Assembly: GCF_900142475.1 (NCBI RefSeq)
Contig: NZ_FRAY01000001.1
Span: 62,001 to 126,000, forward strand
Reading direction: 5' to 3'
Origin: Fibrobacter sp. UWH4
GTDB lineage: Bacteria; Fibrobacterota; Fibrobacteria; Fibrobacterales; Fibrobacteraceae
DNA length: 64,000 nt
Below are positions 1 to 64,000 of this stretch, piece after piece. The translations under genes were made by a program, and so were the position numbers. The first letter of the stretch is position 1, and every line of letters starts with the position of its first letter. Below the pieces are notes generated by a model, which was not told the DNA's origin, ran no database searches, and saw only the letters and a list, made by a program, of their open reading frames with translations.

Positions 1-99
1 GTGGGGACGGTGGACGAAATCAAGAACACCAGCAACCCCTACGTGCACCAGTTTATTACCGGACAGCGCAAGATTTCCGTGGAAGAGGGCGAAGCGTAA
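1..99 (+). CDS. MlaF-type ABC transporter ATP-binding protein, C-terminal end (partial)
   Basis: Only the last 32 codons lie in the window; the gene starts upstream. The tail reads GTVDEIKNTSNPYVHQF, which resembles the C-terminus of MlaF/Ttg2A ATPases, where a GTxxEI segment is followed by NPxVxQF. MlaF energises retrograde phospholipid transport between outer and inner membrane. The core ATPase motifs are outside the window, so the family call rests on this tail alone. Confidence 0.6.
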   Translation: MGTVDEIKNTSNPYVHQFITGQRKISVEEGEA

Positions 100-123
100 A
101 GGCTTTCCCGGCTGTTTCCACAT

Positions 124-500
124 CGTCATTCTCGACGGAGCGAAGCGACGGAGGGAATCCATTGAATCATTCGTCGGTTGGATCCCGTTCGCCTCTTCGA
201 GGCTCCAGGATGACTCTCCTAGAACCGTAACGGAATGCCCCCGCGTCGTCATTCTCGACGCGCCTGCTTCGGCAAGGATGTTGTACTCGCATCGTCATTC
301 TCGACGGAGCGAAGCGACGGAGGGAATCCATTGAATCATGCGTCGGTTGGATCCCGTTCGCCTCTTCGAGGCTCCAGGATGACACTCCTAGAACCGTAAT
401 GGAATGCCCCGCCTCGTCATTCTCGACGGAGCCTGCTTCGGCAAGGATGTTGTACTCGCATCGTCATTCTCGACGGAGCGAAGCGATGGAGGGAATCCAT
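124..500. repeat. 169-bp tandem repeat, 2.2 copies
   Basis: Copies start at 124, 293 and 462 (the last truncated near 500), giving an exact 169-base period with few differences between the two full copies. Each unit opens with GTCATTCTCGACGGAGCG, continues to GGAGGGAATCCAT, and has inverted sub-segments such as CGCCTCTTCGAGGC. No credible ORF runs through it. It belongs to the same intergenic repeat style as the insertion in dus at about 55.6 kb. The rest of the 100-648 gap is AT-rich and holds the promoter of the next gene. Confidence 0.9.
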
Positions 501-623
501 AACTTGAGGTTCTGCTTGACATTTTGTTTAGTAATGTTTACATGTCGGTGGTGTGTATGTAAAAAATATGTGTTTTTAAGCACGAATTTATCACCAAGTG
601 TAACGCTTTTGATTTGAATAATG

Positions 624-631
624 TATTTTTC
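624..631 (+). promoter_or_regulatory. TAnnTTT-type -7 box
   Basis: TATTTTTC fits the TAnnTTT core and sits 17 bases before the ATG at 649. A Shine-Dalgarno AGAGG lies at 638-642. A TTGACA at 516-521 was also seen but has no good partner hexamer. Confidence 0.35.
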
Positions 632-648
632 GGACAAAGAGGTTTTAT

Positions 649-1932
649 ATGAACAAGAAACTTTTGTCAGGACTTGCATTGGTGTCGGTTGCTGCGACCG
701 GTTTTTGGGCTTGCGGCGAAGGTAATATCAATGGCAAGGATTTGAATGACGATATCGCGATGGCTTCCAATGATCAGGACTTGCAGACTTTAAAAGACAA
801 CGCCCTTGATGAATGTCGTATGACCCCGGACTGCTATGCGAAGTATCAGGGCTATTTGGAAGGAACCGAAGTTCCGACTTCGGTTGACAATCCGGTTCCT
901 GACGTAAATTCCTCGAACTCTAATGGCGGCGGCAATTCGTATACGATGCCGAATGTGTCTTCTTCCATCAAGATTGCCCGTAGTTCTTCGTCGATCAATA
1001 TTATTGATAATCCGGTTGAGTCCTCTTCTGGCGCAGCCCCGATTACCGACGATTCGTTCGGTACTTGCGCACCGCTTAAGAATCCCATTAACAAGGGTGA
1101 AAAGGTCCAGTGGCAGTTTAAGGCAAACTCGAAGTATCCTGGTTTTGACGCTTTGAAGATTGCCAAGGCGACTTATACTTGGTCCTTTGCTGCTGGTGCC
1201 GTGGATGATGGCACGGGCAAGGGCACCACGAGTGGCAATATTACCTATGCAAACTCCGGCGCAACGACAGCCTCTGTTACGGTGCTGTATGATGGCACTC
1301 CGATCAGCGTTGCCTGCGATCCGCTGCAGGTGAATGGAGCTGCAATTACGGGTTGTACTTGCGAACCCGATGTTGCTATTCCGGATGTTGCAAATGGCCC
1401 GGTCACTGTTACATGGTCTGTATCTAAGTGTGCTACTGTTGGCGCCACGATTACTGGTTATGAATGGACAGGTGCTACTGGAACGGGCGAATCTGCTACC
1501 GCAGCATTCTCCGAAAAAGACCAGGAGATTACTCCGACAGTGGTTGTTTCCAACGATGACAATACCAAGCAGTCTTTTACTTGCTCGGCAGTGAAGGCTA
1601 TCGATGCAAGCAAGCCTGACTATGAATTTACGGATCAGGGAAATACAAACGCTATTCCGTTTGTTGGCAATGTGGATGCTACTGTAGTGTTCAATCTTCC
1701 GTCGGGTTGGCATGGCGCTGGTGATGCTGGCACATGTACCTTTGCTTGCCAGGTTGATAGAGGTGGAACTGGTGATGGAAAAATTACGGGATCTATTGGT
1801 ACAGTTGAAATTGTTGGTGGTGACTATGTTACTGCAACGATCGATGTTGCCAATACTATCGGTGGTAAGTCCCTGCCGTTTGTCTTGAATGTTGGATCCA
1901 ATGCCGGCGCGTCCTGCTTCGTTGCTTGGTAA
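649..1932 (+). CDS. Secreted lipoprotein of unknown function with Ser-rich linker
   Basis: A 427-residue protein with a lipoprotein signal ending F-W-A-C at Cys22 (the Trp is unusual). An acidic N-terminal stretch is followed by a Ser/Asn/Gly linker (about 85-125). The rest is rich in Gly, Thr and Val with repeated Y-T/E-W-(S/T)-F-type and CT/CD patterns, consistent with tandem beta-sandwich modules on the cell surface. Regularly spaced cysteines could form disulfides. The start is supported by AGAGG six bases upstream. I do not recognise a catalytic family. A strong terminator follows. Confidence 0.85.
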   Translation: MNKKLLSGLALVSVAATGFWACGEGNINGKDLNDDIAMASNDQDLQTLKDNALDECRMTPDCYAKYQGYLEGTEVPTSVDNPVPDVNSSNSNGGGNSYTMPNVSSSIKIARSSSSINIIDNPVESSSGAAPITDDSFGTCAPLKNPINKGEKVQWQFKANSKYPGFDALKIAKATYTWSFAAGAVDDGTGKGTTSGNITYANSGATTASVTVLYDGTPISVACDPLQVNGAAITGCTCEPDVAIPDVANGPVTVTWSVSKCATVGATITGYEWTGATGTGESATAAFSEKDQEITPTVVVSNDDNTKQSFTCSAVKAIDASKPDYEFTDQGNTNAIPFVGNVDATVVFNLPSGWHGAGDAGTCTFACQVDRGGTGDGKITGSIGTVEIVGGDYVTATIDVANTIGGKSLPFVLNVGSNAGASCFVAW

Positions 1933-1954
1933 TCCACTAAAACTCTAATTTCAG

Positions 1955-1985
1955 AAAAGCTCCCTCCGGGGAGCTTTTCTTGTAT
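1955..1985 (+). terminator. Rho-independent terminator
   Basis: AAAAGCTCCC pairs with GGGAGCTTTT around a TCCG-like loop (1955-1978), followed by TCTTGT. It ends the lipoprotein transcript. The remaining bases to 2175 show no gene. Confidence 0.85.
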
Positions 1986-2175
1986 ATGTACAATCATTGA
2001 TTGTCCCGAATATTGTCTATTGAATAATTTGCTATTGAAAGAAATGGCTGTCAAAAAACTTGACACTACCAAACACAAGGGTCTCCCTGCAGGGAAGCCG
2101 TTGTTCTGTTCGCTCGTAGTTCAGTCTGCTCTTTATTCAGTCCATTAGAATTAGACGCACATTCAAAACCATATA

Positions 2176-2204
2176 CAAAAAAAAGCAAGTCCTTGGACTT
2201 GCTT
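2176..2204 (-). terminator. Terminator of the DedA gene
   Basis: AAGCAAGTCC (2183-2192) pairs perfectly with GGACTTGCTT (2195-2204). On the minus strand the hairpin is followed by a run of eight T. Confidence 0.85.
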
Positions 2205-2233
2205 CTGAATGCTTTTCAATGAAACTGTAATTT

Positions 2234-2965
2234 CTACTTTTTGGTAGTCTTTACGGCGTTCCAGACCATGTAGCCGATAAAGAGGGCGCCGAAGGCGAGG
2301 AGGGCGATGGCGAGCTCGGAATTGTATTTCTCGATAATGTCCTTCTGGCCGTGGGCGAGGTAGCCGAGGCCCGCAAGGACACAGTTCCAGATGGTGGCGC
2401 CCAGGAAAGTGTACAGGGTGAATGGAATCAGCTTCATGTTCGCGATACCCGCCGGGATAGAAATCAGCTGGCGGATCACGGTGATGAGGCGGCCCACGAA
2501 CGTAGAAATGGCTCCGTGTTCACGGAAGTAATTTTCTGCCTTTTCGAGCTTCTGCGTGTCCAGCAACAGGAAATGTCCTAGACGGCTGTCGGCGAATTTG
2601 TAGATAATTGGTCGACCGAGGAACTTGGCGAGGAAGTAGTTGATGTACGCTCCGACGAGGGCGCCTGCGCTTGCGGCGATGACAATCAGCACGATGCTGA
2701 GCCCCGAGCCCGGCTGCAGCGCCTTGTAGGCGGCGGGGGGCACCACGAGCTCCGACGGGAATGGAATGAATGAACTTTCGACGGCCATCAGGAGGGCGAT
2801 GGACCAGTAATTCAGATGCTCGTTATACCAGTCAATAATCTGGGTGTAGATTCCCGTAGATTTGACCGGGGCCGCTTGGGCGACTGTATCGGCTACGGTG
2901 GGCTCGGCGAATGCCGCTACTGCGAACAAGCTAATAAGTGCTAAGGCGAAAAATTTTTTATTCAT
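2234..2965 (-). CDS. DedA/VTT-family membrane protein with signal peptide
   Basis: 243 residues. An N-terminal signal peptide (cleavage near AFA-EP) is followed by a DedA core with several hydrophobic segments. The diagnostic ESSFIPFPSE motif is present (the conserved E-x3-P-x-P region), followed by a GAxxGAYxNYxxAKFLGR segment and a VGRLITVIRQLISIPAG motif. DedA proteins are inner-membrane proteins linked to lipid scrambling or undecaprenyl phosphate recycling. A cleavable signal before the first DedA helix is not typical. There is no Shine-Dalgarno: a TATATTTG box ends five bases before the ATG. Confidence 0.93.
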   Translation of the reverse strand: MNKKFFALALISLFAVAAFAEPTVADTVAQAAPVKSTGIYTQIIDWYNEHLNYWSIALLMAVESSFIPFPSELVVPPAAYKALQPGSGLSIVLIVIAASAGALVGAYINYFLAKFLGRPIIYKFADSRLGHFLLLDTQKLEKAENYFREHGAISTFVGRLITVIRQLISIPAGIANMKLIPFTLYTFLGATIWNCVLAGLGYLAHGQKDIIEKYNSELAIALLAFGALFIGYMVWNAVKTTKK

Positions 2966-2970
2966 GAGGC

Positions 2971-2978
2971 CAAATATA
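2971..2978 (-). promoter_or_regulatory. TATATTTG -7 box, leaderless geometry
   Basis: A perfect TAnnTTTG match on the minus strand ends five bases upstream of the DedA ATG, with no ribosome-binding site between them. Transcription would start at or next to the start codon. Confidence 0.6.
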
Positions 2979-2980
2979 GA

Positions 2981-3013
2981 AAGAAAAAGAAACCCCTGAC
3001 GCGTTGTCAGGGG
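2981..3013 (-). terminator. Terminator of the envelope operon
   Basis: CCCCTGAC (2993-3000) pairs with GTCAGGGG (3006-3013). A T-rich tract follows on the minus strand. It closes the six-gene operon that starts at 10328 and lies directly before the DedA promoter. Confidence 0.8.
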
Positions 3014-3037
3014 GTATCAAAGGTTTGTAGAAAAGTC

Positions 3038-4645
3038 TTACTTTTTCTTCTTGGACTTTTTGTTCTTTTTCTTGGCGGCTTTCTTATTCGCCTTCTTGGA
3101 AGCCTTCTTGTTCTTGGACGGCTTGACTTCTTCCTCTTCTTCGTCCTCGGCGACTTCTTCCTGCTGCACGGACTGTTCCGGTTCACTGTAGGTTTCGCCC
3201 GTCTGGTATTCGATGATGGAGTTCTGGCTGTTCGCCTGGTTAAGGGCGGCCTTGGCCTCTTCCACGTACTTGCCGTTCGGGAAACGCTTCAGGTAAATCT
3301 CGTAGTCCTTCAAGCGGTTGCCAGCTTTCACCAGTTCGAAGATGCCTGCTTCGGCTTCATCGCGGAAGGCTCCGTTCGGATTGTCGTTCAGGTAGGTGAG
3401 GTATGCCTTGAAGGTGTTCTGAGCCTGGATGGCGCGGAACTTGTCGTATTCGCCGAGAGAACGCAGCTTGGCTTCGACTTCGGGCCTACGCGGGGAGTCG
3501 GGGTAGTACTGCAGGAACATCTCGAGCATTTCCGGATCGTTGGAGGCCATGACCTGGTCGAAACGGGAATCTTCCTGGCGAACCTGGTATTCCTTCAACT
3601 GGACCTTGCCGCTGTCGAGGGTGGAGTAGAGCTTTTCCTTGGTGGCGAGGTCTGCCGGGTGGCAGAAGGCGAGGAAGCTTTCGAGTACGTCCGCAAACTG
3701 GGTGCGGGTGTAGGCTTCGCTCATGTCGGGCAGTTCGCCGTTTTCGTCAAGGTAGAAACGGTAGTCGCGCTCGATGGCCATGCAGTCCCAGTCGCTGAGC
3801 GTATCCTTGACTTCGCTGTACTTGCGCAGGACGTCGTCGCGGTCGTGCAGGTTGTAGCGCATGCGGCGGTCACGGCGGCTTTCACGGCCGAAATCAAGTG
3901 AGAGTTCTAGGCCGACGCGTACGGGCCACTTGTAGGAAATCTTGTCGAACTTGAGGTCGGAGTACGGGGACGGGCTTGGGCTGTTGTCCTTGTCGCGTGC
4001 CTTGATGTCTTCGTAGGGGAGGAATTCCTTGCGGACATTCACGCCAATCTTGAGGTCGACATCCTTGAAAATCTCGGTGATGCGGTATTCGAGCGCGCCG
4101 GAAACGAATCCGGTCTGAGCCATTTCGGTATGCTGGTCGGTATGACCGCTGTAGTCGTCGTAGAAAGAGAAGAAGTGGAATCCGAATCCGCCCAAAACGC
4201 GCAGGTCGAGGTCCCCGATCAGGTTGAAACTGAAACCGGCGAGCACGGAAGGTGCGTAAGTGAGGAACCAAAGTTCACGGTCGGTCTGTTCGCCCTTTCT
4301 GGTCTTTCCGCTCTTGGATTCATCGGGGATGGTGTACTTGGGGTTGTCTTCGATGGTACCGAACTGGAAGGAGTTGACTTCCGCGCCCAGCCAGAAGGTA
4401 AACGGGATGTCCGCTTTCCACAGGGGCGTGATCAGGGGCGACCACAAAAGACCCAACGAAAGGGGGACGGTAAGAACATCTTTGTCAAGCCCGTCATCGA
4501 GGAGAGTCTTGCTCTTGTCGGTCTTGAAATTCAAGAAGGCGGGTTCACCCTGCAGGTACAGCTGGGTACGCCAGTTGGATCGTTCAAAATCGGCCGCATA
4601 CGAGGCAGCCGCCAGTAAAGACAAAATGGCAAATAGTTTACGCAT
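3038..4645 (-). CDS. Envelope protein: beta-barrel-like N-half, repeat C-half, Lys-rich tail
   Basis: About 535 residues with a signal peptide (AASYAAD). Residues 20-270 alternate polar and aromatic residues as in an outer-membrane barrel (QLYLQGEPAFLNF, LRVLGGFGFHFFSF). The middle part has TPR/YbgF-like repeats (FLQYYPDSPRRPEVEAKL; YLKRFPNGKYVEEAKAAL). The last 40 residues are first acidic and then almost pure Lys/Ala. The second Met is chosen because a TAAATTTA box ends five bases before it, matching other genes here. Last gene of the leftward operon, 80 bases after the PEGA protein. Function unknown. Confidence 0.82.
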   Translation of the reverse strand: MRKLFAILSLLAAASYAADFERSNWRTQLYLQGEPAFLNFKTDKSKTLLDDGLDKDVLTVPLSLGLLWSPLITPLWKADIPFTFWLGAEVNSFQFGTIEDNPKYTIPDESKSGKTRKGEQTDRELWFLTYAPSVLAGFSFNLIGDLDLRVLGGFGFHFFSFYDDYSGHTDQHTEMAQTGFVSGALEYRITEIFKDVDLKIGVNVRKEFLPYEDIKARDKDNSPSPSPYSDLKFDKISYKWPVRVGLELSLDFGRESRRDRRMRYNLHDRDDVLRKYSEVKDTLSDWDCMAIERDYRFYLDENGELPDMSEAYTRTQFADVLESFLAFCHPADLATKEKLYSTLDSGKVQLKEYQVRQEDSRFDQVMASNDPEMLEMFLQYYPDSPRRPEVEAKLRSLGEYDKFRAIQAQNTFKAYLTYLNDNPNGAFRDEAEAGIFELVKAGNRLKDYEIYLKRFPNGKYVEEAKAALNQANSQNSIIEYQTGETYSEPEQSVQQEEVAEDEEEEEVKPSKNKKASKKANKKAAKKKNKKSKKKK

Positions 4646-4650
4646 CATAC

Positions 4651-4658
4651 TAAATTTA
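4651..4658 (-). promoter_or_regulatory. TAAATTTA -7-like box inside the operon
   Basis: It fits TAnnTTT and ends five bases before the ATG at 4645. It may give the last operon gene its own leaderless transcript. Confidence 0.4.
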
Positions 4659-4727
4659 AATTTTCTAGGGCGCTTCGGGAGAAAGAAATTAAAAAATAAG
4701 GGTTTTTTAGGTGTTTTTGGTCTAATA

Positions 4728-6335
4728 TCAGAAGTTCAGGATGAATCCGACGCCCAGTAGGATTGCTCCGGCTCCAATCAGGGAGCCTCCGATGATCATC
4801 TTGCGGTCGCCCTTGTCGACCAGATCCCTGTTTTCTTCGATTTTTTTCTGGTAATTTTTTCCTCCCGAGGCGGGGCGTTCCAGCTCGTTCTTGACGGCAT
4901 CGGCATCGTCGTAGTCCAAGCTGGCGAGGTATGTAAACAGGGCGCCGAGAAGCAACGGAGCGATAGAGGTGCCCATCAGGGTCTTCCCTAGGCGGTGACG
5001 CTTGCGGATGCTTTCCCATTCGTCCTGTACGATTTGCTCCTGGAGGTTCGTGATGGGAGTCAGGGTGACGTCGATGTCCGTGATTTCGGTGGGCGAGGCG
5101 AATACGGTCACCAGGGTGTCACGGTAACCGACCTTGCGAATTTGCACGGTAGAAAGGCCTGGTTCGAAGATGGTGAATTTATTCGGAGAGTATCCGATGG
5201 GTTCCGACTTCGGCGTAATCGGCGACGACCCTGCGTATATTTCTGCTCCCGACGGAATGGTCGTGATGCGGAGTTCGGGTTTTGCCTTCTTGAGCTTGAG
5301 CGAAAGCTTGGTGGTGTCACCCGGTATCGGCCTAACAGCGGACTTGGTGCTCCATAGCTGGCGGTTCACATTCCAGTAGGCGTACAGGACGATTTTCCCG
5401 GTGTCGGCCGTTGCAAATGTACAGGGGCTCTTGCAGATGTCCTCTTTGCCGTGGATGGCAATGTTTGCGCCTTCGGGATCCGTTTCGATATGGATATAGC
5501 TCTTGCCGCTTACAGCCGGCTTGGAGGGGGAAACCTTTTCGCCTTGGAGCGCCTTGATGAAATTTTGCAGCTTGTTGTTGGCCATGGCATCGCTCAGGGA
5601 GCGGATTGCGGATAAATTCATCTGGACCGAGGTTTTTGCTCCCTTGACGGTGGAATCGTCGAAGACGAAGTGCGATGCCTGCACTGCCAGTGAATCCGGC
5701 GTGCGTGCGGCGGTGATGCGTCCGGTGTAGGCGGATGCGGCCTTGTGGGCGGAGAGTGAATCGCGGATGCAGGCGATATCGGGGCAGTTCGCGAATGCGT
5801 CGGGTCTTGCGACCGTGACGGGCGTTCCCGATTCCTTGATAAGCTTGGTCATCAGGTGGTCCAGCTGTTCGGCTAGCGCAGAGTCGGAGCTGCGGCGTTC
5901 CAGCGGAATGTAGATATGCTTGCCTTCGACGGAATCAAGGTAGGTGGGGATTGGGGCTGCGATGGCGTCTGTCGTGTCTTGGAGGGGTGAGTCTTGTAGA
6001 GTTGCGTTGCGGGCGATCGTATCGCGAGTAGTGGTGTCGGCCGGGATGCTGTCGGTGCGGACGGAGTCAACGGTCTGGTTACTGCTTGCGGCGTGGAGAA
6101 GGTCGGCTCCCTGCTCGTCGGTAATGCTTTTGAAACGGGTGGCGGGAATGCGTACAATGGTGAATTGTCCTTTGATGGAGCCACCGAGACTGACCGTGTC
6201 GTTCTGAATGCCAAGGAACTGCGCCGTCTGTTTTGCGCCGGTCACCAATTCAACGGTAGCGCGGACGCCCTGGAGTTCGTCTGCGTAGGTCGCGAACGCC
6301 CAGAAGAGTACGAAGGAGAGGATAAACTTTTTCAT
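4728..6335 (-). CDS. PEGA-domain membrane protein
   Basis: 535 residues. Signal peptide (ATYAD), an N-terminal domain starting VRATVELVTGAK, a Thr/Asp-rich spacer, a mid-domain with CPDIACIRDSL, then two PEGA-like beta domains (HIETDPEGANIAIHG; RITTIPSGAEIYAG with GYSPNKF...GYRDTLV). The C-terminus has two hydrophobic helices around a charged loop and ends GFILNF. PEGA domains are extracytoplasmic and often surface or wall associated. The C-terminal 100 residues are paralogous to the next gene upstream (ends GFILTF). It starts 7 bases after that gene, so the two are co-transcribed. Confidence 0.85.
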   Translation of the reverse strand: MKKFILSFVLFWAFATYADELQGVRATVELVTGAKQTAQFLGIQNDTVSLGGSIKGQFTIVRIPATRFKSITDEQGADLLHAASSNQTVDSVRTDSIPADTTTRDTIARNATLQDSPLQDTTDAIAAPIPTYLDSVEGKHIYIPLERRSSDSALAEQLDHLMTKLIKESGTPVTVARPDAFANCPDIACIRDSLSAHKAASAYTGRITAARTPDSLAVQASHFVFDDSTVKGAKTSVQMNLSAIRSLSDAMANNKLQNFIKALQGEKVSPSKPAVSGKSYIHIETDPEGANIAIHGKEDICKSPCTFATADTGKIVLYAYWNVNRQLWSTKSAVRPIPGDTTKLSLKLKKAKPELRITTIPSGAEIYAGSSPITPKSEPIGYSPNKFTIFEPGLSTVQIRKVGYRDTLVTVFASPTEITDIDVTLTPITNLQEQIVQDEWESIRKRHRLGKTLMGTSIAPLLLGALFTYLASLDYDDADAVKNELERPASGGKNYQKKIEENRDLVDKGDRKMIIGGSLIGAGAILLGVGFILNF

Positions 6336-6342
6336 GGCCGAC

Positions 6343-6963
6343 CTAGAATGTTAATATGAATCCGAGGGTGAGGAGCGAGGCGCCGACTGCAAGACCGGTG
6401 TACATGACGGACCTGGAGGTTTTAGCCTTGTCGCGGTAATCCTTGAAGTCCTGCTCGGTTTGACGGAAATGCCTTGTTTCGGCAATAGCCGAATTCTGAA
6501 GGGTGTTCTTGCAGTCATTTGCTTTGCTGATTTCGTATTGGCTTACGATTCCCGCGATAGCACTCACGGCAAAGGGAATGACCGACGAGAACATCAGGCC
6601 TTTCCCGAACTTTTTGCGTTGTCTCTTGGACAGTTCACTTCTCTGTTCGCTGAGGATATCCTCGTCCAGGGCGCTGCGTTGCGAGACGATGAGGTATGAC
6701 GTGTCCCTGTCGGAAAGCTTGACCTTGATGGTGGTGTCCGTAAATTCGGGGTGGAACAGCGAAACGAGAATTTCGCCTTCAAGAACTTGGTCGTCGTTCA
6801 GCGGGATAAAGGCGGGCGAGACGAAGTCCGGATCCTGCGTATGATCTGGGCGCGTGTCCTGAACGTAGATGTCGGCCTTGGATGGAATAGTCGATACGTG
6901 CAGCACCTTTTGGGCAAAGGCGATGTTTGCAAAAAGAAGGCAAATGGCGATCAGTCGGAACAT
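6343..6963 (-). CDS. Small PEGA-like membrane protein, paralogue of its neighbour
   Basis: 206 residues: signal peptide (NIAFAQ), a PEGA-like beta unit (HVSTIPSKADIYVQD), then a C-terminal module RQRKKFGKGLMFSSVIP...GLAVGASLLTLGFILTF. This matches the tail of the downstream PEGA protein in charge pattern, helix pair and final GFILxF. The start at 6963 is fixed by AGGAGG upstream and by TAATG, where the stop of the preceding lipoprotein overlaps this ATG (translational coupling). A longer reading to 7029 would lack these features. Confidence 0.85.
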   Translation of the reverse strand: MFRLIAICLLFANIAFAQKVLHVSTIPSKADIYVQDTRPDHTQDPDFVSPAFIPLNDDQVLEGEILVSLFHPEFTDTTIKVKLSDRDTSYLIVSQRSALDEDILSEQRSELSKRQRKKFGKGLMFSSVIPFAVSAIAGIVSQYEISKANDCKNTLQNSAIAETRHFRQTEQDFKDYRDKAKTSRSVMYTGLAVGASLLTLGFILTF

Positions 6964-8327
6964 TAGAAAATTCCTCCTGAATACGGTCCCGTGATGGTAT
7001 AGTAACTTGACTTGTTCTCGATAAACCAATGCATTTGCGGGAGTGGATTGCGCGCATTGTCTTCGCCTAGAATTTCAACTTTGCAGCTGAACCTGCATTT
7101 GAATCTGAAAAGGAGTGTAGGTGAACGAAAATCGCTTGGAATGGTGTCGCCGTCAACCAAAACGTTCAACCGAGAAGCGTTGATTCCGGAACCGTCGTCA
7201 TAGACAAGGTATTGGATGGAATCGGCGGGAGAAATCGTATCGAGGAAGGGGGATATCTGAGGGGCGACCTTGTCCGTAAGGAAAATCGTGTCAAGTGTCT
7301 GAACCGTGTTTGCGGGGATGTCCACCATAACGCTTTCGGGGGTATATTCCTTGCGTAGCGATTCCTTGACCAGAATCTTGAGTCTGGATTGGGCCTTGAC
7401 CTTTGTCGTGACGGTGTATGCATGTTCGTCGGAAGTGTGCTTTTCTAGCGTGTCGCCGTCTGCGGAAATCAGGTAGACGTTTGATTCCAGGAAGGCGTTG
7501 CTCTTGAACCTGGAGTAGACGACGGGAATCTTGATTGTCGAGGAGTCGTTCAGGATCTTCGTTGAAAAATGGAATATCTCCGAAGTGTTCTGGTACACCC
7601 TGCCGCTGGCGCTCTGGGTGAGAAGCTTTAGTCCCCAATACAGGGTGAAGGAACAGTCCCTTGTGATGATGGCGGCAGAGTCGGGATCGATGGGACCGAG
7701 AAGTGAACCGCCAAGTGAAATTTCTGCGTTACAGTCGACGTTGCCGACGGCATGGTCCCAGACGGAATCGGGATCGTTTGAAATGAAAATCTGGCAGATG
7801 GATGTTTCCCAGGGATCGTGTCCCTGAACGGACCAGCGTAAAGGAATCTGCTGGCTGGAAGTCGGCTCTGCCTGGTTGTAGCCGTTGTACGGGAATAGAA
7901 TCGTGATTCCGTTGGGCGTGTTGACGTGGACTCTGAAATCGTTATGGAGGGTGTCGCCGTAAAGGTCGACGGTCTCGAGAGAGCCTGTGTAATCTCCGGA
8001 ATTGCTGAAGGTGTAGCGGAAACTGGACAGGTTGAAGTTGTCGTTTTCGATGTTCCACGAACAGCCCCCGTGATACTGCTGTAGGGTCTCGTCGGTGAAA
8101 ATGGCTTTGCCGAGGCCGTAGGCCGCATAGAACCGGACGGTTTGTCCTTGCTCCAGGTACAGGTCGCCGAGAGCGTCATTGTTGTTGACGATGTCGCCGG
8201 TATAACCGTCGGCGACGGCGTAGACGAATTGCTGCAGGTTGTTCGATTCGCTTGCCAGGTGGTCGTCGCCGCAGGCCGAGAGGAACAGGACCGCATAAAG
8301 CAGAATGGAAAGAATCAGTCTATTCAC
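6963..8327 (-). CDS. Ig-like lipoprotein 3 of the envelope operon
   Basis: 454 residues with lipobox LSAC (Cys19). Three extracytoplasmic modules can be seen: a PKD-like unit (about 35-140), an Fn3-like unit (P-x-NGYNQAEP...LRWSVQ), and after a carboxypeptidase-regulatory-like segment a C-terminal unit with PQISPFLDTI...VYDDGSGI. The same order occurs in the upstream gene, so they are paralogues. It overlaps the upstream gene by 8 bases and the downstream ATG by one base. Binding target unknown. Confidence 0.85.
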   Translation of the reverse strand: MNRLILSILLYAVLFLSACGDDHLASESNNLQQFVYAVADGYTGDIVNNNDALGDLYLEQGQTVRFYAAYGLGKAIFTDETLQQYHGGCSWNIENDNFNLSSFRYTFSNSGDYTGSLETVDLYGDTLHNDFRVHVNTPNGITILFPYNGYNQAEPTSSQQIPLRWSVQGHDPWETSICQIFISNDPDSVWDHAVGNVDCNAEISLGGSLLGPIDPDSAAIITRDCSFTLYWGLKLLTQSASGRVYQNTSEIFHFSTKILNDSSTIKIPVVYSRFKSNAFLESNVYLISADGDTLEKHTSDEHAYTVTTKVKAQSRLKILVKESLRKEYTPESVMVDIPANTVQTLDTIFLTDKVAPQISPFLDTISPADSIQYLVYDDGSGINASRLNVLVDGDTIPSDFRSPTLLFRFKCRFSCKVEILGEDNARNPLPQMHWFIENKSSYYTITGPYSGGIF

Positions 8328-9606
8328 CGAAAACCTCCGGCAGGGTCGTGTTCGGCTTCAGATAAAAGTTTTTATTGATTCTGTTGCCGCTAAAGTCGAT
8401 GGCGGTAATGGTGATAATCCTGTAGGTCCAGCTTCGAATGTCCTTGTCAAAAGGAATTTTCAGCAGGTTGTCCGATAATGAAAAGTCTTGCACATAACGG
8501 TTCTCGAAGAACACGCTAATCATGGATTCCGAAATGCCGCTGCCTGCATCGTAGACTGCAAAACGGAGCGTGTCCGCGATGGCAATCGTGTCGCTCCCTA
8601 GCGGGCTTGTGATGGCGGGCGGTTTGTTGTCGTATAGGCGGATGGTGTCAAGTTCCAGAACCTGTTCCCCGTGGAGTGAGAAACGTGAAAGGATGGGCGA
8701 AAAATCGGGATGTCCCGGAATGGATACCCGGAGCGAAAAGGAGCCTTCGGCAAGGGGAGCCAGGCTGAAATCGGTACTGTCGCTCTTGATTTCCTTGAGG
8801 GGGACCATGTTGCTGTCTTGCAGGAGAAGCTGGTAGGTGAAGGTGTCCCTGTCGGAGTTGGTCATGAGATGGCCCATCACGGCGTTTTCGCGGGATGCAC
8901 CCTTGACATAGAAGTATCCTTCGATGGTCCGTTCCGATTTTTGGTGGAACTGGTTTTCGGCAGAGACGCTCCAGTAGTACTTGTGGAGTGGAGTGAATCC
9001 GTTGCGGTAGATGAAGTTCGCCTGATTGAGGAGCGTGTCGACCATGATTTCGCCTGTAGATTTCCAGATGACGAAATGGTAGCTGATTTTGCTGATGGAA
9101 TCGGATGCGGTGCCGTTCCAGGCAAAGCTTAGGGAAGAGTCGGGTTCGATGCTCTGGGTGCCACAGGCGGGAATGAAAAGACTGTCATCTAGTGCAGGTG
9201 AATTTGCAACGGTCACGGAGAGTGTATCGCTCAGGGTGTCGCCGAAGGAATCGACAAAGACGAATACGACTTCGTGGACGCCGAGTTCAAGGATGGTGTT
9301 CCTGAAACTGAACTCGTTTGCAAACGGGTTACCGTCTAGTAGCCAGAAGTACCGCTTGTGTCCGATGGATTTGGACGGGTAAACTTCTGTAAGGAAAATG
9401 AGGGAGTCGCCCGGTCGGATGGTGTCGGACCTGACTTTGGCGACGGAGGAATCGAACGATGTCGTGAGGAGGGCCTTGACTGAAATGGGTTCGCCCGGTT
9501 CGGAGCCGTCAAATACGTAGCGGTCGGAATCGCTGCAAGCCCCGAAGACAAGGATGATGAGGCCTAGAAGGAACAACAAGAGGGAATGGAACTTGCCGAA
9601 AGTCAT
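8320..9606 (-). CDS. Ig-like lipoprotein 2 of the envelope operon
   Basis: 428 residues, lipobox FGAC (Cys24). Modules: PKD-like (RYFWLLDGNPFANEF), Fn3-like (PACGTQSIEP...LSFAWNG), a regulatory-domain-like segment (AVMGHLMTNSD...LAPLAEGSFSLRVSIPGH), and a C-terminal unit PAITSPLGSDTI...VYDAGSGI. It is a paralogue of both neighbouring lipoproteins. Its start overlaps the preceding stop (ATGA), so translation is coupled. No catalytic motif seen; probably structural or ligand binding. Confidence 0.85.
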   Translation of the reverse strand: MTFGKFHSLLLFLLGLIILVFGACSDSDRYVFDGSEPGEPISVKALLTTSFDSSVAKVRSDTIRPGDSLIFLTEVYPSKSIGHKRYFWLLDGNPFANEFSFRNTILELGVHEVVFVFVDSFGDTLSDTLSVTVANSPALDDSLFIPACGTQSIEPDSSLSFAWNGTASDSISKISYHFVIWKSTGEIMVDTLLNQANFIYRNGFTPLHKYYWSVSAENQFHQKSERTIEGYFYVKGASRENAVMGHLMTNSDRDTFTYQLLLQDSNMVPLKEIKSDSTDFSLAPLAEGSFSLRVSIPGHPDFSPILSRFSLHGEQVLELDTIRLYDNKPPAITSPLGSDTIAIADTLRFAVYDAGSGISESMISVFFENRYVQDFSLSDNLLKIPFDKDIRSWTYRIITITAIDFSGNRINKNFYLKPNTTLPEVFGE

Positions 9607-10328
9607 TTGCCCTCCAGCGTGTCGAGGACAAAGAAGGTGCGGGCAGGAATGGAATCCTTGTCGCCACGGGAATCTTCGACGATGACCCTAAAAGTGTGTT
9701 CGCCTTCGCCTAAGCCGGATTGCCGGATGTTGTCGAGTTCGCCGAGGGTGTAGGATTTCCCGTCGATTTCAATGGTGCTGAAAATTCTGTCGTCTTCATC
9801 GCGGTCCCAGGTGTCCCAGGTGAACAGGAACGGGGTATGGCTGTTACCGTAGAGGGTATCGCCATTGGCAGGAACAGTGATGTCGCTGATTTCGGGCGGA
9901 GCGTTTACGATGACCGAGATCTGTTTTTCGAGCCAGTTTCCTTCGTTGTCGATGATTTTGACATGGTCGGGAATGAAGTTCTGCACCGTGAACGGGGACG
10001 CCGTCATGACGGTTGATACGGGGTAGCTGCGACCGCTGTCCAGGAGGTCTTCGCCGTTATACCAGTAATACCTTACGTTGTCCTGGTAGGCGTCCGGTAC
10101 GACATGGACGACCAGGGTGGCGGAGTCGTTGGAATTGATCTTGAGCGGGTCAAAGGTGTTCTCGCCGGACTGGTGGACGTAAACTTCGAAATCCTGAATT
10201 TTGGAGGAACTGTCGGGTAAATCGGGAATGTCGCTGCACGCACCTAGACATACGCCCAGAAAGGCGAAACCTGTCAGGCTTCCGTAAAAGCAAAAAATAC
10301 GCTGAATGGATTTACCGAATAAACTCAC
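9603..10328 (-). CDS. Ig-like lipoprotein 1, first gene of the envelope operon
   Basis: 241 residues, lipobox LGAC (Cys31). It holds a PKD-like unit (VRYYWYNGEDLLDSG) and an Fn3-like unit (PPEISDITVPANGDTL...FLFTWDTWDRDEDD), but not the C-terminal DxGSGI domain of the next two genes, so it is a shorter version of the same design. It starts with GTG at 10328; a TATCTTTA box ends five bases upstream and no Shine-Dalgarno is seen. It leads the operon ending at 3038. Confidence 0.83.
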   Translation of the reverse strand: MSLFGKSIQRIFCFYGSLTGFAFLGVCLGACSDIPDLPDSSSKIQDFEVYVHQSGENTFDPLKINSNDSATLVVHVVPDAYQDNVRYYWYNGEDLLDSGRSYPVSTVMTASPFTVQNFIPDHVKIIDNEGNWLEKQISVIVNAPPEISDITVPANGDTLYGNSHTPFLFTWDTWDRDEDDRIFSTIEIDGKSYTLGELDNIRQSGLGEGEHTFRVIVEDSRGDKDSIPARTFFVLDTLEGK

Positions 10329-10333
10329 GGAAT

Positions 10334-10341
10334 TAAAGATA
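10334..10341 (-). promoter_or_regulatory. TATCTTTA -7 box of the envelope operon
   Basis: It ends five bases before the GTG start at 10328. It lies back to back with the xseB box at 10344-10351, so the two divergent promoters nearly touch. Confidence 0.5.
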
Positions 10342-10343
10342 AC

Positions 10344-10351
10344 TATATTCG
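10344..10351 (+). promoter_or_regulatory. TATATTCG -7 box of xseB
   Basis: It ends five bases before the xseB ATG at 10357 with no ribosome-binding site: leaderless geometry. Confidence 0.5.
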
Positions 10352-10356
10352 TTCAC

Positions 10357-10575
10357 ATGAGTACCGAAAATTTTGAATATAAAACCGCAATGGAGCGTCT
10401 GGAAAACATCCTGGAACGCATAGACAATTCCGAGATGGAAATCGACGAATTGGCCGGGGCCGTGCAGGAAGCTACGGAACTTTTGCGGAAATGCAGGCAA
10501 ATCCTGCTTTCAACGGAAAAGAACGTGCAGGAAGCGCTTTCGAACCTGGACGGCGAAACGGAAACGGGTGCCTGA
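10357..10575 (+). CDS. xseB: Exodeoxyribonuclease VII small subunit
   Basis: 72 residues, usual length for XseB. The family pattern is FEYKTAMERLENILERIDNSEMEIDELAGAVQEATELLRKCRQIL, a helical hairpin that coats the large subunit XseA. Exo VII degrades single-stranded DNA to oligonucleotides. The ATG at 10357 gives the canonical N-terminus; an upstream in-frame ATG at 10306 would add a non-conserved leader overlapping the divergent gene. xseA is not in the window. The ABC ATPase gene starts two bases after the stop. Confidence 0.93.
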   Translation: MSTENFEYKTAMERLENILERIDNSEMEIDELAGAVQEATELLRKCRQILLSTEKNVQEALSNLDGETETGA

Positions 10576-10577
10576 TA

Positions 10578-11504
10578 ATGGTTGATAAGGCGTCGGAAAT
10601 GCCCCTGAACGCAGAAGTCCCTGCCATGGAGGTTTCGGGACTGACTGTGAAGTTCCCGGTGCGCGGAGGCGTGCTCGGTAAGGTGCAGCGCTATTTTACC
10701 GCCGTGGACGACGTGTCGTTTACGCTCCCGCAGGGGAAAATCCTGTCGGTGGTGGGGGAATCCGGCTGCGGCAAGTCGACTCTCGTAAAGTCCCTGGTCG
10801 GGCTCGTGCCGATGGCATCGGGTACTTTTAAACTGTTTGGCGAAACCGTCTGTCGGGGGAAGGTGGCTGGACCGGCTGCTTTGCAAAAATTGGAAGGTTC
10901 AGCTACGCGTAAGTTGGATGGTTTGGCTTCGCAAAAGTTGGGTGGTTTGGCTTCGCAAAAACCGTGCCGGGTGTCCGACCTGGTGCAGATGATTTTTCAG
11001 GATCCGTTCAGCAGCTTGAACCCGCGGCAGACTGTAGCGGAAATACTCACGGCGCCGCTGGTGGCGCGCGGGGTGAAGTTTGATGTGGCGGAAACGCGCG
11101 CCAAGGAACTCTTGGAGCGCGTGTCATTGCCGGCAGCATCTCTCCAAAAGTTCCCCCACGAGTTCTCGGGGGGCCAGCGGCAGCGCCTCTGCATAGCCCG
11201 CAGCTTAATGGTGCGTCCGAGAATCCTCTTGTGCGACGAAGTGACGAGTGCGCTAGATGTCTCGGTGCAGGCGCAAATTTTACATTTGCTTGATGACCTA
11301 CGGAACGAATTTGGACTTTCTATTTTATTTATTAGCCACGACATGCAGGTGGTTCGTGCCTTGAGCGACGAAGTTTTGGTGATGTACTTTGGTCATGTGG
11401 TTGAACGCGGTCATGCCGACGAGGTCTTGACGAATCCGCAGCATGAGTACACTCAAAAATTGTTGGCAAGTGTTCCGACAATAAGGAGAAAGATATGTCA
11501 ATAG
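10578..11504 (+). CDS. OppF/DppF-type ABC transporter ATPase with an internal 8-residue repeat
   Basis: 308 residues. Walker A GESGCGKST (60-68), Q-loop with QDPFSSLNPRQT (141-152), signature FSGGQRQRL, Walker B ILLCDE, and HEYTQKLLASVP at the C-terminus, typical of peptide/nickel importer ATPases. Between Walker A and the Q-loop (about 94-130) lies a non-conserved insert built of QKLEGSAT/RKLDGLAS/QKLGGLAS. No permease or binding-protein gene is adjacent, so its partners must be elsewhere. The start at 10578 follows the xseB stop closely; the downstream gene overlaps its end by 10 bases. Confidence 0.9.
   Translation: MVDKASEMPLNAEVPAMEVSGLTVKFPVRGGVLGKVQRYFTAVDDVSFTLPQGKILSVVGESGCGKSTLVKSLVGLVPMASGTFKLFGETVCRGKVAGPAALQKLEGSATRKLDGLASQKLGGLASQKPCRVSDLVQMIFQDPFSSLNPRQTVAEILTAPLVARGVKFDVAETRAKELLERVSLPAASLQKFPHEFSGGQRQRLCIARSLMVRPRILLCDEVTSALDVSVQAQILHLLDDLRNEFGLSILFISHDMQVVRALSDEVLVMYFGHVVERGHADEVLTNPQHEYTQKLLASVPTIRRKICQ
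10881..10961 (+). repeat. 24-bp coding minisatellite inside the ABC ATPase gene
   Basis: Units begin at 10881, 10905 and 10929, with a partial unit from 10953. Each 24-base unit encodes eight residues of the type xKLxGxAx. The period keeps the reading frame, so copy number could change without breaking the protein. Confidence 0.85.
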
Positions 11505-11842
11505 CAGAAGAAGCGAAAAAGTTTCACGCCGACAAGCGTGGCAACTGCGCCATGGCTGTGGCTTATGGTTACGCCCGTGGAACGGGCAAGACGGAATTGG
11601 AATCGACCGATGCCGCACAGACTTTCCGCGGGTTTGGAGGTGGCCAGGCTCCGGATGGCTTTTGCGGTGCGCTCTACACGGCAAAGCTGATGCAGCCGGA
11701 CCATGCCGACGCCATCGAGGACTTCTTCAAGCGCGGGGCGAAGAACTGCACCAAGTGCAAGGAAATCCGTCCGAATGGCGTTATCCCTTGCAACCGCTGC
11801 GTGGAACTCGCCGGCGAAGCGCTGGATTTTTTAGATAAGTGA
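11495..11842 (+). CDS. C_GCAxxG_C_C-family cysteine-rich protein
   Basis: 115 residues with the family pattern spread over the chain: GNCAMAVAYGYA, then a glycine-rich GGGQAPDGFCGALYTA, then CTKCKEI...IPCNRCVELAG. These putative redox or metal-binding proteins are common in anaerobes; the substrate is not known. The ATG follows AAGGAGA and overlaps the end of the ATPase gene by 10 bases, so the two are probably translated together. Confidence 0.8.
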   Translation: MSIAEEAKKFHADKRGNCAMAVAYGYARGTGKTELESTDAAQTFRGFGGGQAPDGFCGALYTAKLMQPDHADAIEDFFKRGAKNCTKCKEIRPNGVIPCNRCVELAGEALDFLDK

Positions 11843-11844
11843 CA

Positions 11845-11882
11845 CATAGTGTCATTCTGAGTTTGTCGAAGTTCTCTAGTCT
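11845..11882. repeat. GTCATTCTGAG-type intergenic repeat
   Basis: Short element reading GTCATTCTGAGTTTGTCGAA and ending CTCTAGTCTC. It resembles the GTCATTC elements at 124-500 and 13504-13540. Confidence 0.5.
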
Positions 11883-11893
11883 CATAAAAAATC

Positions 11894-11901
11894 TATTTTT
11901 G
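11894..11901 (+). promoter_or_regulatory. TATTTTTG -7 box of hisH
   Basis: Perfect TAnnTTTG match, 22 bases before the hisH ATG. An AGAGAGG Shine-Dalgarno follows, so this transcript has a short leader. Confidence 0.5.
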
Positions 11902-11923
11902 CTCTTGAAAAAGAGAGGTTCTT

Positions 11924-12547
11924 ATGTCCGCTAATCCCATAATCGTCGTCGACTATAACGCCGGTAATTTGACTTCGGTGATGAACGCACTTGCGCATAT
12001 CGGTGCAGACGCCAAGTCCAGCCGCGATCCCGACGTGATTGCAAAGGCGACCCGCCTTATTTTCCCGGGCGTGGGTGCGGCGGCATCGGCCATGGAAACC
12101 TTGACTAAAACTGGAATTGGCGATGCCATCAAGACGGTCGTGAAATCCGGTAACCCGGTGCTCGGCATTTGCATCGGTTGCCAGATTATTCTCGAGGAAA
12201 GCGAAGAGGATGGCGGTGTCAAGACGCTTGGACTCATTCCGGGCAAGGCGGTGCGTTTCAAGGACGAACCGGGCCTCAAGATTCCGCACATGGGATGGAA
12301 CCAGGTGAACTTCACGCGTGAACATCCGATTATGAAGGGTATCAAGAACGGGAGCGATTTCTACTACGTTCATTCGTACCACCCGGTGGTGCCTGCGGAA
12401 TATGCCTTTGCCGAAACGACCTACGGTACGCAAACGTTCCAGGGGATTGTCGGCAAGGACAACCTGATAGCCACTCAGTTCCACCAGGAAAAGAGCGGCG
12501 ATGTGGGCCTCGCCATGCTCAAGAATTTCTGCGACTGGAAAGTCTAG
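11924..12547 (+). CDS. hisH: Imidazole glycerol phosphate synthase, glutamine amidotransferase subunit
   Basis: 207 residues, typical HisH length. Class I glutaminase triad: Cys83 in GICIGCQ, His187 and Glu189 in FHQEKSG. The N-terminal VDYNAGNLTSV and the PHMGWNQV motif are HisH signatures. It passes ammonia to HisF to form imidazole glycerol phosphate and AICAR in histidine synthesis. hisF and other his genes are not in the window, so the pathway is scattered in this genome. Followed by a tandem palindromic repeat. Confidence 0.96.
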   Translation: MSANPIIVVDYNAGNLTSVMNALAHIGADAKSSRDPDVIAKATRLIFPGVGAAASAMETLTKTGIGDAIKTVVKSGNPVLGICIGCQIILEESEEDGGVKTLGLIPGKAVRFKDEPGLKIPHMGWNQVNFTREHPIMKGIKNGSDFYYVHSYHPVVPAEYAFAETTYGTQTFQGIVGKDNLIATQFHQEKSGDVGLAMLKNFCDWKV

Positions 12548-12745
12548 CGCGAACGGTCGCTTGTGAGCAAGAAACGGCCCGTATCAACGGGCCGTGCTTG
12601 CGAGAGTGAGCGCTTCGGGGACGAATTCGTTAGTTTAGGCGCGAACGGTCGCTTGTGAGCAAGAAACGGCCCGTATCAGCGGGCCGTGCTTGCGAGAGTG
12701 AGCGCATCGAGGAAGAATACGCTTGTTTGGGCGCGAACGGTCGTT
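12548..12745. repeat. 92-bp tandem repeat with terminator-like palindromes, 2.1 copies
   Basis: Copies start at 12548, 12640 and 12732 (partial) with an exact 92-base period. Each full copy has ACGGCCCGT-ATCA/G-ACGGGCCGT, a perfect 9-bp hairpin (12574-12595; 12666-12687), without a strong T-run. It fills the convergent gap between hisH and rph, where it may act as a double transcription stop. Confidence 0.85.
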
Positions 12746-12750
12746 AAATC

Positions 12751-13476
12751 TTACGGTAGTTCGCCGCCGATCAGTTCCATCTGTTTCTTGTAGATGTCCT
12801 TGCAGGCGTTTTCGCCGAGGTCAAGCAGCGTGTTGAGCATGTTGCGGTCGAAGCTTGCGTGTTCACCGGTGCCCTGCACCTCGATGAAGTTCTTTGCGTC
12901 TTGCATCACCACGTTCATATCCACGTCGGCTGCGGAATCTTCTACGTAGCACAGGTCGCAGAGTGGCTTGCCTGCGACAACGCCGACGGAAATCGCGGTA
13001 ATGCCGTGCTGCAAAATCTGTTGCGTAATGCCGAGGCGCGCCTTGATTTTCTTGAGTGCGATCGCAAGGGCGACGAAGCCGCCGATAATGCTTGCGGTGC
13101 GTGTCCCGCCGTCGGCTTCGATCACGTCGCAGTCGACCACGATGGCGTTCTCTCCGAGGGCAGAAAGGTCGGCTGCGCCGCGCAGCGACCGGCCTACCAG
13201 GCGCTGGATTTCTTGAGTGCGGCCGCTCGCGCCCTTGCGCTCGCGTTCCACGCGCTTGCCCGTACTCTGCGGCAAGAGGCTGTACTCAGCGGTAATCCAG
13301 CCGGTGCCTTTACCGGCGAGCCAGTCGGGAACCTTCGGTAAAAGGGTGGCGTTGCAGATGACGCGGGTGCGTCCCATTTCGATGAGAACAGAACCGTCGG
13401 CGCTAGAAATAAAGCCGGTGGTCATCTTCAGGTTGCGGTATTCGTTAAACTTTCTGTCGGTGCGTTCGTATGCCAT
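12751..13476 (-). CDS. rph: Ribonuclease PH
   Basis: 241 residues, full length. RNase PH landmarks include ERTDRKFNEYRNL, GWITAEYSLLPQSTGKR, RTQEIQRLVGRSLR, DCDVIEADGGTRTASI and LCYVEDSAADVDMNVV. It is a phosphorolytic 3'-exonuclease that trims tRNA 3' ends. The start is supported by AAGGAA upstream on the minus strand. It runs convergent to hisH. Confidence 0.97.
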   Translation of the reverse strand: MAYERTDRKFNEYRNLKMTTGFISSADGSVLIEMGRTRVICNATLLPKVPDWLAGKGTGWITAEYSLLPQSTGKRVERERKGASGRTQEIQRLVGRSLRGAADLSALGENAIVVDCDVIEADGGTRTASIIGGFVALAIALKKIKARLGITQQILQHGITAISVGVVAGKPLCDLCYVEDSAADVDMNVVMQDAKNFIEVQGTGEHASFDRNMLNTLLDLGENACKDIYKKQMELIGGELP

Positions 13477-13503
13477 AATCGTTCCTTTTTAATTTCATTA
13501 AAA

Positions 13504-13540
13504 CGTCATTGCGAGCCCCCATAGGGGCGCGGCAATCTAG
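13504..13540. repeat. GTCATTGCGAG-type element overlapping the pheA stop
   Basis: GTCATTGCGAGCCCCC-ATA-GGGGCGCGGCAATCTAG is a near-palindrome of a widespread intergenic type. Its terminal CTAG contains the TAG stop of pheA on the minus strand. Confidence 0.6.
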
Positions 13541-14388
13541 TATTTAAGAGTCTCGACGACGCCCTTCTTGAATGTTCCCAGAATGTACATCTGGCTCGTG
13601 TAGTTCTTGAGTTCGGCGAGGGCGGCCTGGGCGCGATCCTCGTTCACGTTCGCCTCGAAGGATACGTGGAAAATATATTCCCACGGTTTGTCCGGGTGCG
13701 GCCTGCTTTCGCAACGGGTCAGGTTGATTCCGCGCTTGGCGAAGCATCCGAGCGCATTGTAGAGGGCTCCCACCGCGTGATCGTCGGCAAGTTCAAAAAG
13801 CATGGTCGTCTTGGCACCTTCGATTCCGTCGAATGTGGCGGGTGATTTCTGGATGCCATAGAAACGCGTGAAGTTCGTTCCCCTCAGGTTTTCAAGCCCT
13901 GCCCTTAAAATGTCTAGATTGTAGATCTTGGCGGCGTAGGCACTCGCGATAGCCCCTTCGTCCAAAGCCTTGCGCTCGGCGAGTTCCTCGGCGGAACCGG
14001 CTGTATCGAATGCAGGAACTGCCTTGATCTGCGGGTTTTCCGCAAAGAACTTGGAACACTGGGCCAATGCCTGCGGGTGACTGTAGACGCGTTTGAGGTC
14101 GGCGAGCTTTACGCCCGGCATCACGCACAGGGTATGCTCGATACGCAGCATGACTTCGCCCACGATACGGTGACGCCATTTGTAAAGCAGGTCGTAGTTT
14201 GCTTCGATGGATCCTGCCGTCGAGTTTTCGATGGGAATGGCTCCGCCGTCGGCTTCGCCCGTTTCTACCGCCTGGTAGATTTCCTCGAACGTGTCCATCG
14301 GGAGAGTCTCGATACTTTCTCCGAACAGGTAATGCGCGGCGCAGTCGCTATAGGCACCCTTGCGGCCCTGGAATGCAATTTTCTTCAT
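13537..14388 (-). CDS. pheA: Prephenate dehydratase
   Basis: 283 residues. An N-terminal PDT domain (FQGRKGAYSD, IPIENSTAGSI, the catalytic-region motif NFTRFYGI) and a C-terminal ACT domain (GALYNALGCFAKRGINLTRCESRP) that in the family binds phenylalanine for feedback inhibition. It converts prephenate to phenylpyruvate. No chorismate mutase domain is fused. The start at 14388 is preferred over an upstream in-frame ATG because a TATCTTTC box ends five bases before it. The stop codon lies inside an intergenic repeat. Confidence 0.95.
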   Translation of the reverse strand: MKKIAFQGRKGAYSDCAAHYLFGESIETLPMDTFEEIYQAVETGEADGGAIPIENSTAGSIEANYDLLYKWRHRIVGEVMLRIEHTLCVMPGVKLADLKRVYSHPQALAQCSKFFAENPQIKAVPAFDTAGSAEELAERKALDEGAIASAYAAKIYNLDILRAGLENLRGTNFTRFYGIQKSPATFDGIEGAKTTMLFELADDHAVGALYNALGCFAKRGINLTRCESRPHPDKPWEYIFHVSFEANVNEDRAQAALAELKNYTSQMYILGTFKKGVVETLKY

Positions 14389-14393
14389 GCTTA

Positions 14394-14401
14394 GAAAGAT
14401 A
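14394..14401 (-). promoter_or_regulatory. TATCTTTC -7 box of pheA
   Basis: It ends five bases before the pheA ATG; no Shine-Dalgarno is present. The remaining spacer to 14473 is a TGTG/ACAC-rich imperfect inverted repeat. Confidence 0.45.
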
Positions 14402-14473
14402 GTAAATGGTGTGTAGTGTGTGATGTGAGATGTGTGATTACTCATTTCACATTACACATTAGTCATTTGTCAT

Positions 14474-15151
14474 TTACCTGAACCTTCTTGCGCCCTGGTA
14501 CTTGGGGCTCCAGTACTTGTCGTGCATCGGAGAAATCATCACGCCCTTGCTCGTGCTCGCATGGATGAACCGGTCTCCCGAAAGGTACATTCCCACGTGG
14601 TCGATTTTCCAGAGGCTCCCGAAAAAGACGAGGTCACCTTCCTTGAGGCTTCCGCGGCTTACGGATTTTCCGCGGCTATCCTTGTACATCTTGGAGGCGC
14701 TGTGGTCCAGCGAGATGCCGTAATAGCCTTTGTAGACCTGCATCACGTAGCCGGAACAGTCCGTTTTGGTCTTGGTGGCCATGGCGTAACCGTATTTTGC
14801 TCCGAGCCATTGACGCGCGTAGCTTTCGAAACTCCCGCGGGGGGTGGACTTGGCTGCCGCCTTGGCGGTTTCTTTCTTGTTGATGGCGGCACGGGCCTTT
14901 TCCGCAGAATTTAGGGGTTTTTTGGCGGAATCCGGAACGGCTGAGGTCGATTTTTGCGATGTCGGAGGCGTTTGAGCCGCGGTTTCGGATGGCTTGCTTG
15001 CTGCTTGTGCCGTTGCGGTTTCGCTTGCGGGGACGGGCTTGTAATCGCCGATATTGCGATCGTACCCCGTGCGTACCGGGAACGAACAGCAGACAAGGCC
15101 CATGCAAAGTGGGACCAGTACCAACCCGGTAAATTTGGACAGCGAACGCAT
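14474..15151 (-). CDS. NlpC/P60-family lipoprotein peptidase
   Basis: 225 residues. Lipobox LVCC (Cys22), a long Ala/Ser/Thr/Pro/Lys linker (about 40-105), then an NlpC/P60 domain with catalytic Cys132 in TDCSGYV, His185 in IDHVGMY and a third polar residue near RFIHAS. Such enzymes cut peptidoglycan stem peptides (D-gamma-Glu-mDAP type). The ATG at 15151 is preferred to the TTG directly before it. The C-terminal YQGARRFR is typical of Spr-like enzymes. Confidence 0.92.
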   Translation of the reverse strand: MRSLSKFTGLVLVPLCMGLVCCSFPVRTGYDRNIGDYKPVPASETATAQAASKPSETAAQTPPTSQKSTSAVPDSAKKPLNSAEKARAAINKKETAKAAAKSTPRGSFESYARQWLGAKYGYAMATKTKTDCSGYVMQVYKGYYGISLDHSASKMYKDSRGKSVSRGSLKEGDLVFFGSLWKIDHVGMYLSGDRFIHASTSKGVMISPMHDKYWSPKYQGARRFR

Positions 15152-15250
15152 CAAGGAAAATGTAATTAAAAGAGAAAGCCTGGAAATGTGAATCTCTACA
15201 CTTTTTTATCTAAACGTAAAAATAAATTGTCTTTTCTGTTTTTTAGAGGT

Positions 15251-15258
15251 TATATTTC
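15251..15258 (+). promoter_or_regulatory. TATATTTC -7 box
   Basis: It lies 32 bases before the ATG at 15291, with AAGGAGA as ribosome-binding site, so this transcript has a leader. Confidence 0.45.
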
Positions 15259-15290
15259 AAAAAGCAAACCATCATACTAAGGAGAAAATT

Positions 15291-16598
15291 ATGAAAATCA
15301 AACACTTGCTCGCGTTTGCCAGCTGTTGCGCCGCTTTTGGCCTGGTTGCCTGCGGCGATGATTCCAGCTCCAATTCTACAGGGGGTTCAGGGGAAGTTTA
15401 TAAAGAAGCTAAAGCTTCGATAATCACCCTGGATGAACAGAACAAGACGATTGTCGCTTATGAATCGAGAAAAAAAGACTACTGTGTTGTCGATGAATTG
15501 ACCGAAACGGCGTCGTGGAAAACGGTTGATAGGGGTAACGACACCTCGACCGTAGAGTATGAATTTATCTCGTTGGCAGAAAATGAACTTTCGTTTGTCA
15601 GGGACAGCTTAGAACTTTCGGTGAACGGAAATACGGCTGTGGTAATAAAAAATGTGTCTACCTATACAGATGAATCCGGAGCGCAGTATAAATATGCTTC
15701 GACGTTCGGATTCTTTGTAGGTGGAAGTTCCGCTACAATCAAGGGAACCTGGGTATCCATTCCTTGCGAAGAAAACGACGGTGAGTTGGAATGCTTTGGA
15801 ATTGGCGATGGTTGGAAACAGACAACCCTGAAAATATCGGACAACTCGATTTCCTTAACGGAAAGGTATATCCCCGGAGAGTACGATGATGAAGAAGATT
15901 ATGATTACGATGATTATGACTACTATACGGACGACGTGGCTCAATCGGGACTGATGTATTCCATATTGAAAGTCTTGAGCGGAATGCGAGACTATATCAA
16001 TTCCAATTATTCCATGATGGAAAATTATTCCGAAGACATCGAGGAATTGCAGTCCGAACTTGGTATCGTCGTAAGTTCAAAGACAAAAAATGCAGAAACT
16101 TTTGTCCTGAATGGCAAAACATATAGTCTAAAAGTAAGCAAGCTGGTGGCTGATTTTGATAGAAGCGACGACTTCAATTTGGACATGACGATTTCTGCCG
16201 ACGGTAAGAGCTGCAACTTCTATGATGAACATGTTGAAAGTATCAGTAGTTCTACCTGCAAGGCCGATTTGAAGGGATACTACGTTGGGACAGGGTCTAT
16301 CTATGACAATGACGAGAATATCATTGGCAAGAGAGTGGAATATTATTCCAAGGACAATACTGTTGAATTTACGATGTGCCTCCAGAATCTCGCTGGGGTG
16401 ACGAGTAGTGAAACGGAGTATCCTGACGATGACGAAGATAGTTGGATGAACGACGACGAAGAATTGCCGGCATACGATGATGAATATCCGATCGTGAATC
16501 CGCTACTCAAGAAATCCTCTAGCAATAAGTCGTCTGCGGCTCAGTTCTGGAGAAATTACAAACGCAACATGAAGAAACTGCGTACGATTCTTCAGTAA
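15291..16598 (+). CDS. Lipoprotein of unknown function
   Basis: 435 residues, lipobox LVAC (Cys21) followed by GDDSSSNSTGG, the local Ser-rich linker style. The body alternates beta-type segments. There is an Asp/Tyr cluster (EYDDEEDYDYDDYDYY, about 202-217) and a second acidic patch near 380-405 that could bind cations. No known domain recognised. AAGGAG lies 8 bases before the ATG; a terminator follows. Confidence 0.85.
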   Translation: MKIKHLLAFASCCAAFGLVACGDDSSSNSTGGSGEVYKEAKASIITLDEQNKTIVAYESRKKDYCVVDELTETASWKTVDRGNDTSTVEYEFISLAENELSFVRDSLELSVNGNTAVVIKNVSTYTDESGAQYKYASTFGFFVGGSSATIKGTWVSIPCEENDGELECFGIGDGWKQTTLKISDNSISLTERYIPGEYDDEEDYDYDDYDYYTDDVAQSGLMYSILKVLSGMRDYINSNYSMMENYSEDIEELQSELGIVVSSKTKNAETFVLNGKTYSLKVSKLVADFDRSDDFNLDMTISADGKSCNFYDEHVESISSSTCKADLKGYYVGTGSIYDNDENIIGKRVEYYSKDNTVEFTMCLQNLAGVTSSETEYPDDDEDSWMNDDEELPAYDDEYPIVNPLLKKSSSNKSSAAQFWRNYKRNMKKLRTILQ

Positions 16599-16622
16599 TT
16601 CTAGATAAGGAAACTTAGATTT

Positions 16623-16649
16623 GCTCCGGGGTAAACACCGGAGCTTTTT
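16623..16649 (+). terminator. Rho-independent terminator
   Basis: GCTCCGG (16623-16629) pairs with CCGGAGC (16638-16644), then five T. It sits in the short convergent gap before the LTA-synthase-like gene. Confidence 0.85.
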
Positions 16650-16650
16650 C

Positions 16651-18315
16651 TTATGGGGCTTTGCTCTGGAAAAGCGCGTTATATTCGATGGAACCGGAAA
16701 GTTCCCGCAGCAGGTGTACCAGCTGGCGCTCTTTCATGGATTCGACAAGTGTCTTTTCTTCGGAAAGGAGGCTTGCCCCGAAACCGAGCCTGTGGCCTTC
16801 TAGGTTGAACCCCATTGTTTCCAGGACGGTAGGTGCGGAATCGAAGGATGTATATTTGCGTCTTGTTTGCGTGGATGTTTTTTTCGGATTGATGTAGATG
16901 TTTACGAACCTGCGGTCTGATTGCTTCGATACTGGAAACGGGGACTTGGTCATGAACAGATGGTCCCCTGCAATGACGATTTCGGTGTTGCTGCCGAAAG
17001 GTTTTTCCTGAATCCACTTGACGAATTCCCCGATCCTTTTGGAGGTGCAGCTTAGGACTGCGGCGTAATAAGCCCCGTCCGAAGAATTGGCTGGTTTTAT
17101 CTTGCAGCGTCTGTCAAGAAATCCTCTGGGAAAGTGGGTGTCGATGGTCGTGACGGTCATCGAGAAAGGGGCGTGACCGAGGGTGTCCAAAATGCTTTTG
17201 GCATAGTTGAAAACGTCTGCATCGGCAACGCCTGGCCCGCGACGGCGATAGGTTTCGCCCCTGGCCTCGAGTGCTTTTTCGATGTCGTCCTTGTCGTAGA
17301 GTTCGTCTATGCCGTGAGCAAGGAAAAAGGGACCCGTGGCACCGAATCTCGCCGGAGTGCCCTGAACATAGAAGTTGCGGTAGCCAAATTGGTGCAGGAT
17401 GTCGTATATTCCGGGAAGGCTGTCAAAGAAGGTTTCCCCGGTCTTGCCGAAATTGTTCATGACGGACGATCCGCAAAGGAGTGGCATGCCTGTCGTCTTC
17501 GATACCATGGAAGAAATTGTCGTTGCAGCCCCGATGATATTCTTTCCGCCTCCGTACGGAAATTTGTCAGAAAAGACAAGACCTTGTTTGTACAGTTGGC
17601 TGATTTCCGGGGTAAATTTGAGGAATGTGTTCTCGAAAGATTCTACATAGATAAAGACGAGGTTTCGCGTCGTATCGTCGGCTGACACCATTTCGGGGGA
17701 GTAAAGGACAAATTTGTCCTGGTAAAATTTGGAATGGGCTGGTTCTGCGGGCGAGTTGAAATAATAGTCAATGTACTGTTGCCTGGCTTTGGGGGATATG
17801 GCGTTCCAGAAAGGGAAGGAACCTGCGATAAATATGACGATGAATGCAATCGCGAAAAAGACCTTGCGGAATTTCAGGTTCTGGTACAGGTCGCAGATTG
17901 GCCATAGCAGGGAGAGCGACAAAACAAGCGCGTAGAATCCGACTCTGCTAAAAAAATCCTGGATGAAAACCGATACGAATCCATCGACAGGCATCTGCAG
18001 GGTCATGATGGTCAGGTCGGGGTTTTGCACCGGGAAGGTTTTCTTGACCCAAACGAGCGTGGTGGGGAGGGCCAGAAGAAGGAACTGGTAAAGCCAGAGG
18101 AAAACGACCTGGAGCGAAAATTTTTGAGAGAATCGTTCGTACTTCTTTTTGTGGAGGTAGAATCGCAGTGCCGTGTAGAGTATGGTCGCGACGATAAAGT
18201 CAATTACGGAGCAGTCGAAACGGAAATGCTTGACAAATCCGATTGCGAACGCAAACATGACGATGTAGAGAAGGTCAAAAAAGTAGATGAGCAATTTATT
18301 TAAGAGACGGACCAT
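16651..18315 (-). CDS. LTA-synthase/OpgB-like membrane sulfatase-fold phosphotransferase
   Basis: About 554 residues. Five hydrophobic segments occupy the first 190 residues, followed by an extracytoplasmic alkaline-phosphatase/sulfatase domain: NLVFIYVESFENTF (metal and nucleophile region), FPYGGGKNIIGA with a candidate Thr in AATTISSM, VTTIDTHFPRGF, and IVIAGDHLF (metal Asp-His). The family moves glycerol-phosphate groups onto envelope glycans or lipids. The ATG at 18315 is preferred to an upstream TTG because a TAAATTGC box ends five bases before it. Confidence 0.85.
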   Translation of the reverse strand: MVRLLNKLLIYFFDLLYIVMFAFAIGFVKHFRFDCSVIDFIVATILYTALRFYLHKKKYERFSQKFSLQVVFLWLYQFLLLALPTTLVWVKKTFPVQNPDLTIMTLQMPVDGFVSVFIQDFFSRVGFYALVLSLSLLWPICDLYQNLKFRKVFFAIAFIVIFIAGSFPFWNAISPKARQQYIDYYFNSPAEPAHSKFYQDKFVLYSPEMVSADDTTRNLVFIYVESFENTFLKFTPEISQLYKQGLVFSDKFPYGGGKNIIGAATTISSMVSKTTGMPLLCGSSVMNNFGKTGETFFDSLPGIYDILHQFGYRNFYVQGTPARFGATGPFFLAHGIDELYDKDDIEKALEARGETYRRRGPGVADADVFNYAKSILDTLGHAPFSMTVTTIDTHFPRGFLDRRCKIKPANSSDGAYYAAVLSCTSKRIGEFVKWIQEKPFGSNTEIVIAGDHLFMTKSPFPVSKQSDRRFVNIYINPKKTSTQTRRKYTSFDSAPTVLETMGFNLEGHRLGFGASLLSEEKTLVESMKERQLVHLLRELSGSIEYNALFQSKAP

Positions 18316-18371
18316 GTGATGCAATTTAGCATTTGAAACGTTTTACAGGTGAACCAGCCCCTGCGTGTTGT

Positions 18372-18379
18372 TATATTTA
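18372..18379 (+). promoter_or_regulatory. TATATTTA -7 box of the phosphatase pair
   Basis: It ends four bases before the ATG at 18384; no ribosome-binding site. Confidence 0.55.
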
Positions 18380-18383
18380 ACGC

Positions 18384-19139
18384 ATGAACGTTATCAAGAA
18401 AACCTTAGTCGCGATTGCCTTGTGTGGGGCTGTCCTGTGCAGTTTTGCCGCCGATGTCAAACCCTACGTGGAAGCGGACGCGCTCCCGAATGCGCTGAAC
18501 TATTACCCTGCACCCCCCGATACCATGTCGCCGCAGTTTATATATGACATCTCGCAGTACATGTGGGGTAAATCGATGCGTCTCGATTCTGCCCGTGCGG
18601 CCCTGGCGGTGGCACAGGCGGCAGAAACCGTCGAAGAGATGGCCGCAATGTTTAGTGAACCCTTCGGCATGGAAATTTCGGCAAAGAAGACTCCTGCCAT
18701 CATGAATGTTCTTGAACGCGGAATCCGGACGCTTAAGCAGGTGGGTAGCAAGGCCAAAAGACATTACATGAGACGCCGCCCTTACGACCGCTTCAATGAA
18801 CCGACGCTTGTCCCTGCCGAAGAAGAAAGGCTAAGAACAAATGGTTCCTATCCGTCAGGACATACCATTCGTGCGTGGGCGATGGCGTTGCTGCTTTGTG
18901 AAGTGAATCCGTCTGCCCAGGATGCCCTGCTGAAATACGCTTATGAATGGGGGCAGAGCCGCGTGATTGCCGGGTTCCACTGGCAAAGCGACGTGGATGC
19001 CTCCAAGGTGCTAGTCTCGGGCGCCTACCCGAGCCTACATACAAACGAAACCTTCATGGCCGACATGCGCAAGGCCCAGGCCGAATTCAAGAAGCTGAAA
19101 GCCGCCGGGAAAAAGAAAACTGAAGGGACGAAAAAATGA
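18384..19139 (+). CDS. Secreted class A acid phosphatase (PAP2 fold)
   Basis: 251 residues with signal peptide (CSFAAD). Acid phosphatase signature in order: K-x6-RP in KRHYMRRRP, GSYPSGHT (catalytic His), and SRVIAGFHWQSDVD (nucleophile His). These non-specific periplasmic enzymes release phosphate from organic phosphomonoesters. The C-terminus is Lys-rich. The next gene overlaps the stop by four bases (ATGA), so two unrelated acid phosphatases are co-translated. Confidence 0.93.
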   Translation: MNVIKKTLVAIALCGAVLCSFAADVKPYVEADALPNALNYYPAPPDTMSPQFIYDISQYMWGKSMRLDSARAALAVAQAAETVEEMAAMFSEPFGMEISAKKTPAIMNVLERGIRTLKQVGSKAKRHYMRRRPYDRFNEPTLVPAEEERLRTNGSYPSGHTIRAWAMALLLCEVNPSAQDALLKYAYEWGQSRVIAGFHWQSDVDASKVLVSGAYPSLHTNETFMADMRKAQAEFKKLKAAGKKKTEGTKK

Positions 19140-20461
19140 CGAGAATGAATCCTGCGCTATGGGCAATTTCGTTTGCTGGGCTTTGGGCTCTTTCTGCCTG
19201 TAGCGATGGTGATTCGTCTAGTAGTGCGTCCAATAGTTCTTCTGCCGAAAAACAGTGTATCGCCAATTTTGACTGCGGCGACTATACGCTGGAAGGTGTT
19301 GTTGTCTTGAGCCGCCACAACATTCGTGCTCCGCTTTCTGACAGCAAGTCAACCATCGGTCAGCTTACGCCTCATGAGTGGTACGCCTGGCCCGTAAAGC
19401 CCAAGAGCCTCTCGCCGCACGGGGAACTCCTCGAAGAAAAAATGGGTGCCTATTTCCGCGAGTGGATTTCGCAAAACGGTCTGAAGGCCGCCCTTGAAAG
19501 TCAGGGCGACGCCGTGCGCATCTACGCCAACTCGATGCAGCGAACCATCGCGACCGCGACGCATTTTGCGGCGGGCATGTTCCCGAAAGCGAATGTGGAA
19601 ATTGAACATCACTGCGAAGTGGATGTCATGGATTCCATTTTTACGCCGCAGTTTACGTTCCTGAACGATGACTACAAAAAACGAGCCTTGAAACAAGTCG
19701 AAGATATGTTTGGCGATGGCTCGCTTGCGGGAATCGGCCGGAAACTGACTGAAAATTACGCCTTGCTCGGCTCCGTCTTGGATATGGAAGAAAGCGTCAG
19801 CTGCAAGGAAAAGCAATTCTGCGAATTCGATACCGACGATACAGAATTTATCATGGAAGTCGGCCGTGAACCGAGCGTGAAAGGTTCGCTCACAACGGCG
19901 ACGGGTGCTGCGGATGCGCTCGTGTTGCAGTACTACGAAAATGCTGAAGAAAATGCCGATTTCGGGCATAACCTGACTGTCGCGGAATGGGAAAAAGTCT
20001 CTGCAGTCAAGGACTTTTATGGCAATGTGCTGTTTACCGCACCCTTGGTTGCTGTGAATGTCGCGCGTCCGCTTCTGAAAGAAATCTTGAGTGAGCTGAA
20101 TGCCAAGGGGAGGCTGTTCTCATTCCTATGCGGGCATGATTCCAATGTCGGTAGCGTCTTGGCCGCTCTCGGTGTGAGCGACTATACGCTTCCCAAGACG
20201 ATTGAATCCAAGACCCCGATTGGAGTGAAACTGGTCATTGAAAAATGGCGCGGTAAGGACGGTATAGAATATGCCAATATGATCCTAGTGTATCAAACGA
20301 CGGAACAGCTGCGCAACATGACGACCCTTTCTCTCGAAACTCCGCCGGAATCGTACAAATTAACATTTGATGGCTTGTCCGCAAACAAGGACGGTCTCTA
20401 CAAAATGACGGATGTCGAAAGTCTCTTCGAAAAAGTAATCGCGAAGTACGATGAATTGTAG
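19136..20461 (+). CDS. Histidine acid phosphatase lipoprotein
   Basis: 441 residues, lipobox LSAC (Cys22) and a Ser-rich linker. The catalytic motif appears as RHNIRAP (family RHGxRxP, with Asn replacing Gly), and the HD motif as CGHDSNVG. This matches the glucose-1-phosphatase/AppA phytase branch of histidine acid phosphatases. It is probably surface anchored and works with the preceding class A phosphatase in phosphate scavenging; the substrate (sugar phosphate or phytate) is not decided by sequence. A terminator hairpin follows. Confidence 0.9.
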   Translation: MTRMNPALWAISFAGLWALSACSDGDSSSSASNSSSAEKQCIANFDCGDYTLEGVVVLSRHNIRAPLSDSKSTIGQLTPHEWYAWPVKPKSLSPHGELLEEKMGAYFREWISQNGLKAALESQGDAVRIYANSMQRTIATATHFAAGMFPKANVEIEHHCEVDVMDSIFTPQFTFLNDDYKKRALKQVEDMFGDGSLAGIGRKLTENYALLGSVLDMEESVSCKEKQFCEFDTDDTEFIMEVGREPSVKGSLTTATGAADALVLQYYENAEENADFGHNLTVAEWEKVSAVKDFYGNVLFTAPLVAVNVARPLLKEILSELNAKGRLFSFLCGHDSNVGSVLAALGVSDYTLPKTIESKTPIGVKLVIEKWRGKDGIEYANMILVYQTTEQLRNMTTLSLETPPESYKLTFDGLSANKDGLYKMTDVESLFEKVIAKYDEL

Positions 20462-20481
20462 TGGATGTCGAATGAATAAGA

Positions 20482-20511
20482 AAAACGCAGGCTCGATTGA
20501 GTCTGCGTTTT
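20482..20511. terminator. Terminator hairpin, AAAACGCAG type
   Basis: AAAACGCAG pairs with CTGCGTTTT. A near-identical hairpin recurs at 26793-26822, so it is a repeated terminator cassette. The stretch 20512-20725 holds small hairpins (for example GTCGCC/GGCGAC near 20650) but no gene. Confidence 0.75.
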
Positions 20512-20725
20512 AAGTTTATCGAGTGTCGCCCTGGAGTAGCCCGCAGGGTGAATGATCGGTGCCACGAGCTTGCAATTTGCATTGTAAAAGAAATTTTGCT
20601 TAAATATGTGGCTTTTTGAGGGGCTAAAAGCCTACTAATACATAGAAGTCGCCTGGCGGGCGACCAAAATCGGCAACAGACGGCCTAAATTCATTTTGTT
20701 TTTGAATAAGTAGAGCAGACGATGC

Positions 20726-20733
20726 TATATTTA
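20726..20733 (+). promoter_or_regulatory. TATATTTA -7 box before the structured leader
   Basis: TAnnTTT match about 30 bases before the first stem of the structured region. It predicts a transcript start near 20738-20742. Confidence 0.45.
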
Positions 20734-20737
20734 TGGA

Positions 20738-20984
20738 GACATAATGTTTTTAGAGTAGAATCTTGTTCCTGTATTGAAAAGTCTGGTAAACTTGATGTTA
20801 GCAGGGAACAGGACGTTACTCGCACCCATGTGGTGCGGGTCGTCTGTTGCTTATCGCTAACGGGTTACCAGAGCCTTCAATACGTAAGCCTGCGACTTCG
20901 CACCTTTTTTGTATCCCGAAAACGTGCGAACATAGCAGGGCTAGGTTCAAATTCCTCTCACAAGCCGCCTTTGGCGGAAAGGGT
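20738..20984 (+). ncRNA. Candidate structured RNA / cis-regulatory leader with pseudoknot
   Basis: Stems seen directly: TGTTCCTG (20764-20771) with CAGGGAACA (20802-20810, one bulge); TCTGGTAA (20782-20789) with TTACCAGA (20865-20872), which crosses the first stem and makes a pseudoknot; a 9+4 bp hairpin at 20812-20844 (GACG, ACTCGCACC against GGTGCGGGT, CGTC); TTCGCAC (20897-20903) with GTGCGAA (20924-20930); GAACATAGC/GCTAGGTTC (20928-20948); and CCGCC/GGCGG (20965-20977) just before the ribosome-binding site of the next gene. It is not recognised as tmRNA, RNase P, 6S or SRP RNA. It could be a leader that controls the membrane-protein gene at 20990. Confidence 0.4.
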
Positions 20985-20989
20985 GATGT

Positions 20990-22045
20990 ATGAAAAAGAA
21001 GGTTATGGCAGTCATTTCAATCGTTGTTCTCGTCTCTATTCTGATCTTTGTTTTCCTTAAATTTTTCTTGAATGTTCTTACCGCTTGTGTTGTAGCTTTT
21101 GTAATTGTTGTGGCGTTGAGTATTTTTATCATTCTTTTTCTGAAAAAGAGATATGTCTTTGAAGACTCATTTATTGATTTTTTTAAGGATAATTGGTTTA
21201 TCGTATTGTTTTTAATGTTTTTTGGTTGGGGTGGCTTATGCTTGTTATTCCTTCAAATTGAAAATATTCCACCTGAGAAAACCGTTGAAATAATTCAAGC
21301 ACAAAGACTACCTAATAAAGAAATCACAAAACGAATATCATGTGATTCAATTCAACGTTTTATAGAGCAAGATGTATCTGTTGATTCTGTCAAGCATTAC
21401 CGATACAGGTGGGGCGTTATGAGAAATCATATTGACACGATAAAACATAAGACTCCAAGTTATGTATACGCTTTTTTAAGGAAAGAATACAATTTGAAAC
21501 AAGATACCATTCTTGGGGGGTATACATTTAAATGTGGTGAAAAAACGCTTGTTGATGTTCAAGAACGATATTTTGAAGGTAGCAAATATAAGCCTTTTAC
21601 AAGACTCATTATAAGTGAATATAATGAAAATGGGTTTAGAACATATTCAGAATTTAGAAATTCTCCACAGTCTGAAAATGATGATTCTAGTCTTTATGAC
21701 CTGTTCTTTGATGGAGCGCAAGCTCAGTGGAGCCACACTATAAATGTTCCTCGGTTCTACTGCTCGCTTGCTTCTGGAAAGACCTCTGGTTATTATGCTA
21801 CATACGCGGAAGCGCAAAATTATTGCGATGAAATTTGTAAAAAATCAGCAGATAAACTATTGTCTGGTTTTGACTATACACAATACAAAGCCTGTTTGTC
21901 TACGTTGGATGTTTATCGCTCCTATAAAGAGGAAATTGTTCCTTGTGGTGTCGCAAAAATAACGGTTAATAGGAAACGTGGCTTTTTATCTAGGCGTCCA
22001 TATTCTTGTAATTCGACTGGAACATGGGAAATGATTAGAGAATGA
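20990..22045 (+). CDS. Hypothetical membrane protein with three N-terminal helices
   Basis: 351 residues. Three hydrophobic segments in the first 90 residues (about 5-28, 31-52, 68-88), then a soluble domain rich in Lys, Glu and aromatics with a cysteine-rich end (YCSLAS, YCDEICKKSAD, YKACLS, YSCNSTGTW). Base composition is clearly more AT-rich than the flanks, suggesting transfer. Family not recognised. AAAGGG precedes the ATG, directly after a hairpin of the structured leader. Confidence 0.75.
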   Translation: MKKKVMAVISIVVLVSILIFVFLKFFLNVLTACVVAFVIVVALSIFIILFLKKRYVFEDSFIDFFKDNWFIVLFLMFFGWGGLCLLFLQIENIPPEKTVEIIQAQRLPNKEITKRISCDSIQRFIEQDVSVDSVKHYRYRWGVMRNHIDTIKHKTPSYVYAFLRKEYNLKQDTILGGYTFKCGEKTLVDVQERYFEGSKYKPFTRLIISEYNENGFRTYSEFRNSPQSENDDSSLYDLFFDGAQAQWSHTINVPRFYCSLASGKTSGYYATYAEAQNYCDEICKKSADKLLSGFDYTQYKACLSTLDVYRSYKEEIVPCGVAKITVNRKRGFLSRRPYSCNSTGTWEMIRE

Positions 22046-22087
22046 AGATTAAGCAAATGTCATGAAATTTAACAAAGGAAAGTAACG

Positions 22088-22528
22088 ATGTCTTTCATTG
22101 ACGATATGTTTTCGCCGCATCCCCAAAGGGATGAAGTGCTTTTTGCCGTAGTCAGTGGCGGAAATTGGGGACGTTTGCCTTCTGGATACGTCTTGTGTTC
22201 CGATGGACGAATCTATTTGTATAAAAAAGCCACGTTAAACACCTCATGGAATCTGCTTGGAACGAATTCAAAAATGGCAGAAGAGGTTGCGGAGTTAATA
22301 AAGGTGAACGACAATCGGATTTCGGCATTGCCGGAGGATACATTTTGCCAAGGCATTACGGATGGCTGCTTTACAGAAATCCTTTTTTCGGGAAAACACT
22401 GTGTGTCGTATATGATAGAACATTGCCCTGATACAGAAGAAATAATCTTCTGGCACAATGAAATCGTTCGTTGCATTAGAGAATACGGTTATCTTCAAGA
22501 TTATCCCCTTTTGGAACGGCGTTCTTAA
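22088..22528 (+). CDS. Hypothetical cytoplasmic protein
   Basis: 146 residues beginning MSFIDDMFSPHPQRDEVLFAVVSGG. No signal peptide or membrane helix. A beta-rich N-half with GYVLCSDGRIYLYKK looks like a small sensor or immunity-type fold (SUKH-like proteins share such patterns), but this is a guess. AAAGGAAAG precedes the ATG. It lies in the AT-rich island between the membrane protein and a decayed nuclease gene. Confidence 0.6.
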   Translation: MSFIDDMFSPHPQRDEVLFAVVSGGNWGRLPSGYVLCSDGRIYLYKKATLNTSWNLLGTNSKMAEEVAELIKVNDNRISALPEDTFCQGITDGCFTEILFSGKHCVSYMIEHCPDTEEIIFWHNEIVRCIREYGYLQDYPLLERRS

Positions 22529-22560
22529 GAGAATGACTAAATGACATTACGGACCCGATT

Positions 22561-23208
22561 ATGTTCGGGCTCGTATTCAGCAACAAGCATATCGCGAAGC
22601 CTTTTATTGAGCACTTGCTGAACATCAAAATTGATCATTTGGAAACGCCAATTCCAGAGGCGGTTTTGAGTTACGATGCAGAACATAAGGGCGTTCGTTA
22701 CGATGTCTTCGCGCTTTCGAAGGGCGGTTATTACACCAGTCTCAAGGAACAATATGTCATCTTCTTGTGCCCTATGGATATTTTTGGACGTGGGCATCCC
22801 TGTTATCATTTCGAAAACAGGGCAAGTGAAGATCCGAGTATTACTTTGGGAGACCTTTCTTACAAAAATTTTTATATCTTTAAGAGGTACGAGAAGTTTA
22901 CAGACCCGGTTGTCAAGGCGTACATGAAGTACTTTGCGACTAGGAATGCGGACTCTCGTGAAACAAAAACCATCAACGACCAGGTGTCTCTTTACAAGGC
23001 CGATACTCTCATTAGGAACAAGTATATGACTTACGAATTCGACCTTCATGAAAGCGAAGAAAAGGGCAAAACCAAAGCTCAAGTTGAAACTGCTGTAACC
23101 ATGCTTGCAGATGGTGAACCTGTCGAAAAAATCGTCAAGTATTCGCGACTTTCCGAAGAGGAAGTGCTTAAATTGCGTGAATCTAGCATGGAATCGGCAA
23201 CAAAGTAA
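22561..23208 (+). pseudogene. Rpn/PD-(D/E)XK nuclease-family transposase-like gene, decayed
   Basis: 215 residues similar to the Rpn-type nuclease family: start (DPI)MFGLVFSNKHIAKPFIEHLLNIKID, core KGVRYDVFA, then YVIFLCPMDIFGRGHPCYHFENRASEDPSITLGD. Family members have about 40 residues between RxDV and YVIF that include the E-x-Q catalytic strand and an RSRYYQ segment. Here the sequence jumps from YDVFALSKGG to YYTSLKEQYVIF, so the active site is deleted. The conserved N-terminus (DITDPI) is in frame before the ATG but has no start codon, consistent with a small deletion there. Confidence 0.7.
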
Positions 23209-23224
23209 TTTAAGATTGTCCCGT

Positions 23225-23258
23225 AAAAAACGCCTTGCTACATTTCTGTAGCAAGGCG
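23225..23258. terminator. Strong hairpin terminator
   Basis: CGCCTTGCTACA (23231-23242) pairs perfectly with TGTAGCAAGGCG (23247-23258). An A6 run before it gives a T-run on the minus strand, so it would end the thrS fragment that lies to its right. Confidence 0.75.
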
Positions 23259-23270
23259 AAATGTTTTAGA

Positions 23271-23365
23271 TCCTGCTCCTTCGAACCTAACTCAACTAAG
23301 GCTACAAGTAGCCAAGTTTCGTATATCAACTTCGGCGCAACGCGCCTCCGTTCAGGATGACAATT
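23271..23365. repeat. Intergenic repeat-like stretch
   Basis: It contains GGCTACAAGTAGCC and CTTCGGCGCAACGCGCCTCC palindromic bits and ends TTCAGGATGACA, like the CCAGGATGAC part of the 169-bp repeat at 124-500. No gene. Confidence 0.4.
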
Positions 23366-23887
23366 TGCGACTAGCGCACAACCTTGCGGTCTTCGGCGGT
23401 CATTTCGAGGAACTGGGCAACGGTCATTTGACCCTTATCACCTTCCTTTCTCTTGTTGACAGCGATGAGACCTTCAGCCTGTTCCTTTTCGCCTACAATA
23501 ATCTTGTACGGCACCTTCTGTAGTTCGCACTGGCGGATCTTGTAGCCGAGCTTCTCATTCGACTCATCCACTTCCACGCGGACGCCGGCGTTCACGAGTT
23601 CCTTTTCCACGGACTTCGCGTAGTCGACGAACTTCTCGGAAATCGGGAGCACGCGGGCCTGAACCGGAGCGAGCCACAGCGGGAAATCGCCCATAAATTC
23701 TTCAATCAAAATGCCGAGGAAGCGTTCGATGGAACCGACTGCGGCGCGGTGCAGCATCACCGGCACATGCTTCTGGTTGTCCTTGCCGACATACTCGGCA
23801 CCCAGGCGCATCGGCAAGTTGAAGTCCACCTGAATCGTACCGCACTGCCAGTCACGTCCGAGGGAATCCTTCAAAGTGAATTCAAGG

Positions 23888-23966
23888 TTGACGCCGATGG
23901 CGTCCATGGCTGCACTCGGTCATAGAAAAATGCAAGCATTTTTCTGCGACACTCGTTTTGCACACT
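23888..23966 (-). repeat. Double-palindrome element A1
   Basis: Insert in thrS copy A. First palindrome GACGCCGATGGCGTC, then CTCGGTCAT, second palindrome AAAAATGCAAGCATTTTT, then GCGACACTCG and TTGCAC. Confidence 0.8.
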
Positions 23967-24087
23967 TTTCGGGCCGTAGAAGGCTCCTTCACCCGGGTTC
24001 AGGATGTAGTCGAGGCCAGCGAGCTTCGTTGCTTCGGCGAGGGCGGCTTCAGCCTTGTCCCAGATTTCGTCGGAACCCACGCGCTTT

Positions 24088-24168
24088 GGACGCCTTTGGC
24101 GTCTGCGCTTCGCCTCAGCAATGAAAACAAACGAGTTTGTTTTCGCTGCATTCGGCTTGTGCGCTACT
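24088..24168 (-). repeat. Double-palindrome element A2
   Basis: Insert in thrS copy A. First palindrome GACGCCTTTGGCGTC; second palindrome AAAACAAACGAGTTTGTTTT; a diverged ending (CATTCGGCTTGTGCGC). Confidence 0.75.
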
Positions 24169-24224
24169 CCGGGCGGGTGGAGAACTTCACCACGATATCG
24201 TCGAAACCGAAGTCGTGGTAGATT

Positions 24225-24311
24225 TGACGCCTTTGGCGTCCGCGGCTGCGCCTCGGTCATGCCAAAATAGCGTAGCGCAAGCATTTTGTCGCGACACTCG
24301 GCTTGCACGCT
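24225..24311 (-). repeat. Double-palindrome element A3
   Basis: Insert in thrS copy A. First palindrome GACGCCTTTGGCGTC; CCTCGGTCATGCC; second palindrome pairing CAAAAT..GC with GC..ATTTTG; then GCGACACTCGGCTTGCACG. Confidence 0.8.
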
Positions 24312-24345
24312 TTCCTTCACGAGGGCGCAGAAGTCGGCCACTTCG

Positions 24346-24482
24346 TATGTTGGTCTTATGGGCGTTCCCGCACATTCTGTGCGGTCGGGCTATATTTTAG
24401 GGGCGGTTGTCTTCGCTTCGCTTGACACCCGCCTCCTAAAACGGCGCTGCAGTGCCGCCCCAAGGGGTCACTATCCCTAACG
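24346..24482. repeat. Large palindromic intergenic element (GGGCGTTCCCGC...GGGGTCACTATCC type)
   Basis: It starts GGGCGTTCCCGC at 24359 and ends AAGGGGTCACTATCCCTAAC. Inside are CCGCACA/TGTGCGG, a long inverted repeat TTTTAGGGGCGG/CCGCCTCCTAAAA, and GGCGCTGCAGTGCC. It separates thrS copy A from the restriction endonuclease gene. Confidence 0.6.
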
Positions 24483-24498
24483 AAAATGTGGTAGCAAA

Positions 24499-25488
24499 TT
24501 AAAACTGAGGAAGCCCCTCTATATAACATCTTAATTCATTGATAATTTTTGCAAAATTTTCAGACTTAGGAATTTTGACAATAGATGCTATATTTTTTTG
24601 AATGGCTTTCAATGATTTAGAATCAGTATGAGCTTTTAGAAAACGTCTCCAATTGTCTGCGGGAATTCCAAGTATATCTGTTTTTAAAGTTTCTTCTACA
24701 AATTGAGACATAATGCCAGTGCGTGCTAATCGGCCGAAATTTTTTCCACCATCACTACGAGGCTTGTAGTTCGTCTTATCTCGGGCGTTGAGCATGTAAG
24801 GCTTAATAGATTTGGGTGTGTCAACGCCCCGTTCATCTAGAGTCATTGGTTCTGGCGTGTTTCTTTCGAACAGCCAGTATCTTTTCATTGCTTCGGATGC
24901 TGCCTTTGCGGAATACACCCATGGATTTGTAAGGATTGGTTTCCCACAAACGGCATTACTGAGATACCATGGAATTATGCATAATAAATCACCAGCATCG
25001 CAAGCTTCAGATGCTGTTGCGTATCTAAAAGATGGTTCGCCCTCTTTTGAAAGAATAAACCAACTTTTTAATTCAATTCCTAATTTTGGATTTTCGTTGC
25101 CATTTTTTGCAACAAGTCTGACATCGGGGAATGATTCGTTTGAACGAATAAAATGATATTCTTCCCAATTTCCATCATCCCAAAGGGGCCTATGAGTGTT
25201 TAAGAAAAGAACTACTTTGTTTTCGATCATCGATCCGAGCAAGGTGTTTAAGCTAAACAAGTCTGTCGCAAGGATGCCTGAATAATCATTTTCAATAAAG
25301 CATTCTGATGGAAGTGAGGGGAAAACGACAGAACGAAGTCGTTCTATAAGAGTAAATCTGGGATCTTTCGTTGTTATAAAATAATCACTTTCTTTAAATT
25401 CAGGCAAAGTCGAACAATCTATGCTTTTGAACGGCGTCCCTTTTTCAGCTAATGTCAAAGAAATATTTTCATTATCGCGATTTGTCAT
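24499..25488 (-). CDS. Type II restriction endonuclease (PD-(D/E)XK)
   Basis: 329 residues. A PD-(D/E)XK core is visible: Pro121-Asp122 in SFPDVRLV and Glu139-Leu-Lys141 in LGIELKSWF. The following KEGEPSFRYATASEA...DLLCIIPWYLSNAVCG segment is conserved in a group of restriction enzymes next to beta-class methyltransferases. It starts within the stop of the methyltransferase gene (ATGA overlap), the usual order of methylase first, nuclease second. AT-rich compared with flanks. Recognition sequence cannot be read from the sequence. Confidence 0.85.
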   Translation of the reverse strand: MTNRDNENISLTLAEKGTPFKSIDCSTLPEFKESDYFITTKDPRFTLIERLRSVVFPSLPSECFIENDYSGILATDLFSLNTLLGSMIENKVVLFLNTHRPLWDDGNWEEYHFIRSNESFPDVRLVAKNGNENPKLGIELKSWFILSKEGEPSFRYATASEACDAGDLLCIIPWYLSNAVCGKPILTNPWVYSAKAASEAMKRYWLFERNTPEPMTLDERGVDTPKSIKPYMLNARDKTNYKPRSDGGKNFGRLARTGIMSQFVEETLKTDILGIPADNWRRFLKAHTDSKSLKAIQKNIASIVKIPKSENFAKIINELRCYIEGLPQF

Positions 25489-26489
25489 ACGGCCACACGC
25501 TCCAGTTCAAGTAACCTGTTGTATGCGTTAATATAGGTGCTCTTAGTTATTTCTGCAGAAAAACAGGACCTTCCAAGAGCTCGACAGCACCAGGCTGTGG
25601 TTGCTAGTCCGGCAAAAGGATCCCAAACTACATCACCTTCATCAGATGATGTCTGAATGATGTAATCGATGATTGAAATAGGTTTTTGATTGTAATGTAT
25701 TGCTTTGTGACTAGAGATGTCCTTCAGTCGTTCTTTGCTATGCAATGCAGGACAATTCCACACATTTGTATAACCATGAATGTGATTCCATTTCGCCCGC
25801 ATAGATTCCCACAGTTTTTCAGACATTTTTTTTCCGTCAATTGTAAAATAGGGCTTTCCAGAAGGATTTCCATATGCATTAGCGTAATCAGAAATCTTTT
25901 TCATTGCTTCTGCGGGCGGGAAATACCACATGTCGTCCGATGTGAAATATTTACGAGTGGCAGCATTTCTTACTCCGCAGGCAACGTTTGTTTTATTAAA
26001 TGGTAAACCAGATCGTTTCCATTCGCTCCTAAGCCAATCCTGCAATTCAAGAAAAGTTCCGTTTTCAGTTTCTATTGAGACTTTTCTTGTATACCTTACG
26101 CATATTTCTGTTACAACAGGAGCTTGTCTGATGGTTTTAGAATTCACATTGCCTGCTACATGACTGATACCTTTATTCCAGATAAAGGTCTGCTCATAAT
26201 TCCACCCATTAACCTCTAAATAGGGATGCATTCTGGCCCATCCAAGTTCTGTTCCCCAAAACCACAAAGTTGTATTTGGTTTTGCGTACTTAGACCATTC
26301 TGCAATATGAGGTGCATATGTCTCTGGCAGCAACTTTGTGTCTTTGGGATCTCCTGGGAAACCTCCTATTCCGTAGGGTCCGTCAACAAAAATAACCGTT
26401 GGAGCTGGCCAATATGCGTAGCAATCAAGAGAATTCTTGTTTTCTAGAACAATTTTGTGTGAACCCAATTCTTGGACAAAAGCTTTCAT
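25485..26489 (-). CDS. Type II DNA methyltransferase (beta class, N6-adenine or N4-cytosine)
   Basis: 334 residues. Motif IV appears near the N-terminus as FVDGPYGI (a DPPY variant with Gly for the first Pro) and motif I near residue 290 as DPFAGLATTAW, the beta-class order. WNKGISHVAGNVN and HYNQKPISIIDYII are consistent with the fold. It protects host DNA from the cognate nuclease encoded directly downstream. The region is AT-rich and is inserted between two broken copies of the thrS 3' end. Confidence 0.9.
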   Translation of the reverse strand: MKAFVQELGSHKIVLENKNSLDCYAYWPAPTVIFVDGPYGIGGFPGDPKDTKLLPETYAPHIAEWSKYAKPNTTLWFWGTELGWARMHPYLEVNGWNYEQTFIWNKGISHVAGNVNSKTIRQAPVVTEICVRYTRKVSIETENGTFLELQDWLRSEWKRSGLPFNKTNVACGVRNAATRKYFTSDDMWYFPPAEAMKKISDYANAYGNPSGKPYFTIDGKKMSEKLWESMRAKWNHIHGYTNVWNCPALHSKERLKDISSHKAIHYNQKPISIIDYIIQTSSDEGDVVWDPFAGLATTAWCCRALGRSCFSAEITKSTYINAYNRLLELERVAV

Positions 26490-26511
26490 AAGAAAAGTGC
26501 CTTTTTTTGGT

Positions 26512-26519
26512 AAAATATA
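26512..26519 (-). promoter_or_regulatory. TATATTTT -7 box of the restriction-modification operon
   Basis: It lies 22 bases before the methyltransferase ATG, inside an AT-rich upstream region that continues to about 26790 without any ORF. Confidence 0.45.
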
Positions 26520-26668
26520 AATTTTTTTTAGAAATCGATCGGCTTTGGATGAAATAACTAATCTAAATGAGTTCTATCTAGATAATTTTGAATCGAAAAT
26601 TTTTTTTCATTAAGAAGCATTCTTTTTCATCTATGCTTTTTTGTGCAAGGAAAATGTAATCATGTAAA

Positions 26669-26681
26669 GGGGGGGGGGGGG
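26669..26681. repeat. Homopolymer tract of 13 G
   Basis: A run of 13 G in AT-rich DNA about 180 bases upstream of the methyltransferase start. Such tracts are slippage prone. It is outside any ORF. Confidence 0.85.
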
Positions 26682-26788
26682 ACGAATGTTTGTCAAAATT
26701 CTAGAATCTACACATAAATCTCCTTTGTTCAGCGCTAGAATTAAATATATCTTTTTTTGGTGTCATAATGTGTCATTTGTTTTTTTGC

Positions 26789-26822
26789 AAAAAAAACGCA
26801 GGCTCAGACGAGTCTGCGTTTT
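26789..26822. terminator. Terminator hairpin, second copy of the AAAACGCAG cassette
   Basis: AAAACGCAG (26793-26801) pairs with CTGCGTTTT (26814-26822), A-run before and T-run after. It is placed just downstream of thrS copy B on the minus strand. A further palindrome ATGCCGGA/TCCGGCAT lies at about 26833-26854. Confidence 0.7.
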
Positions 26823-26868
26823 CTAAAAGGCGATGCCGGAACAAAGTCCGGCATGACATGTTTGGCGA

Positions 26869-27070
26869 CTAGCGCACAACCTTGCGATCTTCTGCGGTCA
26901 TTTCCAAGAACTGGGCGACAGTCATCTGACCCTTGGGGACTCCTACGGAGTCCTTCCCGCTCGCCTCGGTCATGCCGGTGTGCAAGCACCCCGTCGCGAC
27001 ACTCGGCTTAGGCGGTAATCGCCTTCCTTTCTCTTGTTGACTGCGATAACGCCTTCAGCCTGTTCCTTTT
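26869..27070 (-). pseudogene. thrS: Broken copy B of the thrS 3' end
   Basis: It encodes the extreme C-terminus of ThrS in two pieces: [21 protein letters not shown] with a TAG stop at 26869-26871, and [17 protein letters not shown]. Block B1 splits the two pieces and block B2 follows at once. Its residues agree with copy A, not with the intact gene beginning at 27212. Confidence 0.85.
26936..27018 (-). repeat. Double-palindrome element B1
   Basis: First palindrome GGACTCCTACGGAGTCC; CGCCTCGGTCATGCC; second palindrome GGTGTGCAAGCACC; then GTCGCGACACTCGGCTT. Confidence 0.8.
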
Positions 27071-27150
27071 GGACTCCTACGGAGTCCCAATCGCAGCGGC
27101 TCGGCAATGGGCAAATGCGTTTGCCCGCTGCTCTCGCCTTGGGCGGTTGT
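27071..27150 (-). repeat. Double-palindrome element B2
   Basis: First palindrome GGACTCCTACGGAGTCC; GCGGCTCGG; second palindrome GGGCAAATGCGTTTGCCC; a CTCTCGCCTTGGGCGG ending that differs from the others. Confidence 0.75.
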
Positions 27151-27155
27151 CGCCA

Positions 27156-27188
27156 ACAAAAAAACGTAGGCTCGAAGGAACCTACGTT
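27156..27188 (-). terminator. Terminator of thrS
   Basis: AACGTAGG (27163-27170) pairs with CCTACGTT (27181-27188), with additional CTC/GAA-side pairing. The A-run at 27157-27164 gives the T-run on the minus strand. Confidence 0.8.
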
Positions 27189-27211
27189 TGCAAATGACAT
27201 TCGGTTATTGA

Positions 27212-29149
27212 CTAACGGACGACTTTTCTGTCGTCTTCCGTCATCTTGAGGAAGTCAGCGACAGTCATAGAGCCCTTGTCGCCGTCCTTACGCTTACGCA
27301 CAGAGACAACTCCATCGGCAACTTCCTTCTCACCAACGATGAGGAGGTAAGGCACCTTCTGCAATTCGCACTGGCGGATCTTGTAGCCGAGTTTCTCGTT
27401 AGATTCGTCGACTTCCACGCGGACGCCGGCGTTCACAAGTTCCTTCTCGACCTGCTTCGCGTAGTCAACGAACTTCTCGGAAATCGGGAGCACGCGGGCC
27501 TGAACCGGAGCGAGCCACAGCGGGAAATCGCCCATGAATTCTTCGATAAGAATACCGAGGAAGCGTTCGATGGAACCCACGGCGGCGCGGTGCAACATCA
27601 CCGGAATGTGCTTCTGGTTGTCCTTGCCGACATACTCGGCACCCAGACGCTGCGGGAGGTTGAAGTCCACCTGGATAGTACCGCACTGCCAGTCACGACC
27701 GAGGCTGTCCTTCAGCGTGAATTCCAGCTTCGGGCCGTAGAAGGCACCTTCGCCTGGGTTCAGGATGTAGTCGAGGCCAGCGAGCTTCGTTGCTTCGGCG
27801 AGGGCGGCTTCAGCCTTGTCCCAGATTTCGTCGGAACCCACGCGCTTTTCCGGGCGGGTGGAGAACTTCACCACGATATCGTCGAAACCGAAGTCGTGGT
27901 AGATTTCCTTGACGAGGGCGCAGAAGTCGGCCACTTCGCTTGCAATCTGGTCTTCGGTACAGAAAATGTGGGCGTCGTCCTGCACAAAGCCGCGCACGCG
28001 CATCAGGCCGTGCATGGTACCGGCAGGTTCGTAACGGTGGCACTTACCGAATTCGGCAAGGCGCATCGGAAGGTCACGCCAGCTACGGAGCCCCGTGTTG
28101 AAAATCTGGATGTGGCAGGGGCAGTTCATCGGCTTCACGGCCATTTCCACGTCGCCAGCCAGCGTCTTGAACATGTTCTCGTTGTACTTGTCGGCGTGGC
28201 CGGACTTGATCCACAAAGTCTTGTTCACGATTTCCGGCGTGATCACTTCGAGGTAGCCGCGACGGTCAATCTTCCCGCGGATGTAGTCCTTGAGGGCGTT
28301 CACCATCTTGGTGCCCTTCGGGTGCCAGAACACCATGCCCGGAGAATGGTCTTCAATGTGGTAGAGGTCCATTTCCTTGCCGATCTTGCGGTGGTCGCGC
28401 TTTTCGGCCTCTTCCAGGAACTTCAGGTAAGTTTCGAGACCTTCCTTGTCGGCAAAGCAGGTGCCATAGACGCGGGTCAGCTGGTCGCTGTTCTGGTCGC
28501 CATGCCAGTAAGCACCAGACATGGAGAGCACCTTGAAATTCTTGAGCTTACCGGTACTCGGCACGTGGGGGCCGGCACAGAGGTCTTCAAAGTTCTTGCC
28601 CGGTTCGCCAGTCACGTAGAAGCTGAGCGTACCGTCGCTACCTTCGCGGGCGAGAGCGCGCTGCGCGTTGTCCGTCTTGTACTTGTCGCCCTCGGTGCGC
28701 TTCAGGCCATCGGCGGCGCTGACTTCGCAACGGGTAAACGGACGGTCTTCCTTGATGATTTCCTTCATGCGCTTTTCGATGCGCTCGAAATCCGACTGCT
28801 GGATCGGGGTCGGTGTCATCAAATCGTAGTAGAAACCCTTTTCGATAGCCGGACCGTAGGCGAGCTTGGTGCCCGGGAACAGGTCGCAGATGGCTTCGGC
28901 AAGCACGTGGCTGCAGCTGTGACGCAGGAGCATCAGAGCATCCGGGTCGTCGTTGCTCGGCGTGATAATCTTGATGGTGCCGCTCTCGGTGAGCGGGCGC
29001 GTGAGGTCGAGGACCTTATCGCCGAGTTTGACGCCAAGCGCCTTGCGTGCAAGACCTTCGGAAATGCCCTTCGCAATTTCGAGGCCGGTGGTGCCCGATG
29101 CTACGGAACGTACGGAGCCATCGGGGAAGGTGAGTTCGATTTGAGACAT
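27212..29149 (-). CDS. thrS: Threonyl-tRNA synthetase, intact copy
   Basis: 645 residues, normal length: N-terminal TGS domain (1-60), editing/SAD domain (LRHSCSHVLAEAICDLFPG), class II catalytic core with zinc ligands in MNCPCHIQIF, motif 2 region YEPAGTMHGLMRVRGF, and a C-terminal anticodon-binding domain ([17 protein letters not shown]). It charges tRNA-Thr. A TACATTTG box at 29215-29222 gives a leader of about 65 bases with a GGGCG/CGCCC hairpin; AAGGAT precedes the ATG. Two broken copies of its 3' third lie downstream. Confidence 0.98.
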   Translation of the reverse strand: MSQIELTFPDGSVRSVASGTTGLEIAKGISEGLARKALGVKLGDKVLDLTRPLTESGTIKIITPSNDDPDALMLLRHSCSHVLAEAICDLFPGTKLAYGPAIEKGFYYDLMTPTPIQQSDFERIEKRMKEIIKEDRPFTRCEVSAADGLKRTEGDKYKTDNAQRALAREGSDGTLSFYVTGEPGKNFEDLCAGPHVPSTGKLKNFKVLSMSGAYWHGDQNSDQLTRVYGTCFADKEGLETYLKFLEEAEKRDHRKIGKEMDLYHIEDHSPGMVFWHPKGTKMVNALKDYIRGKIDRRGYLEVITPEIVNKTLWIKSGHADKYNENMFKTLAGDVEMAVKPMNCPCHIQIFNTGLRSWRDLPMRLAEFGKCHRYEPAGTMHGLMRVRGFVQDDAHIFCTEDQIASEVADFCALVKEIYHDFGFDDIVVKFSTRPEKRVGSDEIWDKAEAALAEATKLAGLDYILNPGEGAFYGPKLEFTLKDSLGRDWQCGTIQVDFNLPQRLGAEYVGKDNQKHIPVMLHRAAVGSIERFLGILIEEFMGDFPLWLAPVQARVLPISEKFVDYAKQVEKELVNAGVRVEVDESNEKLGYKIRQCELQKVPYLLIVGEKEVADGVVSVRKRKDGDKGSMTVADFLKMTEDDRKVVR

Positions 29150-29214
29150 AAATAATCCTTTTTGTGGGCGGTTCTCGCCCGGTTCCCCAGAAATACGACA
29201 TCTGGCGGTGCGCG

Positions 29215-29222
29215 CAAATGTA
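29215..29222 (-). promoter_or_regulatory. TACATTTG -7 box of thrS
   Basis: Perfect TAnnTTTG match about 65 bases before the thrS ATG. No T-box element (UGGN-type terminator/antiterminator) was found in the leader. Confidence 0.4.
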
Positions 29223-29240
29223 GAATTTGATATAAGATGT

Positions 29241-29340
29241 GGCTAGTGGGAGGGGGAAGAATCCCCCTGATTGCAGCCCGCTACGCGGTCTTTCATCACC
29301 CCTTCGCCTAGGGGCTTAGCCCCTAAGACCCCGTAAAATT
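29241..29340. repeat. Palindrome-rich intergenic segment
   Basis: GGGGGAAGAATCCCCC and CCTAGGGGCTTAGCCCCTAAG are inverted repeats of the intergenic type seen elsewhere in the window. No gene. Confidence 0.5.
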
Positions 29341-29366
29341 GTATCTTGTGATGGAGGTCTGTAATT

Positions 29367-29864
29367 ATGAGGTTCCTTCTTTTGGCAGTCGCGCTATTGC
29401 TTCTTTCGACAAACTGTTTTGCGAAAGACTGGCCAATCAAGCATATTATGCATTGCTCATTAATGCGTAAAGGCGTGATAGCGGACGACAGCACTTGCAA
29501 CGAGTATTTTCATGAAAAAGATTCTATCGATGTTGTTCGAGATTCCCTCACGCAATATATCGCAAAGCACAGCGCCTTTGATAAAAAAGAGAGAAGGCTT
29601 ACGTTCAAGGACATTGACGCTCAAGAATTTTCACGAAGGAATAGACTGCATGGTGAAGCATTCTTCGGCTATGTGGCAAAACAGTTTTTCAGCACGCCAT
29701 CAACACTGATACCCAAAAAACACATCGAGAAAAAAGATTACTGGATTGTTCCCTGTTTGCTCTCCTGGATGGAAGAGGGGGCAATAAATGACGGAGAAAC
29801 CGCTTTCTGCATAAGCAAGGACGCAGTTTGGCCGTGCTATAGCGAATGGGAAAAGGAAAAATAG
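29367..29864 (+). CDS. Small secreted protein of unknown function
   Basis: 165 residues with a clear signal peptide (MRFLLLAVALLLLSTNCFAKD). The mature part is charged with five cysteines that could pair (CSLM, CNEYF, CLLSW, CISKD, CYSEW). No known domain recognised. GGAGG lies nine bases before the ATG. Stands alone between thrS and a divergent-looking lipoprotein gene. Confidence 0.7.
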   Translation: MRFLLLAVALLLLSTNCFAKDWPIKHIMHCSLMRKGVIADDSTCNEYFHEKDSIDVVRDSLTQYIAKHSAFDKKERRLTFKDIDAQEFSRRNRLHGEAFFGYVAKQFFSTPSTLIPKKHIEKKDYWIVPCLLSWMEEGAINDGETAFCISKDAVWPCYSEWEKEK

Positions 29865-29932
29865 TATTTGCCAAATACGCGCGAAGTGCGCCAAGATAAA
29901 ACGCCATTACAGAGCAAACTAAAGGTTTTTCA

Positions 29933-29940
29933 TATATTTG
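29933..29940 (+). promoter_or_regulatory. TATATTTG -7 box, leaderless geometry
   Basis: Perfect TAnnTTTG match ending four bases before the ATG at 29945, with no ribosome-binding site. Confidence 0.6.
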
Positions 29941-29944
29941 CGTT

Positions 29945-31234
29945 ATGTTGAATCATAAGAAAATTCTTTGCGACCTCACGTTTCTGCTCTCTATATTCTT
30001 TGTCGCAAGCGTTCTGCTCTCTTGCGAACAGAAACGTGATAATGTTTCTGTGGATTTTATTCCTGGAAAACCGCGACCTATGCAAGAATCTTTAGCGCTT
30101 GCAGATTCTATGGTCGTATATAATGCACAGGGCTTGGCCTACACAACGAATAGCTTGAAGGAAATCAAAAAATTTGCGAAGGCTGCGGTGCTTGATGAAG
30201 AAACTGTTGAATTTGAAAGAATTCTTAAAGATGATTTCTTAGATAAAGTGAATTTGTCTGTTAGCTTATTCCAAAAAGGAACGCTGATTGATTATTTGTT
30301 CTTCTATGAAAATCGTTCTTCTTGGGATACTTTATTTGAAGGAATTGTATATTCGTTGCAAGGCTACGGCAGAATGAAAAAACTAGATTCTGTTTATACG
30401 TTTTTCAAACATCGAAATGTTTCTACAGAGGGCAAAACGGCAGAATTCAATACACGACCGAATCTACCAGCATTGAAAGTGAATATATATGTTGATACAT
30501 TTGAATTAAAAGAAGGAAAATTTCTTAGTGATACGATGCCACCACGCGAATTTGAAACGGGACTTGTTAATAGTGTGAAAAGGCCTTGTCGTTGGCTTCT
30601 TGACAGAACTTTCAAACGATATTATAAAGAGGGCTTTAATCTTTCTGTTGATGCTACGATTACATTTGGCGATAGTGGCCGTGTTACGAATGTTTCAATG
30701 GATACTGATCATCCTGAGTATAAAGATTTTTTGGAAGAAGTCAAATCCATTCTATATTATGCATGGATGCCGCCAGAAGTGCGAACGCAGCTTGTTGTTC
30801 GTCAAACGCATCCTATATTTACCGAATACCTTCCTCCTGAATTGCGTTCTCGGCGTATTTTTGGCAAGATCGCTGCACAAGAAATTGTCAAGTCAGAAAA
30901 GGTCCATCTTTCGTTTTCTAGAGAATATTTCCAAGAATGTAATGGCGAGGAAAGTGAAAAAGATTCCGTTGAAATTATCGGCTATTCTGACGTCATCAAA
31001 GAACATTGCGATAAGATTCATTTTACGAAAGACTTGGCTACGGGTGGAATTAATTATTTGCGATGCGTAAAAGGGGTGACAAAAAGAGATCCGCTGTTCC
31101 CTAAAAAGCCTGTTAAACCAGCAAAATCATTTGAACTGTTTGATCGATATCATGCTATGTACGTCAAAGAAGACCTTTCTTTAAATCAAGTCGTAACCCT
31201 CAAAATTCCGGCCTGCTTTGTGGAAGAAAAATAA
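29945..31234 (+). CDS. Lipoprotein of unknown function
   Basis: 429 residues, lipobox LLSC (Cys27). The centre contains SVDATITFGDSGRVTNVSMDTDHPEYKDFLEEVKSILYYAWMP, which resembles TonB/AgmX C-terminal domains, where a central strand is followed by a helix and a W-x-P-type end. It is AT-rich. No partner genes nearby. A leaderless transcript is suggested by the box four bases upstream. Function not assigned. Confidence 0.75.
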   Translation: MLNHKKILCDLTFLLSIFFVASVLLSCEQKRDNVSVDFIPGKPRPMQESLALADSMVVYNAQGLAYTTNSLKEIKKFAKAAVLDEETVEFERILKDDFLDKVNLSVSLFQKGTLIDYLFFYENRSSWDTLFEGIVYSLQGYGRMKKLDSVYTFFKHRNVSTEGKTAEFNTRPNLPALKVNIYVDTFELKEGKFLSDTMPPREFETGLVNSVKRPCRWLLDRTFKRYYKEGFNLSVDATITFGDSGRVTNVSMDTDHPEYKDFLEEVKSILYYAWMPPEVRTQLVVRQTHPIFTEYLPPELRSRRIFGKIAAQEIVKSEKVHLSFSREYFQECNGEESEKDSVEIIGYSDVIKEHCDKIHFTKDLATGGINYLRCVKGVTKRDPLFPKKPVKPAKSFELFDRYHAMYVKEDLSLNQVVTLKIPACFVEEK

Positions 31235-31271
31235 AGTTCAAAAGCCCTGCTTATTTATTAAATTTTGAAAT

Positions 31272-31796
31272 ATGAAAACCTTATCGCTATCCATCGCTCT
31301 TTTATTTTCCGTATTCTTCGTCGCATGCTCTACGCCGACAGTTTCTAGCGATGATTCCGATGAAATTGAACGGATATCTTCCGATAGCGAAAAAACGACT
31401 TCTTCCTCTAGTGTTGCAACGAAATCAATTTACGAAGCGGTGGAAGAATCCGGTTTGTACACGACCAAGGATTCCGTGGCGGTATACCTTTGCAAGTTTG
31501 ATAAATTACCGAGCAACTATGTCGGCAAGAACGAAGGAAAGTCTTTGTACGAATCTAAAACAGGGAAAACTTTTGAAAAATGGAATTTCAATCCGTGGAC
31601 GACGCTTGGTGTGATGATTGGTGGCGATGTCTTTGATAATCGCGAAGGTCTGTTGCCGAGCGGAAATTACCATGAAGCGGACGTCGATTACTCCGCCAAG
31701 AATCGCGGAACGAAACGCCTGATTTACCAATCAGATTGCGTTATCTACTATACTGCAGATCACTACGAAACTTTTAGCAAGTTGGATGTTCACTAA
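31272..31796 (+). CDS. Barnase-like secreted ribonuclease lipoprotein
   Basis: 174 residues: lipobox FVAC (Cys19), Ser-rich linker (38-50), then a guanyl-specific RNase N1/T1-type domain. Barnase landmarks align: KLPSNYVGKNEG, IGGDVFDNREGLLP, YHEADVDY with general base Glu135, RGTKRLIYQSD with Arg149, and TADHYETF with catalytic His164. All catalytic residues are present, so it should be an active extracellular RNase, tethered to the membrane. No barstar-like inhibitor gene was found nearby, as expected if the enzyme never acts in the cytoplasm. A TAAATTTTG box ends four bases before the ATG. Confidence 0.92.
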   Translation: MKTLSLSIALLFSVFFVACSTPTVSSDDSDEIERISSDSEKTTSSSSVATKSIYEAVEESGLYTTKDSVAVYLCKFDKLPSNYVGKNEGKSLYESKTGKTFEKWNFNPWTTLGVMIGGDVFDNREGLLPSGNYHEADVDYSAKNRGTKRLIYQSDCVIYYTADHYETFSKLDVH

Positions 31797-31892
31797 CTAC
31801 ACTACGTCCACAAGCAGGTAATCCTTGTAGATTTCCTTGACGCGTTCCACGAGTTCCCTGCCGATGCTTTTGCCCTGGTATTCGATGCTCAT
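31797..31892 (-). pseudogene. GNAT acetyltransferase remnant
   Basis: 31 codons reading MSIEYQGKSIGRELVERVKE and ending LLVDVV. This looks like motif A of GNAT enzymes (YQGKGIGRxLVxR, the acetyl-CoA pyrophosphate loop, with Ser replacing Gly) followed by the next strand, and then stops. The rest of the enzyme is missing on both sides. The ATG directly abuts the stop of the upstream membrane protein gene. Confidence 0.5.
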
Positions 31893-32348
31893 TTAAATTT
31901 TGTATCCAGACTTTCGTAATTTTTCGACGTATTTCGGGTCGCCTAGGCGCGCCTTGGATTCGGCCATAAACTTATCGTTGTCCTTGGCTGCAAAGCCGAG
32001 CTTGATACGGAGCGCGATGAATCCGCTGACGACGCCGAATAGCGAGCATAGGATGCATGCCAGGGTAAGCTTTGTGGAATTGTTTCCATGTACGAACGAA
32101 GTTTGAAGTAATACCCCGCAGATTATTGCCATTGACAAAAGGAATGCGGCTCCTTTTGCGTAGAATTTTGCATTTTTGCTACGCGGATCAAATCCGTCAA
32201 TCGCCACCTCGCGCCAGCGCCTGTCCAGGTATTCGCTGCGGCAGGCCTTGCATTCGCGAATCGGACTGCCGTACATCCACATGTTGCAAGTTTCGCGGTT
32301 CTTGGTCTTGCATTCCGGGCAAACCCATTCGGCATAATTCATTTTCAT
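31893..32348 (-). CDS. Zinc-ribbon membrane protein of unknown function
   Basis: 151 residues. An N-terminal zinc ribbon (CPEC...CKAC, about 10-37), two membrane helices (about 66-84 and 94-112), and a charged cytoplasmic tail. Small ribbon-plus-helices proteins of this type are common and uncharacterised. AGGAG lies before the ATG at 32348; a second in-frame ATG two codons later is possible. Confidence 0.7.
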   Translation of the reverse strand: MKMNYAEWVCPECKTKNRETCNMWMYGSPIRECKACRSEYLDRRWREVAIDGFDPRSKNAKFYAKGAAFLLSMAIICGVLLQTSFVHGNNSTKLTLACILCSLFGVVSGFIALRIKLGFAAKDNDKFMAESKARLGDPKYVEKLRKSGYKI

Positions 32349-32393
32349 ATAAACTCCTAAAAGCTGCTAGAAAGATAGCCTTTTTAACGTCTG

Positions 32394-33326
32394 CTATTCT
32401 TTACGGCGATAAACATTCGCCAAAATCGCGCCGGAAATGTTGTGCCATACGGAGAAGATGGCGCCGGGAACAGTCGCCATAGCGAGGCCCGAGAACGCTG
32501 TCGCCGCAAGGCTTGTGGCGAGTCCGGAATTCTGCATGCCGATTTCGATAGAGAGAGCCTTCGTCTTGGGGGTCGAGAATTTCAGCAGTCTGCCGAGGCC
32601 AAAACCGCAGCCGTAACCGAGCAGGTTATGGAGAATCACCACGGCGAACACGATGGCGCCCGTAGAGAGAATCTTCGATGCATTGTGCGAGACAACCGCG
32701 GCTACAATCATCGCGATAGCAATCACGGAAACGAGCGGCAAGACCTTCACGGCGCGGGCGGTCCATTTGCCAAAGAACTTGTTGATGACAAACCCGAGGG
32801 CAATCGGCACGATGACGACCTTCACGATGGAAAGGAACATTGCCATCACATCCACGTTCACGGTGGTGCGCAAGAGCAAGTAAGTAATCGCCGGAGTCAG
32901 CACGGGAGCGAGCAGCGTATTCACGCTGGTCATGCCCACGGAAAGCGCCACGTCGCCTTTCGAGAGGTAAGTGATGACGTTGCTGGAGGTCCCGCCGGGG
33001 CAAGTACCCACAAGCACAACGCCCGCCATGAGGGCCGCGTCGAGCCCGAACGCCTTGGAGAGCACGAAAGCCAAAGCCGGCATCACGATAAACTGCGCCG
33101 CACACCCGATGGTAATTTCCTTGGGGCGCGTAAACACGAGCTTGAAGTCGCTCAGCTTGAGCGTGAGTCCCATGCCGAACATCACGACCATCAAGAGGTA
33201 ATTCACCCAACTGAGTTCAATCCAGAGCGTCGATTTCGGGACAAACAGCGAAAGCGCCGCGATTGCTAAAACCACGACCGCCATCCACTTGCACACAAAT
33301 TCACTGATTTTTTCGAGAACGTGCAT
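32394..33326 (-). CDS. Bile acid:sodium symporter family (BASS) transporter
   Basis: 310 residues, nine to ten hydrophobic segments. BASS hallmarks: MFGMGLTLKLSDF, VLVGTCPGGTSSNVITYLSKGDVALSV (the crossover and sodium site region), and EIGMQNSGLATSLA. Members move organic anions such as pantoate, pyruvate or bile acids with sodium; the substrate is not determined. AAGAAGG lies before the ATG. Confidence 0.93.
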   Translation of the reverse strand: MHVLEKISEFVCKWMAVVVLAIAALSLFVPKSTLWIELSWVNYLLMVVMFGMGLTLKLSDFKLVFTRPKEITIGCAAQFIVMPALAFVLSKAFGLDAALMAGVVLVGTCPGGTSSNVITYLSKGDVALSVGMTSVNTLLAPVLTPAITYLLLRTTVNVDVMAMFLSIVKVVIVPIALGFVINKFFGKWTARAVKVLPLVSVIAIAMIVAAVVSHNASKILSTGAIVFAVVILHNLLGYGCGFGLGRLLKFSTPKTKALSIEIGMQNSGLATSLAATAFSGLAMATVPGAIFSVWHNISGAILANVYRRKE

Positions 33327-33379
33327 TGCAAAACCTTCTTAAATTAACGAAAAAGATAATCTATTTTTAGGCCAACGGC

Positions 33380-33820
33380 TCAAATCTCGATGCTTTCTTC
33401 GTCGCTTGTGATAAATGCCTTGAGGCGTTCTATGGTGCGGTCAAAGTCGTTCTTGATGGAACATTCCCATACGGTAGCAACGCGATAGCCTTGTAAGGAA
33501 AGTTTCCAGTTCGTCTTGATATCGCGAACGACATTGTTCGTGAATTTATCGTTCCAGAAATCAGGATTGCTCTTGGGGTGACTCGTAAACTTGCAGCCAT
33601 GCTGGTGCCAAAAGCAACCGTTCACGAAAACAACCACGTTGTATTTCAATACAAATAAGTCCGGAGATCCGGGTAAATCTCGCCGGTGCAATTTATAACG
33701 GAAACCCGCCTTAAAAAGCGAACGCCGCACAAGCATTTCTGGCTTCGTGTCTTCCGAATGGACCGCCTGCATCATTTGCGAGCGGTTCATGGGAATGCGT
33801 TTTTTGTGGCGGCGTTTCAT
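33380..33820 (-). CDS. vsr: Very short patch repair endonuclease
   Basis: 146 residues. Vsr signature: NRSQMMQAVHSEDTKPEMLVRRSLFKAGFRYKLHRRDLPGSPDL, VVVFVNGCFWHQHGC, and the C-terminal TVWECSIK. Vsr nicks T:G mismatches produced by deamination of 5-methylcytosine at Dcm-type sites. No cytosine-5 methyltransferase gene is nearby. It starts 8 bases after the GH16 stop on the same strand, so it is likely in one transcript with GH16 and ybaK. Confidence 0.95.
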   Translation of the reverse strand: MKRRHKKRIPMNRSQMMQAVHSEDTKPEMLVRRSLFKAGFRYKLHRRDLPGSPDLFVLKYNVVVFVNGCFWHQHGCKFTSHPKSNPDFWNDKFTNNVVRDIKTNWKLSLQGYRVATVWECSIKNDFDRTIERLKAFITSDEESIEI

Positions 33821-33828
33821 TAAAACTT

Positions 33829-34812
33829 TTATTTTAAAACACGGATGTAGTCGACTAGCATCTCGTTCGGAAATTGAGCATCATCTACATCGAAACCGGG
33901 CCAACTGCCCGCGACGGCGACGTTCAGTATAAAAAAATGCGGTTTGTGGAAGGCCTCTAGGCCGTCCTTCGCGTTTTCAATAGCGATTTCTTGGTACTTA
34001 AAATCGTCGACATACATCGCGATGAGCTTTTCGTTCCAGACCATCTTGTAGTTATGGAACTGAGTGATGTCGAGAACCTTGCTTGTACCATAGTAATCCT
34101 TGGTGCTGTTGCCGTATTGGGCGTGGCCACCTTCGTATTGCCAATGGTTGGTGCCGTAGACGACATTCTCGTCATTTACAGCCTCGATGATGTCGATTTC
34201 GCCACAGGCGGGCCAGGAGACTGCGTCGATGTTTTCTCCGAGCATCCAGAAGGCGGGCCAGATGCCGTTGCCTGTAGGCAGTGCGATGCGTGCCTCGATG
34301 GTGCCGTAGGTGAAACTGAATTTCCCTTTGGTAATCATGCGGGCAGAAGTGTATTTCGCACCCTCGTAATCTTCCTTGTTCGCGCGGATGTGGAGAATGC
34401 CGTCTTGCACATAGGCGTTTTCCTTGCGTGCGGTGTAGTATTGCCATTCGTTGTTGCCCCAGCCGCTTGCGCCTGTACCGATTTCGAAAGTCCACTTTGC
34501 GGTGTCGATCGAGTCAAATTCGTCGTGCCAGAGGTAAGGGGAAGAACTGCTGCTGGAAGTCACTTCGGCAGGCTCAGTGACCTTGTCGCTACTGCTCGAT
34601 TGCAGTGTGACACTGCTAAATTTGGGCTCGGTGGCGCTGCTGGACGATTCAGGTTCAGCGGGGGAGTCCATGTAAGAGGAACTGCACGCGGGCTGTTCCT
34701 CAACGGGGCCGGAACTGCTCGAATCGGAGGTGCATGCCGCAAGAATCCCCGTGGCGACGATTGTCGCTGTTGCCGTTATGTTGAAAATGGCTCGGAACAT
34801 CTTGTGACGCAT
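33829..34812 (-). CDS. GH16 endo-beta-1,3(1,4)-glucanase lipoprotein
   Basis: 327 residues: lipobox LAAC (Cys27), a long Ser/Pro/Glu linker (28-90), then a GH16 domain starting YLWHDEFDSID. Catalytic GEIDIIE motif (nucleophile Glu, Asp, acid/base Glu) and W-rich binding segments WPAFWMLGENIDAVSWPACG and GTNHWQY. The EIDIxE spacing fits laminarinase-type enzymes. It is surface anchored and would cut beta-1,3 or mixed-linkage glucans. It follows ybaK by nine bases. Confidence 0.94.
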   Translation of the reverse strand: MRHKMFRAIFNITATATIVATGILAACTSDSSSSGPVEEQPACSSSYMDSPAEPESSSSATEPKFSSVTLQSSSSDKVTEPAEVTSSSSSSPYLWHDEFDSIDTAKWTFEIGTGASGWGNNEWQYYTARKENAYVQDGILHIRANKEDYEGAKYTSARMITKGKFSFTYGTIEARIALPTGNGIWPAFWMLGENIDAVSWPACGEIDIIEAVNDENVVYGTNHWQYEGGHAQYGNSTKDYYGTSKVLDITQFHNYKMVWNEKLIAMYVDDFKYQEIAIENAKDGLEAFHKPHFFILNVAVAGSWPGFDVDDAQFPNEMLVDYIRVLK

Positions 34813-34821
34813 GAGGACCTC

Positions 34822-35322
34822 TTAATCTTCGGGTGCTTCGGGCGGGACTCGCGCGATTACGCCGACCGTGGCGTGGGTCGCCTTTACGAGGTCGGCGGGT
34901 GCAACTTTCAGTTGCAATCCGCGTTCACCTGCACTTACATAGATGTAAGGAAAATTCATCGCGGTTTCGTGAATGAAAATAGGGAAGTTCTTCTTGAGGC
35001 CGAGCGGGCTGCAACCGCCGCGGATGTAGCCGGTCAGCGGCGTCAAGTCCTTGAGCGGGACGGTGTCGATTTTCTTGTTGCCGCTCACCTTGGCGGCCCC
35101 CTTCAGGTCCACTTCGAGGTTGCCCGGTACCACACAAATTAAGTAGCCGATCTTGTCGCCGTGAACAAGAATGGTCTTGAAAACTTGGTTGATGTCTTCG
35201 CCGAGGCTGTCGGCCACGTGTTGCGCGCCGAGGTCGTTTTCATCGACCTTGTAGGGGATGAGTTCGTAAGAAATTTTTTGGCGGTCTAGAATTCTCGCCG
35301 CATTCGTCTTCTTGATTTCCAT
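34822..35322 (-). CDS. ybaK: YbaK/EbsC-type Cys-tRNA(Pro) deacylase
   Basis: 166 residues, complete. YbaK pattern: KKTNAARILDRQKISYELIPY, the conserved Lys in VFKTILVHG, GYIRGGCSPLG, and IYVSAGERGLQL. It hydrolyses Cys-tRNA(Pro) misformed by ProRS. First gene of a probable ybaK-GH16-vsr transcript. Confidence 0.93.
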   Translation of the reverse strand: MEIKKTNAARILDRQKISYELIPYKVDENDLGAQHVADSLGEDINQVFKTILVHGDKIGYLICVVPGNLEVDLKGAAKVSGNKKIDTVPLKDLTPLTGYIRGGCSPLGLKKNFPIFIHETAMNFPYIYVSAGERGLQLKVAPADLVKATHATVGVIARVPPEAPED

Positions 35323-35403
35323 TTTGCTAATCTTCCCCGCCCTTCGGCATGCTCAGGACAGGCTCCGGCAGGGAATCTCCATTTTTGTTTCCTGCGATAA
35401 ATA

Positions 35404-35434
35404 TAAAAAGAAAGTCTGCGACTTCTCGCAGACT
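35404..35434 (-). terminator. Terminator of glgP
   Basis: AGTCTGCGA (35413-35421) pairs with TCGCAGACT (35426-35434) around CTTC; T-rich on the minus strand afterwards. Confidence 0.85.
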
Positions 35435-35439
35435 CTCTT

Positions 35440-35476
35440 TTAATTCTGAAATCCAAAATCTGAATTCCGAATTATT
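35440..35476. repeat. AATTCTGAA-type intergenic repeat, copy 1
   Basis: AATTCTGAAATCCAAAATCTG continuing to AATTCCGAATT. Related sequence occurs at 42409-42437 and 48113-48165. Confidence 0.5.
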
Positions 35477-37951
35477 TTACAGCTTGATGCTGCAGCCCTT
35501 GGCGTTCCAGATTTCTTCGGCGTACTGCTTGATGGTACGGTCGGAGCTGAACTTGCCCATACGAGCGACGTTGAGGATTGCCTTTTCTGCCCAGGTCTTC
35601 TTGTCCTGGTATTCCTCGGCGACTCTCTTCTGCATGTCCACGTAGCTGCGGAAGTCTGCGCAGAGCAGGTAGTTGTCGTTGGTGAGGAGCTTGTCGGCAA
35701 TGTGCTTGAACAGGTCCGGACGATCGGGGCTGAAGAAGCCGGAAGCGATCAGGTCGATCACGCGGCGCAGATCGTCGTCGTGTTCGTAGAAGTCGCGCGG
35801 ATGGTAACCCTTGGCGAGCAAGTCGGTGACTTCTTCCACGGTGAGGCCGAAGATAAAGATGTTGTCGTCGCCGACTTCTTCCTTCATTTCCACATTGGCG
35901 CCATCGAGTGTACCGATGGTGAGTGCGCCGTTCAGGGCGAACTTCATGTTACCGGTACCGGAAGCTTCGGTGCCTGCGGTGGAAATCTGTTCGGAGAGGT
36001 CTGCGGCCGGAATGATCTTTTCGGCGAAAGACACGCGGTAGTTCTCGAGGAACACCATCTTGAGCTTGCCCTTGCAAACCGGATCGGCATCGATGATGGC
36101 GGCAACGGCGTTGGCAAGACGGATGATCTGCTTGGCCATCCAGTAACCCGGAGCGGCCTTACCACCGATCATGATGGTGCGCGGCATGATTTCCTTGCCG
36201 TCCTTCAGCTGGATGTACAGGTGAATGGCGTGCAGAATGTTCAGGAGCTGGCGCTTGTATTCGTGGATACGCTTGACCTGCACGTCGAAGAACGTGTTCA
36301 CGTCGACATCGACGCCCTGCGTTGCCTTGAGGTACTTGGCGAGGCGTTCCTTGTTCTGCTTCTTGACGGCCATGAATTCCTTCTGGAACTTGGCGTCCTT
36401 CGCAAACTTTTCGAGCTTCTTGAGTTCGTCGAGGTCCTTGACCCAGCCTTCGCCGATCTTGGAAGAAATGAGTTCGGACATAGCCGGGTTAGCCTTGCGG
36501 ACCCAGCGACGCGGCGTCACGCCGTTCGTCTTGTTGTTGAACTTTTCAGGCCACAGTTCGTAGAAGTCCTTGAAGAGAGTCGTCTTCAAGAGGTCGGAGT
36601 GGAGTGCTGCCACACCGTTCACGGCGAACGATCCCACGATGGAGAGGTAAGCCATGCGGACCATCTTGCAGCCGCCTTCTTCGATGAGGCTCATGCGGGC
36701 GAGGCGAGCGTTGTCGCCGGGCCACTTGAGGGACACCTGACGCAGGAAGCGTGCGTTGATTTCGTAAATGATCTGGAGGTGACGCGGCAACAGCTTTTCG
36801 AACAGGCTGACCGGCCACTTTTCGAGAGCTTCGGGCATCAAGGTGTGGTTCGTGTAGGCAAACGTGTGCGTCACGATTTCCCAGGCTTCGTCCCATTCCA
36901 GGTTTTCTTCGTCGAGGAGGATTCGCATCATTTCGGCGATAGAGATTGCCGGGTGCGTGTCGTTCAACTGGATGGCGACCTTTTCGGGGAACACCTTCCA
37001 TTCGCCTTCGTGGAGTTTCTTGAAGCGGCGGATGATGTCCTGCAGCGATGCAGAGCAGAGGAAGTACTGCTGCTTGAGGCGCAGTTCCTTACCGTTCATG
37101 GAAGCGTCGTTCGGGTAGAGCACCTTGGAAATGGTTTCGGAAAGTTCCATGTCCTGCACGGCGGCGATGTAGTCACCGTTGTTGAAGTAGCTGAGGCCGA
37201 AGTCGTCGGTGGACTTGGCGCTCCAGAGGCGCAGGTTGTTCACGGTGTTGTTCTTGTAACCCGGAATCGGAGTGTCGTAGGGGAGAGCGAGCACGTAGTC
37301 CTTGGTTTCCCAACGGTTACGGAGTCTGCCCTTTTCGTCCATCCAGCTTACCACGTAGCCGTACATCGGAACCTTGACTTCGTTCGACGGACGGGCGATT
37401 TCCCACGGGTTGGTGAGGCGCAGCCAGTTATCCGGCTGTTCTTCCTGTTCGCCGTTCACGATCTTCTGGCTGAACATACCGTATTCGTAGCGGATGCCCA
37501 TACCGGTGGCCGGGAGTTCGAGCGTAGCCATGGAGTCGAGGAAGCAGGCGGCGAGGCGGCCGAGACCACCGTTACCGAGGCCGGCGTCGACTTCCTGTTC
37601 ACGGAGTTCTTCGAGAGTCATGCCGAGTTCGTCAAGAGCTTCGGTCACGGCGCTTTCGACGTCAAGGTTCAGAACGGAGTTGCCGAGGGTACGGCCAATC
37701 AAAAATTCGAGGGACAGGTAGTAGACGCGCTTCACGTCTTTCTGGTAGTAGGTTTCCTGGGTCTTGATCCAGCGGTCCACGAGGCGGTCGCGTACAGCGT
37801 ATGCAACGGCGAGGAACTTTTCGTGGTCGGTCACGGTCGCGCTGTTACGGGCGAGCGTGTGGTGGATGTGGTCGGTAAATGCTTTGCGGAACGATTCCGC
37901 ATCGGTACCGAGTACAGAGACTTCTTCTGCTTTCTTGAATGATTTTGCCAT
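35477..37951 (-). CDS. glgP: Glycogen/starch phosphorylase
   Basis: 824 residues, full family length. GT35 signatures: RRVYYLSLEFLIGRTLGNS, GNGGLGRLAACFLDSMATL, WLRLTNPWEIARP, NDTHPAIS, and EASGTGNMKFALNGALTIGTLDGANVE with the PLP-binding Lys in NMKFALNG. It releases glucose 1-phosphate from glycogen or maltodextrin. A large antisense ORF covering it is a codon-bias shadow. Monocistronic, with its own terminator. Confidence 0.98.
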   Translation of the reverse strand: MAKSFKKAEEVSVLGTDAESFRKAFTDHIHHTLARNSATVTDHEKFLAVAYAVRDRLVDRWIKTQETYYQKDVKRVYYLSLEFLIGRTLGNSVLNLDVESAVTEALDELGMTLEELREQEVDAGLGNGGLGRLAACFLDSMATLELPATGMGIRYEYGMFSQKIVNGEQEEQPDNWLRLTNPWEIARPSNEVKVPMYGYVVSWMDEKGRLRNRWETKDYVLALPYDTPIPGYKNNTVNNLRLWSAKSTDDFGLSYFNNGDYIAAVQDMELSETISKVLYPNDASMNGKELRLKQQYFLCSASLQDIIRRFKKLHEGEWKVFPEKVAIQLNDTHPAISIAEMMRILLDEENLEWDEAWEIVTHTFAYTNHTLMPEALEKWPVSLFEKLLPRHLQIIYEINARFLRQVSLKWPGDNARLARMSLIEEGGCKMVRMAYLSIVGSFAVNGVAALHSDLLKTTLFKDFYELWPEKFNNKTNGVTPRRWVRKANPAMSELISSKIGEGWVKDLDELKKLEKFAKDAKFQKEFMAVKKQNKERLAKYLKATQGVDVDVNTFFDVQVKRIHEYKRQLLNILHAIHLYIQLKDGKEIMPRTIMIGGKAAPGYWMAKQIIRLANAVAAIIDADPVCKGKLKMVFLENYRVSFAEKIIPAADLSEQISTAGTEASGTGNMKFALNGALTIGTLDGANVEMKEEVGDDNIFIFGLTVEEVTDLLAKGYHPRDFYEHDDDLRRVIDLIASGFFSPDRPDLFKHIADKLLTNDNYLLCADFRSYVDMQKRVAEEYQDKKTWAEKAILNVARMGKFSSDRTIKQYAEEIWNAKGCSIKL

Positions 37952-38109
37952 AAGAGGGTCCTATGGGTTTAGGGTTAAAATTTTTTCGATATAAGTTTAG
38001 AATTTTTTACGGGTTCTGTGCGGGATGAGCCCAAAAAATGTTTCTTAAATAACCTGCGTTGACATAAATAATTAAATTAACATTGAATAGTAATTTAGAG
38101 GAAACTTTT

Positions 38110-39213
38110 ATGAACGTAAAGAAACTGGTTGCCCGCGCTTTTCCGATGGTTTGCGCTGCTTGCATTACGGCTGTGATTGCCGGTTGTGGCGATGATTCGT
38201 CTACTCCGACAAAGCCCGAAATCACGAATCCCGCCTCGTCGGCTGCTGTGGCTAATAGTTCGGATGCGGCCGTTTCTGATGTCTGCCTTCAAGATCCGAC
38301 ATCCCCGTCTTGTAATACTGAAGTTCCTCCAGCCTCCTCGGCTTCGGCGCCGGACAATGGAGGAAACTCTGGCGAAGGAGTCTCTTCTGCAACCGATCAG
38401 GGTGGCGATGTTCCGCCGATTACTGCCACGTTTGCCGCTGCTAAAACTTTGTCTGTAATTCCTGATACAAACGGTTTCTACGATGTGGGCGATATCTACA
38501 AGGCTGCTCCTGAAACCTACAGAATCGCCTATGTGCTGCGCCATGCAGAACGTGAATCGGGACTGGGCCAGGAGTCTCAGCTGACCGAAGTGGGGGTTGC
38601 GCAGGCCTTGGCTGTTGGCGAAAAACTCTCCGGTGGCGACGAGTCCTTCTACTACGCTTCGACAGACTTTATCCGTACCCGCGAAACCTGCAACAATATT
38701 GCGAAGGGCCGCGGCGAAACGGCCAATGTCACGGAAACTCAGGCGGAACTGCTGAACGGAAGCTACTTCTTGACGGTTCCTTCGGATAGCTTGGATGCCT
38801 TTGCAAAGAAGAAAGGTGGCGGTTGGAAAATTATCTCGGTCTATGCGTATGGCGAAGACTACTATGCGGACCAAGTCGCGTTGCATTTCTACGATCTTTT
38901 TGAAAGGGGAAACCAGTTCGTGATGGAAAATATCGTTGCGAACATGCCGAAGTGGAAACGCGTCAGCATCTTGGTTTCTCACGATGTCCTGTTGGAACCG
39001 CTGGTTGTCTATGCGAGCAACAGGGAAGTGGACGTGAATTTTTACAGGAGCGGCCGCTGGGTGAATTATCTGACCGGTGTCGCCGTTGTGCTGAATGCAG
39101 AAAACCAGGTGGAACTTTATCCTGTCCGTGGAACCGATATCGGCTACATGACGCAGAAGAAAGTGGTTATCAGGACAGATTCTACGACGACCGTTGTTGA
39201 TCCTGCTGAATAA
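38110..39213 (+). CDS. Histidine phosphatase superfamily lipoprotein
   Basis: 367 residues. Lipobox IAGC (Cys26), a long Ser/Ala/Pro linker to about residue 115, then a phosphoglycerate-mutase-like domain: AYVLRHAERESGLG (catalytic His in RHAE), LTEVGVAQALAVGEKL, ASTDFIRTRETC, and ILVSHDVLLEPL with the second His. Substrate unknown. The start at 38110 has GAGGAAAC upstream; the longer reading from 38083 has no lipoprotein-like N-terminus. It is distinct from the histidine acid phosphatase at 19136. Confidence 0.88.
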   Translation: MNVKKLVARAFPMVCAACITAVIAGCGDDSSTPTKPEITNPASSAAVANSSDAAVSDVCLQDPTSPSCNTEVPPASSASAPDNGGNSGEGVSSATDQGGDVPPITATFAAAKTLSVIPDTNGFYDVGDIYKAAPETYRIAYVLRHAERESGLGQESQLTEVGVAQALAVGEKLSGGDESFYYASTDFIRTRETCNNIAKGRGETANVTETQAELLNGSYFLTVPSDSLDAFAKKKGGGWKIISVYAYGEDYYADQVALHFYDLFERGNQFVMENIVANMPKWKRVSILVSHDVLLEPLVVYASNREVDVNFYRSGRWVNYLTGVAVVLNAENQVELYPVRGTDIGYMTQKKVVIRTDSTTTVVDPAE

Positions 39214-39222
39214 AGTGGTAAT

Positions 39223-39948
39223 ATGAAAGTTGCAGTTCTTGGCTCGACCGGTCTTGTCGGAAAGAATGTCTTGAAATTGCTCGCGCGCCTCCCGCAAGTG
39301 GTGCGCGTTTTTTGTCCTGTAAGGAATGTTCCTGATTTGAACGATCTTGGAATTCTTGAGGGGGCGTCAAAATTGGACTTTAAACAAGTTGATTTTGAAC
39401 AAGATGATGATGCAATGCGACTGTTTTTCTATGCGGGGTTTGTCGGCTGCGATGCGGTGGTGTGTTGCCTTGGAACCACTCGCAAGCAGGCGGGAAGCAA
39501 GGCTGCCCAAGAAAAAATAGACTTGAGGCTTCCTCTAAAACTTGCCGCTATCGCCAAGAAGGCGGGGGTGAAAAACTTCCTGTGCGTAAGCGCCATGGGC
39601 GCCGACAGCCATTCGCCTTATTTTTATAACCGACTCAAGGGGCAACTGGAAGAAGGCCTCGATATGATAGGCTTTGAAACGCTGACGCTGGTGCGCCCGT
39701 CGCTTCTGCTTGGGAAACACAAGGACCGTCGTTTTGGCGAGGAACTGTTGCAGAAAACCATCGGGGCCCACCCTGAATGGATTCCGGCGTATGTGCGTCC
39801 GGTGCATGCAGAAACCGTTGCTGCCCATTTGGTGACATCTGTTTTGAAACCGCCCACGGATCACGTGTGCGCCACCGACGGCACGAAAGGCAAGCGGATT
39901 ATCTATAACCGTGTGCTTGCCAATACGAAAATAGATGATTTGTTTTAG
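39223..39948 (+). CDS. NAD(P)-binding epimerase-like oxidoreductase
   Basis: 241 residues. Rossmann motif GSTGLVGKNV at the N-terminus, LDFKQVDFEQ, CLGTTRKQAGS, and an SAMGADS...FYNRLKGQLEE segment (Ser plus Y-x3-K), like the atypical SDR group around HTATIP2 and YwnB-like proteins. Probably an NAD(P)H-dependent reductase of unknown substrate. It starts 9 bases after the histidine phosphatase gene, so possibly co-transcribed. Confidence 0.8.
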   Translation: MKVAVLGSTGLVGKNVLKLLARLPQVVRVFCPVRNVPDLNDLGILEGASKLDFKQVDFEQDDDAMRLFFYAGFVGCDAVVCCLGTTRKQAGSKAAQEKIDLRLPLKLAAIAKKAGVKNFLCVSAMGADSHSPYFYNRLKGQLEEGLDMIGFETLTLVRPSLLLGKHKDRRFGEELLQKTIGAHPEWIPAYVRPVHAETVAAHLVTSVLKPPTDHVCATDGTKGKRIIYNRVLANTKIDDLF

Positions 39949-39951
39949 AGG

Positions 39952-41124
39952 CTAGTAAGCGCCTTCGCCCTTGAATACGACCTTGAAGGTCTTCAGGATC
40001 AGGGAGAAGTCGTCGCTCAGCTTGCCGTTGCGCTTGATGTAGTCGTTGTCCAGACGCATCTGGCCTTCGAAACTGATATTGCTGCGGCCGCTTACTTGCC
40101 AGATGCAGGTAAGGCCCGGCGTCACGGAAAGACGCATGCGGTGCCACGGTTCGTATTCCGCCACTTCAGATGGAATCGGAGGACGCGGACCCACGATGGA
40201 CATGTCGCCCTTGATGATGTTGAAAAACTGCGGAAGTTCGTCGAGGCTGAACTTGCGGAGCACGTGACCGAACGGATAGATTCGTGGGTCGTTTTTCATC
40301 TTGAAGGTTTTTCCGCCCGTTTCGTTCTGGGCCATGAGTTCCTTCTTGCGTTCTTCGGCGTCCACGTACATGCTGCGGAACTTGTACATGGTGAACAGCT
40401 TGCCGTTCTTGCCGACGCGAGTCTGCTTGAAGATGATGGGCCCCTTCGGGTCGCTGATCTTGACCGCCAAGGCGCAGAACAGCAGCAGGGGCGAACAAAG
40501 GAGAATAGCTACGCTTGTGCAGGTGATGTCTACGAAGCGCTTGATGATGTGACGAAAACGGATTGTGTGCGGGTGTTCCCAGATGTGATCCAGGTTCAGG
40601 CGCGAAAGCGAGAAAAAGCTGCCATTCGTGCTGTTGAAATCCTTGATTTTGTCGGCGAGCTCCAGGTTGTCTTTTTCCTGGAGACCGGTGTAGACATACG
40701 CTTCGAAAATGGGGCGCTTGGGCTTGATGCGGAGTGTCTGGATGAGGCCCGCGTCATTGAGCTTATGCAGGATTTCTTTGCGGATGGATTCAAGAGTCGA
40801 TAGGTCGGAATTCAGGAGGATGATTCCGAGACCGCTTCCGTCGGACAGGTAACCGAGGACGTCGATAAAACGCAGATGCGAGAACATGGTGAGAATACTG
40901 ATACGCCAGGTATTCTCGACGGTCTTGTCGGGGCTGCCCCAGCCGAAAAAGTCGTACTGATGGGCATAAATCTTGATATACAGGAAGGGCTTGCGCGTGC
41001 GGTTTGCTCGCAAGAATTCTTCGTTCAGGCGTGCCCTGAAAAGCCTTGCCGGGTAGACAATGTTCTTAAGCTTCTGTTCGTCCAGAATCGAGCCGATTGC
41101 CGGATTGACGTTTTCTTGTTCCAT
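39952..41124 (-). CDS. Polyprenyl-phosphate sugar transferase (exopolysaccharide/LPS initiating type)
   Basis: 390 residues. The C-terminal 210 residues form a bacterial sugar transferase domain: KRFVDITCTS with one membrane helix, GPIIFKQTRVGKNGKLFTMYKFRSM, LRKFSLDELPQFFNIIKGDMSIVGPRPP, and LTCIWQVSGRS. It links a hexose phosphate to undecaprenyl phosphate. The N-terminal 180 residues are a soluble domain I cannot name. The start at 41124 (MEQENVNPAIG) is chosen because a TATATTTT box ends five bases before it; the open frame continues to 41283 without a better start. Confidence 0.92.
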   Translation of the reverse strand: MEQENVNPAIGSILDEQKLKNIVYPARLFRARLNEEFLRANRTRKPFLYIKIYAHQYDFFGWGSPDKTVENTWRISILTMFSHLRFIDVLGYLSDGSGLGIILLNSDLSTLESIRKEILHKLNDAGLIQTLRIKPKRPIFEAYVYTGLQEKDNLELADKIKDFNSTNGSFFSLSRLNLDHIWEHPHTIRFRHIIKRFVDITCTSVAILLCSPLLLFCALAVKISDPKGPIIFKQTRVGKNGKLFTMYKFRSMYVDAEERKKELMAQNETGGKTFKMKNDPRIYPFGHVLRKFSLDELPQFFNIIKGDMSIVGPRPPIPSEVAEYEPWHRMRLSVTPGLTCIWQVSGRSNISFEGQMRLDNDYIKRNGKLSDDFSLILKTFKVVFKGEGAY

Positions 41125-41129
41125 GGTGT

Positions 41130-41137
41130 AAAATATA
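41130..41137 (-). promoter_or_regulatory. TATATTTT -7 box of the sugar transferase
   Basis: It ends five bases before the ATG at 41124; no ribosome-binding site. Confidence 0.5.
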
Positions 41138-41201
41138 GTAAACGGACTCTCTTTTGCTCTTTTTTTGTACAGAAGGCGAGCCAAAACGGCTTTGATAATT
41201 G

Positions 41202-41209
41202 TATTTTTC
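41202..41209 (+). promoter_or_regulatory. TATTTTTC -7-like box of ilvE
   Basis: It lies 57 bases before the ilvE ATG, divergent from the sugar-transferase promoter. Confidence 0.3.
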
Positions 41210-41266
41210 TGTATGGTACCGAATGATACCTTTAAAAATGCACAAATTGCACAAAAAGGTGAATAT

Positions 41267-42298
41267 ATGCTTGATTTGAACACTGTCGATTGGAAGACGC
41301 TCCCCTTCGGTTATTATGACACCGATTACAATGTACGCTGCTACTACCGCAATGGTCAGTGGGGCAAAATCGAGCTGTCTTCTTCCAAGGATATTAGCAT
41401 CCACATGGCCGCTACTTGCTTGCATTACGGCCAGGAAGGTTTTGAAGGCCTCAAGGCTTACACGGGCAAGGACGGCAAGGTCCGTATTTTCCGCGTCGAC
41501 GAAAACGCGAAGCGTATGCAGAACACCGCTAACCGCGTGCTCATGGCTGTGCCGCCTGTTGAATTGTTCCGCGAAATGGTTCACACCGTGGTGAAGGCCA
41601 ACAAGCGCTTTGTTCCGCCGTATGGCTACGGTGCAACGCTCTACATCCGTCCGCTCCTCATCGGTATGAGCCCGGAAGTGGGTGTGAAGCCTGCCGACGA
41701 ATACCTGCTCATGATGTTCGTGACTCCGGTGGGTCCGTACTTCAAGGACGGGTTCAAGCCGGTGGACATGATGATCAGCCGCAACTACGACCGCGCCGCT
41801 CCGCAGGGTACGGGTACGGTGAAGGTCGGCGGTAACTACGCCGCTAGCCTTCAGTCCCTTGCAGAAGCCAAGAAGCTCGGTTACTCCAGCACCATTTACC
41901 TCGATGCAAAGGAAAAGAAGTACATCGACGAATGCGGTCCGGCAAACTTCTTCGGTATCAAGGGCAAGACCTACGTGACCCCGAAGTCCGAATCCATTTT
42001 GCCGTCGATTACGAACAAGAGCTTGCAGCAGCTGGCTGAACACCTCGGTTATACCGTGGAACGCCGCCAGGTCCCGTTCGAAGAACTCGCTGAATTCTCC
42101 GAAACTGCCGAATGCGGTACCGCCGCCGTGATCACCCCGATCAAGAAGATCGTGGATCCGGTTGCCGGCAAGGAATTCACCTACGGTGACGGTAAGAATC
42201 CGGGCCCGGTTTGTACGGAACTCTTCACGAAGTACACTGCTATCCAGTTCGGTGAAGCGGAAGACCCGTTTGGCTGGACTGAAGTGGTGGAACTGTAA
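41267..42298 (+). CDS. ilvE: Branched-chain amino acid aminotransferase
   Basis: 343 residues. Fold-type IV PLP transaminase: LHYGQEGFEGLKAYTG, YIRPLLIG, VKVGGNYAASLQSLAEAKKLGYSSTIYLD (PLP Lys region), IDECGPANFFGIK and ECGTAAVITP. It transfers amino groups to the keto acids of Leu, Ile and Val. The start at 41267 gives the standard N-terminus and has AAAGGTG upstream; the longer frame from 41165 has no support. Confidence 0.96.
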   Translation: MLDLNTVDWKTLPFGYYDTDYNVRCYYRNGQWGKIELSSSKDISIHMAATCLHYGQEGFEGLKAYTGKDGKVRIFRVDENAKRMQNTANRVLMAVPPVELFREMVHTVVKANKRFVPPYGYGATLYIRPLLIGMSPEVGVKPADEYLLMMFVTPVGPYFKDGFKPVDMMISRNYDRAAPQGTGTVKVGGNYAASLQSLAEAKKLGYSSTIYLDAKEKKYIDECGPANFFGIKGKTYVTPKSESILPSITNKSLQQLAEHLGYTVERRQVPFEELAEFSETAECGTAAVITPIKKIVDPVAGKEFTYGDGKNPGPVCTELFTKYTAIQFGEAEDPFGWTEVVEL

Positions 42299-42368
42299 TA
42301 GGTCGCGACTCCGTCGCTTTAAGCGATGAGGTCGCTCGTCTTCGACTCGCTTCGAGGTATGAGCGAAT
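42299..42368. repeat. GAGGTCGC-type modular repeat, copy 1
   Basis: GGTCGCGACTCCGTCGCTTT, GATGAGGTCGCTCGTCTTCG and GCTTCGAGGTATGAGCG are short modules that recur at 56431-56545 and 57395-57540. No gene. Confidence 0.6.
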
Positions 42369-42374
42369 TTGAAA

Positions 42375-42404
42375 ATTCCCGCGGAGAAATCTGCGGGATT
42401 TTTT
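42375..42404 (+). terminator. Terminator of ilvE
   Basis: TCCCGC pairs with GCGGGA around a GGAGAAATCT loop, followed by TTTTTTG. Confidence 0.75.
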
Positions 42405-42408
42405 GTAT

Positions 42409-42437
42409 TCCGAATTCTGAACTCCGAATTCTGAATT
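42409..42437. repeat. AATTCTGAA-type intergenic repeat, copy 2
   Basis: CCGAATTCTGAACTCCGAATTCTGAATTAAT: a direct repeat of CCGAATTCTGAA, related to copies near 35.4 and 48.1 kb. It overlaps the last bases of recD2. Confidence 0.5.
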
Positions 42438-44577
42438 AATTTAGTCTTTCTTTGAGGCGCGTGTAGCGGCGGGTGCTGCGGTTGTTGCGGACGGCCTGGT
42501 GGAAGGCGCCGGGGGCAGAAAGAATCCACACGTGGCCTTTCGCGCGCGTGATGGCGGTGTAGATTAAGTTGCGCTGCAGCATCACGTAGTGGCTGGAATC
42601 GAGAATCACGATGACGGCGGGGTATTCGCTACCCTGGCTCTTGTGAATGGTGCAGGCGTAGGCGAGTTGCAGTTCGTCGAGTTCGTCGTCTTGGTAGGTG
42701 ATGAGTTTTTCGTCGAAGAAGACGGCGATTTTGCGCTTTTCTTTGTAGATGCTGTAGACGATTCCGACATCGCCGTTGAACACGTTCTTGTCGTAGTTGT
42801 TCTTGATTTGCATGACGCGGTCGCCCACGCTCCAGCCGATGCCCATCATTTTTTGCCGCGGAACGCCCGGGTTCAAGAGGTCTTGCAAGAAGGGGTTCAG
42901 CTCGATGATGCCGAGGGGGCCTTTGCGCATGGGGACAAGAATCTGCAAATCGGATTTAAGGTCGATGTCGATTTTGCTCTTGACGCCGGTGGCAATGAGT
43001 TGCTGTAAATGCAGCTTGGCTTCTTCGGGCGTTTCGAACGGAACAAAGTGAAAGTTCGGGCCTTCGATGGGCGACGGCGTAATGCCCTGATTGATTTTGG
43101 CGGCCTTGTCGGCGATGTCATTGCCGCCGCTTTGCCTAAAGATGTGCTGCAGGCGCACACTTGGAATGCGCGGACATTGCAGCAGATCGTTGAGTACGTT
43201 GCCCGGGCCCACGCTCGGAAGCTGGTCGGCATCGCCTACAAAGACGATGCGGGCCGTTTCGGGGACGGCGTCCAGGAGCGAGGCGGCAAGCCAGGTGTCC
43301 ACCATACTGAATTCGTCGACAATCAGCAAGTTGCAGTCAAGCTTGTTGAATTCGTTCTTGTTGAATTTCTTGGTGACGGGGTCGACTTCCAAGAGGCGGT
43401 GGATGGTGTAGGCCTTGTCGCCGCAACAGTCGCCCATGCGCTTGGCTGCGCGGCCCGTCGGGGCGGCGAGCAGAATGTTTTCGCCCATCTTGCGGGCAAG
43501 GTGAAGGATTCCCTTGAGAATTGTGGTCTTGCCGGTGCCTGGACCGCCGGTAATGATGCAAATCTTGTGTGCGGTCGCAAGGCGAATGGCTTCGCGCTGC
43601 ACGGGGTCGAAACTGAACTTGTGTTCGCGTTCCCAGTCCACGAGCTCACGCTCGAAGCCGTAAGTCGGCAATTCATTTTCGCCGAGGCGTGCTTTGATGA
43701 TGTCTGCGATTTTCTGCTCCGCGTTGTCCAGCGACGGGTAAAAGCAGTCTTCGCCGTGGCGCTTGATGCGGCCCGCTTCGCAAATGCGCTTGAACTGATC
43801 CAATAGATTTTGAATCGCGTCGTCGTCGGTGACGTCGATGCGCAAATTCTTGAGGGTTCGGCCGATTAAATCGTTGCTCGGCAAATAGCAGTGACCGTCC
43901 GAAAGTGAAGCTTCTTGCAGCGAGTAAAGAATTGCCTCTTGCAGGCGCATGGGGCTGTCTTTGGGGATGCCTACTTTCATTGCGATTTCGTCGGCTTTCA
44001 AGAATCCGATTCCCCAGATTTCTTCGCAGAGAATGTAGGGGTTCTCGCGGATTTTGCTGATGGTGTCCTGCCCGAATTTCATCCACAGCTTTTTTGCAAC
44101 GCTGCCCGTGATGTCGTGGTTGTAGAGGAACAATAAGGTTTCGCGGCTGTGGCGATTTTCTTGCCAGCTGGCGAGGAACTGTTCTACCTTCGCGGCCGAA
44201 AGACCCTTGATTTTCTTGGCACGGAAACGGTCGGGCTCGTAGTCCAGAATGTCGCGAAGTTCGTCGCCGAAAGTTTCGACGATGGCCTTTGCGGTCTTAG
44301 GGCCTATCCCTGGGAAAAGCCCGCTGCCGAGGTAGGCTTCCAGATTGTTGCTTTGCGTTTCGACGATTTCGAAATGCTTGGCCTGGAATTGCTCGCCGAA
44401 TTTAGGGTGGCGTCCCCAGTCCCCTTCGAAGCGCAGGTTTTCGCCTACGGAAAGTTCAGGGAGTGTGCCCGTAACGACCACCACCTTCTTCGTGCTGCTA
44501 TCAATAAGCCGCAGCACGGTGAAGCCGTTCTGCGGACTATGAAAGGTAATGGACTTGACGGAACCTTCGAGAACCAT
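42436..44577 (-). CDS. recD2: RecD2-type ATP-dependent DNA helicase
   Basis: 713 residues. N-terminal OB-like and HhH region (GLFPGIGPKTAKAI, WGIGFLKADEIAMKVG), then an SF1B helicase core with Walker A GGPGTGKTT, VDEFSMVD (motif II), VFVGDADQLPSVGPG, IFRQS, GDRVMQIKNNY and YACTIHKSQGSEYP, YTAITRAKGHVW. It is the stand-alone RecD2 form, a 5'-3' helicase acting in DNA repair outside RecBCD. Its start follows the CstA stop directly with no gap. Confidence 0.96.
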   Translation of the reverse strand: MVLEGSVKSITFHSPQNGFTVLRLIDSSTKKVVVVTGTLPELSVGENLRFEGDWGRHPKFGEQFQAKHFEIVETQSNNLEAYLGSGLFPGIGPKTAKAIVETFGDELRDILDYEPDRFRAKKIKGLSAAKVEQFLASWQENRHSRETLLFLYNHDITGSVAKKLWMKFGQDTISKIRENPYILCEEIWGIGFLKADEIAMKVGIPKDSPMRLQEAILYSLQEASLSDGHCYLPSNDLIGRTLKNLRIDVTDDDAIQNLLDQFKRICEAGRIKRHGEDCFYPSLDNAEQKIADIIKARLGENELPTYGFERELVDWEREHKFSFDPVQREAIRLATAHKICIITGGPGTGKTTILKGILHLARKMGENILLAAPTGRAAKRMGDCCGDKAYTIHRLLEVDPVTKKFNKNEFNKLDCNLLIVDEFSMVDTWLAASLLDAVPETARIVFVGDADQLPSVGPGNVLNDLLQCPRIPSVRLQHIFRQSGGNDIADKAAKINQGITPSPIEGPNFHFVPFETPEEAKLHLQQLIATGVKSKIDIDLKSDLQILVPMRKGPLGIIELNPFLQDLLNPGVPRQKMMGIGWSVGDRVMQIKNNYDKNVFNGDVGIVYSIYKEKRKIAVFFDEKLITYQDDELDELQLAYACTIHKSQGSEYPAVIVILDSSHYVMLQRNLIYTAITRAKGHVWILSAPGAFHQAVRNNRSTRRYTRLKERLN

Positions 44578-46113
44578 TTATTGAGCTTTGGGGACCTTGC
44601 CTTCGTCCAGTTCGGGGTTCCAGCGGTCAGGATCGAAACCTTCCATCTTGGTGAGCGTCTTGCCCCTAGTGCAAAGCAGGAATCCGAGAATGACGGCGTC
44701 GTGCAGGGCAATCACAAGGGCGGTCTTGTAGTCGAGACCGAAGCCCAGCGGAGCACCCTTCAGGTTTTCGGGACTCACCCAAAGAATATAGTCGCAAGTA
44801 ATGAAGGTCATGAACATGCACGGAATGAGTGCAATCCAGAAGTTCTTCTTTTTGCTACGCAGGTAAACCGTGGCCACGCAAAGGCTGCACACGGCCATGA
44901 GTTGGTTGCTCCAGCTAAAGTAATTCCACAGAATATTGAATCCTTCGGGGTTCAGATTGCTCCAGAAGATGATGATGGCGCAAATGGCGAACATAGGCAC
45001 AGTAAGGAGCAGACGGTTGCGAATGGAGGTCTGTTCCATGCCGGTGAGTTCTGCAATCGTGAGGCGTAGGCTTCTAAGGCTCGTGTCGCCACTGGTAATC
45101 GCAAGGACAATCACGCCCACGACAACGAGAATCGAAATCGGAGCCCAGGGAATCACGGTAGAAACGAGGACGCTCAAGACCTTGACGCCCGAAGCGCCGG
45201 TTAAAAGTTCCGGCATCTGGTGGTAAATGAACATGCCGCCGGCGGCCCAAACCATACCGATCAGGCCTTCGATAATCATCATGCCGTAGAAGGTCTGACG
45301 GCCTGTTCTTTCGGTGACTTCGGTGCGGGCGACAAGCGGGCTCTGCGTGCTGTGGAAACCGCTAATGATACCGCAGGCAATGGTCACGAAGAGCATCGGG
45401 ATAATCGGTTGGCCAGCCGGATGTTTGTGGAAGTTGCTCATGATGTCGCTAAAGCAGAATTCATCGAGAACGTTCAAGTTCGGGACAATGCCTACGAAAA
45501 TCGCGAGAGAAGCAAGAATCAAAAGCGCACCGAAAATCGGATAGATGCGGCCGATAATCTTGTCGATGGGGAAGAAGGTGCTTGCAAAGTAGTAGGCGAA
45601 AATGCAGGCAACCGCGACCCAGAACAAGGTGGGCGACACGGCAGAGCCCGCAAGAATTGGCGTGTTAATCAAAGCGGCAGGCGTGTTGGTGAAGACGGCG
45701 CCCACCAAAATCAGGGCGACCGAAATCAGAGTCATCACGACCTTGGCTGGACCCTTGCCCAGGAACTTGCGGGAAAGTGCCGGCACATTGTAGCCGTTGT
45801 TGCGCATACTGACCATGCCGCTAAAATAGTCGTGCACGGCGCCGCCAAGCACGTTGCCGATAGGCAGCAGAATGAACACGATGGCGCCGAACTTGATGCC
45901 AAGAATCACGCCGATCACAGGACCGATGCCTGCAATGTTCAAAAGCTGGATGAGCATGTTTTTCCAGTGGGGAAGTACCACGCGGTCAACGCCATCCGGG
46001 TTTTCGAGGGCGGGAGTCTTGCGGTCGTCGGGGCCGAAGACATGTTCAACGAATTTTCCGTAAGTAAAGTATCCGCCGATAAGAATCGCGATACCGATCA
46101 GGAATGTAATCAT
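44578..46113 (-). CDS. cstA: CstA-family carbon starvation protein (peptide/pyruvate permease)
   Basis: 511 residues, shorter than E. coli CstA (about 700), as in the short CstA branch. It has about 13-16 hydrophobic segments. Family motifs include YGKFVEHVFGPDDRKTPA, LLNIAGIGPVIGVILG, GGAVHDYFSGMVSMRNNG, GFHSTQSPLVARTE and ITSGDTSLRSLRLTIAE. It imports peptides or pyruvate during nutrient limitation. The gene abuts recD2, which suggests a shared transcript though the functions are unrelated. Confidence 0.94.
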   Translation of the reverse strand: MITFLIGIAILIGGYFTYGKFVEHVFGPDDRKTPALENPDGVDRVVLPHWKNMLIQLLNIAGIGPVIGVILGIKFGAIVFILLPIGNVLGGAVHDYFSGMVSMRNNGYNVPALSRKFLGKGPAKVVMTLISVALILVGAVFTNTPAALINTPILAGSAVSPTLFWVAVACIFAYYFASTFFPIDKIIGRIYPIFGALLILASLAIFVGIVPNLNVLDEFCFSDIMSNFHKHPAGQPIIPMLFVTIACGIISGFHSTQSPLVARTEVTERTGRQTFYGMMIIEGLIGMVWAAGGMFIYHQMPELLTGASGVKVLSVLVSTVIPWAPISILVVVGVIVLAITSGDTSLRSLRLTIAELTGMEQTSIRNRLLLTVPMFAICAIIIFWSNLNPEGFNILWNYFSWSNQLMAVCSLCVATVYLRSKKKNFWIALIPCMFMTFITCDYILWVSPENLKGAPLGFGLDYKTALVIALHDAVILGFLLCTRGKTLTKMEGFDPDRWNPELDEGKVPKAQ

Positions 46114-46166
46114 GTGATGCCTTCTTTGTTTTAAGTTAAAAGTAGAAAGTAGACGGTAGAATGTCC

Positions 46167-47396
46167 TTACTCTTCGTTAAAGGAATCGTCGGTAGATGTC
46201 TCTTCGGAAGAAGCCTCGTCTACGGCAGGGGCTTCCGTTGTTTCTTTTGGCTGAGCGTCGTTGGTTTCTGCGGGAGTCTCATTCGGCTGCTCGGAACTTT
46301 CCGTTGTTTGCTCGGCCTTCTTTGCTCCGCGAACGAAACCTTTTTCCTTGGCAATTTCGTCGGGAGTCTTGTCTTCGCCGAATTGTTGCTTGAAGTAGAG
46401 AACGTTGGTCGTGAAGCTGCTCTTGCCGGCGTAATCGAAACCGACGACGGGGTGGAAGGACTTGCCCAACTGGAATGCAACTTCCAGACCGAAACGGAAT
46501 CCGTTGTTGCCTTCGACGGTAATGTCGGGATCGATGGTGGCGCCGTAGCCACGTGAGTAGTCTGGATTGCCAAATTGCTTGGCGACGCAAAGCAGATGTC
46601 CCGAAGATTTCATTTCGGCGCTCTGGTAGCCGAGCGACATCATGACTTCGATAAAGCTGACGGGCTTGTAGCCAATGACGATTGCGAAATTTGTCGTCGA
46701 AACGTCGAGATTGAGATCGCCTTCGTAGTCCTCGGGACGGTAGCCGATGCCGCTGGTGTTGTAACCGAAGACGATGCTCACGTCAAGCGGCTGGGCAGCG
46801 GGAGGCAACATGTACTGGAAAAAATGGCCGAAACTGTACTGCAGGCCGAAACCGAACAGGTTGAACTTGGTCAGTTCGCTGATCGAGGGCAGGAACATTC
46901 CGCGGAAGACCACGCGTGCATGGTAGAAACTTGCGCCTAGCTGGATGTAGGGGTAGGTAAATACGCCCAGGCCGTTCAGCGTCTTGTTGCCGTAAATCCT
47001 TCCGTCGTCAGCCTGGGTCATGTCGCGGTGATCACCGAAAATGGTCGGCGTTTCGTAGGCAATGGACTGACCGAGGAATTCCGCATTCTCGGTGTAATTC
47101 CGGTCGTCGTCACCAATAGAAATGATTGAAATGGGGAGACCCGCTTCGAAGGTGAAACTTTGCGGAACCGAGGCGCTCACATACCAGTTGCTGTTGAGCA
47201 CATTGCCCAGGTTGTCGATAATGGGCTTGACGTAACCGGGACGGTTGGCATAGGGGTTTAAAGAACCGTCTTTAGAGACGGGACTTTTCTGGAATGCCGA
47301 GAGGGATTCGTAGGTGGAGGCCCAGCCGTCTTCGTCGGTTGCGAATGCGGAGCCAAGTCCAAGAATAAGAAATGCAAAAAGGGCGGATTTTTTCAT
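46167..47396 (-). CDS. Outer-membrane beta-barrel-like protein with acidic tail
   Basis: 409 residues with signal peptide (GSAFATDED). The body alternates Gly/aromatic strands (YIQLGASFYHARVVFRGMFLP, LFGFGLQYSFGHFFQYMLPP, FAIVIGYKPVSFIEVMMSLGYQ), typical of FadL/DUF6588-like barrels. The last 60 residues are Glu/Thr/Pro-rich and disordered, an unusual C-terminus for a barrel. A TAAATTTG box (47404-47411) ends seven bases before the ATG. Substrate unknown. Confidence 0.82.
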   Translation of the reverse strand: MKKSALFAFLILGLGSAFATDEDGWASTYESLSAFQKSPVSKDGSLNPYANRPGYVKPIIDNLGNVLNSNWYVSASVPQSFTFEAGLPISIISIGDDDRNYTENAEFLGQSIAYETPTIFGDHRDMTQADDGRIYGNKTLNGLGVFTYPYIQLGASFYHARVVFRGMFLPSISELTKFNLFGFGLQYSFGHFFQYMLPPAAQPLDVSIVFGYNTSGIGYRPEDYEGDLNLDVSTTNFAIVIGYKPVSFIEVMMSLGYQSAEMKSSGHLLCVAKQFGNPDYSRGYGATIDPDITVEGNNGFRFGLEVAFQLGKSFHPVVGFDYAGKSSFTTNVLYFKQQFGEDKTPDEIAKEKGFVRGAKKAEQTTESSEQPNETPAETNDAQPKETTEAPAVDEASSEETSTDDSFNEE

Positions 47397-47403
47397 ACCG
47401 CGC

Positions 47404-47411
47404 CAAATTTA
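47404..47411 (-). promoter_or_regulatory. TAAATTTG -7 box
   Basis: Perfect TAnnTTTG match ending seven bases before the start of the barrel gene at 47396. Confidence 0.45.
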
Positions 47412-47428
47412 GAAAAAATTTAAGGAGC

Positions 47429-48097
47429 CTAGAACTGGTATTGAATCGATACGGTGGCGAGAACGAAGGTTTGCCACAGGTACGGATCCAGATCATTATT
47501 GTCTATACGGGAGCAATGCACGTTCTTGAACCAACTCTCGTAAAACTTGAGTGCGGGTACCATGGCGATGTTTTCAGTAATGTAGTAATGGATGTTTGCG
47601 ATAAAGGCCACCGCAGATCCCATAAACTCCGCGTCGTAAACGTCGGTACCGAACAAGGCTGCGTTTTCGGACTTTACGCTAGAGTAGGAGTAACCGAGGC
47701 CGAGTCCAATCTGGAAAAAATCAGGCCAGAATAAGTTGTATGTAACTTCGAGGCCTGCTCGCCAGATTCGTGTGTCCTGTCTATAAGATTCGTCGGGAAA
47801 CCCCGCCATGACCTGTTCGGATGTCCAATACTGAAAGCCGAGACCGAGCGAGAATGCTCCCAGGTTGACGCCTACCATCAGGTCTGGGGTCGCGACGAAT
47901 TCGAGTGCGGGCGGGTGTATGTATCCCTTGACTCCTGCGGAATCCGTTCCAGAGATGGCACGCTCGTTGAAATCACCCTTGGAAACTTGGGCGCCAAAGC
48001 CCGCGCTAACGTAATATGTGCGAGGCCAGTAGTACTCTTCAGCAAAGGTTAACCCTGCCAGAAGGCAAAGGACCAAAGTGATGATTTTAAACTTCAT
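47429..48097 (-). CDS. Outer-membrane beta-barrel protein
   Basis: 222 residues with signal peptide (AGLTFAEEY). It has eight to ten amphipathic strands (YYVSAGFGAQV, LMVGVNLGAFSLGLGFQYW, FFQIGLGLGYSYSSV, VAFIANIHYYI) and ends in TVSIQYQF; a terminal Phe is a BAM recognition feature. GAGGAAACA lies directly before the ATG. It lies 33 bases upstream of the larger barrel gene. Confidence 0.82.
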   Translation of the reverse strand: MKFKIITLVLCLLAGLTFAEEYYWPRTYYVSAGFGAQVSKGDFNERAISGTDSAGVKGYIHPPALEFVATPDLMVGVNLGAFSLGLGFQYWTSEQVMAGFPDESYRQDTRIWRAGLEVTYNLFWPDFFQIGLGLGYSYSSVKSENAALFGTDVYDAEFMGSAVAFIANIHYYITENIAMVPALKFYESWFKNVHCSRIDNNDLDPYLWQTFVLATVSIQYQF

Positions 48098-48112
48098 TGT
48101 TTCCTCTTATTA

Positions 48113-48165
48113 ATTCAGATTTCGGAATTCGGAGTTCGAAGATTTTTTATTTCTGAAATCTGAAT
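48113..48165. repeat. AATTCAGATTTC inverted repeat, copy 3 of the AATTC-type family
   Basis: ATTCAGATTTC (48113-48123) pairs perfectly with GAAATCTGAAT (48155-48165); the interior reads GGAATTCGGAGTTCGAAGA. It follows nadA and could terminate it, though no clean T-run follows. Confidence 0.6.
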
Positions 48166-48173
48166 CCCAAATT

Positions 48174-49190
48174 TTATTTTGCAGCGTAGTAGAACATCGC
48201 GTCGATGCACTTTTTGGCGGCAACGCGGGTTGCTTCGTCAAGTTCTACGTGCTGCGCCTTTTCCGGATGACGCAAGGTTTCCAGAATGTTTTCGAGCGAG
48301 TTCGACTTCATGTACTTGCACATGCTGCAGCTGCCAATGAAGGTCTTGTTCGGAAATTCGTACTGCATGCGAGCGTTCAGGCCGCATTCGGTGAGAAGCA
48401 GGAACGGCGTGCCTTCGGGCTGTTCCTTGATGTAGCTTACCATCTGGCCGGTGCTGCCCACGTAGTCGCTGAGGAGGGCGACGCCCGGGTGGCATTCGGG
48501 GTGGCTCACCACCTTGAGGCCCGGATTCTGACTGCGGAAAAAGTTGATGAGCTCGGAATCGTAGGTCTCGTGAACGTAGCAGCAGCCGCTGTGGAGCACG
48601 ATTTCTTTCTTGATGCCGCGCTTCTGCATTTCGTCGATGAGGTTCTGTCCCATGAGTCCGTCGGGAACGAACACGATCTTATCGTTTTCGAGGCTAGAGA
48701 CAATCTTCATCACGTTGCTGCTGGTGACGCACACGTCGCAGTTCGCTTTCACGTCGGCGGTGGTGTTGATGTAGCACACGAAGGTGTGGTCGGGGTACTT
48801 TTCGCGGAGAGCCTTGACCTCGGCGCCGGTAATGGAGTCGGCGAGGCTACAGCCCGTAAGCGGGCCCGGAATGAGAACGTCCTTGGTGGGGTTCAAAATT
48901 TTGGCTGTTTCGCCCATAAAGCGCACGGCAGAGAATACGATCGTCTTCGCGCTCACCTTGGTGGCGTCCTGACTCAACTTGAAACTATCGCCGTCGTAGT
49001 CGGCAACGCCCAGAATGATTTCGGGGGCCACATAGCTGTGGGCGAGAATCACGGCGTCGCGTTCTTTCTTGAGTTCGTTGATTTCATTGATGAGCGGGAG
49101 CATCTGTTCGCACTTTTCCATGGAATAGGTGCAAAGCACGGCGCCCGGCTGAATGGTCTTGAGACGATTGTAAAGTTCTTCTGCGGTCAT
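48174..49190 (-). CDS. nadA: Quinolinate synthase A
   Basis: 338 residues. NadA signatures: ILAHSYVAPEI, SGCCYVHETYDSELINFFR, SHPECHPGVALLSDYVGSTGQM, LLTECGLNAR and GSCSMCKYMKSNSLENIL; three cysteines hold the 4Fe-4S cluster. It makes quinolinate from iminoaspartate and DHAP for NAD synthesis. nadB and nadC are not in the window. A TATATTTA box ends five bases before the ATG. Confidence 0.97.
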   Translation of the reverse strand: MTAEELYNRLKTIQPGAVLCTYSMEKCEQMLPLINEINELKKERDAVILAHSYVAPEIILGVADYDGDSFKLSQDATKVSAKTIVFSAVRFMGETAKILNPTKDVLIPGPLTGCSLADSITGAEVKALREKYPDHTFVCYINTTADVKANCDVCVTSSNVMKIVSSLENDKIVFVPDGLMGQNLIDEMQKRGIKKEIVLHSGCCYVHETYDSELINFFRSQNPGLKVVSHPECHPGVALLSDYVGSTGQMVSYIKEQPEGTPFLLLTECGLNARMQYEFPNKTFIGSCSMCKYMKSNSLENILETLRHPEKAQHVELDEATRVAAKKCIDAMFYYAAK

Positions 49191-49195
49191 AGGAA

Positions 49196-49203
49196 TAAAT
49201 ATA
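49196..49203 (-). promoter_or_regulatory. TATATTTA -7 box of nadA
   Basis: It ends five bases before the nadA ATG; no ribosome-binding site. Confidence 0.55.
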
Positions 49204-49210
49204 GAAAGTG

Positions 49211-50902
49211 CTAGTAGATAAGTTTCAGGTCGTCAATAATCAAAGTCGCGTTCTTCACACCCTTATAATGGTTTCCGTCGGCGCTCGAGGCGAAAACGAC
49301 GCGGATATGGGTGACGGATTCATTCCCCTCACCTTGAATCAGCGAATTGTCGATGGCAGACTTATTCGAGGACTGTAGCGAGGTGGCGAAAGTGGAGGAG
49401 TTTTCGATAGGGGAATTTTCGAGTGGCGTGCCGTAGCGGAACTTGAGGCGCAGGGTCCGCATGCCGTTTTCGTCCTTGTCCGAAATGCTGACGACGTCCG
49501 GGTTTTCGCGGCCGGTGTTGTCATTGGTGGTAGAACGGTACCAGGTGCTTGCGACGAGCTTGTTGATATCGTCGGAACCTCGGTTGATGTTCTTGTCTCC
49601 ATCGCGGCTTTCAAGGAGAATGTAGATGTCGCAACTGTCGCCGCTGCCGTCATAGGAGAACTTGACTTCGGCATATTCCGGCCTTGCATTGAAGTGCTTG
49701 CCGAAATCGATGAGCTCGTTGCCGTCGGGCCAGGTCGAAGAATTGGCCATCGAAAGCGTACCGACGTTATTCGGGTTGAAATCGGCGCTGTACAGGCTTC
49801 CGCTTGCGGTCTTGCCGAGTAAAGCCGTGGTGGCAATCCTTGCGCCTGTCATGGATCCGGAGGTGTATTTTTTTGTGGTCGTGATGAGTGTGTTTGCGTT
49901 GCCCCAGAGGGAATCGGGAATAACGTCATCTCCATTCCAGTCGTTGAAATCGGATCCCGGAATCTGGTAGCCCGCCTTGACGATGTAGGTGATAGATTCG
50001 CCGTCGGAATTCTTGATGACGATTTCCTGCCCGACGCCGAAATCGTAGGTTTCGCCGGTCTTGTGGCTTTCGCAGGTGGCGCCTTCAGAAAGTTCCAGTT
50101 CGGTGAGCTCCAGGTTCGAAAGATCCGCGAGGAAGGGGAGCGTGTCCAGATGAATGTGAATCTTGCCGCTGTCGATGGTGGCCTCCATGGAGGCTATCTT
50201 GAGCGAAAGAATCTTGGGGGCGTCGGCAGGAATATGCGTTTCTTCTGAACTTTCTGAGGACGAGGCTGTGGATGCCGGGGAATCCGGAGTCTTGTTCGAT
50301 TCTGAAGATGATGCCGAGGAGGAACTCTTGGGGGAATCACTACCTGTCGAAGACGAAGACTTGTTCGATGATTCGCTCTTTGCCGAAGAAGAGGATTTTT
50401 CCTTGTCGGAATCCTTGTCGGATTTGGTGTCGCATGATTCCGAGGGCTTCGAGAAGGCGATTTGCCAGAGGGCGGGAATGCCACTTTCCGAGACAACGAC
50501 AATGTAAAGAGTGTCGTTTTCGGGAATTTCTATCTTGGAGCCTATCTTGATTTTTTTGCTTTCGTAGCTGACCTTGCGTGCCAATGAATCCAGTACGGTC
50601 GAATCCTTGGGGAAAGAACCAATGGAATCTAAGACCGTGTGGAATGTGGCGAGAGAACTGATGCTCAGGTCGTCAATGGTGACTGAATCCCAGGAACAGT
50701 CTTTATTTGAACTGAGCTTGACTGCGATGCGTTGCTCGTTAGCGCTGATGGATGGCCTTCCGTCCTGCTCCTCGAACGAGATCTCGTTGAGGACTCTGTA
50801 GTCGGATGTTCCGAAAGTGTCAATATCGGCGGTGCACGAAGCGGTAGTGGCTAGGATGCCCGCTATGGCGGCCCATTTTAAAACAGTTTTCTTGATCCCC
50901 AT
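49211..50902 (-). CDS. PCMD-domain lipoprotein
   Basis: 563 residues. Lipobox TASC (Cys23), an Ig-like N-terminal region, a long Ser/Lys/Glu linker (about 160-225), a beta domain (PKILSLKIASMEATIDSG...YIVKAGYQIPGSDFNDWN), and a C-terminal PCMD-type domain (LWGNANTLITTTKKYTSGSMTGARIAT, YAEVKFSYDGSGDSCDIYILLESRDG) ending IDDLKLIY. PCMD domains occur in surface lipoproteins of Bacteroidota and Fibrobacterota and are thought to bind carbohydrates or cells. It follows a barrel gene by eight bases. Confidence 0.85.
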   Translation of the reverse strand: MGIKKTVLKWAAIAGILATTASCTADIDTFGTSDYRVLNEISFEEQDGRPSISANEQRIAVKLSSNKDCSWDSVTIDDLSISSLATFHTVLDSIGSFPKDSTVLDSLARKVSYESKKIKIGSKIEIPENDTLYIVVVSESGIPALWQIAFSKPSESCDTKSDKDSDKEKSSSSAKSESSNKSSSSTGSDSPKSSSSASSSESNKTPDSPASTASSSESSEETHIPADAPKILSLKIASMEATIDSGKIHIHLDTLPFLADLSNLELTELELSEGATCESHKTGETYDFGVGQEIVIKNSDGESITYIVKAGYQIPGSDFNDWNGDDVIPDSLWGNANTLITTTKKYTSGSMTGARIATTALLGKTASGSLYSADFNPNNVGTLSMANSSTWPDGNELIDFGKHFNARPEYAEVKFSYDGSGDSCDIYILLESRDGDKNINRGSDDINKLVASTWYRSTTNDNTGRENPDVVSISDKDENGMRTLRLKFRYGTPLENSPIENSSTFATSLQSSNKSAIDNSLIQGEGNESVTHIRVVFASSADGNHYKGVKNATLIIDDLKLIY

Positions 50903-50910
50903 GATAGCTC

Positions 50911-51678
50911 CTAGAAGAAGTAGACCAGCGACAGGTCAAGCGCTAGCAAGTTGATGGAAAAGTTTGCGATGTTGTAGACCACTTCACTGTGGGTCTCGTT
51001 GTTTTCTTCGACTTCAATGACACTCGTCGTAAAGCCGAGCAGTCCGACGGATGTTTCGATGGCAACTCCGTTTAAGATCATGATGCAGAGTCCCGGATCA
51101 AGTCCGATTCGAATTGACCAGGTGTTGCTAAGGGTCTTGTTGAGATCTTCGCCGTCATCCGTCTGCGAAATTCCGTACGAATAGCCGAAGGAAACCGACG
51201 TTTCATTGAATAGGTAGACGGTTCTGGAATCAAGAACCTTCAGGTAGTTCTTGACGAAAGGTTGCAAGAAAAATCCGTTGCTGACATATTGACGGTGCTG
51301 CTTGAGGTCGCCGAGGTCTTCGAGCAGGGTGAAGTCAATGTCGAATTTGGTGCGGGAGTAGCCTCCCCTGATACCGATGGCGAGCGCATCGCGGATGAAG
51401 TAGCCGCCGAATGCTTCGATTGAGAACATGGATCCTTCGGCCTTGTAGATATCTCCGATGATGATGTCCAGGGCGTCGTCGTCGGTACTGCCCTGGATGA
51501 GCGAGAACGTGGCGCCAGTGAGGATGTGCCCCTTGGCGATGGATTCGTCGGGTTCGACAGCAAATAGTGCTTCTAGAAGACCGCTACTCTTGGCAGTTTT
51601 GGCGGAGTCGGGGACCGCTTGGTTTTCTGCGTGTAAAAGTACTGCAAATGCGATGAGGGTAAAAAGAAAAGCTCTCAT
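50911..51678 (-). CDS. Outer-membrane beta-barrel-like protein
   Basis: 255 residues with signal peptide (LLHAENQ). It has alternating strands such as MFSIEAFGGYFIRDALAIGIRGGY and TVYLFNETSVSFGYSYGI, and ends LALDLSLVYFF with terminal Phe. First gene of a pair with the PCMD lipoprotein, which may sit on or next to this barrel at the surface. Function unknown. Confidence 0.8.
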   Translation of the reverse strand: MRAFLFTLIAFAVLLHAENQAVPDSAKTAKSSGLLEALFAVEPDESIAKGHILTGATFSLIQGSTDDDALDIIIGDIYKAEGSMFSIEAFGGYFIRDALAIGIRGGYSRTKFDIDFTLLEDLGDLKQHRQYVSNGFFLQPFVKNYLKVLDSRTVYLFNETSVSFGYSYGISQTDDGEDLNKTLSNTWSIRIGLDPGLCIMILNGVAIETSVGLLGFTTSVIEVEENNETHSEVVYNIANFSINLLALDLSLVYFF

Positions 51679-51712
51679 GAGCTCAAATAAAAAAATTGTT
51701 GTCCGTTATTAC

Positions 51713-51720
51713 TATATTTG
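51713..51720 (+). promoter_or_regulatory. TATATTTG -7 box of the B12 operon
   Basis: Perfect TAnnTTTG match about 30 bases before the cobalamin riboswitch. It places the transcript start near 51725-51730, as expected for a riboswitch leader. Confidence 0.6.
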
Positions 51721-51750
51721 TTGCCAAAATTTCCTGTGCCCTGAAAAGCT

Positions 51751-51933
51751 CTTGCCGTTGCCTAGTTGGGTGCGGCAAGGAGAGAATCCCGTGAAAGCCG
51801 GGAGCGGTCGCGCCGCTGTAAGGGAGGACGAAACCGGCATAAGCCAATGCGTGGAAACCGAAAGGGAATACATGTGTGAAGGAGCCGGAAGTAGGTTGAT
51901 CCCCGAGCCAGAAGAACTGTGGGAAATGTGATG
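51751..51933 (+). ncRNA. Cobalamin riboswitch
   Basis: Outer stem CTTGCCG/CGGCAAG at 51751-51778, the core GCCGGGAGCGGTCGCGCCGC at 51798-51817 (consensus CGGTCCCGCCACTG-like), and the B12 box GAGCCAGAAGAACTG at 51905-51919. The class matches the btuB leader family that binds adenosyl- or methylcobalamin. No terminator lies between the B12 box and the ATG at 51944; the Shine-Dalgarno TGAGGA is adjacent, so control is probably at translation. Confidence 0.94.
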
Positions 51934-51943
51934 TTGAGGAACG

Positions 51944-54025
51944 ATGCGAACGACGTCATTCTACAAAGCCGCATACACTGCGGTTCTTTGGTGTTGGGCT
52001 GCCATTGGCGCAGGTAATGCCGTGGCTGCAACTTCGGAAAATGCTCCGGAGGATATTTCAGTTGTTTCTGCAAAGTCGGTCGCCACTGATGATGCGACGG
52101 TCGTCCGTGACCTCGGCGTGACCGATGTGGTGACCGAGGGCGAAACAATCCTCAATAATGATGCAAATTATACCGAAATTACCGCTGCGGCCTGGGAAGG
52201 AAAGGCGCTTTCTGCTGCGGACTTGCTTTCGACGCTTCCTGGAATCCAGTCGTACAGGCAGGGCGGACTCGGTAGTTTTCAGACGGTCTCGATACGAGGA
52301 ATAGCGGCGCGCAATATCATGATCTGTGTCGACGGAGTTCCCCTGAACGATGCAAGTGGTGGAGCAGTGAATCTAGGTTCCATCGACTTGAACCAAATGG
52401 AAAAAGTCGAAGTCTACAAGAATAATGTCCCGGCGAAATTTGGTGTGTCGGGGCTTGGCGGTGCCATTAACTTTGTCACGAAAAATGCCGTGAAAAAGGG
52501 CGGACGAGTTTTAGCGGCCTACGGAAACCACAATACGTGGGAGGGCTCGTTCCAGGTGGCGGCTCCTGTGACCGACAGCATTATGTTTGCTTCGTCTTTT
52601 GCGACACGCCATAGCGATAATGACTATGAATACCTGAACCGTAATGGTACGCAGTACAACGACGAAGACGACTATACGGCAACGCGAGAAAATGCCAAGT
52701 ACACCGATGTATCTGGGAATGTCCAGTTCCGCATGTTGCACGGGAACGGCTATTTTTCAACGCTTGCGGTAACGGCAAGCCGGTACGAGGGCGGCAACCC
52801 AGGCAAAGAAGAGCAGCAAACCAAAGTGGCAAAGTTTGTAGGGGAGTCGGCTCTCATTCGTTATAGTCTTGAATCAGACAGTTACTTTGATGATAGACTT
52901 TTCTTGTATGGAGGACTGTCTGCGCGATTCGACAAGAATTTGTCGAGTGCCTATTATCCGTTAGACCATATCGGTTATGGCAACAATCGTTTTATGGAAT
53001 ATGGCGCCGCTACCTATAAAATTGTTCCTGAGATTTCAGCTGATTTTACGCCTATAGAACGCTTGAAGGGCTCTGCTCGTATTGCAGGGGAGTGGGAACG
53101 GGCCGAGGCGCGAGGCGATTCTAAGGAATGGTCTCTGGATAGGTGGACTTTGATGGGCTCAGGTGATTTGTATTACCAGATATTTAAGTATGGTGGCTTG
53201 GGAGGCGAAGGCTCAGCTCAATTTTTGAAAGATGAATTGAATGATGGCGTTTTTGTGCAGCCTTCTGGATCGCATATACTAGAAGATGCGGCTGATCGCG
53301 ATGCCTCTTTTGCGGGAAGGCTTTATACGCGCTTGGGTGCTTCCGAATCGCCTTTGACTGGTGAAGTTTCGATAGGACGTTTTTACCAGCAGCCCGCCTT
53401 GATGGAGCTTTATGGAACATTCCCCGGTGCATTGTCAAATCCGGACCTCAAACGTGAAAAGGCCACTAAATTTGAGGTGGCAGGGCTTTACAAATTCCCT
53501 GGGAAACACACAACGCTTCGTGCGGCTTATTTTGAGTCGCATATACAAGATGGAATTTGTTGGGTTATTTCGGTGGAACTCTTGCGTGCCGAAAATGTGG
53601 CTCGGTCGCTTGTGCGCGGTGCGGAAATTGAACTTAATAGCAGTCCTTCAAAATTCCTGGATGTGCTGTTGCGAGCGACCTTCCAAAAAACAGAAGACCG
53701 GAGTAGTTCTAATACGTACCATGGTAATATGCTTCCTGGTGAGCCTGCACGCGACTATTTTGCCGAGGCGACAATCCATTTGCCGTTGCATTTTGATTTT
53801 ACGTGGACTTCGCAGTGGCGAAGCGTAATTTATAGTGATCGAGCGAATAAGATGGATCAGCCTGCCGTGGCAACGCATCGGGCAAACCTTGCGTATTCTC
53901 CGTTCGATAAGACCCGATTGACTTTTACCGTGGATAATATTACCGACGAAAAGTATCGAAATTTCTATACGCCCTTCCCTATGCCTGGGCGAGAATACAA
54001 GTTCACAATCATACAGGGGTTCTAG
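51944..54025 (+). CDS. btuB: BtuB-like TonB-dependent cobalamin receptor
   Basis: 693 residues. Signal peptide (GNAVAAT), a plug domain (LSAADLLSTLPGIQSYRQ, SIRGIAARNIMICVDGVPLNDASGG, GLGGAINFVTK), and a 22-strand type barrel ending in PMPGREYKFTIIQGF with terminal Phe; EKYRNFYTPFPMPGREY is the usual TonB-receptor finish. Substrate B12 is inferred from the riboswitch. TGAGGA precedes the ATG. The downstream beta-propeller lipoprotein is probably its surface partner. Confidence 0.94.
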   Translation: MRTTSFYKAAYTAVLWCWAAIGAGNAVAATSENAPEDISVVSAKSVATDDATVVRDLGVTDVVTEGETILNNDANYTEITAAAWEGKALSAADLLSTLPGIQSYRQGGLGSFQTVSIRGIAARNIMICVDGVPLNDASGGAVNLGSIDLNQMEKVEVYKNNVPAKFGVSGLGGAINFVTKNAVKKGGRVLAAYGNHNTWEGSFQVAAPVTDSIMFASSFATRHSDNDYEYLNRNGTQYNDEDDYTATRENAKYTDVSGNVQFRMLHGNGYFSTLAVTASRYEGGNPGKEEQQTKVAKFVGESALIRYSLESDSYFDDRLFLYGGLSARFDKNLSSAYYPLDHIGYGNNRFMEYGAATYKIVPEISADFTPIERLKGSARIAGEWERAEARGDSKEWSLDRWTLMGSGDLYYQIFKYGGLGGEGSAQFLKDELNDGVFVQPSGSHILEDAADRDASFAGRLYTRLGASESPLTGEVSIGRFYQQPALMELYGTFPGALSNPDLKREKATKFEVAGLYKFPGKHTTLRAAYFESHIQDGICWVISVELLRAENVARSLVRGAEIELNSSPSKFLDVLLRATFQKTEDRSSSNTYHGNMLPGEPARDYFAEATIHLPLHFDFTWTSQWRSVIYSDRANKMDQPAVATHRANLAYSPFDKTRLTFTVDNITDEKYRNFYTPFPMPGREYKFTIIQGF

Positions 54026-54063
54026 CCCCCGCGCTAAATGCGTAAAGCCAGAAAAGGAAAAAA

Positions 54064-55389
54064 ATGAAACAGATGAAAAATAAACTTATCGCGGGCGCTG
54101 CTTTGGCAAGCCTTGCATTCGGTCTCGTGGCTTGCGGCGACGATTCTAGCTCTTCGGCGTTGGCCGCCGGCGACGACACGGAACTCAGTTCTTCGTCCAA
54201 CGACGATGCTAGCAGCTCTAGTGTCAAGGCTGAAAGCAGTTCCTCTGTTGCAAAGGATGAAAGTAGCAGTTCTGTGGCGAAGGACGAAAGCAGCAGTTCT
54301 GTGACGAAGGACGAAAGTAGCTCCTCTGTTGCCAAGGAAGAAAGTTCTTCTTCTGTCGAGGAAGTCAGCAGCTCTTCTGCCGAAGATGTGGTAACGGCAG
54401 CTGTCTTTGGCACTGACTATACCACGGGTGAACTCCGCTGGGTAATCAACGGTAAAAAGCTTTCTGAAAAGAGCGTAGCATTCTTCCAGGATTCCAAGGT
54501 GATTGCAAACGGTTCCGATTTGTATGTTCTCGAACGTATGAAGGCTGACAATATCACGAAGTTGAATTCCAAGGAACTTGAAGAAAAGGGTGCAAAGGCC
54601 GTTGTCTGGCAGATTTCGCTGGACGATAACGCAAACCCGGTTGATTTGGCTTTCGACGGCGAAAACGCCTGGGTTGCTCTCCAGAACGCAGACTCCCTTG
54701 TAAGGATTTCTACCAAGGATGGCAAGATTTCTAAGTCTATCAAGACAACGGATTTTGCTTACGAAGGCGAAACCTCTCCGTATGTAGCTGACATTGAACT
54801 TAACGACGGCAAGCTCTATGTGTTGATGCAGCGCTACACGCTGGATCCGGCTACTTGGGCAACGACTTATCCTAAGGGCCTCCTTGCCATTTACGATGCA
54901 TCTACTGGTGACCTGAAGGATACTGTGCAGTTGCTTAAGAAAAACCCCACTGCCATGACGTTCTTTGACGGTAGTCTTTATGTGGCAAGCCAGGGCGAAT
55001 ACAATGCCGATTATGGCACCGATGCCGATGAAGAACGCGGTATTGAAAAGGTGAATCTTGCCGAAAAGAAATCTGAACTGATCGTGTCTGGCAAGACTCT
55101 TGGTGGTGGTATTTATGCCTTTGCCGCCGAAGACGGAATTGCCTATGCCGCCATTTACAAGTCCTATGGCGATGTGCCTCTTGCCAAGATTGATCTTGCT
55201 GCAAAGACAGCCTCTACGGTTGAAGGCGTTGCCGATGCCGAAGGCTCCCTCGCTGTGAAGGGGGGCGTTGTTTACGTAGGTGACCGCAGCTATGCCAACG
55301 AAAAGGTCTTTGTTGTCAAGGACGGCAAGGCCTCGGCGGTTGAATCTGTGGAGGGTGCTCTCGCTCCGTACAGCATTACGCTGCTTTAA
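54064..55389 (+). CDS. Beta-propeller surface lipoprotein, candidate BtuG-like B12 binder
   Basis: 441 residues. Lipobox LVAC (Cys24), a repetitive Ser-rich linker (to about 120), then a YncE-like seven-blade propeller: DSKVIANGSDLYVLER, PVDLAFDGENAWVALQNADSLVRIS, YVADIELNDGKLYVLMQRY, AMTFFDGSLYVASQG, AVKGGVVYVGDRS. It lies 38 bases after the receptor in the same riboswitch-controlled transcript. In Bacteroides, BtuG is a propeller lipoprotein that caps BtuB and binds B12 tightly; this is an architectural analogue, not shown to be a homologue. AAAAGGAAAA precedes the ATG. Confidence 0.87.
   Translation: MKQMKNKLIAGAALASLAFGLVACGDDSSSSALAAGDDTELSSSSNDDASSSSVKAESSSSVAKDESSSSVAKDESSSSVTKDESSSSVAKEESSSSVEEVSSSSAEDVVTAAVFGTDYTTGELRWVINGKKLSEKSVAFFQDSKVIANGSDLYVLERMKADNITKLNSKELEEKGAKAVVWQISLDDNANPVDLAFDGENAWVALQNADSLVRISTKDGKISKSIKTTDFAYEGETSPYVADIELNDGKLYVLMQRYTLDPATWATTYPKGLLAIYDASTGDLKDTVQLLKKNPTAMTFFDGSLYVASQGEYNADYGTDADEERGIEKVNLAEKKSELIVSGKTLGGGIYAFAAEDGIAYAAIYKSYGDVPLAKIDLAAKTASTVEGVADAEGSLAVKGGVVYVGDRSYANEKVFVVKDGKASAVESVEGALAPYSITLL
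54232..54366 (+). repeat. 27-bp coding repeat, five units, in the propeller lipoprotein linker
   Basis: Units start at 54232, 54259, 54286, 54313 and 54340 and encode ESSSSVAKD-like nonapeptides. The period keeps the frame, so linker length can vary. Confidence 0.9.
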
Positions 55390-55398
55390 TGAAGAACC

Positions 55399-56430
55399 TT
55401 AAGGTTCCGTAACCAAGTCCATCGCCCTGCGGATCATTTCCGCGGGGTTATTTGTTTTGGGGGCGTTTTCGCCGAGGTACTGGCGGAACTTGCGGGCGCC
55501 GGGTTTGCCGTTAAAAAGTCCGTACAGGTGGCGCACCAGAATCGTGGCGGGGGTGCCGCGGGCAGCTTCCATTTCTACATAAGGGAGATTGGCTTCGAGC
55601 AGCGCTTTGCGACTAGTCATTCCCGACCCTCGAAGAGGGGAGGGAATCCATGAAGAATCATGATGGATTTCGTCGCCGTTGGTGTCACCGAAAATTCTTT
55701 CGTCGGCGTCGCGCAGAAACCACGGATTTTCGTAAGCTTCGCGCCCCACCATCACGCCGTCTAAATCCTGCAACTGTTCCTGCACCTGGTCAAGCGTCTT
55801 GATGCCGCCATTAATCGAAATGTTCAGCTGAGGCATTTCTGCCTTGAGGCGGTGCACAAAGTCGTAATGCAGCGGTGGAACTTCGCGGTTTTCCTTGGGA
55901 CTTAGGCCCTTGAGCCAAGCCTTGCGGGCATGGATAATGAACACGCGGCAACCCGCATCTGCAATGGTGCCGATAAAGTCGCGGAAAAATTCCCAAGAGT
56001 CGAATTCGTCGACACCAATGCGGCACTTGATAGATACGGGAATGCTTACGGCGTCCTGCATGGCCTTGAAGCAGTCGGCGACCAGGTTCTTGTCTTTCAT
56101 GAGGCATGCGCCGAAGTTGCCATTCTGCACGCGGTCTGAAGGGCAGCCGCAATTCAGGTTGACTTCCTGAAAGCCGGACTGCTCGACCATCTTGCTGCAC
56201 TTGGCCAAATCGGCGGGATTAGAGCCGCCCAGTTGCAGCACCGCGGGGTATTCGAATTCCTGATGGCGCAGGAACTGGTCCGGATCGGTATGCAGCAGCG
56301 CATTAGTCGTGACCATTTCGCTGTACAACAGAATGTGCTTCGACAGTAACCGCAAGAAATACCGTTCGTGACGGTCGGTGCAGTCAAGCATCGGGGCAAT
56401 AGATAATCTGCGGTTAAAGTCAAGATTCAT
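55399..56430 (-). CDS. dusA: tRNA-dihydrouridine synthase (DusA-type) with a repeat-derived insert
   Basis: 343 residues. TIM-barrel Dus motifs: LSIAPMLDCTDRHERYFLRLLS, PAVLQLGGSNP, NLNCGCPSDRVQNGNFGACLM with the catalytic Cys in GCPS, IKCRIGVDEFD, HARKAWLKGLSPKENR, INGGIKTLDQ, DGVMVGREAYENPW. It reduces U20/20a of tRNA. Between ERIFGDTN and RKALLEANLPYVE (about residues 252-273) is an extra HHDSSWIPSPLRGSGMTS stretch encoded by an intergenic repeat at 55609-55678. The frame is intact, so the enzyme is probably functional. Confidence 0.93.
   Translation of the reverse strand: MNLDFNRRLSIAPMLDCTDRHERYFLRLLSKHILLYSEMVTTNALLHTDPDQFLRHQEFEYPAVLQLGGSNPADLAKCSKMVEQSGFQEVNLNCGCPSDRVQNGNFGACLMKDKNLVADCFKAMQDAVSIPVSIKCRIGVDEFDSWEFFRDFIGTIADAGCRVFIIHARKAWLKGLSPKENREVPPLHYDFVHRLKAEMPQLNISINGGIKTLDQVQEQLQDLDGVMVGREAYENPWFLRDADERIFGDTNGDEIHHDSSWIPSPLRGSGMTSRKALLEANLPYVEMEAARGTPATILVRHLYGLFNGKPGARKFRQYLGENAPKTNNPAEMIRRAMDLVTEP
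55609..55678 (-). repeat. GTCATTCCCGA...GGGAATCCAT repeat inserted in frame in dusA
   Basis: On the plus strand: CATTCCCGACCCTCGAAGAGG, then GGAGGGAATCCATGAAGAAT and CATGATGG. The order and the GGAGGGAATCCAT core match the 169-bp repeat at 124-500. The inner CCCTCGAAGAGGG is palindromic. Confidence 0.75.
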
Positions 56431-56546
56431 AGAGGTCGCTTCGCTTTGAGGTGTGAGGTCATGCTAAAGCACTGTGAGGTCGCTTCGCTTTGAGTTTTTT
56501 GCTCATTGCTCATGCCTCAGAGAGCCGAAGGCTCGACCCCACTGCC
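56431..56546. repeat. GAGGTCGC-type modular repeat, copy 2
   Basis: GAGGTCGCTTCGCTTTGAG occurs twice (about 56432 and 56476), followed by GCTCATTGCTCATGCCTCAG and AGAGCCGAAGGCTC. No gene. Confidence 0.65.
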
Positions 56547-56547
56547 A

Positions 56548-57372
56548 CTAAATAAACATCATCGTGTTGAGTTTGGCGCGGTATTTCCACGTGAGTTCGT
56601 GCTTCGGCCCGAGAACTCCGAACAAAGTAAGCATCGCCTTCTTTGCGGCGCCGTCGTTCCATTCCGGAGCTTCTACGTAAAGGTTCAGGAACGCCTGCAA
56701 GGCACTTTCAAAATCTTCGCTACAGGCGAGCTTGCATGCTTCGTGGTACACGATTGCTTCTTTACCTTGAACGTCCTTCTTGGCGGCTTCGGCGTGGAAG
56801 TCCAGCAGTTCCAGCAGCGATTTCGCTTCGCGGTACTGGTCGTCGGCTTCGGTAAACTTGGCAAGGACTTCCTTGGCTTTTTCAGTGTCTCCCATGCCGA
56901 GGCTTGCCTTGGCCCACAAGAGCTGCAACTTCTTGTCGTCGGGGGTCTTGGCGAGCGCTTCGTCGAGCATCGGGAGCGCCTGGTCAAAATTCTTTTGGGC
57001 AATGGCGTCTTCGAGGGCTGCTTGGAAACGTGCTTCGTCTGAAACGAAGAATTTTTCAAGACGCTTCTTGAGGTCTGCTTCGGGGAGAACGCCCTGGATG
57101 ACGTCTGCAATCTGGCCCTTGTCGACAATGTGAACTTCGGGTACCGAGCGCACGCGGAATGCCTGGATCAGCTGCATGTTTTCGCGTTCGTCGCAGCTTA
57201 CGACGCCGAGCGTAAAGTCCATGCTGGTAGAAAGCTGCCCCAGCAACTGGGAATATGGTGCGCAGTCGGGGTACTCTGCAGAAGAGAAAAGCACCGCTAC
57301 GGCGCGGTTTTCGGAGGCCTGAGCGACCTCGGTTTCAAAATTTTCAGCGGTAATTTGAACTACTTTAGCCAT
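56548..57372 (-). CDS. YbbN/CnoX-like thioredoxin-TPR protein
   Basis: 274 residues: an N-terminal thioredoxin fold (1-105) in which the CxxC site is replaced by AEYPDC, so only one Cys remains and it is unlikely to be an oxidoreductase. The rest is TPR helices (FDQALPMLDEALAKTPDDKKLQLLWAKASLGMGDTEKAKEVL). E. coli CnoX/YbbN has the same layout and acts as a co-chaperone for DnaK and GroEL under oxidative stress. No signal peptide. A TATATTTA box ends four bases before the ATG. Confidence 0.85.
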   Translation of the reverse strand: MAKVVQITAENFETEVAQASENRAVAVLFSSAEYPDCAPYSQLLGQLSTSMDFTLGVVSCDERENMQLIQAFRVRSVPEVHIVDKGQIADVIQGVLPEADLKKRLEKFFVSDEARFQAALEDAIAQKNFDQALPMLDEALAKTPDDKKLQLLWAKASLGMGDTEKAKEVLAKFTEADDQYREAKSLLELLDFHAEAAKKDVQGKEAIVYHEACKLACSEDFESALQAFLNLYVEAPEWNDGAAKKAMLTLFGVLGPKHELTWKYRAKLNTMMFI

Positions 57373-57376
57373 ACGC

Positions 57377-57384
57377 TAAATATA
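57377..57384 (-). promoter_or_regulatory. TATATTTA -7 box of the YbbN-like gene
   Basis: It ends four bases before the ATG at 57372; no ribosome-binding site. Confidence 0.55.
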
Positions 57385-57394
57385 GAAAGGTATG

Positions 57395-57540
57395 AGCTCG
57401 GGGCGTTGCCCCTTTGAGTAATGAGGTCGGCACTGCGTGCCTTTGAGCGATTGATAGAAAATTCCTCATATTTCATACCCCAGAGCGCCATAGGCGCGAC
57501 CTCAAACCCCAAAGGAAGCCGAAGGCGACCGACCTAATTA
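57395..57540. repeat. GAGGTCG-type modular repeat, copy 3
   Basis: Short modules: GGGGCGTTGCCCC, ATGAGGTCGGCACTGCGTGCC, CAGAGCGCCATAGGCGCGAC, GGAAGCCGAAGGCGACC. Each is a small palindrome joined to GAGGTCG or CTTTGAG. No gene. Confidence 0.6.
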
Positions 57541-57541
57541 C

Positions 57542-57549
57542 TATATTCC
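57542..57549 (+). promoter_or_regulatory. TATATTCC -7-like box
   Basis: It ends five bases before the ATG at 57555; leaderless geometry; it heads the four-gene operon to 60862. Confidence 0.45.
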
Positions 57550-57554
57550 CCAAC

Positions 57555-58076
57555 ATGAATACTTGTCCTTATTGCAAATCGGAGGTGGCGCAGATCAAGT
57601 TCCAGCATCTGGACTTGCGTATTTGCCCCAAGTGCTTTTCTACGTTTTTCCCTTGCGACCAGACCATGGCCTTCCGCAGCGATTTGACCGACAAGTCTCG
57701 CGAACTTTGGCTCAAGGCCCTGCTAGCCAAGAATGTGCAGGACCCGGTTTGCGAAGACCCTTGCTGCATTGATCACGGCGAACCTCTGGTGCAAGGAAAA
57801 CTCCCGGACTACGGTTACGACGGCAAGGTGACGAACTGCTGCAAGATGTTCCACATGCCGCCTTCCATGACGATTCAACTTTTGAAGCGTACCCTGGAAC
57901 ACCCGTTCCAGCAACCGGCGAAAGAGGGTAAGCATCATTTCTTCTTTATCCGCTTGCTCGATGCCCTGATAGACCGACTCTTTGGCGAGAAGATGCCTGA
58001 CGAAGATCCGTTGGACTTGGTGCAGTACAGTCTTCATCTCAAGCCTATTTTGGAACCCGAAACTTCAAATGACTAA
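57555..58076 (+). CDS. Zinc-ribbon protein of unknown function
   Basis: 173 residues. The N-terminus is a zinc ribbon (CPYC...CPKC, residues 4-28) like the transcription-factor zinc-finger ribbons. Further cysteines follow (VCEDPCCIDHG, NCCKMFH), so a second metal site is possible. No signal peptide. The next gene overlaps its end by 8 bases. As the first gene of an operon with two membrane sensor-like proteins it may be a cytoplasmic partner, which is inference only. Confidence 0.75.
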   Translation: MNTCPYCKSEVAQIKFQHLDLRICPKCFSTFFPCDQTMAFRSDLTDKSRELWLKALLAKNVQDPVCEDPCCIDHGEPLVQGKLPDYGYDGKVTNCCKMFHMPPSMTIQLLKRTLEHPFQQPAKEGKHHFFFIRLLDALIDRLFGEKMPDEDPLDLVQYSLHLKPILEPETSND

Positions 58077-58818
58077 AACCTATATTACAATCATCGCAAT
58101 CGCAGTCGCGGTAATTATTGGCTATTTTGCGATGCCGAGTCGTTACTTTATTGATTCGGTGTTTCCGTTGCATGGGGATGCGTCTGTCGATGCGTACGAC
58201 GACACCTACGACGGTGGTTCTTCCCAGGTGGCTTTTACGCAGGCGGATTCCTCGCTTTCGTTCAGCTGTACCCTGGGGGGCGAAGAAGGTCAGTCTGCCT
58301 GGTGTGGCTTTGTGATAGACCTGCGCGAAAATGGCGAAGAACGGTATCGCGACTGGACATTTGTCGATTCCGTCATCCTAGACCTGTACGCCGAAGGAAC
58401 CGATGAGGTCCTTATGAAAATATGGACGTATGATCCGGATGTCACGGATACCTTGAAGGCACGAACCTTCCGTCTATTGATGAAGGAAATCCCGCTTGTG
58501 GCCGGTCGCCAGAGAATCTCGATTCCGATGGAACAGTTCTACACGCCGGAATTCTGGTTCAACGACGAACATGTGGACCCCTCCTTGATCGACCGTCATC
58601 AAGAAACGGTGGCCCGCGTAGAAGTTGCTCCCGGCTGGAATCATCCTCGCGGAAAGAAATTCTCGTTGAAAGTCCATGAAATTGCAGTCAAGGGTCTCAG
58701 TAATTTTTCGTTTGGCGTCGTGATGTTCATTATGCTCGGCCTTATGATTGTGGCTATCGGTCGGACTCATTCCTACAACAAAGAAAACGAAACCCAGAAG
58801 ACGGAATCTGACGCATGA
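58069..58818 (+). CDS. Bitopic membrane protein with extracytoplasmic beta domain (sensor-like, no DNA-binding domain)
   Basis: 249 residues: membrane helix about 5-22, an extracytoplasmic domain of about 185 residues (FVDSVILDLYAEGTDEVLMKIWTYD...RISIPMEQFYTPEFWF), a second helix about 213-232, and a short cytoplasmic tail. The beta domain resembles the jelly-roll of CIA30/CBM11-like modules. It has the same topology and domain as the next gene, which adds a DNA-binding tail. Start at 58069 from the overlap with the ribbon gene. Confidence 0.78.
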   Translation: MTKTYITIIAIAVAVIIGYFAMPSRYFIDSVFPLHGDASVDAYDDTYDGGSSQVAFTQADSSLSFSCTLGGEEGQSAWCGFVIDLRENGEERYRDWTFVDSVILDLYAEGTDEVLMKIWTYDPDVTDTLKARTFRLLMKEIPLVAGRQRISIPMEQFYTPEFWFNDEHVDPSLIDRHQETVARVEVAPGWNHPRGKKFSLKVHEIAVKGLSNFSFGVVMFIMLGLMIVAIGRTHSYNKENETQKTESDA

Positions 58819-59735
58819 AAAGTATCGTCCTAGCCTCTGCGGCGCTTGTCGTTTTGATTGCGTTATGGGTAGCCTTGTTTGTTACTTTCAGGTCTACGGA
58901 ACAGGTGTTGTTCCCGGGCGGAACCTACCAGGTCTATCCGGTGACGGATTCTGCAGTCGGCGGTTTTTCGACGGTGGAACTTTCTCAGTCGGATTCTGTG
59001 ATTTCGGCCCGTGTCAATATCCGGTCCGGTATGGCGTATCCCTATGCTGGCATGGGCGTGAACCTGCTTTCGATCCACAATCGACCGGCGTCAGGATATT
59101 TTGATTTTTCGGATTATGATTCTTTGGTTATCGATGCGGAAACGGATCGCATGAGAAAAATTGGAGTCAAGATTTTAAACGACGATCCCGTCTATAGCCA
59201 GAAAAACGATTACCGGAGTTACCGACCGATGGTTTCCCAGGTGCAGGTCCGCAAGAACGGGGTTGCCGTGTCGATGCTGGACTTCAAGGTTCCCGAATGG
59301 TGGCTTGCCATGCAGGGGCTCGAAAAGGATGATGGCCTGCGTTACATGAACCGCGGAATGTTGTTTGAAATTACGAATGGCGAAGGAACGATGCTTGGCA
59401 TCCCGGACGAAATTACGGTACGCTCTATAAAGTTGTGGGGCGAAAACCGGACGTTCAAGGCGCTGATGTATGTCGCTTTGGCGGTAATTGCCGCTGTGTA
59501 TGCGGGTGTAGTCGCTCTAGCCGTTCGCGGCTCGGAACGGTCCGTGAAAAAACGGATGAAAAAAGAGGAGAACCTGAAGTCCCGTATGGCCTCGGCGGCA
59601 AAACTTTTGAGGGAGTCGGACCGCTCGGTGGCCGAAATTGCGATTGCGGTCGGGGCGGGAAGTCCGTCGTCTTTTGAAAAAGACTTTGTCCGAATCTACG
59701 GAGTAAAGCCCTTAGACTATAGGAATCAAAAATGA
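58815..59735 (+). CDS. Membrane-spanning regulator with cytoplasmic AraC half-domain
   Basis: 306 residues: membrane helix about 5-24, an extracytoplasmic jelly-roll-like domain (YDSLVIDAETDRMRKIGVKILNDD...MLDFKVPEWWL) paralogous to the preceding protein, helix about 214-237, a basic linker, and residues 256-306 that match the second helix-turn-helix of AraC proteins (MASAAKLLRESDRSVAEIAIAVGAGSPSSFEKDFVRIYGVKPLDYR). The first AraC helix-turn-helix is missing. It overlaps both neighbours by four bases (ATGA). It is likely a one-component transmembrane regulator. Confidence 0.85.
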   Translation: MKSIVLASAALVVLIALWVALFVTFRSTEQVLFPGGTYQVYPVTDSAVGGFSTVELSQSDSVISARVNIRSGMAYPYAGMGVNLLSIHNRPASGYFDFSDYDSLVIDAETDRMRKIGVKILNDDPVYSQKNDYRSYRPMVSQVQVRKNGVAVSMLDFKVPEWWLAMQGLEKDDGLRYMNRGMLFEITNGEGTMLGIPDEITVRSIKLWGENRTFKALMYVALAVIAAVYAGVVALAVRGSERSVKKRMKKEENLKSRMASAAKLLRESDRSVAEIAIAVGAGSPSSFEKDFVRIYGVKPLDYRNQK

Positions 59736-60862
59736 TTAAACGTATTTGGACGATTGACCGTGTCATGCGGCACCTTTTTATGGCGACGGGAATTGGTATC
59801 CTGCTTTGGATACTGAATTACCTGAGCGCGGTACTCGCGCCGTTTTTTGCGGCCTTTTTGGTGGCCTATATCTTTGATCCGCTTGTATGTAAAATTCAAA
59901 ATAAAGTAAAGTACCGTGTCGTCGCCGTGGCAATTGTTATTTCGATGATGGTGCTGGTAATCGGCGGGGCAATGTGGATTTTTATCCCGATGGTGGTCGG
60001 TGAAGTTCGACATTTAGGGGTGCTTATCCAGAAATTGTTCAGTGATTCGACTTGGATGGAACGTCTTTCAGCCTTTGTTCCTCAGGACTTGTGGCGGGAA
60101 TTCAAGTCCCTGATTTCTTGGGACAAGGTCGCGGTGGCGATGCAGAGCCTTGATTTCTGGAATGCGGCGCAGTCCGTGGCGGGGAAGGTCCTGCCGAGTG
60201 CCTGGGGCGTGGTGACGAAGACTTCCAGCTTGGTCATGTGGCTGTCGGGCGTGGGCCTCATCTTTATGTATCTCGTATTCATTATGCTTGATATGCCGAA
60301 ACTTCGTAAGGGGGTCAAGAATCTGTTCCCGACAAGGTATAGGCAGAGAGCTTCGGAGTTCGCGATGGAAATGGACCGTTTCATGGGCAGTTATTTCCGT
60401 GCGCAGTCGTTTGTGGCTCTTTCGGTAGGTATTTTGTATGCGATCGGCTTCGGCGTCATCGGACTGCCTATGGGGGTTGCCTTTGGCCTTTTCTCGGGCG
60501 CCCTGAATATGATCCCTTACTTGCAGCTCACGACGATTCCGTTGGCGTTGCTGTTGGCGGTGGTCTACGCTTTGGAAAAGGGAATGCCGTTTTGGGAAGT
60601 GGCCATCATTGTTCTGGTGATTTATCTGGTGGTGCAAGTGATTCAGGATATGATCCTGGTGCCCAAAATTGTGGGGTCGTCCATGAATTTGCCTCCGGTG
60701 GGCATACTCCTGTCCCTTTCTATTTGGGGCAAACTCCTCGGATTTTTGGGCCTGATTGTCGCGATTCCCTTTACTTGCCTGTGCCTCGTTTATATTGAAA
60801 AAATCCAGAAGAAAGCGGATGCTATCGTGGAGTCGGATGTCGAACCACCGCCTGAGGCCTGA
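59732..60862 (+). CDS. AI-2E (PerM) family transporter
   Basis: 376 residues, eight hydrophobic segments with the family signature in the C-half (GILYAIGFGVIGLPMGVAFGLFSGALNMIPYLQL; VIQDMILVPKIVGSSMNLPPVGILLSLSIWGKLLGFLGLIVAIPFTC). Members include TqsA, an AI-2 exporter, and Na+/H+ antiporters; the substrate here is open. Last gene of the operon with the membrane regulators, coupled by ATGA. Confidence 0.92.
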   Translation: MIKRIWTIDRVMRHLFMATGIGILLWILNYLSAVLAPFFAAFLVAYIFDPLVCKIQNKVKYRVVAVAIVISMMVLVIGGAMWIFIPMVVGEVRHLGVLIQKLFSDSTWMERLSAFVPQDLWREFKSLISWDKVAVAMQSLDFWNAAQSVAGKVLPSAWGVVTKTSSLVMWLSGVGLIFMYLVFIMLDMPKLRKGVKNLFPTRYRQRASEFAMEMDRFMGSYFRAQSFVALSVGILYAIGFGVIGLPMGVAFGLFSGALNMIPYLQLTTIPLALLLAVVYALEKGMPFWEVAIIVLVIYLVVQVIQDMILVPKIVGSSMNLPPVGILLSLSIWGKLLGFLGLIVAIPFTCLCLVYIEKIQKKADAIVESDVEPPPEA

Positions 60863-60922
60863 TTTTATAGGGTTTTTCAAAAAATTTTCAAAAAAAATGT
60901 GCCACGACGCAAAAAAAAAAAG

Positions 60923-60928
60923 TATAAT
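60923..60928 (+). promoter_or_regulatory. TATAAT -10-like box of the HU gene
   Basis: TATAAT follows an A-tract and lies about 40 bases before the ATG, unlike the TATATTT boxes elsewhere. CAAGGAG is the ribosome-binding site. Confidence 0.35.
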
Positions 60929-60966
60929 ATCATCATAAAATTCTTAACCTACTCAAGGAGTAAAAA

Positions 60967-61266
60967 ATGAATAAGCAAGATCTCATCGAAGCCATCCTCG
61001 CTAACAAGGAAGCTGGCATTGAATCCAAGGCCGCTGCTGCTCGCGCAGTTGACGCTGTGCTCGACGGCATCACCGCCGGTATCAAGAAGGACGGCCTCGT
61101 TCAGTTGATCGGTTTCGGTACTTTCTCTGTTAAGGAACGTGCTGCTCGCGAAGGCCGCAACCCGCTCACCGGTGAAAAGATCAAGATCAAGGCTTCCAAG
61201 ACTGTTTCCTTCAAGGTCGGCGCTGGCCTCAAGGAAACCGCTAAGAAGACCAAGATCAAGAAGTAA
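60967..61266 (+). CDS. hup: HU-family DNA-binding protein
   Basis: 99 residues. HU fold: MNKQDLIEAILANKEAGIESKAAAARAVDAVLDGI, IGFGTFSVKERAAREGRNPLTGEKIKIKASKTVSFKVGAGLKE, with the DNA-arm motif RNPLTGEKI. A basic C-terminus. A nucleoid protein; codon use is highly biased, as for strongly expressed genes. AAGGAG lies 6 bases before the ATG; a strong terminator follows. Confidence 0.97.
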   Translation: MNKQDLIEAILANKEAGIESKAAAARAVDAVLDGITAGIKKDGLVQLIGFGTFSVKERAAREGRNPLTGEKIKIKASKTVSFKVGAGLKETAKKTKIKK

Positions 61267-61289
61267 TTGGTTTTTAAGCGATTTGCTTG

Positions 61290-61321
61290 CACCTGGGAAT
61301 ACTCCCGGGTGTTTTTTTTTG
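61290..61321 (+). terminator. Terminator of the HU gene
   Basis: CACCTGGGA (61290-61298) pairs with TCCCGGGTG (61303-61311, one G-U) around ATAC, followed by nine T. Confidence 0.93.
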
Positions 61322-61341
61322 TCGCAGCTCTCGCCTTTTAC

Positions 61342-61349
61342 TATATTGT
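61342..61349 (+). promoter_or_regulatory. TATATTGT -7-like box
   Basis: It lies 41 bases before the ATG at 61391 of the small lipoprotein, in the same ACTATATT context as other boxes. Confidence 0.4.
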
Positions 61350-61390
61350 ACTGTAATGTGTTGAACATCAACTAATTAGAGAGGGATGAT

Positions 61391-61564
61391 ATGATTCGTA
61401 AGTTTTTGGGAATGCTTTGCCTTTCCGCTTTTGTAATGGCGGTAATCGGTTGTGGTAGCTCCAGCAGCGGCTCCGATGAAGACGAATGCACCAAGGATCC
61501 GGAATCCGTGAATTGCAAGGTCGAAAAAACGGATGACGTCCTGACGGACGGAGTGGAACCGTAA
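61391..61564 (+). CDS. Small lipoprotein, 57 residues
   Basis: MIRKFLGMLCLSAFVMAVIG followed by Cys21 gives a lipobox V-I-G-C. The mature part is only 37 residues: GSSSSGSDEDECTKDP, then a second Cys pair candidate (CTKDPESVNCK) and an acidic end. AGAGGG precedes the ATG. Similar tiny lipoproteins are common in Gram-negative envelopes; function unknown. Confidence 0.75.
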   Translation: MIRKFLGMLCLSAFVMAVIGCGSSSSGSDEDECTKDPESVNCKVEKTDDVLTDGVEP

Positions 61565-61621
61565 CGACTGTTTTTTTTACATATTTTAGTATAAGACATT
61601 GAAAGATTTACAATATTTGTC

Positions 61622-61629
61622 TATATTTG
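61622..61629 (+). promoter_or_regulatory. TATATTTG -7 box of carB
   Basis: Perfect TAnnTTTG match. It starts a leader of about 195 bases that holds a 49-codon ORF and a terminator before carB. Confidence 0.6.
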
Positions 61630-61664
61630 CGCAAGTTTAAACCTTGAGCGAATTAGACAGGAAG

Positions 61665-61814
61665 ATGAACAAAAATCTTGCAATGTCGAAGCCCCAGAGC
61701 TGCGAGACCTGCGCAATCCACTGCGCAACTGCAACGGGTTTTTCCAAGGTTGATAATTTTTCTGATTTTGCTGGACTTTTTAGTTCAGCATTTTTTTTAG
61801 GATTTAATAATTAG
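61665..61814 (+). CDS. Putative leader peptide of carB
   Basis: 49 codons, reading MNKNLAMSKPQSCETCAIHC and ending FFLGFNN. AGGAAG lies just before the ATG. The frame runs through the terminator at 61769-61798 and stops 18 bases before carB. This arrangement resembles the pyrBI leader of enteric bacteria, where a ribosome following RNA polymerase through the leader ORF disrupts the attenuator when UTP is low. Whether the peptide is made, or has a function of its own, is unknown. Confidence 0.45.
   Translation: MNKNLAMSKPQSCETCAIHCATATGFSKVDNFSDFAGLFSSAFFLGFNN
61769..61798 (+). terminator. Attenuator-like intrinsic terminator in the carB leader
   Basis: TGCTGGACT (61769-61777) pairs with AGTTCAGCA (61782-61790, one G-U) around TTTT, followed by eight T. 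It sits inside the leader ORF and 35 bases before the carB ATG. An upstream hairpin TGCGCA/TGCGCA (61710-61727) could be a pause site. Confidence 0.8.
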
Positions 61815-61832
61815 ACAAACGGAGATAAAAAA

Positions 61833-64000
61833 ATGAAGATTGAAGGCATCGACAAAGTTCTTATCATCGGTTCTGGCCCGATCGTAATCGGTCAGGCTTG
61901 CGAATTCGACTATTCCGGCACCCAGGCTTGCAAGGCCCTGCGCGAACAGGGTTACAAGATTGTGCTCGTGAACTCCAACCCGGCTACCATCATGACCGAC
62001 CCGGTCATGGCCGATGCCACCTACATCGAACCGCTGAACGTCGCCCGCCTCACCCAGATTATCGAAAAGGAACGCCCGCAGGCTCTCCTCCCGAACTTGG
62101 GCGGTCAGACCGGCCTGAACCTTGCCTCAGCACTCAGCAAGGCCGGCGTGCTGGACAAGTATGGCGTGAAGGTCATCGGTGTGAACCTCGACGCTATCGA
62201 ACGCGGCGAAGACCGTGAAATCTTCAAGGAAACCATGCAGAAGCTCGGCATCGACACCCCGCGCTCCGGCATTTGCCACTCTGTGGAAGAAGCCGAAAAG
62301 ATCGTTGCTGAAATCGGCTACCCGGTCGTGGTTCGCCCGGCTTACACCATGGGCGGTGCAGGTGGCGGTTTCTGCTACAACGTGGAAGAACTCCGCACCA
62401 TTTGCTCCAACGGTCTTGAACTCTCCATGACGCACCAGTGCCTCATCGAAGAATCCATCCTCGGTTGGGAAGAGCTGGAAGTCGAAGTCGTGCGCGACTC
62501 CAAGAACCAGATGATCGCCATCTGCTTCATCGAAAACATCGACCCGGTGGGCGTGCATACCGGCGACTCCTTCTGCGCGGCCCCGTTCCTCACCATCGAC
62601 AAGAAGCTCGAAGAAGAACTGAAGGAAAAGGCCTTCAAGATTGTGGAATCCATCGGCGTGATTGGCGGTACCAACGTGCAGTTCGCTCACGACCCGAAGA
62701 CCGGTCGCGTGGTGATTATCGAAATCAACCCGCGTACCAGCCGCTCTTCTGCACTTGCTTCCAAGGCTACCGGCTTCCCGATCGCCCTCATTTCTGCAAA
62801 GCTCGCTGCAGGCCTCACCCTCGATCAGATTCCGTACTGGCGCGATGGAAGTCTCGAAAAGTACACCCCGAGCGGTGACTACGTGGTGCTCAAGTTCGCT
62901 CGCTGGGCATTCGAAAAGTTCCGCGGCGTCGATGACTGCCTCGGCACCCAGATGAAGGCCGTGGGCGAAGTCATGGCTATCGGTAAGACCTACAAGGAAA
63001 CCCTCCAGAAGGCTATCCGCGGTCTCGAAAATGGTCGCTCCGGCCTCGGCTTTGCGAAGGACTTCAACAAGAAGAGCAAGGAAGAACTCCTCGAAATGCT
63101 CAAGACCCCGAGCTCCGAACGTCACTTCCAGATGTACGAAGCCATCCGCAAGGGTGCAACCGACGAAGAAATCTTCGCCGCCACCTACGAAAAGGCTTAC
63201 TTCGTGCAGCAGATGCGCGAACTCGTGGAACTCGAAGAAGAAATGCTCAAGACTCCGGGCCGCCTGCCTTCCGATGAACTCCTCATCAAGGCCAAGAAGG
63301 ACGGCTTCAGCGACAAGTACATCGCCAAGATTCTCGGCATCCGCGAGAAGGACGTGCGCAAGAAGCGTACCGAACTCGGCGTGGTCGAAGGCTGGTGCGC
63401 AGTGCCGGTGAGCGGTGTGGAAAACCAGTTCTACTACTACAGCACCTACAACTGCAAGGACGAATCTACCGCTTCCACCAACCCGAAGAAGATCATGATT
63501 CTCGGCGGTGGCCCGAACAGAATCGGCCAGGGCATCGAATTCGACTACTGCTGCTGCCACGCTGCCATGGCCCTCCGCGAAATGGGTTACGAAACCATCA
63601 TGGTGAACTGCAACCCCGAAACGGTTTCTACCGACTACGATACTTCCGACAAGCTGTACTTTGAACCGGTTTCTTTGGAAGACGTTCTGCAGATCTATCA
63701 TAAGGAAAAGCCGGCTGGCGTGATCGTGCAGTTCGGTGGTCAGACTCCGCTGAACATTGCCCGCGCTTTGAGCGACGAAGGCGTCAAGATTCTCGGAACG
63801 AGCATCGACTCCATCGATATTGCTGAAGACCGCGACCTGTTCCGCAAGATGATGGACCAGCTCGGCATCCCGATGCCGGAAAGCGGCATGGCCACGAACA
63901 TCGACGAAGCCCTCGCTTGCGTCAAGCAGATCGGCGGCTACCCGGTGATGATCCGCCCGAGCTTTGTGCTTGGCGGCCGCGGCATGGAAGTCATCTACGA
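61833..64000 (+). CDS. carB: Carbamoyl-phosphate synthase large subunit (5' part)
   Basis: The first 722 codons; the gene runs off the window. N-terminal ATP-grasp half: KVLIIGSGPIVIGQACEFDYSGTQACKAL, NPATIMTDPVMADATYIEPL, LPNLGGQTGLNLA, RPAYTMGGAGGGF, IIEINPRTSRSSALASKATG; then an oligomerisation region and the start of the second half (KIMILGGGPNRIGQGIEFDYCCCHAAMALREMGYETIMVNCNPETVSTDYD). It makes carbamoyl phosphate for pyrimidines and arginine. GGAG lies 8 bases before the ATG. carA is not adjacent upstream. Confidence 0.98.
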   Translation, partial: MKIEGIDKVLIIGSGPIVIGQACEFDYSGTQACKALREQGYKIVLVNSNPATIMTDPVMADATYIEPLNVARLTQIIEKERPQALLPNLGGQTGLNLASALSKAGVLDKYGVKVIGVNLDAIERGEDREIFKETMQKLGIDTPRSGICHSVEEAEKIVAEIGYPVVVRPAYTMGGAGGGFCYNVEELRTICSNGLELSMTHQCLIEESILGWEELEVEVVRDSKNQMIAICFIENIDPVGVHTGDSFCAAPFLTIDKKLEEELKEKAFKIVESIGVIGGTNVQFAHDPKTGRVVIIEINPRTSRSSALASKATGFPIALISAKLAAGLTLDQIPYWRDGSLEKYTPSGDYVVLKFARWAFEKFRGVDDCLGTQMKAVGEVMAIGKTYKETLQKAIRGLENGRSGLGFAKDFNKKSKEELLEMLKTPSSERHFQMYEAIRKGATDEEIFAATYEKAYFVQQMRELVELEEEMLKTPGRLPSDELLIKAKKDGFSDKYIAKILGIREKDVRKKRTELGVVEGWCAVPVSGVENQFYYYSTYNCKDESTASTNPKKIMILGGGPNRIGQGIEFDYCCCHAAMALREMGYETIMVNCNPETVSTDYDTSDKLYFEPVSLEDVLQIYHKEKPAGVIVQFGGQTPLNIARALSDEGVKILGTSIDSIDIAEDRDLFRKMMDQLGIPMPESGMATNIDEALACVKQIGGYPVMIRPSFVLGGRGMEVIY

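Follow-up and report, generated by a model that had tools for sequence, protein, structure and literature searches.

A putative glycan-type receptor pair with half an AraC domain, encoded with a PerM transporter in Fibrobacter

A compact four-gene unit of Fibrobacter, a rumen bacterium, encodes two related membrane proteins, S1 and S2, together with a Cys-rich protein (Zn) and an AI-2E family transporter (PerM), and S2 ends in only the second half of an AraC DNA-binding domain. We lean towards the reading that S1 and S2 are a receptor pair of glycan type working with PerM, and that the half-AraC tail has been remodelled into an accessory module, which probably does not act as a transcription factor by itself. 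The unit lies in the window, by which we mean the whole stretch of 64,000 nucleotides from Fibrobacter sp. UWH4 analysed here. The Fibrobacterota include strong cellulose degraders, and little is known about their regulation.

Results

The four-gene unit and its upstream region

All four open reading frames are confirmed, and successive frames overlap by 8, 4 and 4 bases (Table 1), as a preliminary description of this DNA had claimed. Its assignment of the last gene to the AI-2E/PerM-type exporters is borne out by a clear match of residues 14–357 to PF01594 (E 6.7e-47, above the cut-off). Its zinc-ribbon protein stands as a gene of the unit, while the zinc-ribbon identity is weak, with PF13453 at E 0.0016, under Pfam's cut-off. 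The S2 of the window is 99% identical to that of one Fibrobacterales MAG, and it shares about 70–76% identity with the S2 proteins of Fibrobacter succinogenes and of other Fibrobacter MAGs.

A TATATT box stands 12–14 bases before the start codon in 15 of the 16 loci compared. It is the only element that the compared loci have in common, and no conserved operator was seen upstream of the operon across them. The neighboring upstream gene, encoding a thioredoxin-TPR protein, is divergent, and the gap to it is 182 bp in the window and 30–43 bp in several genomes with the half tail. Where the gap is so short, an AraC-type operator would have little room.

Table 1. Features of the unit, with positions in the window
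Feature	Position	Strand	Basis or Pfam match
TATATT, probable -10 element, 13 bases upstream of the Zn start codon	57542..57547	+	sequence and conservation
Zn, Cys-rich zinc-ribbon-like protein, 173 aa, gene 1 of the unit	57555..58076	+	sub-threshold PF13453
S1, TM, CBM11/CIA30-like jelly roll, TM; without output domain; 249 aa	58069..58818	+	
S2, TM, CBM11/CIA30-like jelly roll, TM, half AraC domain; 306 aa	58815..59735	+	
S2 extracytoplasmic jelly roll (residues 26-211)	58890..59447	+	model; VIA structure matches
Second TM helix of S2 (residues 212-267), running on into the AraC inter-HTH helix in the model	59448..59615	+	
S2 half AraC module (residues 255-305), inter-HTH helix and HTH2	59577..59729	+	PF12833 positions 31-80 of 80
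Recognition-helix position of HTH2 (residues 284-295); xFE[KR] or similar where most full relatives have HFNR	59664..59699	+	
PerM, AI-2E family transporter, 376 aa	59732..60862	+	PF01594

Topology and fold of S1 and S2

S1 and S2 are homologous over the sensor, with E values of 1.8e-6 for S2 against S1 and 4.4e-7 in reverse. Each has two hydrophobic segments, with Kyte-Doolittle peaks near residues 4–6 and 212–220, and the AlphaFold models built from alignments of relatives show a jelly roll between two helices at a mean pLDDT of 91 for S2 and 86 for S1. The two proteins thus share one topology, as had been proposed. They had also been called bitopic, a label to be given up as both are predicted to span the membrane twice with both termini inside. 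In the S2 model, the second membrane helix runs uninterrupted into the AraC inter-HTH helix. S1 is the better conserved of the two, its mean column identity being 55% versus 43% for S2.

By VIA-align, the S2 sensor matches CIA30/NDUFAF1 (7zkq_A) at Z 16.1 and CBM11 (1v0a) at Z 15.3, and the S1 jelly roll matches the same two structures at Z 16.4 and 15.6, respectively. Further carbohydrate-binding modules match both sensors lower, at Z 10–12. Viral capsids and insecticidal Cry proteins were rejected as fold relatives, being low-scoring jelly-roll background. The sensor profile found no match among the PDB sequences, so the link to CBM11 and CIA30 is only structural. Pfam CIA30 scores stay under the cut-off (E 0.14 for S2 and 0.0012 for L085).

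By the models, the sensor is CBM-like in fold, and this fold is common also to a protein-assembly factor and alone is no proof of sugar binding. The CBM11 of Clostridium thermocellum binds mixed-linkage beta-glucan. CIA30, the best structural match, is the protein-assembly factor, and a sugar ligand is not assured.

The sensor's relatives and their neighbors

In the other families of Fibrobacterota, nearly all relatives of the sensor are proteins of about 360–490 aa in which the sensor between two TM segments is followed by a full AraC domain. One relative (L136) carries a histidine kinase and a receiver in place of AraC, and a sensor paralogue in the own genome carries a GGDEF domain.

Adjoining the full-AraC relatives of these families, or at most two genes away, are genes for GH16 (three), GH9 (three), GH5 (two), GH2, GH94, PL14 or a beta-N-acetylglucosaminidase. 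A GH9, GH5 or GH16 gene is within 3 kb at 8 of 10 loci, when about 3% of random places are expected to have one, an estimate from the 137 genes of the three families in the 37.3 Mb of the eight genomes that supply the 10 loci. The GGDEF paralogue adjoins a gene for a CE2-type esterase.

These glycoside hydrolase neighbors and the esterase support carbohydrate sensing for the ancestral sensor family. Together, the neighborhoods of the relatives and the CBM11 fold also back the carbohydrate link that had been suggested for the sensors, and we hold a glycan-type ligand with moderate confidence. No glycoside hydrolase gene is found directly beside S2 in this window. Apart from the S2 tail, the own genome encodes just two AraC-type domains, both complete.

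The half AraC domain

Residues 256–305 of S2 match Pfam HTH_18 at positions 31–80 of 80 with an E of 2.8e-10, above the cut-off. PF12833 and PF00165 both score above their cut-offs on the tail, so that the HTH2 signature is present. HTH1 is absent from S2 by the HTH_18 coverage and by the model, and S2 thus falls short of the two HTHs in about 100 residues that mark the AraC/XylS proteins. The modelled tail matches Rns, CsvR and SoxS at Z 9.7–11.5, with a best rmsd of 1.0 Å to CsvR over 59 residues at 30% identity.

The 51-residue module is therefore the second AraC HTH, just as first described, by both its Pfam match and its fold shared with the HTH2 of Rns, CsvR and SoxS. That reading had been said to fail if the tail were no HTH or were not kept in orthologues. 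It withstands both conditions, as the tail is modelled as the HTH2 fold and is kept in 38 Fibrobacter genomes, so that it is no chance match.

Among 18 half-tail sequences, omega is 0.075 for the tail and 0.058 for the sensor, with synonymous sites partly saturated in this whole set of species that are only about half identical. In close pairs, tail omega is mostly 0.03–0.19, with one pair at 0.39. The mean pairwise identity of the 18 is 61% in the tail, 59% in the sensor and 20% in the adjoining linker. Thus, with an omega of about 0.08 and conservation equal to the sensor's, the tail is not junk, and the half-domain is very probably functional and kept by purifying selection.

The residues for DNA reading have changed, however, as compared with the full-length relatives. 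Most relatives with a full AraC domain have in common the motif VG[FY]...HFNR.FK. All 18 of the Fibrobacter half tails have E, A or V in place of the F/Y that follows VG, and E in place of the N in HFNR. The stretch from the sensor to HTH2 also differs in length by up to about 10 residues among species, which argues against rigid coupling of the two. For MarA and Rob, simulations and earlier structures assign specific recognition mainly to HTH1, and the HTH2 of Rob contacts only the DNA backbone in the crystal (PMC8279559).

Distribution of the cassette and the tail

The preliminary description had left the conservation of gene order to be checked, and the unit proves to be kept throughout the Fibrobacteraceae. 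At 61 loci in nine genera, the genes nearly always run (Zn)-S1-S2-PerM, with PerM directly after S2 in almost all loci and Zn as the first gene in nearly all. The exceptions are G035 without S1 and genera g3 and g8 with Zn located elsewhere. Genera g2 and g4 have a lone S1-like gene, PerM and Zn being encoded elsewhere, and S2 was not found in the g4 genomes that have PerM. The one link between S2 and PerM is gene order.

The tail itself comes in several states. S2 has a full two-HTH AraC tail in genera g5, g8 and g3, and HTH_18 is matched at positions 2–79 of 80 in L064 and L074, the two full-tail proteins tested. The 38 Fibrobacter genomes have the HTH2-only tail, with matches extending to residue 303–306, and in the sister genus g11 HTH2 is decayed (L073, HTH_18 E 0.0037). 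S2 is tail-less in 36 Fibrobacter genomes, which have kept the cassette, and also in several other genera. Another six Fibrobacter genomes lack an S2 match, and all six are incomplete.

Of the parts of a membrane one-component regulator, the sensor and the TM segments are present in S2, and the DNA-binding domain is incomplete here and complete in L064 and L074. Since the cassette is kept also without the tail, its main work probably does not need DNA binding.

Direction of change

In the sensor-domain tree, S1 forms one clade and the full-AraC S2 proteins of g3 and g8 fall outside the other S2, the deepest branches being weak. On the operon tree with the states coded by hand, at least 7 changes on well-supported branches are required to explain the tail-less state. 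An ancestral full domain would imply 12 losses, with 6 falling within Fibrobacter. One such loss can be read directly in L044 and L045, where the HTH was removed by an in-frame deletion and the C-terminal AYRRENA of their close relatives L085 and L086 was retained.

By pairwise scores, the short tail is not better matched to the full domains of S2 than to other AraC domains in every species, so the descent by deletion rests mainly on the distribution. Most likely, the half-domain arose by the shortening of a full AraC domain and was then lost entirely several times, although independent gains instead of losses may formally account for the pattern. The direction of change from full to half to none is strongly suggested.

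Discussion

The following course would account for the cassette. S1 and S2, a paralogous pair, would each cross the inner membrane twice, show the jelly rolls outside it and be co-produced with PerM. The S2 ancestor would be of the membrane-bound AraC regulator type that is found phylum-wide with the same sensor, and HTH1 would have been lost from its AraC domain before or at the origin of Fibrobacter. The leftover HTH2 would then have been remodelled and selected as an accessory cytoplasmic module, and later deleted in several Fibrobacter lineages.

In such a cassette, the main work would be sensing or stabilising something in the envelope with PerM, for which DNA binding would be dispensable. 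The half-domain would serve for docking or weak nucleic-acid contact instead of acting as a stand-alone transcription factor. The pairing of S1 with S2 is plausible. Their actual complex and a joint function with PerM are hinted at by the data, and so, as faintly, is this role of the tail.

Against the accessory role, the conserved HTH2 fold, as modelled, may have retained DNA binding, perhaps in a dimer, and the acidic residue in the recognition helix is compatible with such binding.

A narrower proposal is that the halved AraC HTH2, with its altered recognition helix, has been reused as a docking module at the membrane, for RNA polymerase or another regulator for example, on a CBM-like pair linked to a transporter. 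We regard it as tentative, a possible variant with the chances rather against it.

The preliminary description had pictured a membrane-bound transcription regulator. Its half AraC domain is real, and the regulator function is weakened by the tail-less half of the genus, the changed residues, the missing HTH1 and the short upstream gap of several half-tail relatives. In a working one-component regulator, the HTH2 of S2 would bind DNA as a homodimer or in an S1-S2 assembly and would be switched by an extracytoplasmic glycan. The intact HTH2 fold, the strong purifying selection on the tail and the relatives, complete membrane AraC proteins encoded next to glycoside hydrolases, are all in accord with this. 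Moreover, membrane-bound AraC proteins have been proposed as polysaccharide sensors in Saccharophagus (PMC2386152), and paired membrane regulators are known in VtrA/VtrC and ToxR/ToxS (PMC9214523).

However, HTH1 is absent, the recognition positions now carry a conserved acidic residue and half of the genus has retained the cassette with no tail. The linker varies in both length and sequence, which speaks against a strict mechanical coupling, no glycoside hydrolase gene is directly beside S2 in the window, and the upstream gap is short in relatives. We thus judge such a regulator to be unlikely.

Still less probable, in our estimate, is that S1 and S2 help to assemble or stabilise PerM in the manner of CIA30 and are no sugar sensors, the tail being a leftover docking surface. 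Their top structural match is indeed a complex I assembly factor, and PerM follows S2 in almost all loci. But CBM11 matches nearly as well, the relatives adjoin glycoside hydrolases, PerM occurs in the g4 genomes without a detected S2 and so does not require it, and a common fold shows no function.

That the half-domain is decaying neutrally towards loss is highly improbable, as its omega, in the whole set and mostly in the close pairs, speaks against neutral decay and its conservation equals that of the sensor far above that of the flanking linker, even though the losses are repeated, one is visible as an in-frame deletion and HTH2 is decayed in L073.

Among known systems, the membrane AraC regulators of Saccharophagus degradans likewise have an AraC-type output on a membrane protein in a polysaccharide degrader (PMC2386152). 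In contrast to them, S2 has half a DNA-binding domain and no adjoining glycoside hydrolase, and its cassette outlasts the loss of the tail.

The co-component systems VtrA/VtrC and ToxR/ToxS are likewise encoded by neighboring or overlapping genes for membrane proteins, one of which has a DNA-binding domain (PMC9214523). This gene layout is present in S1 and S2, but only half of the DNA-binding domain is present in S2. Also unlike them, S1 and S2 are paralogues of one fold, and the HTH is C-terminal, of the AraC HTH2 type and missing in many species.

Compared with the CBM11/CIA30 superfamily, whose fold the extracytoplasmic domains of S1 and S2 have at Z of about 15–16, the two proteins are anchored to the membrane at both ends, their Pfam CIA30 scores are below the cut-off and the likeness is known from the fold alone. 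Compared with the AraC/XylS domain of MarA, Rob, SoxS and Rns, the HTH2 and the inter-HTH helix of S2 superpose at 1.0–1.7 Å (CsvR, Rns and SoxS), while S2 has no HTH1 and its HTH2 differs from the full-length relatives in the DNA-reading residues. Gene 4 is a clear PF01594 member by its match, and the literature searched describes no AI-2E/PerM member with a CBM-like sensor pair. Nor was an HTH2-only AraC protein or a Zn-S1-S2-PerM cassette found described in the open-licence literature searched.

The Fibrobacteraceae thus give a natural series of a full, a half and no AraC domain on one sensor in one conserved cassette. This series makes testable what the second HTH of AraC does alone, and how a membrane regulator comes to do without DNA. 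Beyond the family, the data point to a set of membrane AraC proteins across the Fibrobacterota that carry CBM-like sensors and are encoded beside glycoside hydrolase genes.

The TM-sensor-TM part shared by the paralogues S1 and S2 is combined interchangeably with different output domains. A paralogue in the same genome carries GGDEF after this same part. A CE2-type GDSL esterase adjoins this GGDEF paralogue. Another relative of the sensor is fused to histidine kinase and receiver domains.

Outside Fibrobacteraceae, TM-CBM-like-TM-AraC proteins are numerous in Fibrobacterota (L157-L173), with several per genome, and glycoside hydrolase genes adjoin theirs. Our searches of open-licence papers found no description of this family as such.

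The motif TATATT lies about 13 bases 5′ of the start codon of Zn, the Cys-rich zinc-ribbon-like gene, in 15 of 16 related loci, which suggests that transcription of Zn-S1-S2-PerM is leaderless or nearly so. The divergent neighbour encodes a CnoX/YbbN-like thioredoxin-TPR protein, and its gene adjoins Zn in many Fibrobacter species.

The cassette is not always complete. Genomes of the genus g4 keep an S1-like gene alone, 3′ of a small protein gene and a NifU-like gene; they are without S2, and their PerM and Zn are located elsewhere. One Fibrobacter genome (L056, G035) has Zn, S2 and PerM and is missing S1. The S1-like gene occurs twice on one contig (L174, G001:C93), which resembles an inverted duplication and is probably an assembly artefact.

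Positions of the box, the neighbour and the sensor relatives
Feature	Location	Strand
TATATT	window 57542-57547	
Thioredoxin-TPR	window 56548-57372	-
GGDEF paralogue	L002:976-2346 (G000:C6)	-
Kinase-receiver fusion	L136:1-3405	
S1-like gene region, g4	L175:3892-5764	
S1-like gene region, g4	L176:4184-5965
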